Assembly: GCA_910592205.1 (NCBI GenBank)
Contig: CAJVPJ010000127.1
Span: 1 to 42,033 of the forward strand
Length of the DNA stretch: 42,033 nt
Direction: 5' to 3'
DNA from: Paraglomus occultum
Lineage: Eukaryota; Glomeromycota; Glomeromycetes; Paraglomerales; Paraglomeraceae
Shown here: positions 1 to 42,033 of the stretch, piece after piece
Layout of the letters: each line of letters opens with the position of its first letter
Position numbering within the stretch: the first letter of the stretch is position 1
The notes under the pieces: model-generated
Database searches by the model: none
Told to the model about the DNA's origin: nothing
What the model saw: the letters and a program-made list of their open reading frames with translations, nothing else
Position numbers and translations under genes: made by a program

Positions 1-93
1 TGGACGATGTAACATTTGATACAAGTATCGCGACGTATATGCGAGCAAAATTGATTGTTTAATATTTAAATCACATGGTTTATTGTATCTTAC

Positions 94-860
94 CTTGGAT
101 ACAATTGAGCCTGGAATGGTCACGCATTGATCATGAAAGAATTCAAGCTTGATATTATGTGTCTCACATTCACTCTGGCATTCTTTGTCACGCTGTTGTT
201 CATCAACCTGACAACAAACGAATAGTTAAATGTCTCTTTAAACAGAAAATCTTCATTATAATACAAATCTTCCCTTACCTCGTACTCAATGTTAGCAAAC
301 ACGTGATTAACATTAATTATCCGACAAATGTCTGTCAACGTTCTCGCAATGTTTTTCCTCTCCTCTACTGTCTCTACAACCAACGGTATGTTTAGTGCAG
401 CCAGCTTCTCTTTTAATATCTTTAGATTTCTCATAATAAAATTGACTTTAATAGCTGCCGTATCGTGTAATTGCCAATCTTGCGGAGATATGATGTATAG
501 TGCAAACAGGAATTTACTATTTGCGTGGGCAATTCTGCTTGCGGTTGATAAAGCAGGATTGTCCTGTAATCTGAGGTCGGAACGAAACCACATTAAGCAG
601 TTTTCGTTGGAAAAACCGTAGGAGGATAGGCCAGATATGAAAGTCGTGATAGATGAGGGAGGAAAACTGGAAGCGGACGTTGGAGACCATTCGGAAGTAA
701 TCCTGAGTTTCGAAGTATTCTGCTTTCCTAGGGGAATTGCTAGCTTTCCCATAGACATCGTTTTCTGCCGTTCGCTGGGCGTTTGAAGTGAAGTTGTAAA
801 GTCTGCGGCTGTGGCTGCAGATTCCTTAATTGTAGAGGGTAACTTCCTCTTGGGTGGCAT
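94..860 (-). CDS. PHR1: DNA photolyase, class I CPD type (5' part, cut by window edge)
   Basis: Flavin-dependent photolyases of this family split cyclobutane pyrimidine dimers with blue light, in nucleus or mitochondria. Exon 1 is 279-860 (194 codons) and exon 2 is 94-207 (38 codons), joined by a 71-nt GT-AG intron. A third exon must lie left of the window, because exon 2 ends in a good donor (AAG|gtaaga). After a basic, Ser/Thr-rich leader of about 85 residues that could carry nuclear or mitochondrial targeting, the N-terminal antenna-binding Rossmann domain begins with MWFRSDLRLQDNPAL. It continues with the fungal-type PQDWQLHD, IKVNFIMRNLKIL and ANIEYE, then exon 2 gives LEFFHDQCVTIPGSIVSK. 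The FAD-binding half is not in the window. The ATG at 858-860 opens the frame. A cryptochrome is possible, but the PQDWQxHD signature favours yeast Phr1-type CPD photolyase. Confidence 0.9.
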
Positions 861-1797
861 CGTTAGAAATTGTCTTGTTATGTTTCGTGTTCTGCTGCGC
901 GTTATAATTGCCGGGAATAGCCGTGTCCGTGTGTGCTTCGTTTTTACGAGCAGTGTATGCGATCTGATAGTAATGTTTTTCCTTTCGATCTGGCAACATT
1001 TTGTGAATATTAATACTGATATGCGCGCGGGTTTATAAATCGGCGATCATGAAATTCGCGATCGCCGATGCACAGTTTCATATCAGCGATCATGAGCACC
1101 TGTCAGTTTGAATTGATGGTTAAAAACCATATATGTTTAATTGGTGATTTCATAATAACTGATACGTGAAAGTCTTCATTTTTTTTTCGTAAGGCCCAAT
1201 TTTATATGCCATAACAAGATTATTAACTTTTGCATCTTGAACACTGACGTGGAACAGTTATAGAAGTTGACTGCTAGTATGCAATAAACAGTAAATAATA
1301 TTCATATCAATATCCAAGCACAAATGCTCAAGGTATGAACGATATTCATCCTCTCATTCATATGTTAATACTATGTATGTCAATCAGTGTGCGTCACACG
1401 TCAGGCAGGGGGGTGCCAGATTAAATTATGGCATTCTTCCGGAAGGCAAAAATAGGGTTATCTTGGAAGCAGCTCTCCTTTATCACATTAAGTAATTACC
1501 TTGGACCGCAGTCATTCTAACGGACAATATTGGATGAATCAAAGCTCCCTAGGCAAGATGAGGGTTGAATTAAAATTTTCATTTACAATGAATAGCTTGT
1601 ACTTGACTAACTCTTGTCTTGCGATATCGCGTATTGAAACGCTAAACAATACTTAGCGTAAAGTAGACACAAGATAATTTATTCCTGGTTATAATAGCCT
1701 CAATACATGGTAATAATAGATCGACTGAATATATTGTACATACAAATTTAATATCTACAAGTAGATCATATAAAAATACAAGAATGTAGCTGATCAA
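861..1797. other. Intergenic stretch upstream of the photolyase gene
   Basis: No convincing coding sequence is visible. It holds the photolyase promoter side (861 to about 1100), including the inverted repeat at 1039-1069, and the 3' flank of the next minus-strand gene. The rest is AT-rich sequence with many stops in all frames. Confidence 0.5.
1039..1095. promoter_or_regulatory. 10-bp inverted repeat plus extra half-copy, upstream of photolyase
   Basis: Perfect 10-base arms ATCGGCGATC (1039-1048) and GATCGCCGAT (1060-1069) are separated by 11 bases. The string GGCGATCATGA (1042-1052) recurs as AGCGATCATGA at 1085-1095. The cluster lies about 180-235 bases upstream of the photolyase ATG and is GC-rich in AT-rich surroundings. 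Symmetric arms with a repeated half-site suggest a dimeric transcription factor site, perhaps for light or UV control of the repair gene. That role is inference. Confidence 0.4.
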
Positions 1798-2734
1798 TCA
1801 ATCTTCGTCCCTATAAAAAAACAACGCAAGGTTAATAATTATAGACACAATTATAAAGGAAAGTAGAAAAAAAAAAGACTTACCAAGGTCGCGGTATCAA
1901 CGCAATAGGAAGTACCCTAAATGAAGAGAAAAAATCATACCGTCATTAAAGCGATATTCTGACAATTATCAAGCCATAATACATCCAAATAACTTTTTGA
2001 TATTACCATGTGGCAGCTATCACAACACCATGACCGTGATCCTGCATTTTGATAATGCTAAATTGTAATCCAACCCAGGCCGATATGAATCCCCAGTACG
2101 GTGTCAATGCACTAACAGAACCGGCAATTGAACGTATGAACCCAACGAACGCCTGGCTGACGTTCTCAGCCTGATTCAAACGACCCATACAAGGAGTAGG
2201 AACGTAGATCTCGTAACCCCACCAGAAGACATGGACAGAGATTTCAGTCTCGGACGGGCGAACATGAGGTTTAGGTATGAGTTCTGTGGAATTGGACGAT
2301 TGAGTAACCGAAACTTCTGCACTAGGGTTTTCTGAGGAATTTGACGTCTCGGATGAGAATGTTGTTTTTGTCTCGGCACGATTAAATCTCATAAATGAAA
2401 ACCAAAAATGATTTGACTTCTTTGTAACTACGTTGCCGTTATCATCATTAACATTGTTGACATCATTAGTGCTCCCTTTCGTTTCCACTTCCTCCACTTG
2501 CTCTTCCTGCGTTGCAGTAGGATCCGGCATACTTTTGAGAATGTTGACAATATTCATTGCTGTATCATGTCTCTGCAAGGCCTTTACTGCACGTTTCTTC
2601 TTGTCGTCCTTAGTAACGGGTTCGCCCATTATTATATCTTTCACTTGGGAAGCAAGTTTCTCGTGATACTTTTCCTTCCTCGCTTGTTTCTTTGGACCTA
2701 TCCATAAGTCCATAAACTTGGGTGAAGTTAGCAT
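1798..2734 (-). CDS. Conserved fungal hypothetical protein with a hydrophobic C-terminal domain
   Basis: Three exons: 2007-2734, 1884-1916 and 1798-1810, with GT-AG introns of 90 and 73 nt. The 257-residue product starts at the ATG at 2732-2734. The N-terminal half is basic (GPKKQARKEKYHEKLASQ) and then low-complexity Ser/Asn/Glu-rich. The last 100 residues look like the conserved part: EISVHVFWWGYEIYVP, a hydrophobic stretch from FVGFIRSIAG to PYWGFISAWVGLQFS, then GHGVVIAATW. The two small exons add VLPIALIPRPWDED, an ending that resembles conserved hypothetical proteins of other fungi. The hydrophobic stretches could be membrane-embedded, but no signal peptide is seen. No catalytic motif is recognised and no function is proposed. 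The neat splice phases and the conserved-looking tail argue for a real gene. Confidence 0.72.
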
Positions 2735-4504
2735 GGTCGTTTATTTGTTTACTGAAGTGGGAGGCGAAATGGAATGACAGAGTGAGTGGTAAGTTTAACA
2801 ACGTGTATAAACTTATCGGACAGCAAGGAAGATAGGAAAGCGGGAAAGAAAGGAGGATAGAACGGGCATAGGAGAAAAGGGTGAAAGGGTGCTGAATCCA
2901 AAAAGGAGGCGAAGGTCTGGTTGCCGAATTGATTATTCCATGCGTATTTTATTTAATATTAACGTTTTTTCCTATAATAATAATAATAACCTCAGGGGTA
3001 GATCACAGGAAGGGGAATGGTGTTACAGTCATGTAGTGTGATGTTAAGTTGGCCAAATTGGTCATAATTTCCTATTTTGGATCCCATACTTGTTTGGTAT
3101 AAGAACCATTGCACTTTTCTATCTTATACTCGGAAGCCACCATGATAATCTCAACACTTTGTTTTTCTTTTCGAAAATAACAATAAAAGAAAAGGTTATT
3201 ATATACTAGCAATTGATTAAGCCTGGCTAGTATGTTCAGATATTTTTCAAAGAAACTAACGCTAAGAAAGATAATTTCTGTACATGAGACTTTTTTTTTA
3301 TTTTATCTTATCTGTTCCCATGCATGGTTTTGAGCTAACCCTTGTTTCTTATTGCGCTTCGGCGGAGAGAAAAACGTGTCCCGTTGATAACTCTGTACTT
3401 TGTTAACCTCCCTCTCCTGTTCAGAAGACCTGCGCGTTCTTGATACTTCATTAGGGACATTTTTCCTCGATAACCATCAAGGACTTTGCTTGTCTTTAGA
3501 TGCCATAACTTTGAACAAGAAAAATGAGCATAATGGTGAATCCACGCTGATGAAACAAACTCCTAAGTAAATGACTAACGAATGGACTATTTCAAATTGA
3601 AATTTATCATGTGTTACGGTCGGCAATTGTTTGGTTGGGAGAGCCAATTAAATCTTTAGCGTAGGCGTGTTCACTGCCCTTACTCCAGTGATGTCGTTTT
3701 GACTGAATGTTTCGTCTACAAGTGACCTAATTTCATTAATTTTCGTGCGCTTTTCTCACTCCCTATACGATGTACTTTCTGTACTCGTATCCGGATAAGT
3801 GTAAATTATTAACAACTATAATTTACGACGGAATCGAAGGAGAATATTTATTACTTTTTTTAAACAGGGCGGTCTCCGATCCGGTGTAATGATTAGTCAG
3901 TTTATCCGTCACTTGTTTCCTAAACTAATTAAACAATTAAAATCTATTATCGACGCGCTACAATAATTAACTAAACTTGCTTTCCGTTATTACATACTCG
4001 CTCAATGGACAGTTTCGCAAGCCAAAATGGGCTCTGACTACTTAAAACTTTTCGCCTAGGGGCTATGTAGGTATTGTCCAGATTAATTACGTACTCGCTC
4101 AATGGACAGTTTCGCAAGCCTGAATGGGCTCTAACTACTTGACCTTTTCGCCTAAGGGATATGTAGGTATTGTCCGAATTGATTAGTTGAAAATTCAAGT
4201 GAAGATAACAATAGGAAGAAATAAAATATAGAATTCAAATTTTAAAGAGAACAATTATTTATTTCCGTGGATTATTAAGAACAATCAAACAGCGCACGAC
4301 ATACACAACATGAGGGTGAACGATGGAATAGAGTCGCTTATATATCTTTTCTATTGCCGCTGTCGTCACCGTCGCCAATTTTTGAAACATCAAAATTATT
4401 TTCTAATTAGCGAATCTGGTATGACTATTTTATTAAATTGACCATATGACGACTGCGGGGGACTGCGGAGGATTGCGGAGGAAGATTTTATCATGTGACT
4501 CACT
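2735..4504. other. Intergenic stretch with CT-rich promoter tract and tandem duplication
   Basis: No convincing gene. About 2818-2910 is strongly purine-rich on the plus strand, so CT-rich on the coding strand of the 1798-2734 gene, 85-175 bases upstream of its ATG. That fits a fungal CT-rich promoter element. The stretch also holds the 97-bp tandem duplication (3988-4183) and a short GACTGCGG-type repeat near 4449-4482. Confidence 0.45.
3988..4183. repeat. 97-bp tandem direct duplication, two copies
   Basis: Copy 1 begins near 3988 and copy 2 near 4085. The anchor ACTCGCTCAATGGACAG is at 3996 and again at 4093, a period of 97. Both copies contain TTTCGCAAGCC, ATGGGCTCT and ATGTAGGTATTGTCC. 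They differ at roughly one base in ten plus one single-base indel, so the duplication is not recent. The minus-strand ORF through it (3971-4198) is a by-product of the repeat. Confidence 0.85.
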
Positions 4505-5059
4505 TTACTGCTTCAGCAGATCCGCCATTACCTTCCAGTTCATCAATGTCTCAAGTGTTGGTTTCAAAGAGTGCAACTGAACTGGAAATGCAAGCGGCGA
4601 ACCACAACTAAATCCCACATATAACCCGTTGTAAGGCAGTGTCACAGTATAGCATGCTCCTTCAAGAGCTGCAGTAAAACGAAGTTGTAAGTATGTACAC
4701 ATGCAGATACATATGCCACTTCCTATTCCGTTTCTTACATACTGCAAACTTGAATTCCATGAATGCACAATTGTTCTACATCTTTGTTGGAAAAAGGCAC
4801 TTCTTCTACTTCCACCATACGATCCAGGATAGACTTTAAAACCTTGTACATAGTTGAAGACATCAGCTGGGTAATAGAATAGGCAACTAAATATATAGGG
4901 TACAAATTTTGAGCAATGGAAAAATACCTGAGGGTTTTGCCCTGATCATACACAATTTTGTTCTCCCGCAGATTACCTGCAAATTCGCTTAAACTCAACT
5001 CTAGTCCCGTTGATTTGTGCTGGAGTATCTTTGGACATGGTTGTATTAACTGTTGCCAT
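4505..5059 (-). CDS. Small unrecognised three-exon protein
   Basis: Proposed exons: 4977-5059, 4743-4927 and 4505-4668, giving 143 residues from MATVNTTMSKDTPAQ to VMADLLKQ. Intron 2 (74 nt, GTATGT...CTGCAG) is convincing because it joins two reading frames in phase. Intron 1 is only 49 nt; without it the frame starts further upstream with a less protein-like N-terminus. The body, KRICRYFSIAQNLYPIYLVAYS, FSNKDVEQLCIHGIQV, then ACYTVTLPYNGLYVGFSCG, reads as a mixed alpha/beta globular protein. I recognise no family, signal peptide or membrane segment. A subunit of a larger complex would fit its size, but that is a guess. Confidence 0.55.
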
Positions 5060-5954
5060 TGGATCAAGAAAGTGATAGTACCTATTACTATCACGAGGAA
5101 CTTTTATTCACAACAAGGCGCTCACTAAAGTGCCAGTTTAGGCTGTTTTTATCTATCTATATTACATGCAATAAAAGCTCATGAGGGGGGATGTATCTAT
5201 TTTAATTTTTAGATGTTTGGATGATTGATTGTATTTTATTGGGGTGAGTCCAGGGGGTTTGTGGATCTATTTGTATATCAGTGGAGCAGAGGAAAAGGAT
5301 ACATCCTAGGAGTTGGTTCAGAATGTCTTCATGGCAAGGGGGCGCGTCACAATCTTGTGCAATATTATGCCGCATAGTGATCACGTGACACTACACGTGA
5401 TATGGGGAAAGCGCGCTGCTTGATAGTACGTCCCTTTCATCGTGTGGGTGTCGCGAATACTGAACCGATATCGCACTGCATAGCATTGCATACCGGCCAG
5501 CAGACATTTGCAGTTGTTTGGTGTGCTGCTTTCTATTCGTTGGAGAGGCCTCCTGTGATAACGATAATGTTCAGAAGTTTATTCCTCCCTTGTCGAATAG
5601 TGAGAGATTTATTTTATTGCAAAGAACCATATTAACATTAGGGAAATGAAATTTGTGGCCTAATTATTACGTAATAAAAGTTTAAATGCAGCCAATCAGC
5701 GTTTCGTGTTAACGTCACTACATAAACTGCACGATTCTGGCTGCTGGTACCTTCCCCTTTCGATATATCGGATTCGTAAGTGTCAATTATACTGTATATG
5801 CTTGCTTACGCATAAGCTGTTCGCCTGCCAGTGTCTAATACTCTTATATTTATTTGACATTTATTATTGTGTGCGTAGGCTGTTCGAATCGAATTACAGA
5901 TATTATATTCATGCGTGTACGTGTAAATACTTTTAGGAGGAGGGAACACGAAGG
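5060..5954. other. Intergenic stretch, no clear gene
   Basis: Only short ORFs (60-77 codons) with no recognisable motif, in both directions. It probably contains the divergent promoters of the gene ending at 4505 and the small ORF at 5955. Confidence 0.4.
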
Positions 5955-6200
5955 ATGGCGGCGCACAACGATAGTCTCAGCCTGAGCCTACTGGATTTTG
6001 AAAAATTCAGTAAACTTGCACTTGATGAACAAATAGACGATGTAGTCATTGTAGAAAAGCCAGCGGATGAAGAAAATTGCATAAAGGGAGAGGCACTTAA
6101 TGCAATCAGTGCATATTATTATTGGATAATGGGAATGTTACACAAATGGCCACACAAACTTGGTAAACTTAAGAAAACTGTTGCTTTTTCAGTTAATTAA
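5955..6200 (+). CDS. Possible small gene or first exon, unknown product
   Basis: The ORF gives 81 residues, starting MAAHNDSLSLSLLDFEKF with a good start context (cgaaggATGG). The first 50 residues (FSKLALDEQIDDVVIVEK, then an acidic stretch) look like a real protein, whereas the end (WPHKLGKLKKTVAFSVN) is less convincing. The gene may be spliced onward: an open, protein-like stretch lies at about 6395-6508 on the same strand. No family is recognised. It could also be a truncated gene copy. Confidence 0.35.
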   Translation: MAAHNDSLSLSLLDFEKFSKLALDEQIDDVVIVEKPADEENCIKGEALNAISAYYYWIMGMLHKWPHKLGKLKKTVAFSVN

Positions 6201-6796
6201 AAATTTTAAACCGTAACTTTTATTCCTTTTGTCTGCTCTATCATGAAAGTCGGGTATTTTATTTCCGGCTTTAGGTGTCCCGACCATACAATTTTCCGGT
6301 TTTTTTTTTACACACTGTAAATATAAAAATACATAATCTTAAAGCATAAGTCTAGCTACCGTACATTCTATTTGAGCTATTTATAAAACGGGTCTGTCGA
6401 GACCGTAAATTTTGATGGCGATGCTGGCTGGGAACAAGTCTTATGTCCCTGGATGACTGCAGTACTCCAAAAATACGGTGGAACGAGAAACAGCAAGTAC
6501 ATCTGATAGCCTTTCCCATGCATCAAATTTAATCGCCAGTTAGTCTTTCGGAATCAGCTATTTAAAGAAATCGCGTGTAATACGAATATTAATATCTTTA
6601 TGCATTATAATTATTTCAATGAATTCACTGAAACGAACACCACCTTGGGTTCAACAATAAGAACACGCATGCGTTCAAGACATTTTGCTTCTGCCAATTT
6701 ACTCCTCATGCGTCGACGTTTTCTTCATATACAACCTTTTATTCATTCTCTAAAATTACTCACATTATTTACCTATTCACCAATCTATTTTCGTCT
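6201..6796. other. Intergenic stretch with an orphan coding-like fragment
   Basis: About 6395-6508 on the plus strand reads TVNFDGDAGWEQVLCP, then WMTAVLQKYGGTRNSKYI and stops. An in-frame stop lies just upstream, so it can only be an exon or a gene relic. The right part is the 3' flank of the TCD gene. Nothing else is seen. Confidence 0.35.
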
Positions 6797-8733
6797 CTAC
6801 CGAAAAGCAGAAATCCTCTCTTCCTCTCGGAATCTCTTCTTGACCAAATCGACAACGCGTTTATCATATACCTCCTCAGGCGACGCACTAATCTTTTCAT
6901 GTGCGGCTGCTTCCTTTTTCGTCATCACGACGCAATTTTGAGGAGACAGCGGTTGATTCCGATCCCATCTTATGAGAGTTAGTTTGTCTATAGCGGAAGA
7001 AACGGCACTGCGACCACGCCATATTTCTTCAAATATATAGCTTACATCGCGTTGGTCTAGTGGTATTGTGCTTTTAAAATTATAGGATTAATATGTTAAA
7101 TTAATAATTAATATTTATAATTTTTAACTTAACTCTGCTATCGTTATTGTTGTTATTCGTTCTCCGTTCTACGTTCTCCTATTCATACTCACTCGTTCCC
7201 GAACAACTTCTTTTCCCTCACTATTAACTCACGGTGTAATCGTGCGTAAAGTGCGTCACGATGTTTATTGGGCAACGGTTCAATTTCATATCCTGTAATG
7301 CTTGTTATAGTATGTGTTGCAATAGTCATGCCGAACATTGCAGGAATTGTTCCTAAAAAATAAATCGATACAGTAGTTCTTAGTAATGTCAGTTGAATAA
7401 AAGACCTTTGTTAAGGTTCGTTACTTACCTAATACAGGAAGTATTCTTGATCTGAAATCAGGTAACGTCGCATATTCATCTGCTGTCTCAACGCGTGTTT
7501 CATCTGTCAAAAAGCGAACGATTATGTAAACAACGTGATACAACAGCTAATTAAATATAATATCGCGTGTTACACACCGAGTGGGAGCAGCTTGATGTTT
7601 GGTTTCTCGGTGGAGTAAACGACAGTGATCCCCGATCCTATGCCAAGTTTGTGAAGTCTTCGGCGAACAGCCCTTGCAAGAGGGTCCTCTGTGAGAGCAT
7701 GTTTATAGGCGTTGCAGATTAAACGCGATGTACACATCTGTCCAACATCAACTCTTTACATACCTTTAGTCTCACTAATATCACTTATTTGAATGCGTGA
7801 CGGATCTGCTTTTGCTCCTGCACCCATAGAACTCACGATCTACAATAATGAATGAATAAGGATATTTTATTATAATATTTTTACTCATTAAACATCATTG
7901 TATTTTCTCCTCAGTTATTCATGTTACCTACCGGAAGCTTTTTATCGTAGCAATATTTTAACAAATGCAGCTTAGTGTCAATGTTGTCAATGGCATCGAT
8001 GATAAAATCCGGGTTTCCTAATTAAAAAACACCTGACGAGTTGTACGTGAATAAAGACGACAACGATAATATGATAGTAACCATGACTAAACCAAATCAG
8101 CTTCGTTGCACGCGTATTTACAAGTAACAACGCAAACACTAATAAATTCTCACCGCTTAACAGCCGTTCAGCATTTTCTTCTTCGAACAAATCAACAACA
8201 GCCTCAACCTTAGCCCAAGGCACAATGTTTTTCGCATGCTTTTGCAGACAGACAACCTTTGGAGTCCCAACATCAGCATGCGTAGCAACCGAATGTCTGT
8301 TTAAACTGCTCAAAGTCACTTGATCAAAATCAATCAGCCTGATCTTCTCCAAGCCCGACCTCAACAACATTATCGCTGCCCATGATCCAACACCTCCGGC
8401 GCCAACTATGATTACGAATGATTTACGTAGCTTATCGATACCTTCCTCCCCTATAAAGGCAATGTTGCGTGCGAGTTGTTCTTTGATTAGAGATTCGTCA
8501 TATTTTGTAGGGAGGATGGGATGTCCGGTAATTGAATGTGTGGATGCGACGGCAGGCGGTGGAAGAGACGAAAGTTCTTCCTTTAAAGCGCGTGTGCGAG
8601 AATTCCGTTGTGACGATTGGTAAGCATAAATTGATACAGCAGTCAGCAGAGAGGCCGCAAGAGCTGTGACGGTTAGGTGAGACGTAGGGTGGTGGATGAT
8701 AGTGGAGAGGATCGATTGAGATGATGACGACAT
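6797..8733 (-). CDS. TCD1: tRNA threonylcarbamoyladenosine dehydratase (TCD1/TCD2 family)
   Basis: Fungal Tcd proteins are ThiF/E1-like ATP-dependent enzymes that cyclise t6A at tRNA position 37 to ct6A; in yeast they sit on the mitochondrial outer membrane. Seven exons: 8154-8733, 8017-7932, 7839-7764, 7688-7578, 7503-7429, 7352-7193 and 7070-6797, giving 453 residues (yeast about 430-450). Residues 20-40 form a single membrane segment. The nucleotide-binding loop VGAGGVGSW is at 110-118, followed by LIDFDQVTLSSLNRH and NPDFIIDAIDN. Further family blocks are SSMGAGAKADPSR, LPVLGTIPAMFG and the fungal C-terminal region (YIFEEIWRGRS, PLSPQNCVVMTKKEA, LVKKRFREEERIS). An upstream in-frame ATG at 8776-8778 would add 15 residues. 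Two paralogues exist in yeast, so the exact orthologue is uncertain. Confidence 0.9.
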
Positions 8734-11049
8734 GGATATTTTAAACCGTCTGTCACTCTTTTCTATTTTCCAATTCATATTTAAATCGTAAAAAGTTTTG
8801 GTGTAACCTAATTACGTCATCTTTGCTAATCATCGGAATATCAACATCACTAATATAATACTAATAACGATAAAGAACAAAATTCCCTTTTGTCTTGTTG
8901 TAGTACAAGTATTAGCGAAGGGTTATCTTATTGGTTGTCAAAACCATATTAGAATACGTGCATTGGGCAAATTGGGCAGGGGCTACCGAGAGAAAGAACT
9001 GGCTTCGTTCTTCCTTTGTAATGGTTACTGCATTGTAGTGATAGGTATTACTAGTTCTGGCTTTATATCGTCATCATGCCAAGAAATAGAATAATGTAAT
9101 CAAGTATGACAAGCAAGTGTAAAGGATGTTATTATTTGTCTAATATGGTAATACTACGTCACCCCAAAATTCTTCCCATTATTAATTGCAATCCTTACAA
9201 TCACATATCACGCGAACACACTGAATTATCAAGACGATATACGATACGTCTTATACATCAGGTGTGCGTTTTATTGGTACGAAGATGGTGCTAGATATTT
9301 CTCTGTATTTTAAATTGATCCGCAAGCTAAACTACTCGTTATACGCCAACTGAAATTTTGGGGATGTTTATTCTGTTCATAAAATAGATTTCATTAATTT
9401 TGGGATCGATAATCTAGCGATTTGCAGGTTCATAATAGTTTTAAGTTTTCAAAGTTTCAATACGGGCCTAAGACTTTGGGTGTCGTATGTGAAAATGTTT
9501 TATTACCTTTGTCTCAATAAAGATAAATGATGGTAGGACCATTTATGCAATCACATTCTATGGCCAGCGCGCATGGTAAGAAAGTTATACCCTTGTTCAG
9601 GTCAACAGCCAATATATTTAACGCTATGGCCTCTCTCTCTCAAGGTTACAAAAGCCCTGGAAAAGGAACGATGAGTGTGTTTGGAATCGAGGGATAAAGA
9701 TCCGAGGTTTGAGAGAAAGGGTAAACGAAAAATAAGGTTGGATTCATAAGAGTAAGAAACAAGGAAATGGCAAGGGTCGAATTCAATGTAAATAGCACAA
9801 TCTGTATCGAATATTTGAAACGGTTAATGTGCGACCTCATGTTCCGAGACTATATCGAGAAATGAGTTATAATCGTTATTAAACAAGATAAAGAAGTGGA
9901 GGCAAAATTAATAAACATCGATTAACATAACCGTTAGTCCGATATAGTTTAGTGTTTATTAAAGACAGACAAACATGCCCGAGCTTACTAAACGATTTAT
10001 CTTTTGAGCTCAAGAACTCGGTGCTTTTTGCGCTACGTCAAATTTGGAAGTAAACAATTTCGTCGCTTCGAACGTCATATCTTTAATTACATCGACAGAG
10101 ATCTTCCAGATACTAATAATAGATCGGTTGGTTCTTTATTACAAATATGGTGTCCTTTTTCAATCAACTGACTAGACAAAATCGGAAGCGCTTGTAAAAG
10201 AATCTTCTCTTTCGAATGAAAGAGGCCGAACCAGTGAGAGACTTTAGAGATCATTTAACGAAGCTCTGCAAGTTGCAAGTTAGTTGTGTGACATTACGTC
10301 GGCACTTATCGAGAGAATATGCAGGTTGCTATCGGCGTTAGGGATAGTGTCTTGCAACATGGCATGACTTCTGTTCGAAATTGAGACTATATTATTTATT
10401 CAACAATGACTCTTAATTATAATACGAACTTCAGACAGGTAAGTTCCAAATATGCATAACGAACGTAACGGTGACATAAACAAATTGGGCATCAATTACG
10501 CTTGAAATGTTTCAGAAGTTGCCGGTTGTACGTTGAAACAAATATAGACTAATGCCAATTCGGGAAGACGAATGCTTAATTTTCAATTAATGTAAATGTA
10601 TACGACTGTCCAATGCTCATTGATCTGGCAAGCTGTCGTGGCTGCGCACGAATGAAACAGTAAAACATTACTATATTCGCTTAGTCTATAATACATTCCA
10701 ACAAAATAATAATTAATTCTCTAGTCATTCATTCCGGCTTTTCGTTTCGTAAAGGTTGCATATTACCTCTTTGGGTGCCACAAAGCCCATTTTATTAACG
10801 TCTTTTATCTGCAACTCTATATATATATATATATCTAACTATTTTGACCTTTTATTTTTTTTTAATCCTTCTTTCCTTAAAGTTGAAAACAACCACACTC
10901 ATTACCTTTCCACAATCTTTCGTGTCCTCTCAATCTTTTGAGGAATCCTCGGTTTATAAATACCGTTTACTGGTGTTAAATATACTAGCAGTTAAACTCC
11001 ATATTCTGCTTGGTGTAATAACCGCTGCTATTATCTATTTGCTGGTCGA
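8734..11049. other. Long intergenic stretch, shared promoter region
   Basis: The flanking genes are divergent (TCD minus, RhoGEF plus). No ORF over 70 codons carries a recognisable motif and no tRNA-like structure was found. A short AT dinucleotide run lies at about 10818-10833. The last 200 bases before the RhoGEF ATG contain a CT-rich segment (about 10840-10940) and the TATA-like GTTTATAAATA near 10951-10961. Confidence 0.45.
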
Positions 11050-14000
11050 ATGATGGACATGCCCATTGCCGCCACTGCGCAACCTATTGGGGGAGATAGT
11101 GTAAGTTATATCCGCAATATGTCATGCGAGATGCTTTCACAAGAATGAATACACACTCACTAAATTCGCAATCTCTTCTAGAATTATTATTATCCTCCTC
11201 AACCAATAACGCCATCCGTGGAAACCTCTCAACAAATCTCTGCTAAACCACCAGAGAAGTCTCGTAATCTGGTTACAGATCTAATAGAAACAGAAAAAGA
11301 ATATGTTGAAAACATAAAAATACTTTTACAGGTTAGGCGATGTAACAGCTAATGTGGCTTTATATCTTTTGAAATACAATTCGACGTTTACACGCTGATA
11401 TTGATGAATAGAAAGTCACTGCCTGCTGGAGTCCCGATAATCTTCCTCCACAACAACTGGATACCATATTTAGGTGTGTGGAAGCTATTTACAAACTGAA
11501 CAAGAGATTTAGCAGTGTGAGTATTGAAATGGCGATTCGCTTATGTACTTTATATTTATGTCGCATAATTTACAACCCATAACTGATCAATTTAATATTC
11601 TATTCTCAAACCTGCAGAAACTTTCAAAAATAGGAACAAATCCTCAGGCAGCCCAAAACTTGGCCGATTTATTAATGTCTTGGGTAAATTATGCAGTCGG
11701 CTTAAAATTTCCCCAAGCGCGTTTCACTCACCACGTTCGTTTTTAACAGATAGACGAAATGGAAGGTCCATATACGAGGTTTTGTCAGTCGTTCATGCGT
11801 GGATTTGATTCGTGGCCCGCAATAATAGAACATACGTTACTTCAAGAAACTTTGGCTGTAAGGAATAATCTAATCTATAATGAATTGAATTTACGATTGA
11901 GTTTTGTTTTGACAATAACATCTCATATTGCTTTTCTTTAGGCAATATCTTCATCGCGCAATGAACGAGTGTCTCTTGACTATTATTTCGAATTGCCATT
12001 TGCTAGATTGCATTACTACAAGAAGCTGTACATGGTAATGAGTTCACTATATATTTGTTTTATCATTTTTATTTTTATTCTCATCTCGCTAACTATACCC
12101 CTTTTTCAAACAATGACAGAAACTCTTCAAAACGACAGATCCAACTAGTGACGTCTGTCAGCTTCTTCAAATAGCCAACGATCGTCTAGACGCTTTGATT
12201 TCTCTTGAATATCAGGCCAAAGCACCTGAGATACCGAATTTCGATGATACATTGAACGATGGCTCAACTTACGCATCCGAACCGCCGGATCACACGCAAG
12301 TGTTAGAACACGTAAATAAATATCCTAGGCCAGCATGGAATTTTGGATTAACGGAGCTCGAACAGCAGCTGGATGTTACAAAAGTTCGAGATTTGTTTAA
12401 TAAAGAACCCAAGGTAAGTTAAGAGGAGAGGAGTCATGAAGAGTAGTTATGCACAAACATAGATTAGATACTGGCTTGATTGGCGATGTATAGCTTGTTG
12501 AAAATATCATAAATTGGATAAATACGAACTACTGCGACCTTGTGTTCTAATAGTCTTTATAATTTCTCATAAATAGAAAGTAAAGGTTGCATTGCAACCT
12601 TCTTCTCTTCCATTCCAGCGTGAAATAGTAATGCATGACGACTTTATAACCATCGTTCGCTATGCCGACGGAGACATAATGCACCGGGCGCATCTATTCT
12701 TGTTGACCGATCTATTACTCATTTGTCAAACTTACAGCGCAGAGGATAGAATACGGAATCCGAGTATGGAGTTTTGGTTGTTGTATCCACCACTTTCGGG
12801 AAGGCATTTGGTCATTAGAGATGTTAAAGATAGTACAGATGGTAAGAAAACAAGGGAAGAGAAAGCACAAGACAAAGGGCGAGAACAAAAATTAAACGGA
12901 CTATAAAAGATTGTTGGGTTTGCTTCTGTAACTCGTTACTGATTGGTTAAATTTGTGAATGTAGATATCATAGAGGTAACGGTAATGAAAAGGGAAAAAA
13001 TTTATTTCCGCGCTGAATCCAAAGAAATTAAAGACGAATGGCTAAAAGAATTCGAGAGAGTCATAACATTTTCAGCTACGGGTAATTTGTTTATCTGGTT
13101 TTCGTAATTATCCGCTCTTTTCGTCAAATTCTTGTTCGTAAAATTCTGAAAATAATGTTTAAATTTTAGTCGATGTCAGACCACAAGTGAAAACCAATAC
13201 TCCTTCCTCCCTCCACAAATCCCCAAGTACTCCTCAACTACGAACGCCTACCTCACCGAGCGATGTAGTAAATAGCGGATCATCAGCGAGTCCAGTGATG
13301 GGACTACCCAGGAGTCCAGCGAACGGCTCACCAGCAAGCCCGGTGATGGGTCTGCCCAGAAGTCCGGTGAGTGGGTCACCAGCGAGTCCAGTTATGGGAT
13401 TACCCACGAGTCCAGTGAGTGGGTCGCCAGTAAGCCCAATGATGGGTTTACCCAGGAGTCCGCCGAATGGATCGCCAGGAAGTCCAGAGAAAGAATTGCC
13501 GATGAACTCGATGAGGAGATTGTCTGCGAGCGCAAATAAGGGATTACCGTCGAGGCCGTCGGCAGGTTTACAAATGAATTTGGCAAACGGTGTACCTCGT
13601 TCACGCACGCCTGAACCTCCACGCAGTGCTGGCGACTATCCTGGTGGTCTGAACCCCTATCCTTCGGAACAGGGCCGTTACAGCGATTCCGACTTGAGCA
13701 GAAACGCCCATTTCGGTGCCGATGCCGCTCTTTCCGCCAATAACCCTCTAAAACGTTCAAATTCACTCAATTCGTTAGCATCTGTTTCCACAATTGCATC
13801 TGTTAAAGAGACTTTATACCAAACACCACCTTGCGAAGTTTCCATTTGGAAGAATGGAGACTGGGTATTGTTAACAAGGAAGGAGCGATGTTTGGTCGAG
13901 GTGCGATTATCGACGCAGAATAAAGGATGCTGGGCAATCATTCTTGAACGTAGTGGTCGCATGGTGCTCAATGCCTGGGTTCATCCGACGACTTCGATTC

Positions 14001-14572
14001 GTCGTGAGTCGCCAACAGACATAAGCCTTTCGTGTGAACTAGCTTCAAGACAGGAATACTATCGTGTCAATTGTCTATCCCAAACGGAAGCCGACAAATT
14101 CCAACAGAGTCTACAGAAAATCAAGTATCTTAAACCGGACTTACCTACGCCGCTTCCTTCTGTCATGGCGCCACAAATTTTCGTCTCAAGATCATCATCG
14201 TTGGCAAGCGCAAATGGCCAACCCCCCAAAGAAGCTGAAGCTGTTGTTACACAAGTTATGGAAGCAAGATGTCGGCTATTTCTACAGAATGACCACGGTG
14301 TTTGGACCAGTCTGGGATGGGGGAATATGAAGTTGCTCCTTGAGATTTCGTCACATAGAAAGAGGATTATTATTAACTCGGACAAGAATAAATCTAAATT
14401 AATTGATTCCATTGTGTGGGAAGATGGTGTTGAGAAAGTAGGAAAGGCTGGCGTGGCAATTACGCTGAAGAGATTAGACTCCAATGTCAGGATTGTTTAC
14501 ATGATGCAGATGAAAGACGAGAAAACAGCCGTGAAGACGATCGAAATGATAAAGGAAAAGAAACTGAAATAG
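11050..14572 (+). CDS. Rho guanine nucleotide exchange factor (DH-PH) with Ser-Pro repeats and C-terminal PH-like domains
   Basis: DH-PH proteins load GTP onto Rho/Cdc42-type GTPases and so steer polarity and the actin cytoskeleton. Ten exons: 11050-11100, 11182-11331, 11412-11516, 11618-11683, 11750-11857, 11942-12034, 12120-12413, 12619-12841, 12965-13081 and 13170-14572, giving 869 residues with every phase closing. The DH domain (about 48-240) starts NLVTDLIETEKEYVENI and contains GPYTRFCQSF and LPFARLHYYKKL. The PH domain (about 290-402) starts REIVMHDDFITIVRYADG and ends EIKDEWLKEFERVI. A disordered region of 16-residue Ser-Pro repeats (about 440-550) follows. Two further beta-rich PH-like units end the protein (about 620-725 from CEVSIWKNGDWVLLTRKE, and 750-869). 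No SH3 or Ras domain is seen. The GTPase target cannot be told from sequence alone. Confidence 0.9.
13286..13616 (+). repeat. 48-bp coding tandem repeat (16-residue Ser-Pro units)
   Basis: About seven consecutive 48-base units inside the last RhoGEF exon. The first four are clear, with consensus A-S-P-V-M-G-L-P-R-S-P-V-S-G-S-P; the next three decay (SPEKELPMNS, SANKGLPSRP, NLANGVPRSR). Each good unit offers three Ser-Pro dipeptides, the minimal site for proline-directed kinases (CDK, MAPK). The unit length keeps the frame, so copy number could vary without breaking the gene. Confidence 0.85.
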
Positions 14573-16576
14573 TTGCTAAGGAATTTGTGAATTCGTGTTG
14601 GTACCTGATTCGATACGCATAGGTCCATACGTCCTCTCGTTTGTTTGTTTTTCCCCCCTATTTGAATTTGTACATAAGAATAACTTTGGACTTATAATTT
14701 TGCAAGAACAATTTCTATCATCAAAGACATTTGCCATAGATTGAAAATTAATTTATTGCCAAATTAATATTGGGCTTGTAATTTTCATTGAATAGAACTT
14801 TATTAATAATTAAATCATTACGTAATATTTTCATCTTGAAATTTGTAATAATCGGCGGAACCAATAAAGGAGATTGTTCCGTGTCACACCATGAACATAT
14901 GAGAATTACAATTGATTATTCCAATTGGTTTTTCACTTTTTATTTTTTTAATCGACCCGGATTATTGCAAGCCAATTTCCAGATTTTTGTTGAGTCGTGA
15001 CACATTGCCTGTTTAAAAAACATTGGTAAGTTGGTAAGTTCGCTAAAAATGAGAGTTAACGATGTTGAGTTGATATTTGTAACTTGTATCAAACGGGGCG
15101 AGTCTTTCCGTCGGCTCGTAACGTAATGGTTTCACTATGCGTCCTTCGTGTCGAACATTTAATAATAGACATTTAGAACTTGAAACTATCTGCACACAGT
15201 CAAAAACGTTTGCCCAATTGTTAGGCCTCTTTGTATTGAATGATTGTTCTAAAGCCAGAAAATACTGTACAAATAAACGAATTAATGCATTTGCTGGTGC
15301 TTATAATAATATCAAGGAAATATTTACCCTGCTGTATTCGATTATTATCAAGTCAAGAATTTCTCGCTAAGCTGGCTTTGGCCAACTTTCTCAGTTATGC
15401 TAGCCACCGTGGTCCCAGTGGTACTACAGGAAAAAATTTGCGGACATAAAACAACCTGTTTTGCAATGATAGCGCGCGTCGTCCGCGCATATCTATGTTG
15501 ATGACCTTTTTCTGGGCTATCTTGATTATAAGGCAAATCGGGAATTAGGATTTTTCGGTGGGTGAAATGGTGAATTTGATTTTATCCACGCCTATTATTC
15601 TGAATAAATTATAGATTTTCTTGGTCTTTGCATTCGCTACAACGTATATTATGTTTGACAGTTAGTTGAACAATGACGAAACTATAAATTTGGGCTTTTT
15701 TGTCTTGATACGAAAAATAACATGTTGACGAATTATTCCTCATGAATTTCTGAATTACGACGGGTCGGGGACAAATGAGAGTGAGAAAAACACAATCGAG
15801 TATTGTACAAAAACGCGGCTAGTGAATTAAGTCACGTCCCTCTGAATAAATGCCAGGCATTTCGATAATTTCGCTGAATGCGAAAGCTAGAATTGAGTGA
15901 ATATCGAACTATTGTAGATTAAAACTCGACTTAAGAAACTTACCTAGGTTTGGAGATCAGTGAACAGGCAAACTTTCGGGACTCGGCTATAATACTGTTT
16001 TGCCAGGACTTGTCCTGCTTCTTGCTAAACAAGCCAGTTGGAACGGACAGAAAATTACTCTCATTATAACTGGCATAAAGGAGTACTCTCTAATGAAAAC
16101 AACTTTGCAGATGTTTCAAAAAGACATGTTAATGTCATTGATATTGATCAGATTTATTGTTTGAACTTTCAATACTGTGTTGATGATTTTCATTATTGTG
16201 GGTACTATAGCATCGATTTGTCATTATGTTCACTTTTTCACTTCATGATTAAACCTTCTAAATTCACACATTTCAACTTGGTCTGGCTTTGTTGCTAATA
16301 TGTGAAGTTTTAAAAATCTATAAATTGGGTTTTCCAAATACGTGAAAGTAAGTTATGTAATAGTAAACATTATTGATCTTCAAAACTTATCTTTTTATTA
16401 CAGGTTAGTTTGAAACCCCACCATAACAAAAGGAAATGAAAAGGAAACAAACAAACTCCAATTCTGAAATCAAGTATGCTAATATTGTTATTATCCTGTT
16501 ATGTTATGACAATTACTATACATTATGAATAAGTCACATAACATAGAAAATAATGGCCCTGTTCATTCCCTGGGAA
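14573..16576. other. Intergenic stretch between convergent genes, no gene seen
   Basis: This 2-kb region is bounded by the 3' ends of the RhoGEF (plus) and the methyltransferase (minus). Only short ORFs without motifs, AT-rich throughout. No repeat or RNA gene was recognised. Confidence 0.45.
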
Positions 16577-19500
16577 TTAATCTATTATTATCAAGTCTTC
16601 TATTTCTTCAGGATATATCTCTTCAGCATTTGCCTCTTCAGCATAAGTATTTATCTCTTCAGTAGTTGTCTCTTCAATATTTGTTTCCTTTAACAATGCC
16701 TCCCCTAATTGTATCCCTAGAGCAAATGCTACATTTCTTGGTACTGAATTCCCAACTATTTTGAGCTGGTCAATGATTGAGCCACACACAATATCTGAAT
16801 CCAAAAATCCTATATATTTTGTCAGACAATTAGTCAAAAAAAAATTTTCTTAAAATTTAAAAAAAATATATACATGTTAGGATTCTTTTTACCCTGTGCT
16901 CTGGCTGCTTCACGAACACTCAGTGTTCGTGGTTCCAAGTAGTGTACAACCTCAGCTGTAAGACTATCAATCCCTTTGTAATCAAACCGAGTTTCAGGTT
17001 AGCTCGCAGCCATACAAACAGTACCAACACATCTTATAATTAAACACAGTACACACTCATCATGGTTATAATAGTTGGAAACACATAATCTGCTGTTACT
17101 CGCTGACATGGTGCTTTTCCTGTTCGAATCTCTGGTCGATTATATTTTTCTTCAAATAATTTCACTTGCAAGTGTGGGGGTACTAAACCAAGTTCTCTTG
17201 CTTTGAAATAGTTGGCTTTAGAAGTATCCACTGGTATTAATTTTAGAAGTTCAGTGTATTTACTTTTCATGTATTCTACTCTGTGATCAGGATACCTAGG
17301 ATACCAAAATATCCCTGTGTCTAAAGATGGTAAATCGCCTATTAAATCTTTTACTGTTAACATAGGCAAGCTTGCATATTTGTCTTCAGGAAGACCAGTT
17401 AACCTACATATATGTAGATGTGTGTGAGAGTTTAATTCAAAGACAGATTTCTAGACTGAAGTTCATGCAATATGAGACTCACCGATCACCATTTGGTAGA
17501 TTCAGCGTATATTTATGAAAACGTCTCCCTTGGAACCTGTGTGATGGTTGTGGCAACTGTGGTAGCTGCTCCCCTGCAGCTAGGACGTGGGCATTACATT
17601 AGAGTACTTATTAAATATAGCAGTATGCTGAGGACACCACACACACAACATAATAATTACCAGCACCCCACATAAATACACGGATTCTCTCTTGTGCACC
17701 ACCAATATGAGCTGCACAAACGAGACCAAAACGGATTTGATACTTCATTTCTAATAGACAAGCAATTAACCGTGGAAATATTGCCTGGCCTTTTTGTATT
17801 TGATTAGGTGTGAATTTCCTGTCAAGCTCATTAATGCTAAATGTAACTAAAATAACCAATATACCTCCATAGCCAATCAATGTAGGAACGTTTTCTAACA
17901 ACAAAAATCTCGGCTTATAATAATCAACAAACGAAGCAAAAGAAGCTATTAGGGAATTGTTTGCTTGAGCTCGAGGGCTGTTTGGGTACAAGTTCAAACG
18001 CGAGAATCCTTGGCATGGAGAGCCTGCTAATATTATATCCACTTCGCCCTATAATAGTAGAATAATGTAAATCATCAAATATCAGTTGGAGACAAATGCT
18101 AAGATGTTTGAAATTGAAAAAATTCTCTCTCAACAAACTGCTAGTGAGCTGTGTAAAATCCTGACCTTCTTTGGCGCGGCCGTACAACCTTCACCAAGAA
18201 TCGCATCTACCAATACAACGTTTACACTAGCGTTCATTATGGTTATGTCGTCGTGTTGGACATTCTGTTTGTAAGTTTTACATGCTGCCTCAGCATTGTC
18301 TATGGCCCTGCGTGGTACGGTAATGATTCAGCGTCACCGGTTTAGACGGGATTAAAATATCAATTTAACAATTTTATAATAATTACCATTTACAGGAGAC
18401 AAAACCAGAGTCTTCGACTCCCCGACCTAATGATCCACCACCACAAAATAGATCGAGTCCTTTTAACTTCTTAAAAGTTTCAATCTTTTCATAATAAGGT
18501 GGAAAATGCTCTTGGGACTCGAATAGTTTGATAAAACTAATTTCATTTGTGTCAACGTCATATTCCCTACAAAAGAAAAACTACATAAACGATTATCAAT
18601 GAACTCTATGTGGTCATAAGACACATTCACTAAAGACGTTCTTACATGTTCTCCAGCTCCACGATGCCTCAGGTTAATTGGAAGTTCGTTCATTGTAATC
18701 ATGCTACTTCGTTGTATAAACTCTACATGACATTTTCGGATTACCTGCTCGAAGGCAGTAAACTCGAATGAATAATTCGACCACAACAATTCATTAATGA
18801 TATCTCCGGATTTTCGTTCATAAATTTCCCATGGCCTAAAGAATCTCCTTAAAATAGCTACTTCGTCTTCCGTGTTGATTTCCTCAATGTAACAGACTGT
18901 ACAGATCTCATCTTGGCAGACATCAAGTTTGAGAGTGATACAATCGCCAACTTGATATTTTGATACGAATTCATCGAATACACATTTTAATGGTGACAAA
19001 CAGCCACACAGACGACTGCCAGAAGCAGATCGAAGCATCTCTGGCTTAAATGTAAGAAAAGACCCATCGTTTATATCATACATCATTCGACAGAAGAAGC
19101 TAGTTTCGAGATCTGGAGAACGTGAAGAGAATATTAGTAGACAATCGAATTCATCTTCAACAATAAACAATTGTGTATGCATTTATATACCTGGAGAGCT
19201 ATCTGCTCCAAAAAGAACGTTTACTTTTCGCTTGATCGTAGATATCGACTGAGGCGTATGACATTCACAATGATACGCAAGAAATAATTCTTTCTCTGCT
19301 TGGGGGTGACAGTCTACGTCCACTTGATGAAGAAATGTCTGTCTTCGCGTATATAACCATACAAGATTGAAAGCGCCGTCATCAATCGATGTGCGCTTCA
19401 ATTCAGTAATCAGACTCAAAAATGTAATTTCAAAATATCCCGTTTTAATACTGTGAATTACTCAAAGGCTTGAAAGAATAAATCTAACCATTTCGACTCT

Positions 19501-21534
19501 TACCATATCCATCGACTTTCATCTCTACCCCATCTACCACGTCCGTCGACGTTCAATTCTACAGCTTCTCCAACAGATATTGTTATACCATCAACTATGA
19601 CTCCCCTATAGGTATGCCCATCTAGATTTGGATCAATAAATATCGGATGTCCATTATTATGGTTTACTAGTCTATAATCTTCTGTCTGCTCTATTTGCAC
19701 AGTAATATCATCATCTGAAGTACGTGGAGAGTTTTCGGGATCCTCTGTTTCGATAGAAAAATAATTACGATTAATTGATGTTTGGGGATATGGTTTTTCA
19801 TATATACGTTGACATACCAATCATTTCTAAGCAATCCGGAAATACGTCCGCAAACCATCTGTATACTCTTGGAGTGACAATGGTACATTCTGTAGATTTA
19901 TTCTACGTAGGTTAAAAACATGTTATAAATTAATATCGTCTAAAGCGTAATAGTAAGTGTAGGAAACGGATATGAAACTTGCTATACATTATCGCCGTGA
20001 TTATACTCTTCAACGAAGCTGCTGTCTTTATCATATGTCCGCGTCAATAATATACAAAAATGTTATTAAATAGCATACGTATAACAAATTGCAACCTTTC
20101 TATCCATCACCACGCAACATTAGTGTCACTTCTTACCCTGGAAGAATTTAAGCTTCACATAATCATCTCCCAGCGTCCATGCTTGTGTCCATATGAATCT
20201 GCTGCAATTGACAACAACAGCACGGAAATCACGTTTCCCATTCATCTCGCCAATCCATTGTTGAAAGATACTGTCTCCACCGCGCAGTTTACTGATCCAC
20301 GTATAAAAGTCATCCTTAAGATCGGTAAATGTCACCTCGGTATTTGAACTTGCCCAATCGAGGACATATTTTGCTAAACGCGCTTTCCATAAGAATGTAT
20401 GCCATAACCTAGTATATTCTGGGCTGGGCTGCTGGGCTCTGTACCATACGTGTCTGTTATGCATTGATTTAAGCCAGACTGTAACGTCATGTGCAGACGT
20501 ACCATAGCCACCGATTGAATACTCGCGGATTGGTACCTAAATAATATTTAAGTATGAAGAGTGGTTATTATTATAATTGACCAGCAGATAATATACATTG
20601 GAAATGTTCAGTCTCATACTTTTTGACAATCTAAGCTTAAGCCACAATTGGATACTGTTCCATCCCAAAATCTCTCTTTTACTTGGGCTAATTCTTGCAA
20701 TTCATACAAGTTAGCCTTCTCATATTCATGGTCATATATAATAAAGTTATTGACACTGAATTCTTCGTAAGTTGGCAAGTCATTATCATCTTCTTCTTCC
20801 TCCATTCCACCTCCATTAAGACTCTCATTATTGATTGCGGATGATTTATGCTTAGCTTCCATATTATCGATACTTGACTTTCGGCGTCTGTCGACATGCT
20901 CGTTCTGTCTATACAATATCTTGAGTGCTGTTGTTTCCGTATGCTTGGCGGATTTAGCGGCCGGGTCGCCATAGGCACTCCTAGCCTTTCTCAATGGTGG
21001 CACTTCCACGACAACGTGACATTTTAAACGTTTCCTTGTGTCGCTCGTGTCCACGTTAAGCGTATCGGTTGCTGTTTGATTTAATAAATCGGCTGATCGT
21101 TTGGACGAATTGATTGTGGAATCTGAGCCGAGCGATTCATCGAGAGATTGATTATCGGATGCTCTTGCCTACGGGTTGAACTTAAATTAAAATATAATGC
21201 TGTATAGGAAGTAGCTTGCATTGTTTCTTACATACTTCATTCGGTTTATGATAATCTAAAATCGGATCAAATGTTTCGATCAGAACACGGTTCTATTATA
21301 ATAGATAACTTATTAGCGTACAATTCAGACTAGCGTATAATTCTTAATAGTTGAGTACCGTTAGCTTTTCTTGAAGGCACATGTCACTAGATAACACTCC
21401 TTCTGGCAGATCGACAACGCGTACTGACTAATATATGAAACCCACGTTACTATATGTTCCACATGCCAAGTAATCGTTGGTCAGTGAAATACTTCTTCAG
21501 CTAGCATATATACCTTTCGCAATTTATTTGACAT
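16577..21534 (-). CDS. DNMT1: DNMT1-like DNA (cytosine-5) methyltransferase with RFTS and two BAH domains
   Basis: Enzymes of this class transfer methyl from SAM to C5 of cytosine; DNMT1 maintains methylation at replication forks in the nucleus. Sixteen exons: 21514-21534, 21359-21427, 21236-21292, 20620-21168, 20137-20536, 19818-19889, 19504-19744, 19191-19450, 18646-19112, 18387-18580, 18166-18307, 17661-18048, 17483-17579, 17057-17403, 16893-16955 and 16577-16809, about 1199 residues. RFTS lies at about 190-360 (VPIREYSIGGYG, VWYRAQQPSPEY), BAH1 at 395-555 and BAH2 at 570-716 (INLRHRGAGEH). Catalytic motifs are in order: I LDLFCGGGS, II WAIDNAEAACKTY, IV GSPCQGFS (Cys about 836), VI LLLENVP, VIII QERIRVF, then VKDLIGDLP, IX VREAARAQ and X VGNSVP. 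It ends in an acidic Glu-rich tail. No CXXC finger is seen. Exon 15 could start at 16973 instead, adding six residues. Confidence 0.92.
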
Positions 21535-21922
21535 TATAAAGGCGGTCCTATCAAATTAGAGTTAACTACACGTGATTATAACAAGTTCTAATCGAAAAAA
21601 GTGAGAGATTGAAGGACTCTTCTAAGCCAGTATCCCTTTAGAATCAAGCATTACATATACCAGAAAGAATGCAAGTCATTTGTGTTCCATTGTTCAAGGC
21701 AGTGGTGTCCAACTTACATATACTTGATCGACAAAAGCGAAGATAAAACTAAACTCTAATTGGTAACACAATGACTGCAAGCATAAATTATTCTGTTCGG
21801 TGACGAGAATGCATGTACTATAGTGAATGCCATCGTTTGAATCTTGTTATCGGAACCTGATATGACTGACAACCGTATTCCCCTTCTTTAAACGATAGCA
21901 TACACAATTTAAAACCGAAATC

Positions 21923-23172
21923 TTACTTCAACAAAACCATTTCCTGTACAACATCAAACATGCTACGAAGACTATTGACTGTATCGGAACAACTATGAGT
22001 AATGTTACAACCAGACATATTAACGACAAAGTCACCAGGGCGCCATTTATATTTTTCTTCCTTCTTGCATATTTCTTTCGGTCTCGAGTTTATGGATCGC
22101 TTTGGACAAGTAAAGGTAGATGTTAAAGAGTAAATCATGCAAGCACTGACAAATCAATAATAATGCCATATTAATATGCAATAACAAACCAGGCTTACCG
22201 TAGGCAGAAAGAACACTCTTTTAGCAATATCATCTGCATTTTGATTTATCAGCAGACTTATGGCATCGTTAATTTTGTATCCGCCCTCAACCAGATTGTT
22301 TATCATACTTGAGAAACTCTTTGACCAGTTAGAATTATGAATCACAAGCGAATCCGCACTGAACCCCTGGCAGTCATAAGTAGCCAATAATTCGATACCA
22401 TTATGAGCGTGTAGATGTTGAAACAATTGTATATCAAGATTGAGAAATTTGTTTGTGATTATAGTATTCTAGAAAGGTACAGGAAAAAGAAAAGCTTAAT
22501 CAGAAGGCTAAAGCATGGACAAGATACGCACACATATATATCATGGTATATACCTGTTCAGTAAGCCAGAACCATTCGATATCAGGATATTCTTCGATCG
22601 TCTCCAACAGCAATTGGATTGCATTCCAAGACTGGTTGGATTGTGGGACAAATTGTTTGGAGAATGTGATTTTTCAGGAACATCTCATTTGACTCGTGTT
22701 AATACGTTTCTGCCGTCGTTTGTTCCATAATACATAACTATTTTATTTCTTCGCGTTTGTTAGACTTTTTGATAATTTGCGCGGTCGGGGAATTCGAAGC
22801 TTGGAAAAGACAGAATGCCATGTGTAACACTCAAGGTTCTATATATTTTGTCGCGCGTATGTCTCGACTTATGTAACGGCAGCTTTTCTATTCTCGAAAT
22901 CTACGTGATGTTCTTACCTTATCAGCAACACGCTTAACAGCAAATTCGTATCCAAAATTTTGTGCGTATTCCTTCTTAGTAACCATGGCCAACTCGGAAT
23001 ACTTTGTTGGCTTATCAGAGATATACGTCAAAATACAAACGTTCGCTTTGTTCCAGGTTTTTACTGCGGAATCAGGAATACGAAAAGGAAGTGGGGGATG
23101 TATTATAAAAAATAGTGTCATGACTATGACCGAAAAGCACAAGCTGAGATAGAACGATAAATTCCTCTTCAT
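21923..23172 (-). CDS. GT34-like glycosyltransferase (Gma12/Mnn10 type), catalytic DxD degenerate
   Basis: Fungal GT34 enzymes are Golgi type II membrane proteins that add galactose or mannose to glycans. Four exons: 22918-23172, 22554-22631, 22199-22468 and 21923-22099, giving 259 residues, shorter than the usual 300 or more. A short basic N-terminus precedes one membrane anchor (about 6-25). Family blocks follow: ANVCILTYISDKPTKYSELA, KEYAQNFGYEFAVKR, AIQLLLETIEEYPDIEWFW, FLNLDIQLFQHLHAHNGIEL, the region around DCQGFSADSLVIHNSNWS, then INSRPKEICKKEEKYKW and GDFVVNMSGC. Where active members have a WLDSDA-type motif, this protein reads WLTEQNTIITN, so the metal and nucleotide-sugar Asp residues appear absent. 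It may be a non-catalytic partner subunit or a decaying gene. All splice phases close and no stop interrupts it. Confidence 0.78.
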
Positions 23173-23466
23173 TGTTTGGGTTTTGGGATGGAAAGAGGAT
23201 ATAGTTCCTACTGGGGATTTTTTTTTTATATTGTGAATGTTATCATTGTTGATTTTCCCGTCGATTTCCGTTACATTACATGGTTAGTCCAGTCCCTAAT
23301 GAGTGGACAGGGAGAGAATAAACATTAAACAAAAATGGTTTAATTCTGGAAGGGCGTTTTAAATTTGGACAATGAATCATTTGTAATAATTGCGGAAAAT
23401 CACAAGCTTTTAGAATACGACATTTATGTGTATATGTTCCCGAAATCAATCATCATATATTCCCCT

Positions 23467-24676
23467 CTACTTGATCATTCGTGTTTCCTTGTTATTAATC
23501 CTACTCTGAACCCACTTTGGATTGGGCACAAGCACACATTTAGTTGCAGAACATAATGGGACAACCGCGTTTTTGTCGACCTTGTCAAAGAACGTCAAAC
23601 CCGACATTCTCTCGACATCTTCAACTGCCACTACATACTGCTCTAACGGAATGTCGTCTGGTATTGGCTCGTTTGGCAGAACGAACGCACCCATCGCCAA
23701 AGTGTTTTCTGATCGTTTGGCTAGTATGACTTTGAAAAAGCTAGTTGGAACTGCAACACCTGATGCTCCTATAACTTCGTACTTCACGTATTTCTTTCCA
23801 TTCTCTTCCTGTGGGAGATAGAGCGGTCCAGTATATACATAAACATCTGTAAACCCTTCGTTTTTAATAAGGCGACGACAGAATTCTTCCAAATGCGCCC
23901 AGTCTTTTCATTGTAATAGTGTTTCAGTAATGTGAATTTTAAGAGAAACAAATGCGAATAAAAACAAACAGTTGTTTACATACAAGCTCTGTTAAAGCCC
24001 TCTCCAACTTGCGGGGCAATATTCGTTAGATAGAAAGTTTCAGAAAGAGCGTCTTGAGAAAACTTGACGTCAGCAGCAGGAGCCATATGACCGCGATCAT
24101 ATCCAGAACGAAAATAATCGGTTAATTTTGCTCTGAATTTATATGGAATAGCAGGATCTTCTTGAAATATTGATTTGCTACGGTCTACTCCTTCCTCTTG
24201 TTTAAGAGTTGTCGCCGTAAGGTGCTCAGCAATCTAGACGTATCCCATAATGAAAATAATAATAACATGGAGACGACGGGTAATTAATATGTTAACACAA
24301 ATTAGATTAGACGCTGGTCTAATCAAATCACACCCGACTTACCCATATCGGATTCCTTAATTGCCTACTATATGTGCCCACATATCCGCTTCTGAAGATT
24401 GCGTCATTAACGGGTCCTGTTTATGGACACGAACATCATGCCTCCGTCTGTATAGCGCTATGGTTTATAGTTAAAACATATCATACCGGGGTGTCCATAT
24501 GCAAGTATATCTTCAGCTACTTTTCGTAACTTGGGACTCACAGTAACAGGCGTCGCCGTTGGGGGTGGCAATGCAACACTTGTCAGTTTGCTCTTTTGAT
24601 ATTGATCATATCCGAATATACCCAATGTAGTTCCGCCAAGTAATACGAGTGCACGTTCTACATTTCTACGTAACAT
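23467..24676 (-). CDS. NUC1: Mitochondrial endonuclease G / NUC1
   Basis: A DNA/RNA non-specific beta-beta-alpha-metal nuclease of the mitochondrial inner membrane or intermembrane space, known for mitochondrial DNA processing and cell death. Four exons: 24487-24676, 24343-24416, 23984-24233 and 23467-23903, giving 316 residues (yeast Nuc1 is 329). The start MLRRNVERALVLLGG with the hydrophobic run ALVLLGGTTLGIFGYDQY looks like a targeting and anchor sequence. Conserved parts are ILAYGHPGPVNDAIFRSGYV, the catalytic DRGHMAPAAD (His about 137), YLTNIAPQ and N-R-A-Y-W-A-H-L-E, followed by YVYTGPLYLP and VPTSFFKVIL. All expected active-site residues are present, so the enzyme should be active. 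Confidence 0.93.
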
Positions 24677-25336
24677 ACTTGTTGTCTCTAAAGTGCTGCG
24701 CTGAGAGAAAGAAATTTTACCTATTTAATGTTTGTAGATCTGTTGGTACAAATCACGTTTGTAGGCGGATCGATAAAATGCGTGTTTTTAAGGAAAGATT
24801 TGTCTCCATTGACTTTTGGGAAGAGTGTATTTGATCGTTATTTGTTTGTCACACAAAACAATTTAACAATTTGGTTTGTGCCCGAAGTTTTCTTATACTT
24901 ACCCGTCGTTTAAATGTGTGCGTTCTACGTGGGTCAACACTAACCAAGGCAGGAGAATTTCTCTTCTTTGATGAAGGATGCCAAAAACATTGAGTAATTG
25001 AAACATGATCATAATATGTCACACGTGAATGACACTTCAGTTATCTGCTTTCAATGTTTCTTCTAAGATACCTTAGAGACAGTCTCGCCTTATCATGTAT
25101 ACAAAATTTATTTGGTGTCTTATTGGATTGGATGTAAATATCTATGCCTTTTTAATGATTGTGTGGAAGAAATAAAAAGGCAAACCATATATTCCTATCA
25201 AGTTATAGTCCAGTCGCGCATTGAGAGCGTGTTCGTTGTTTAAAAATTAAGGTTTATTATTGAAGCGGAAAAACAAACAACAACAAAGTACAAAGGCTTT
25301 CTATCAATTAATAACGGATAAGGCAAAATCATCAAA
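24677..25336. other. Intergenic stretch between NUC1 and RBM8A
   Basis: Contains the NUC1 upstream region and the 3' flank of RBM8A. Only noise ORFs are seen. Confidence 0.45.
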
Positions 25337-26211
25337 TTATCGCCTTACTGGAGGACTAGCAGACCGTCCTCGCCGTCTACTGAATCTATTTCTTACATTG
25401 CTACGTTCTCTATCTTTCTCTCCACTGCCAAGGGGAGGTCGAATAAATGCAAAGTCACAATGTAACGTTTGACCAAGAAATTTTGATCCATTGACATTAT
25501 CTATAGCATTTTTTGCTTCTTTATAGGTTTCATATTCAACAAGTGCATAGCCCTGCGTACAAGATCACAATGAGCATTATAATTCACATTACATTTTTAA
25601 TCTTATAAAAAACTGACCTTGACGAAACCAGTCCTCCGATCCAAATTCAAATGCAGATTTTTAATCTCGCCAAAGTCGGCGAATTTATCTGTGACTTCGT
25701 CTTCGGTCGTTTCCTCATGTAAACCAACTACAAGTACAATCCATCCTTCTACAGCTGTAAAAGAATAAAAAAGGTATCAACTAGAATTTCAATAGGTGCA
25801 TTGACCATAGTTCAGCAGTTTTACAATACATCTTTGAGCACGTCCAGCAGCAGCGTCTTCTTCGGTAGTTGACTCAAACTGATCGTATTTGTCAGACGAA
25901 CGAACCCCATCACGCGATTCTTAATTGTTGTAAGTAGTCAATAAACGATCTTAAATAAGAACAGCAACTTCATAAAAGCAGCATGCTCACGGACATAGCA
26001 TGTAACTTCTTTCACCTTTTGAATCATTTTTGAATCCACGCCCCTTCCGCTTAACGGCTGGTTTAGGCTCGACTAAGTCGAAAAGTATGTCAACCTTGAC
26101 ACAGGGAAACGGAAGAATACAACATAAATGTAATCATATTGATTTACCCTCATCCACTATCATGGCGTCCAACTCATTAGAGTTCATTTCGATATCGTAG
26201 GTGTCTGTCAT
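25337..26211 (-). CDS. RBM8A: RNA-binding protein Y14/RBM8A, exon junction complex core
   Basis: Y14 pairs with Mago and eIF4A3 in the exon junction complex placed on spliced mRNA in the nucleus. Five exons: 26148-26211, 26016-26072, 25830-25919, 25618-25754 and 25337-25552, giving 187 residues (human 174). The N-terminus is acidic and is followed by [14 protein letters not shown]. The RRM spans about 70-152: RNP2 [48 protein letters not shown] containing RNP1, and [13 protein letters not shown]. The tail is Arg/Ser-rich ([13 protein letters not shown]). The block RSVEGWIV is formed across intron 3, which supports the splice model. A working exon junction complex suits this intron-rich genome. 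Confidence 0.93.
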
Positions 26212-26498
26212 TTTGAGATCTAGCACGGACACTCTACAGTAGACGCCTCAGAATAAATGTCATGTAGCTAACATCAAAAAACGAAAATGTAGACGTCATC
26301 ATATATTTGGTCACATGATGGTACGTTATGATTATTATGTGGCTATCATCTATAAACCGCACGACTTTCAAACCTTATAAATTAAATCATTGCAAATCTA
26401 AACCGAGAATGATAAATTAAAATTTATCGGTGTACTTTATAAAATGTTATGTAAATTTTAAGTTGTTATGGTATAAAATTCAGCGAATTTCTATATGA
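26212..26498. other. Short flank between RBM8A and the MITE
   Basis: AT-rich sequence covering the RBM8A promoter side. No gene is seen. Confidence 0.4.
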
Positions 26499-26500
26499 TA

Positions 26501-26699
26501 TACAGTCGCACCTCCATAAAAGAACCCTCTATAAAAGAACGTCATATAAAAACCTCTTCACAAGAACATTGCATCAAAGACCCAATTATTATTAAACTTA
26601 TAGAAAAAACCTTTATAAAAGAACACCTCTTCATAAGAACATTTTTTTCAAAAAATCACTATGGTCCCAACCTGGTTCTTAAATAGAGGTGCGACTGTA
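26501..26699. mobile_element. 199-bp MITE with Tc1/mariner-like ends and TA target duplication
   Basis: Ends TACAGTCGCACCTC and GAGGTGCGACTGTA are perfect inverted repeats, extending imperfectly to about 29 bases (AAGAACC shared). TA flanks both sides (26499-26500 and 26700-26701). The interior repeats short TATAAAAGAAC / TCATAAGAAC units about six times. There is no coding capacity. It would need a transposase from elsewhere. Confidence 0.85.
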
Positions 26700-26968
26700 T
26701 AATAAAAGGCAAATTTCGGACTAGTACTAGAGCACGTTGTATACGAAATTTAGAATACCTATTACTATGTATAAATGACCCGTCTATCTAAAGAAAAATT
26801 AAAGTTAAAGAACAAGAACGAGACAATAATGGAAGGTTTGCAAAAAAAATACAGACTATTGTTGATTGGGGAGATGATGATGATAGTGTTGATAATGGTT
26901 GGGACAATGATGTTAATTGGGGTGTTAAAAGAAGCCATGGGTATAAATGTAATTTTTACCCGAAGTAC

Positions 26969-27140
26969 TGAATTATACTGAGGTGCGGCGAAAAGATATG
27001 CTCAAGAAAACTGCAACTATTCTTGGTCAGGCTTGCAACGTGTCATTCCTGCAGCCGTTGATACGATTACAATAAGAAGATTCGCTAGGAAAGCATGGCG
27101 CTACATGGATTTGTATAGGATGGGAATATGTCAGAATTGA
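26969..27140 (+). pseudogene. Relic of an IS630-like DDE transposase (C-terminal end)
   Basis: Reading the frame from 26969 gives, after one internal stop, GAAKRYAQENCNYSWSGLQ, then VIPAAVDTITIRRF and ARKAWRYMDLYRMG before a stop. This resembles the C-terminal end of DDE transposases common in glomeromycete genomes, where WGAAKRY follows the catalytic Glu region; here the Trp codon has become TGA. The N-terminal part and catalytic core are not recognisable upstream, so this is a fragment. Confidence 0.55.
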
Positions 27141-27570
27141 ATAAAATAAGTTTATGAAACGATATCTATTTATCTATATTAATGGAGCAATTTTCTCTCC
27201 TTGAGCTTTTTAAAATACTTCTAATGGTGCCGTAGTTCTTTGGTTCCATAGTGGATTAATGTAAATTAGTTTCATATTAATATTTTTATATATAGAGGTA
27301 ATCCTATATTAATTTTGTTATGGTTTATATTCATCACATTCTGGTATGATAAAGTGAGCATTAAAATTAGCAAGTCCATAAGTCATGAATTAGCACTATT
27401 TATCATTATTACTTTCCAAAACGTCATCAGTCACCCTGGTCAATTTTACAGTCACATCATAATTAATCCCTCATTTATAGAATGTTCACTTTGTCTGGTT
27501 TTGTTGCAGTATGCCCCATATATTAATATTTGATATATACTAAAATAATAATATAATCGTTTTATAGATA

Positions 27571-28785
27571 AAACAAATGCACTAGTATTAGGTTTCGAAC
27601 TATGGCAGATTAATGGAGGTGGATATCCAATGGCATATTTACTTTTGGATAACGCAAAAAAAGATAATGGTGTTTGAACAGCAATCCTTGCTGAGTTTTG
27701 TGTCCAACATGCATCTTAAAAACGTATGGGCTTATTAATGGACGAACTGGTACCAAAAACCTCATCGGATTTTGTGGGCTCGAGCAGCTCAATCTCAAAG
27801 AATTTGCTTATTTAAGACGACAATGCTAGTTGAAGCCCATTGGAAGGGTCATTAAAAGAGATTTTTTACCGAAAATTTTCCGTTTTTGATTGAATTTGGT
27901 AGTATTTATTATTACAAACCGCTTTCTACCACATCAGCAACGACGATACCATCAAATCGTAACAGGTCGGGAAACCGTCTCTTGGCGAAAGGACTTTAAG
28001 AAGGAGTGGAAAGTTCTCTTAAAGCGAGACAACGGCTCAAACCCATGTAACAGGCGTAACCATCTACTTGTTACTTGGATAATTATTATAAACACTTCAC
28101 ATTTGCAGCCGGACCTAAAAAGGCTCTTCAGTTGACTGATGGTGAAATGATGAAAAAGTGGAATAATAGACAAGTAATGTTTTGCTAGGATTATTTGGAT
28201 GGTGGAATTGGATGGATATGTAGCTGTCGGGCGTTCTTATTAAGTCGCTGGCCATCTGTTATCATTTGGTTCAAATTTAAAATCAAAATTAGACTTCTTT
28301 ACGACGGTAATTCGCCAAGAAGTTTATCCATTTTTGAAGCATCCGCTTTTACAAAACGAAGAATGACAATAATTATGGAGGTAAATATACGTTTATTTAT
28401 TATTGTTATCCCGTAATTTTTTTCCTCACGCTAATGGAAATTTTCCTATCGGCAAAGAAATGTCGTCATAAATTACTAGCAAGTGGGTTATAGTTCTTGA
28501 GTGTGGAGCAAACATCTATTTTAATGATGTTCTTTGCTATTCAAATAGATGCCATATCAATGCGCAATTTAGTCGTCTAAGCTTCGAAAATAATGAAGCT
28601 GAGAATATTGGAGAGGGTAAAAAACGCTTTGAAGACGTTAAGCAACATATTGAAAAGCTGCGGCAAATGCGGATGAATAAGAGTGTTTTAATGGAACTCG
28701 TAAACCAGTCGATGATGTAGAAAAGTATAGACGAGCAACACTAATCCCCGACCATAATGCAAATACCTTATTTCTAGAATAATTC
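27571..28785 (+). pseudogene. Decayed MULE-type transposase with SWIM zinc finger
   Basis: Pieces of one protein appear in order on the plus strand but are broken by stops and frameshifts: LVLGFELWQINGGGYPMAYL with LLLDNAKKDNGV (about 27571-27680), WRKDFKKEWKVLLKR (about 27990-28035), KALQLTDGEMMKKWNNRQ (about 28115-28170), ICSCRAFLLSR (about 28217-28250) and KPVDDVEKYRRAT (about 28700-28745). The CxCxxF-SR string is the first half of a SWIM finger; its CxH half is lost. The order matches Mutator-like element transposases. It cannot make a working enzyme. Confidence 0.65.
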
Positions 28786-30080
28786 GTGAATATAGCATAT
28801 CTTATTTTTTTATTTCGAAATAAACAAGTTATTCTATTATGTAAAGCTCGAATTATGATCGAAAAGATTTAGACCAATCAGAATGAGATTCGATCTCGTT
28901 GATCGCTTGATTGTAAACATACTTTCAATTCACTTGGAGACGGTAATAAACAAACTATTGATATTAATATTAATATGTAGATCATTTTACATTGTTTTAG
29001 GGCGCCACAAATCTCACGTGAAGAGGGCAGGCAGAGCTTATGTTACAATTATATTAGTATATAATTGGTATTAATACGTAGACTTATCAATTCACCACAT
29101 GATGGAATAATTGATATTTCAAGGAGAAAAAAGACATCTTCATATTTTAATTCGTCAAAATGCGCTATTAGGACTGCCTAACATAGAAGTCGCGATTTAG
29201 AGGGACGTACAATAGAGAGAACGAATTTCCAGGCAAAAACGAAGAGCCTAATACTAATATAGTATAATCAAAAGGGCGGACTCCACATGATCATCTTTAT
29301 TGGGTATAGTATGCATTGAGTGACGTACAACAATGAAAACGACGATGCTTGCGTTTGCAATATATGAATCGATTTTTTGTCCCCAATTAGTAGCTCTGGA
29401 AAGCTACGAACAAGAATGAAGCTGTTACTGAACTCAAACGCAACTGACCAAATTACAACTCAAGTAAGCAAAAAATATATCTGTGTTAGCTTGGTGCAGA
29501 ATATCGATCCTGTAGTCAAGCTTGTTATAGGCTGTGTATGATACTGTGTGTTCACTTAATTTTTTTTCCTGAAGACTATGAAGATGACTTTAATGTAGTC
29601 ATTATTACAGTAGCAGATCCTTATTTGGATGTTTGTGTAATTTTGATAATTGATGATCTTCAGCCTATCATAATCAGCCAATGATTAGGTTTTATCAAAC
29701 TGTCGCAAAAACCCGCCTAACTGTCATTGACAGTTAAAAACAATGTATTTAAACGATAGTTATCCAACGTTTCCAATAGCCATGCTATTTGGCAACTGTG
29801 GTTTCACGAAGGATACAATTATCGAAAAACAAAATGATAGAGGAAGAAATATGCGCGTACGTAAACTTTTTGTTTACCATGGTCTCATTGGAACTTGCTA
29901 TATAATAGAACATGATTTTCTTCACTTGACAGTGATAACGCGCCAATTCATTCATCACACCCATGTCCAACGTCGGGTCGATTAGAGACACTAGCAACTG
30001 AATATGGTCCATCCCTCACCCCTCCAACACGCAGTCTTACTGACCCTATCATTGCAGGCGAAGCTTTCGTGAACAAAATT
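28786..30080. other. Intergenic stretch upstream of the Cdc48N-TPR gene
   Basis: Mostly AT-rich with stops in all frames. A minor upstream exon of the next gene may lie here: the frame is open from about 29910 to its proposed ATG, and a pyrimidine-rich acceptor (ccctatcattgcag) ends near 30058. No other gene is seen. Confidence 0.4.
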
Positions 30081-33000
30081 ATGCCAAACCTCGGTTATGC
30101 GATTAAAGACTTTAAATGTAATCCGGAAAGAACCTTACTGTGCGAGAAACCAATTTCAAATGAGCTTATCGTTGAAGATACCATTAGGGATGATAATTCT
30201 TTAATGATACTTTCTCCAGCAGCTATGAAGAAATTACGGTTGTATTGTGGTGCAACCGCCCTAATAGAAGGAAGGAAGGGATACAACACAATCCTTATTG
30301 TATGGGCCGATGAAGGTTGCGAAGATGTTAAAGTTAGAATTAATCAAGGTATCCATTAATTTGTATAATTGGTTGTCAAAGTCAATTATAGTTAGTGTTC
30401 TTCCATGATGTTAACTTTAGCCGGTTGTGCATTTAGTTGTTAGAACCAATCTCCGTGTGCGTTTGGGTGATGTTGTGTCAATTCAACTCTTTTCTGATAT
30501 TAAGGACGGCCGGCGCGTCCAATTGCTCCCAATTGACAATACAGTTGAGGGAGTAATGGGAGACTTTTTTGAACCCCATCTCAAACAATACTTTCAGAAT
30601 ACGTATCGACCAGTTCGAGAAGGCGACGTGTTCTCTATTAAATATGGGGGACTTTCTATGAAATTCAAGGTTTTGGAAACTGATCCACCAAACTATTGTA
30701 TTGTAAGTAGCTACAATTTGACTTTTTACTATGAATTATGGGCTCATTTATTGCTACGTTACAGGTTACGAGCGATACACAGATATGCTGTGATGGAAAC
30801 CCGGTCAAATGTGAACACGATAAAACCATTGAATCATTAGACAAGGATGCAGATGCTTTCACATTGGGAAGAAGGGCGATCGTTTATTACAATTTTAATC
30901 AGTATGATAGTGCATTAAATTGCCTCAACGAATCTTTGGTGATCGAACCCCGGGACGCATGGACGCTAAGTAGAAAGGGAGAAGTCTATCGTCTACTTGG
31001 TCAGTATGATAACGCACTGGAATGTCTCAATAAATCATTGGAGATTGAGCCGGATAATACGTTTGCTTTGAAAGTAAGGGGTGAAGTCCGTCACTTGCTT
31101 AATTTTTATGAGGATGCATTGGATGATCTTAACACATCATTGGATATTGAACCGCACGATTCATGGACGTTGAACAGGAGAGGGGAGGTCTATTTCCTAC
31201 TTCACCAGTATGGTAATGCATTGAATGACTTTAACAAATTATTGGAGCTCGAACCAGACGACGTATGGTTATTGAGCAGAAGAGGAGAAATTTATCGATT
31301 GCTTAATCAGTATGACAATGCGTTTACCGATCTCAACAAGTCATTAGAAATTGAACCAAATAATGCATCCGCACTGAATAGCAGAGGGATTGCTTATTAC
31401 AACATCAATCAGTTTGACAATGCATTGAACGATTTCAAAAAATCATTAGGAATTGAGCCGAATAACGCGTTTGTATTGGGGTCAATAGGGGATGTCTATC
31501 GCCTTCTTAAACAGTATGATGCCGCGTTGAACTATTTTAATAAATCATTGGAGATTAAGTCAAAAGACGCATTCATATTGAAAGGAAGGAGTGATGTCTA
31601 TTTCCTGCTCGATCAGCATGACAACGCATTGATTGATCTCAGCAAATCGTTGGAGATTGAGCCAAATGATATATGGGCTTTGAGAAGACGGGGAGATATT
31701 TATTGCCTGCTTGATCAGTACGAGGCTGCATTAAATGATTTTAACAAAGCATTGCGGATCGAACCGAATAATGCTCGGTTGTTGAGCAAAAGGGGAGAAG
31801 TCTATAGAAGTTTAAACAATTATGACAATGCATTAATTGATTTCGACAAATCACTGGAAATTAGACCAAATAATGCATGGACATTGAGCAAAAGGGGATT
31901 GGTATATTACAGACTTAATCAGTATGAGGACGCATTAAACGATTTTAGCAAGTCATTGAAAATTGAACCGAACGATGCATGTACATTAAGATCCAGAGGA
32001 GGTGTATATTACATGATTGATCAGTATGACAATGCGCTGAAAGATCTTGGTAAATCTTTGGAACTTGAACCAAACAACTCGTTTGCATTGAGAAGAAGGG
32101 GGGATGTTTATATCATGTGTACTCAGTATAGCAATGCGCTGAAAGACTTTGATAAATTGTTAGAGATAGAACCAAATAACGCATTTGCATTGAGAGGGGA
32201 AGGGTATGTCTATCGCATGCTTAAGAAGCGTAAGCATGCATTGAGAAGTCTGGACCAATCATTAAATATTGAACCGAATAATGCATTTGCATTGAGAACA
32301 AGAGGAGACGTTTATCGGATGCTTAAGGAGTTTGACAAGGCATTAAATGATCTTAATAAGTCATTGATGATTGAACCGAATAATGCAGATGCGTTGAAGT
32401 CTAGAGGAGATGTATATCGCATGCTTCATCAATATGACAATGCAATAGATGATTTCAACAAATCATTAAGTTGCGATCCGAGGGATGCGTGGACATTGGG
32501 TAGAAGAGGAGACGTCTATCGTCTGCTTAATCGCTATCATGAAGCACTTGACGATTTCAATGAATCATTGCGGATCGAATGCAATGATGCATGGGTGTTA
32601 AGCAAAAGAGGAACTGCTTACTATAGCATTAATAAATTTGAGGACGCTTTGAAAGATCTTGATATTTCGCTGAAGCTTAATCCTAAAGATGCATGGGCAT
32701 TAAAAATAAGAGGTGACATCTATTGTTCGTATGGGAAGTACAACAAGGCGTTGAGAGATCTCAACAAATCATTAGAGATTAATCCGGATGACGTATTTGC
32801 ATTGAGAGTAAGAGAATATGTTTACTACTTGCTTGATTCGGGTGACAATGGAGCAGATAAGTTTGAAATAAACCGTGCATGGGAATGGAATAAAGGAGGA
32901 GAACTCTATGGCATACACGGTCAGTCTAGCAATGCATCGAGCGATCCTAACATGAAGCCAAATTATGAACGTGGCAGCACGCCTCGAGTGTTATCGCCAT

Positions 33001-33932
33001 ATCGTTCACAACGTAACAGCGCATTCGAGACAGAGACGAATAAGTCGTGGATGTCTAATAAAAGTGGAATTAATTATCAGCATAATGAACACAGTAATGA
33101 TGACAATGATTATGATGGTGGTGATGCTGATGATGGTAATGATAACGACAGTGCTACTTTGTTAGATGTTCTCAATAGATTATTGGAGGTTGAACCATAT
33201 AATACAATCGCGTTAAAGTTAAGGAGTAATACATACTTCCTGCTTAACGAGTATGAAAGAGCATTAAATGATCTCAACAAGTTACTGTTACTCGAACCAG
33301 ACGATGCGAATTCATTAAGCAGAGCAGGAGAAATCCATCGTATACTAGGACATTATGACGATGCATTGGATGACCTCAGCGAATCGTTGAAGATTGAGCC
33401 GAATAACGCGTTTGCACTGAGCAGAAGGGGAGAGGTCTATCGCATGCTTAAGCAATATGACCATGCGCTGAATGATCTCAATAAATCATTGATAATCGAG
33501 CCCGAAAATGCGTGGATATTGAAAATAAGAGGTAACATATTTTGCATGCTTAATCAGCACAGCAGGGCATTAAACGATCTCAATAAATCACTGGATATCG
33601 AACCAACCGATGCATGGGCGTTAAGCAGAAGAGGAGAAGTCTACTTCATGCTCAAGCAATATTACAGAGCGTTGCATGATCTCGATAAATCGTTGAACAT
33701 TGAACCAGCCAATGCATGGGCATTAAAAGTAAGGGATAACGTCTATCGTCAGCTTAGTAAGGATGATTATGCGTTTACCAATCACAATAAACAACAATTA
33801 ACTGAACTCGACGATACACGTAAAAAGGGAGATGTCTATCGCCTGCTTCGGCTGCAGAACAATAAATTGAATTCTGTACTAAAAACCAAAAGAACGTCTA
33901 TTAAGAAATTACTTAGAAGAATAACGCGTTAA
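30081..33932 (+). CDS. Cdc48/p97 N-domain fused to about 26 TPR repeats (no AAA ATPase)
   Basis: Three exons: 30081-30348, 30437-30702 and 30765-33932, giving 1233 residues. Residues about 25-195 are a Cdc48-type N domain. The double-psi barrel part has NELIVEDTIRDDNSLMILS, ATALIEGRKGYNTILIVW and VVRTNLRVRLGDVVSIQ, the last formed across intron 1. The second part has PIDNTVEGVMGDFF, TYRPVREGDVFSIKYGG and DTQICCDGNPVK. In true Cdc48 the D1 ATPase ring would start next. Here TPRs begin at about residue 208: 20 units, an Asp/Asn-rich linker, then 6 more. No Walker A or B motif exists. In Cdc48 the N domain recruits cofactors such as Ufd1-Npl4 and p47, and TPRs bind partner proteins. An adaptor or competitor role is therefore inferred. 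The ATG chosen is the first in the domain frame; an extra upstream exon is possible. Confidence 0.88.
30852..33812 (+). repeat. 102-bp coding tandem repeat array (34-residue TPR units)
   Basis: Units run without gaps from 30852 to about 32890 (20 units, the last degenerate) and from 33201 to about 33812 (6 units, the last degenerate). The consensus begins N-A-F-A-L-R-R-R-G-D-V-Y and ends D-L-N-K-S-L-E-I-E-P-N, with canonical TPR positions (G/A8, Y11, A20, P32). Most units are alike over their whole length. Between blocks lies a low-complexity segment rich in GAT/AAT codons (about 33085-33160). Confidence 0.92.
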
Positions 33933-34481
33933 GCCTTATCAAGACAGTTATAGACATTCAATTGCAGTATGCACTGATAGCAAAGAATGGTAAATTTGCG
34001 GCACTAAGGAAAATAAGGATAAGGTTTATGCGATATTTTGTGTCATGAACCAAATAATCTAAAAGGGACGAAAGTTGTAGACCTGGGTTGCCGCTTGAAT
34101 GGAATAATTGCGCCTTTGTTTTTCATTCCTACATCACAACTTACTAATTTATGGTTCCAGAGTTTCTTTCATTTTATATACAAAATAAATCTCATCGAAC
34201 ACTGTAACAAGGCAATGTATTACACGTCGTACTTTTATTTTTGTCTCTCATATAAGAAAAGACAAGCATGAATTAAATCTATTACAAATGTACGAAAATA
34301 GGTGAAGGGCACCTTCAATTACAACAACCAAATAACCATCTACTAGCAAGTGGTTTATTCAATTGTATGGTCACGATATCCGTCTATATGTCCCAGTTTA
34401 ATACCGTCGATCTACAAATTCATCATTTTTCAATTTAGAAAATAATTGATTCGGTTTATAATCACAACAACCCCCTTACAA
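33933..34481. other. Intergenic stretch between convergent genes
   Basis: Contains the 3' flanks of the TPR fusion gene and the CPSF6-like gene. No ORF with a recognisable motif. Confidence 0.45.
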
Positions 34482-37312
34482 CTAACCTCGTCCATCTTCA
34501 TCTTCCCGTTGTCTTTTCATTCCATGGCCCCCGCCTTCATAACCTCTTTTGATATAATAACAATGAAATTAAAGAAAAGAAGATATGGTAATGTCAAGTA
34601 ACGTTATTCTTACCTTTGGCCACGCGGTGCAACCGGCACGTCCTCGTTCACAAATCCTTGATCAAAGAAGGCAGGATTAAAATGCGGAGCCGGGTATCCA
34701 GGTTGATGAGGACCTAAGAAAACACGCGACGGCGAATGAAAACATAATTACTCATCAATTAATCCTGACGTTGATTTGCAAAATGCTCCAGTCAGGCTTC
34801 CAGTCCCGACTCTTTAATACGGTCTTGAATATCATTTTTCATACCAACCTCCCATCATATTTCTTCTGACAACTCCCTGCCCACCACGCATTCCCATCAT
34901 TCCTCCTCTTAACAGGGGATTCATCCCAAAAGACCCATCTGTTCCAAAACCATTCATATATCCAGCTGCGCGGCCAGGAAATGCAGCATATGGTCCCATA
35001 GGTGGCGCAAAGAAATCTCGCGGACCAGCCGGGATTGGGTTCCCTCTGAATGCATTGCCTCGATGGAAATCGAAATTAGGACGTATAATAGGCGGACGAA
35101 GTAATGGAGTTGACGTTGCGGATTGGTTCGATGTATTTGTAGGTGGTGTTGAGCGGTGAGACGACTGTTGTTGGCGAGCGGATTTGGACGGAGGTTCTAT
35201 TTACAAGGGAAGAGAAAACGGTTTGTCAATCGATGAAGCAAACTGGACGGTGTAGAGGGTAAATAGAGCCCTCGCTAAGGATATTTACCTTTAGGTACTG
35301 TCTTGAATGGATTTCCGTTTGCAGAGCTGGTAAAGTTGACGAGAACCTTCTTATCCGTAATCTCTCTATGGGGATAGACAAGCGTTATTATGAGACGTAT
35401 GTCGCATGCAGACAACCAAACAAATGCTAGATTCTTAATTGCGTTCCAACGTACGTCATCTCTAATCGAGTCTTTACCAATGCTGCAGCTTCTGATGAAG
35501 TGAACTCTACGTATGCGACACTACAAAGTGGTGAATGATAGAATAATTAATATGCAGTAATCGTTTCTAGTAATTGTCTCAAGATACAATTGAGTGGATG
35601 ACTTTCACCGGTTCGGGCCAAGTCATCTAAAGTGTTATGAATCTCATTGTTCGTTTTCAATAATGTCTATCTTACCCTCGTGATTTGCCGTTGACTTTAT
35701 GTTCATAGAATGTGATCTCCTTCAACTCTGATGTGACTCCAGCATCGCGCGCAACTTGCCGAAGATCTTCATCAGTTGTCCACTAGCGTCCAAAGGATTA
35801 ACGAGTAAAATTATTAGTATATGAATAATATCTGTGGGGAAGTGGGATGAATAATTCCTTGTCGGCTCTCTCTTACGACAATCCTCCATTCATCCAATCC
35901 TAAACAAAAGATTCTACTGTTCTATTTACCCAATTGAGTTCACCAATATACAAGGCATTTGTTGCATTGACGACTGGTTTCTTCTCTGGCTGTGGGCTTG
36001 GCGATCGCTGTGTATTCGATGATTTCTCCCGAGATTCGTATGTTGTGTCTTCTTGCGTCTCTGTTAAATCTATCAATATAAGATGCATATGTACAAAAGA
36101 AATCACCATAGCAATTTATACTAGATAATACGCTGGTACAAGACAACAAGTTTAAATAACAATTGATACCTTCATGACCATTCGTTCTTTTCTCTTCTTC
36201 CGTCTTGGTAAATATATCCTGTTTCATGGTTTGTGATAGTATATAATGATTTATGTGTTTATCGTTGAATTCGAGGTGGAAACAAGGTTATATTATGACG
36301 AACGTAAAAACAGGCAATCGAAGGGAAGTCGTCCGTTATCGAATCGTTTACGTAAATATATATTCGTTGGTTGTTTTTCAATATGAAAAACATGTTATTT
36401 ATGTTATAAGAAGAGGAAGAGAGGAATAAATGGAATCACTGTAAGTTCCTTAAGCTAATAAACCAAATCTCAACTCTTTATTTCCTTCCTCTTTGTTGTT
36501 TCTTCCCAGATGTCTTATACAGCTCTTTTGAATACTGTTGTTGTGTACATGCAGAGTAAATTACTCATTATATTAACGTAATTAGTAGTATTGTGGCTAT
36601 GAAAATAGACTCTGGGAAGATTTAATCAAGCGAGTGGAGCGTACATGAGAGCATACCACGAATACAACAAATATCTGTTGATCAGTTACTTTCCACCGAA
36701 GTATATCTCTCCACAATACGAGGACGTCTGCATAGACGTTTCTCGTATTGTGCAACTAATCTTCTCCTCATGATCTTAATGTCCGCTTCCATCTGACAAC
36801 TCCTTCTCAAAGTAGCATGACTTGGCACTATTCACTATTCCACCCATTTCCTCTTCCAATAATCACAGAAAGACGTCATCAGACAACTTGTTATAACATA
36901 ATGGATTGTATATACGAACCTTTTCAACTTCTCCAAAGTCAGCAAACAGATCGTCTTCGTTTATTTCAAGATCGTCGGGTCTATCGGAAGTACCAACATT
37001 ATTGCCCTCTCGCCGACGTTTAGCCGGACGAGTACCATCTTCATCGCCTGGGTTTTCGTCGTATAAATCATCGTGCTTGAGAAAATAATATAAAGTTAGA
37101 TGGAAAATTTAATTTTGGGATACGAGGCATGTAAGTATATTCACGTGTATTTACAATAATATTATACCATTCAAACAGAATATCAATATAAGCAGCAGTA
37201 CATGGGAAACCATCTCTTTTTCCAATCTGACCAATAACCCAATACTCACAGTCTCGTCGGTACCCAAGAACGTATCATCGCCATAAATGTCAAATGGATC
37301 TTCATCAGTCAT
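34482..37312 (-). CDS. CPSF6: CPSF6-like (CFIm68) pre-mRNA cleavage factor subunit
   Basis: CFIm68 binds the NUDT21 subunit and helps select polyadenylation sites in the nucleus. Ten exons: 37250-37312, 36920-37075, 36170-36218, 35930-36069, 35676-35782, 35455-35520, 35289-35365, 34849-35196, 34614-34713 and 34482-34545, giving 389 residues with all phases closing. The acidic N-terminus ([28 protein letters not shown]) matches the family. The RRM (about 125-205) has [40 protein letters not shown] and KKVLVNF. The rest is Pro/Gly/Met-rich ([28 protein letters not shown]). The end is [15 protein letters not shown], without the long RS domain of the animal protein. Intron 2 is 701 nt, unusually long here, with a weak GTTCGT donor. 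A CPSF7-like identity is also possible. Confidence 0.87.
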
Positions 37313-38113
37313 TGTAACCTGCAAGTCTAATTACAGAAGCTAGACGAGTATGTGTCTATATGGGATATGGATATATTAACTATTGATTTGAGTATCTGTT
37401 AGTATGTTCTGGGTACTTTTCAGCAGATTGTATAACAATGCAAACATATGAAGGTATCATCAGGCATATATATTATGTTGATCACAGGAGGACAGTAGTC
37501 TTGTAAATGCAGAGAGAGAGAGATGGAGAATAGCAGAAGTGTAGTATGTAGCAAAGTGTTGCTATAATCACCCAAATGCACTCTCCTGCTTACTACTTAA
37601 TCTCCAGTATTAAGTGGTCTTTTATTTGTATATTTAGCTATTCTATTTATATGTGTATACATACATTGGTACTCTCTCGTATTCCTTTCTTTTCGTATGT
37701 TCAGCTTCTATTCTTGAGATGTATACTATTACACCTTGAGTGTATACACGATGAACAGTAGCAAAGAGGCTATCTGACGAAGAGAACGAAACAACAAAGT
37801 AACAGGAGCAAATAGAAATCAAGAAAGCAAACAATATATAGATATATAAGTATAGTAAGTAGAGAGACAGGCTGAATCTATAAACGAGTGGGTAGGAGAA
37901 GACGAGTGTGGAATAAACGTTTTTGTTTGTAGGTGGCTTTGTATTATTAATTACGATTCCCATTGGTGTAACGATAATGATTCGGGGGGCGAACATCCGA
38001 TGACGGTTATGTGACGAATTTGGTAGAAAGATTTACTGAAAATGGCATATTCTACTACCATTTGTCAAATTTCGAGAGAATAAGAAGGACTACTATTTTA
38101 CCAAACCTGTTTG

Positions 38114-38144
<31 letters not shown>

Positions 38145-39018
38145 TATCACGTTTTAATTTAAAATAACAAGATCCGGCAGTTTGACTAGGTAAGTAAGTG
38201 TTAGAACAGCGATTGATTGCACGATATACTCAAAGGTATGACTCAAAAAATATTATCGGGCAAGACTGATGGTTCGCAAATAGCATAAAGAAAAGGTAAT
38301 ATGTTATGTGATTGATTGGGGCATTATTATTATGTCATTTATATATAAACTTTACTATAATGAGAATTTTCGATATAGTGAATTTTCGATATATATAGTC
38401 AAGAAAAATCTCCGTCCCGTCGACTTTACTATATCAAGTTTTGACTGTCGTAAATTTTGAAGTTTAGATAATTTCATGCCTGAATGGTGGGAGTAACTGG
38501 TGGTTTTTAATAGCTTATTATTATAAATCCATAATGAAACCAACACTATTAGAAGCATTCTAAAAAAAACAAGGGGTAAGAATTGCTCCCTTCCAAATCA
38601 AATTCTGCAGGAATATCCAGATAAAGAAAAAATTACTTATAAATTTTATCAAAAGTAAGAAAAATAATAAATAATAAACGAACACCACCATTAACCATCA
38701 AATTATGATAAACCAAGAAAAAAACGAAAACTTGAAGACAGGTAAGGGAAATCAGTTTAACATTTTGACTTGATAAAGATCTGCTTGAGCGCATTCATTA
38801 AGTCTTGTGACAATGTAACAACGTAAACAATAATTTATTTATGCTCACTCTTGAAAATATAAATAATACTAAAAGCACCAGAGTAATTGATGGGAGGAAA
38901 ATACTCGAACCCAAAGCCATCGATGAGCATAACCTATTCTTTAGTCACTCTGGTGAAAATTTAAATTTCATTATCTTCTTCACCATCATTATTATTAATT
39001 ACAACGTCATTATTACTA
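37313..39018. other. Intergenic stretch with microsatellites
   Basis: No convincing gene. It holds a short AG run near 37510-37520, an AT dinucleotide run at about 38117-38140, and a direct repeat GAATTTTCGATATA at 38364-38377 and 38380-38393 that could be a DNA-transposon end relic. Confidence 0.45.
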
Positions 39019-39390
39019 TCATCTTTTCCACGTCTGAGTGATATGCATTTTCTTTCTCTTTGTCTTCTTCCGCGGAGTGGTTCGTCGAAGACAAATATTT
39101 CTTATTGTTGACGCAGCGATGGTCTTTTGTTTATTCAGCAACTTGGAAATTTCAAACACCATTTTGTTAAATGAAAATTTTGGTTCCGATTCGGTTCTTT
39201 TATCGTATAATTGTCTGAAATCGTTCCACAATGTTTCGACTGGAGAATAATTTCGTTCGCTGATGATTTCGTTTTTTGATAAATTTCTGGACTTTATAGT
39301 CTTGGTTAACATTCCCATGCTGTGGAATTGGCTACAAATTATGCTATTTAGCAACTGACCGAGAACAAAGCCAATAAAAAAAATTCGCAC
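39019..39390 (-). CDS. Small basic protein, lineage-type, possibly helix-turn-helix-like
   Basis: Intronless ORF of 123 residues; an internal Met (near 39312) may be the real start because the first 30 residues are weakly protein-like. The core reads RNYSPVETLWNDFRQLYDKR, FSFNKMVFEISKLLNKQK and AASTIRNICLRRTTPRKKTK, a helical pattern ending in a basic tail. The IxxLLNK...STIRN...R-R-T-T-P-R pattern suggests a helix-turn-helix reading of the second half. I recognise no named family. It is probably nuclear from its charge, which is inference. Confidence 0.45.
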   Translation of the reverse strand: MRIFFIGFVLGQLLNSIICSQFHSMGMLTKTIKSRNLSKNEIISERNYSPVETLWNDFRQLYDKRTESEPKFSFNKMVFEISKLLNKQKTIAASTIRNICLRRTTPRKKTKRKKMHITQTWKR

Positions 39391-39640
39391 GAGAAATTAA
39401 ACAATTTTCATAAGAGTCTTATTGGAAGTTGACAGATTTGTTTTATTGTTTTTAAGATGTATGGTTTCAACGTGTTTATTGCGTTGTTGATTCTGGTTTT
39501 GTCCAGTATGCTGCGGAACCGCGCATTGATTATCATTGGTCACATTAAGAACAACAGTTACCCAATAATAATAATACGTCTATGATTAACGTTTAATATG
39601 TGCTGCGCGACGTGATCTAATAATAATAACGGCATCCAGC
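39391..39640. other. Short spacer between two small divergent ORFs
   Basis: AT-rich. It would contain both promoters if the flanking ORFs are genes. Confidence 0.35.
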
Positions 39641-39835
39641 ATGTCTAGCAACAACAATATCAACGACGCGTTGCAAAAGGCTCAGGAGAGCGTGAAAGAG
39701 GCGGAGGGCAAGCTGGACGCGACCATCACAGAGAGCGATAAACAGTCCTGGCAAAATCAGGTAAAAGCGCGGAACGCACGAGTGGCCAACCTAGAGAATG
39801 CGCTGAGTAGACGGATAACCCTTCACCTCTTATAA
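39641..39835 (+). CDS. Small coiled-coil-like protein, unknown
   Basis: The 64-residue ORF begins MSSNNNINDALQKAQESVKE and continues AEGKLDATITESDKQSW, then VKARNARVANLENALSRR. The heptad-like spacing of Ala, Val and Leu suggests one long amphipathic helix or coiled coil. Codon use and composition look protein-like up to the Arg pair; the last residues (ITLHLL) may be intron read-through. Such Ala/Glu-rich helices occur in many unrelated proteins, so no function is given. It may be a truncated copy of a longer gene. Confidence 0.4.
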   Translation: MSSNNNINDALQKAQESVKEAEGKLDATITESDKQSWQNQVKARNARVANLENALSRRITLHLL

Positions 39836-40898
39836 ATATAATTTTTTTCTTACATTTTATTGTCTTTTCGTTCATCCATCTGTCCATCATAAAGTTGTAC
39901 TGTGTTACCATATTCTTTCAATGCAGCTTATTTTCGTGGTATTCATTACTCGTTTCTATGATTTGTTTGTCTTTTATATAACCTATAATATCGAATACTT
40001 GTTTGCTGTGGGCCTACGAAACTATTCGCCTAATCATCGTCACTGCGGATGATATGCTAGCAAGCGGTTGAAATTGTCACGTGGTATGCATACACAAAAG
40101 TTAAACGTCTCAACTATTATTGACGGACCCGCAAGAACTAGCCATGCCATCCTGGCCTTAGAATGTTTGTAGATACCCCAAAAACGAAATCCACGAATCC
40201 ACAAATCCACATAGAACCGAATTCGACGTGAAGGTTTTGCGGGGGGGGAAAGCAGCAAGCAAAAGACACCGTAGCCAGTATGGAAATCCAAATAAACGAC
40301 CGATTTGAGTAAATGGAAACTCTATTTGACTAATTCGACACCCGACTCAACGAATTTATACGATTTAACATATGACATGGTGGTCGTAAAAAACACTTTG
40401 AGGTTCACATCAGCAAATGCAAAACAATCTCAGAAATAATTTAGTCTTAAACATGAGCTCTTGTATCTTATTACACCCAATATTTCTTAAGTATAGTATT
40501 TTTTAAGAGACCACTTAAAAGTTTTTTGGTTACTTCTTTGAGTATTTGAGCATGCTCTCTAAAATATACATCCAAACCAATAATTACAATGTTTAATTCA
40601 AACGACACATTTCCGCCTAAATTTGAAAACATGCCTGGCTGAGATGTTACATATTAATATATAGAGATTACATTATAATTAGTATTTTTTAATTCTAAAC
40701 GACACATTTCTGTTTAAATTTCTGTCTGAAATGTTACATATATAAAGACGGCATCCATAAATAAGTTGAGAATAGACTGGAATACTTTTAACATGCGATT
40801 TCAGAAACAAACCATCAGCTTAATTGAGGCTGAAATTTTTTATTTCTACTTGTGATTAATGTTATCATTTATCAAGTTCTAGTTAAAATGAAAAGATA
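39836..40898. other. Intergenic stretch with an imperfect local duplication
   Basis: No gene is seen. An imperfect direct duplication lies at 40591-40654 and about 40686-40742 (shared AAACGACACATTTC, TAAATTT and ATGTTACATAT). A G8 homopolymer lies at about 40241-40248. Confidence 0.4.
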
Positions 40899-40900
40899 TA

Positions 40901-41113
40901 CAGTGACTTACAAAACCAGCTCAATGTTTGAAAGAATTGAATGTGCAGGCTTATAACTCCACAAATATTCAACCAATTTACATGAAATTTAAACTGAATA
41001 TAGTCTTGCATTCTGGCTTCTAATTCACTTTTGTTTTATTTGAAAAGACTCAGTACTTCAAGAGTTATGATTTTTTAAATTTTATTAGTGCATTGAGCTG
41101 GTTTTGTAACCTG
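40901..41113. mobile_element. TIR-bounded Tc1/mariner-like element or element end
   Basis: The left end CAGTGACTTACAAAACCAGC continues to CTCAATG; the right end CATTGAGCTGGTTTTGTAAC (41091 on) is its reverse complement over 19 bases and finishes CCTG. TA flanks both sides (40899-40900, 41114-41115). It has no coding capacity. It is either a 213-bp MITE or the inverted-repeat 5' end of the Tc1 element whose transposase lies just right of it. Confidence 0.7.
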
Positions 41114-41244
41114 TAAACATATTAACTGTTGCACCTTTGTATGATGTAATGCAGACGCGCAACTCGATTTGTTTACTCAAAAAATACGTTATTTACACTT
41201 ATTTGTATATATATATAATGTTTGTTTATATTTTTCCACTCTTC

Positions 41245-41886
41245 TTTGAATTAAATTTCATTATAAAGCCTATTTCTGAAGAAACTCATAATAAAATTGT
41301 TTCCCTACTTGATAATGGACTTTCTTCATATAAAATCGCAGCACAATTGAATATTAGTCATGCAACTGTGGATAGAGTACTAGTACGCGAGAAGTCAAGA
41401 TCAAACATAAAAAAAAGTCAGGGTGGACGGCCAGCCAAACTTACTGAAACTGATAAATGTAGGTTGGTGTGTACAATCACTTCAGGAAAGGCAGATAATG
41501 CTGCTCAGCTCTCTCGTGAACTGAAGGAGAGCCCCAACATAGTGTTGAGCACCCAGACAGTGTGTCGTGCTTTAAAGGAAGCTGGGTTAAAGGCTGCAAC
41601 AAAGAAGAAATAGCCTCGACTTCTACCAAGACATATTCGTCAACGTCTTGACTTTGCAAAAAAATACCAACACTGGACCATTGAAGACTGGAAGCATGTC
41701 ATTTGGTCAGATGCGACCAAAATAAATCGATTAGGGTCAGATGGGCGTGAATGGGTCTGGAAAAAGCCTGGTGGTAGGATAACAGAGCAGCATGTTAAAG
41801 AAACGGTGAAATATTGTGGTGGAAGTCTTATGATTTGGGGCTGCATGACAGCTCAGGGGGTTGGCTATGCCAGTCGAATTGATTAA
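41245..41886 (+). pseudogene. Tc1-like transposase, interrupted
   Basis: The N-terminal helix-turn-helix region reads NKIVSLLDNGLSSYKIAAQL and NISHATVDRVLVREKSRS; a second DNA-binding part follows (GGRPAKLTETDKCRL). After an in-frame TAG at 41611-41613 the same frame continues with RHIRQRLDFAKKYQHW, VIWSDATKINRLGSDGREW (first catalytic Asp in SDATK) and LMIWGCMTAQGVGYASRID. There the element copy at 41889 cuts it off, before the remaining catalytic Asp and Glu/Asp. It cannot make an active enzyme as it stands. Confidence 0.85.
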
Positions 41887-41888
41887 TA

Positions 41889-42033
41889 CAGTGACTTACA
41901 AAACCAGCTCAATGTTTAAAAGAATTGAATGTGCAGGCTTATAACTCCACAAATACTCAACCAATTTACATGAAATTTAAACTGAATATAGTCTTGCATT
42001 CTGGCTTCTAATTCACTTTTGTTTTATTTGAAA
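41889..42033. mobile_element. Second copy of the 40901 element, cut by window end
   Basis: The 145 bases from CAGTGACTTACAAAACC to the window end match 40901-41045 with only two differences, in the same orientation, and are preceded by TA (41887-41888). It interrupts the transposase frame right after SRID. Its right end is outside the window. Confidence 0.85.

Follow-up and report, generated by a model that had tools for sequence, protein, structure and literature searches.

A Cdc48 N domain on a TPR array, without AAA modules, in two predicted genes of Paraglomus occultum

The Cdc48 N domain is normally part of a hexameric motor, and a predicted gene of the glomeromycete Paraglomus occultum raises the question of what such a domain might do when a TPR array follows it and the motor is missing. 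The gene lies in positions 1 to 42,033 of contig CAJVPJ010000127.1 (C127), the whole 42,033-nucleotide stretch that we analysed and call the window, from an assembly of 32.3 Mb in 1408 contigs. The GC content of the window is 35-40%; genome values tabulated in excerpts of PMC9453076 are 36.8% for P. occultum, 25.1-29.3% for five other Glomeromycotina, 37.5% for Rhizopus and 35.8% for Phycomyces. An ATPase-free joining of Cdc48 N domain and TPRs in one predicted gene, as proposed in the initial annotation, is borne out by our analysis and recurs on a second contig. Our preferred reading, to which we give a probability of about 0.55, is that the product would be a lineage-specific adaptor in which the Cdc48 N domain is one of several heads carried by an expanded TPR scaffold.

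With three introns spliced out, the C127 gene is predicted to encode 1290 residues on the + strand, in the order leader, Cdc48 N domain, short linker, 26 TPRs (20 + 6) and basic tail. Predicted exon 1 (29834-29856, 23 bp) supplies an in-frame ATG as start codon and the first leader residues, and its donor (GTACGT) and phase 2 match exon 1 of the host CDC48 gene on contig C82. Intron 1 (29857-29932, 76 bp, GT-AG), absent from the earlier gene model, has an acceptor followed by TGA, in phase 2, as in C82; a paralogue on contig C761 agrees in the acceptor only. The start formerly placed at 30081 is probably internal, the ATG at 29834 and this upstream intron giving 1290 residues and not 1234. By alignment and Pfam, exon 2 (29933-30348) encodes the leader and then the beginning of the N domain (Nn lobe), and its leader motif EYGPSLTPPT resembles EYGPSITSPT of C761. 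It is followed by intron 2 (30349-30436, 88 bp, GT-AG, phase 1), whose position and phase are common to C82, C127 and C761, and by exon 3 (30437-30702), which completes the Nn lobe, covers most of the Nc lobe and is where CDC48_2 is matched at 30556-30711 (38.8 bits). Intron 3 (30703-30764, 62 bp, GT-AG, phase 0) again has a position common to all three genes, and in C127 the exon end and donor, ACTATTGTATT followed by GTAAGTA, equal those of C82. The two introns annotated at first, 2 and 3, stand, with GT-AG borders and the frame kept, but that model had missed the third, upstream one.

Exon 4 (30765-33932), open for 1055 codons from 30765, encodes the end of the N domain, the linker, the TPR array, the tail and the stop. 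Pfam matches it to TPR_1 (E 5.8e-155), and a structural model of it built without an alignment has a pLDDT of 30 and is uninformative. A 34-residue profile trained on the C127 protein confirmed the count of 26 units: units 1-20 (30852-32891) are contiguous, the 20th being degenerate in its second half, and a spacer of 103 residues (32892-33200), which includes an acidic stretch rich in D and N and in which zero TPR units were scored and zero Pfam matches found, separates them from units 21-26 (33201-33812). The basic tail KTKRTSIKKLLRRITR (33882-33929) resembles that of the paralogue, KPKRKSIKKFINKIIH, and no tail of this kind occurs among the other array tails listed.

The N domain itself (30150-30824, across exons 2-4) corresponds without gaps to p97 residues 21-195, and spliced residues 75-261 of C127 align, also ungapped, with residues 19-205 of Arabidopsis CDC48A (6hd3_A; E 3.4e-61). 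Both CDC48_N and CDC48_2 exceed their Pfam cut-offs (53.3 against 35.1 bits and 46.8 against 22.4 bits, respectively), in agreement with the earlier description of a complete Cdc48-type domain with both lobes. The domain is 58% identical (101/175) to that of the host Cdc48, and at positions conserved to at least 90% among Cdc48 rows (n=96) C127 keeps 66 and C761 keeps 52. A model of the 88-residue Nc exon (30439-30702; pLDDT 73) matched only p97/Cdc48 chains among the 50 PDB matches listed, a result that was to be expected and adds little, since Cdc48 rows were present in its alignment.

Nothing of the ATPase was found downstream. On both strands of 29000-36000, the only string fitting [GA]xxxxGK[ST] is ALKDLGKS, a chance Walker A-like string inside a TPR unit, and the absence of Walker motifs reported before is thus confirmed, for Walker A, in this region. 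Pfam returned no AAA family among the four families matched in the first 272 residues or among the best 25 of 43 families matched in exon 4; the stretches of this exon outside the TPRs (its first 29 codons, the spacer and the tail), scanned on their own, gave zero matches. C127 thus lacks the D1 and D2 modules that mark a Cdc48/p97 AAA ATPase and on which hexamer formation would rest. The four families matched in the first 272 residues at E <= 1 include neither a kinase nor a BTB domain. As to the N-terminal domain of Ufd1, UFD1_N1 gave zero Pfam matches in C127 and UFD1_N2 scored 19 bits, under its cut-off of 37.

Three sites of the genome match the N domain: C127, C82 and C761. C82 is an ordinary Cdc48 of 819 residues, with eight exons and both Walker A motifs, so that a separate full-length CDC48 gene is present; it is 89% identical to the Ambispora protein, and the nine further best matches listed, mostly from Mortierella relatives, lie at 84-86%. 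The genome also contains exons of UFD1, NPL4 and UBX genes, so that the partners proposed in the initial annotation are present. C761 is predicted to encode 752 residues, with a similar leader and an N domain; its last exon, which follows the same intron as in C127, is 526 codons long and carries 13 TPRs and a basic tail. Its leader has one more intron than that of C127, its first exon and the donor of its first intron being uncertain, and a TGA in its N match sits in the following intron. The alignment of the two fusions stands at 43% over 756 columns, and they have in common nine residues that are absent from C82 and occur in at most 7% of other rows.

Intron 3 contains an ATG in the reading frame of exon 4, which would suit the view that two adjacent genes, or an artefact of assembly, have been read as one. 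We regard this as very improbable, because intron 3 is common to CDC48, the final stretch of the N domain and the linker share an exon with the TPRs, and C761 has the same architecture. This second locus rules out an assembly chimera, and with it the chimerism at 30703-30765 that the initial annotation had named as a danger to its reading. The N domain does pass into the TPRs in the N-D1 linker, as had been proposed, but the join is not at the exon border, as the first 20 codons of exon 4 are homologous to Cdc48.

Where did the N domain come from? In the fusion, introns 1-3 of CDC48 keep their positions and phases (the first donor of C761 being uncertain), and these retained introns indicate genomic DNA, not a retrocopy, as the source; a retroposed origin is ruled out by them. 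DNA similarity between 28800-34000 and the C82 locus is confined, at a threshold of E 0.01, to 30165-30709. Four residues of the host Cdc48 N domain (R112, Q115, Q140 and D149) are absent from 72 other Cdc48 rows, namely the 73 database matches minus P0001, which has two N domains; the same rows served for all residue counts given here. C127 has three of the four and C761 has two, each being present in at least one fusion. This sharing, 5/8, compares with 11/228 for the private residues of the 72 other rows (Fisher 3.7e-5), many of which are near copies from Mortierella relatives, so that their own private-residue counts are lowered; the most sharing among these controls was 3/36 (P0071) and 2/12 (Ambispora, P0002). 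The shared introns and private residues make it most likely that this part of the gene was copied, introns included, from the lineage's own CDC48.

In a tree of 26 hand-picked rows from the database matches and the three host genes, C127, C761 and C82 group against the 26 other rows with support of 90/94, which is below the starred level of the tool, and both fusions form long branches. In the best tree C127 and C761 stay apart; a constraint that unites them passes the AU test (0.36), and so does a pairing of C127 with Ambispora (0.17). On all this evidence, the copy most probably dates from after the split of this lineage from Ambispora, although the tree alone would be insufficient. A single fusion event, followed by duplication into a long form (26 TPRs) and a short form (13 TPRs), is likely.

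The fusion appears to be confined to this genome among the proteins searched. A protein search with the C127 N region gave 73 matches (710-2258 aa), every one of them combining a Walker A string with the N domain, and none of the best 120 of 355 database matches combines CDC48_N with a TPR family in one protein, the Pfam strings of some being partial. An N-domain profile found the domain in 118 of 192 collected proteins, two of which are without the searched Walker A string: P0139, which is annotated with an AAA family, and P0160. Of the 20 proteins selected by a strict count of TPR motifs, 0 have the N domain. A search with the C761 N region gave zero matches, not even Cdc48, and its silence is weak evidence because a search that misses Cdc48 itself is insensitive. 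A Cdc48 N domain with TPRs and without AAA modules was likewise not described among the matches listed in the literature searched. The statement in the initial annotation that no such protein is known to have been described holds among the database and literature matches listed.

This isolation, seen in protein searches of which one was insensitive, and the long branches of both fusions would fit a chimera with little or no function that is drifting towards a pseudogene. We think that improbable, given that both copies are intact, with GT-AG introns and last exons open for 1055 and 526 codons, and that pN is well under pS. For the N domain, pN/pS is 0.21/0.57 between C127 and C82 and 0.28/0.62 between C761 and C82, part of this constraint belonging to the Cdc48 branch; for the TPR parts of C127 and C761 it is 0.31/0.71. 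Synonymous change approaches saturation (pS 0.79 for C127-C761). On these values the C127 gene looks to be under purifying selection.

The surfaces used by Cdc48 cofactors were compared with those of the host Cdc48. Positions 35, 38, 52-55, 70, 72 and 109 we take to belong to the inter-lobe cleft, and the N-D1 positions and the role of the FRGD loop in the cleft are likewise our assumption. The SHP site position set follows the available part of PMC5042407, and cleft positions 37, 56, 110, 143 and 141-145 follow that of PMC5389986, where Tyr110 and Tyr143 are given as key for UBX/UBXL binding. C127 equals the host Cdc48 at 8/10 SHP positions (P>= 0.13) and 9/17 cleft positions (P<= 0.43), and C761 at 6/10 and 10/17; neither fusion departs significantly from the rest of the domain towards preferential retention or loss of SHP or cleft residues. 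Within the cleft, C127 has Asp for Tyr110 and YCGA for the FRGD loop, and C761 has Cys for Tyr143 and VDKD for FRGD. Three SHP positions are unusual already in the host Cdc48 (Q115, Q140 and Y183).

These residues bear on two further explanations. In the first, the fusion is a rival of Cdc48 for its UBX/VIM cofactors, Ufd1-Npl4 and p47 among them, or else a bridge between these and clients. A whole N domain with a conserved core, the UFD1, NPL4 and UBX exons in the genome and the SHP agreement of C127 are what it would predict; we nevertheless consider it unlikely, because each fusion has lost one of the two key tyrosines, the FRGD loop is gone in both, and a head outside the hexamer would presumably be without the avidity usable by bipartite cofactors. 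According to the second, which is more doubtful still, the head has taken a new ligand and, by analogy with the UT3 domain of Ufd1, may read ubiquitin or another protein directly. Both binding surfaces have diverged roughly as fast as the domain overall, with the core kept, the weak UFD1_N2 match points the same way, and UT3 itself binds ubiquitins (PMC13356908, in part); by sequence, however, the head is a Cdc48 N domain and not that of Ufd1.

The scaffold offers a wider context. Similar TPR arrays occur on at least 34 contigs of the genome (44 of 156 candidates were scored), and their heads are varied. A kinase C-lobe motif lies upstream of the array in 10 of 17 loci. Of 29 other array loci, taken with shorter flanks, 15 have a looser kinase-lobe motif somewhere; these loci partly overlap the 17 (some are the same genes) and include C761 itself. 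Pfam recognised a kinase in six of the 10 array heads scanned from the 17 loci, most kinase heads of the sister arrays being assigned by motif alone, and one head (L049) has an HTH_ABP1_N domain. Named relatives at the top of the database match list are Glomeromycotina proteins, several with a kinase or BTB domain, and kinase, BTB and Sel1-type families are reported as expanded in these fungi in parts of PMC8647823 and PMC9453076. By its array of 26 units of the 34-residue TPR consensus (13 in C761), C127 fits this family of headed scaffolds, and the kinase and other heads on the sister arrays suggest that its N domain is one of several. The earlier description of TPRs "in place of" the AAA rings is correct from the side of CDC48, but from the side of the TPRs it is the N domain that sits in the position of the kinase lobe of many sisters. 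In the TPR co-chaperones of Hsp70 and Hsp90, the first helix has a conserved glycine that is followed by the asparagine of the carboxylate clamp. This Gly-Asn pair occurs in 1/26 TPR units of C127, which rules out a co-chaperone of this type.

How, then, might the adaptor work? The fusion protein would act without an ATPase, its N domain serving as the docking head and its TPR superhelix holding another protein, and the gene would thereby place a Cdc48-N ligand on a scaffold on which sister genes place a kinase. Such a ligand may read the Nc/SHP face rather than need an intact FRGD/Tyr110/Tyr143 cleft. An SHP-face ligand seems more likely than a cleft-dependent one because 8/10 SHP positions of C127 equal the host, a weak, non-significant trend that is absent in C761 (6/10). 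On this weak evidence, an SHP-type or changed ligand would rank above full competition with Cdc48. A bolder version, which we rate as a long shot, is that the fusions could be tunable decoys that titrate Cdc48 partners or lure foreign proteins aimed at Cdc48, on a receptor-like TPR scaffold whose members exchange heads (kinase, Cdc48 N, others). If that were true, an arbuscular mycorrhizal lineage would have made Cdc48 regulation part of its signalling repertoire.

Most Cdc48 cofactors dock at the N domain (PMC5389986, in part), and the fusion could show what this domain does without the motor. Two natural genes with a head and no motor, apparently under selection, would provide a control for cofactors that require the hexamer. 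In addition, the fusions suggest that TPR arrays, an expanded family of these fungi, take over domains of housekeeping genes, which bears on the role of those large families.

Set beside known systems, the fusion is closest in its head to Cdc48/p97/VCP itself, as represented by C82, with which it shares both N lobes, three introns and residues private to the host protein, whereas C82 has D1, D2 and Walker motifs where C127 has a TPR array. Ufd1 is likewise free of an ATPase and has in UT3 a domain with the Cdc48-N fold, but it belongs to another sequence family (the UFD1_N2 score of C127 is below the cut-off) and has its own exon in the genome. The metagenomic protein P0160 (607 aa) also has an ATPase-free Cdc48 N domain, but on a scaffold of ubiquitin-like repeats, and a common origin with C127 is rejected (grouping, AU p 0.00026). 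Plant NLRs with integrated domains, as treated in part of PMC4759884, resemble C127 in bearing an extra domain on a repeat protein of an expanded family, although no NB-ARC is seen in C127, and an immune role for the fusion would be speculation. The nearest counterparts of the scaffold are the kinase-TPR and BTB-TPR proteins of Glomeromycotina, which have the same kind of 34-residue units (consensus in C127, DAWALSRRGEVYRLLNQYDNALNDLNKSLEIEPN): P0074 of Rhizophagus clarus and P0075 of Gigaspora rosea have a kinase after the TPRs and P0081 of Gigaspora rosea a BTB domain before them, whereas C127 has the Cdc48 N domain as its head.

The N domain of the host's full-length Cdc48 (G000:C82:4295-4951, locus L043) carries four unusual residues, R112, Q115, Q140 and D149, all of which were absent from 72 other Cdc48 proteins in a residue comparison. 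Two of these four private residues (Q115 and Q140) occupy positions that contact SHP-type cofactors. Among the sister TPR arrays, many of which are headed by a kinase lobe, other heads were also seen. An HTH_ABP1_N-type helix-turn-helix takes the place of the kinase lobe ahead of the array in L049 (G000:C1341:2400-9500), and the array in L060 (G000:C795:10500-16517) is preceded by a cysteine-containing stretch that was judged by eye to be RING/U-box-like and for which Pfam returned no match.

Elsewhere in the window, the minus strand holds a DNA photolyase N-terminal exon (123-1046), a ThiF-family (E1-like) exon (7990-8811) and a DNA/RNA non-specific endonuclease (Endonuclease_NS) exon (23470-23907). 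A C-5 cytosine DNA methylase match on the same strand (17614-18048) covers only part of the family and is presumably a single exon of a larger gene. Near the contig end, the N-terminal part of a helix-turn-helix/Tc3-type transposase is indicated on the plus strand (41113-41610) by weak Pfam matches, of which only PAX reaches the cut-off.

The 607-aa metagenome protein P0160 joins a Cdc48 N domain to ubiquitin-like repeats and has no AAA module. P0160 is a further ATPase-free Cdc48-N protein and does not group with the fusion.
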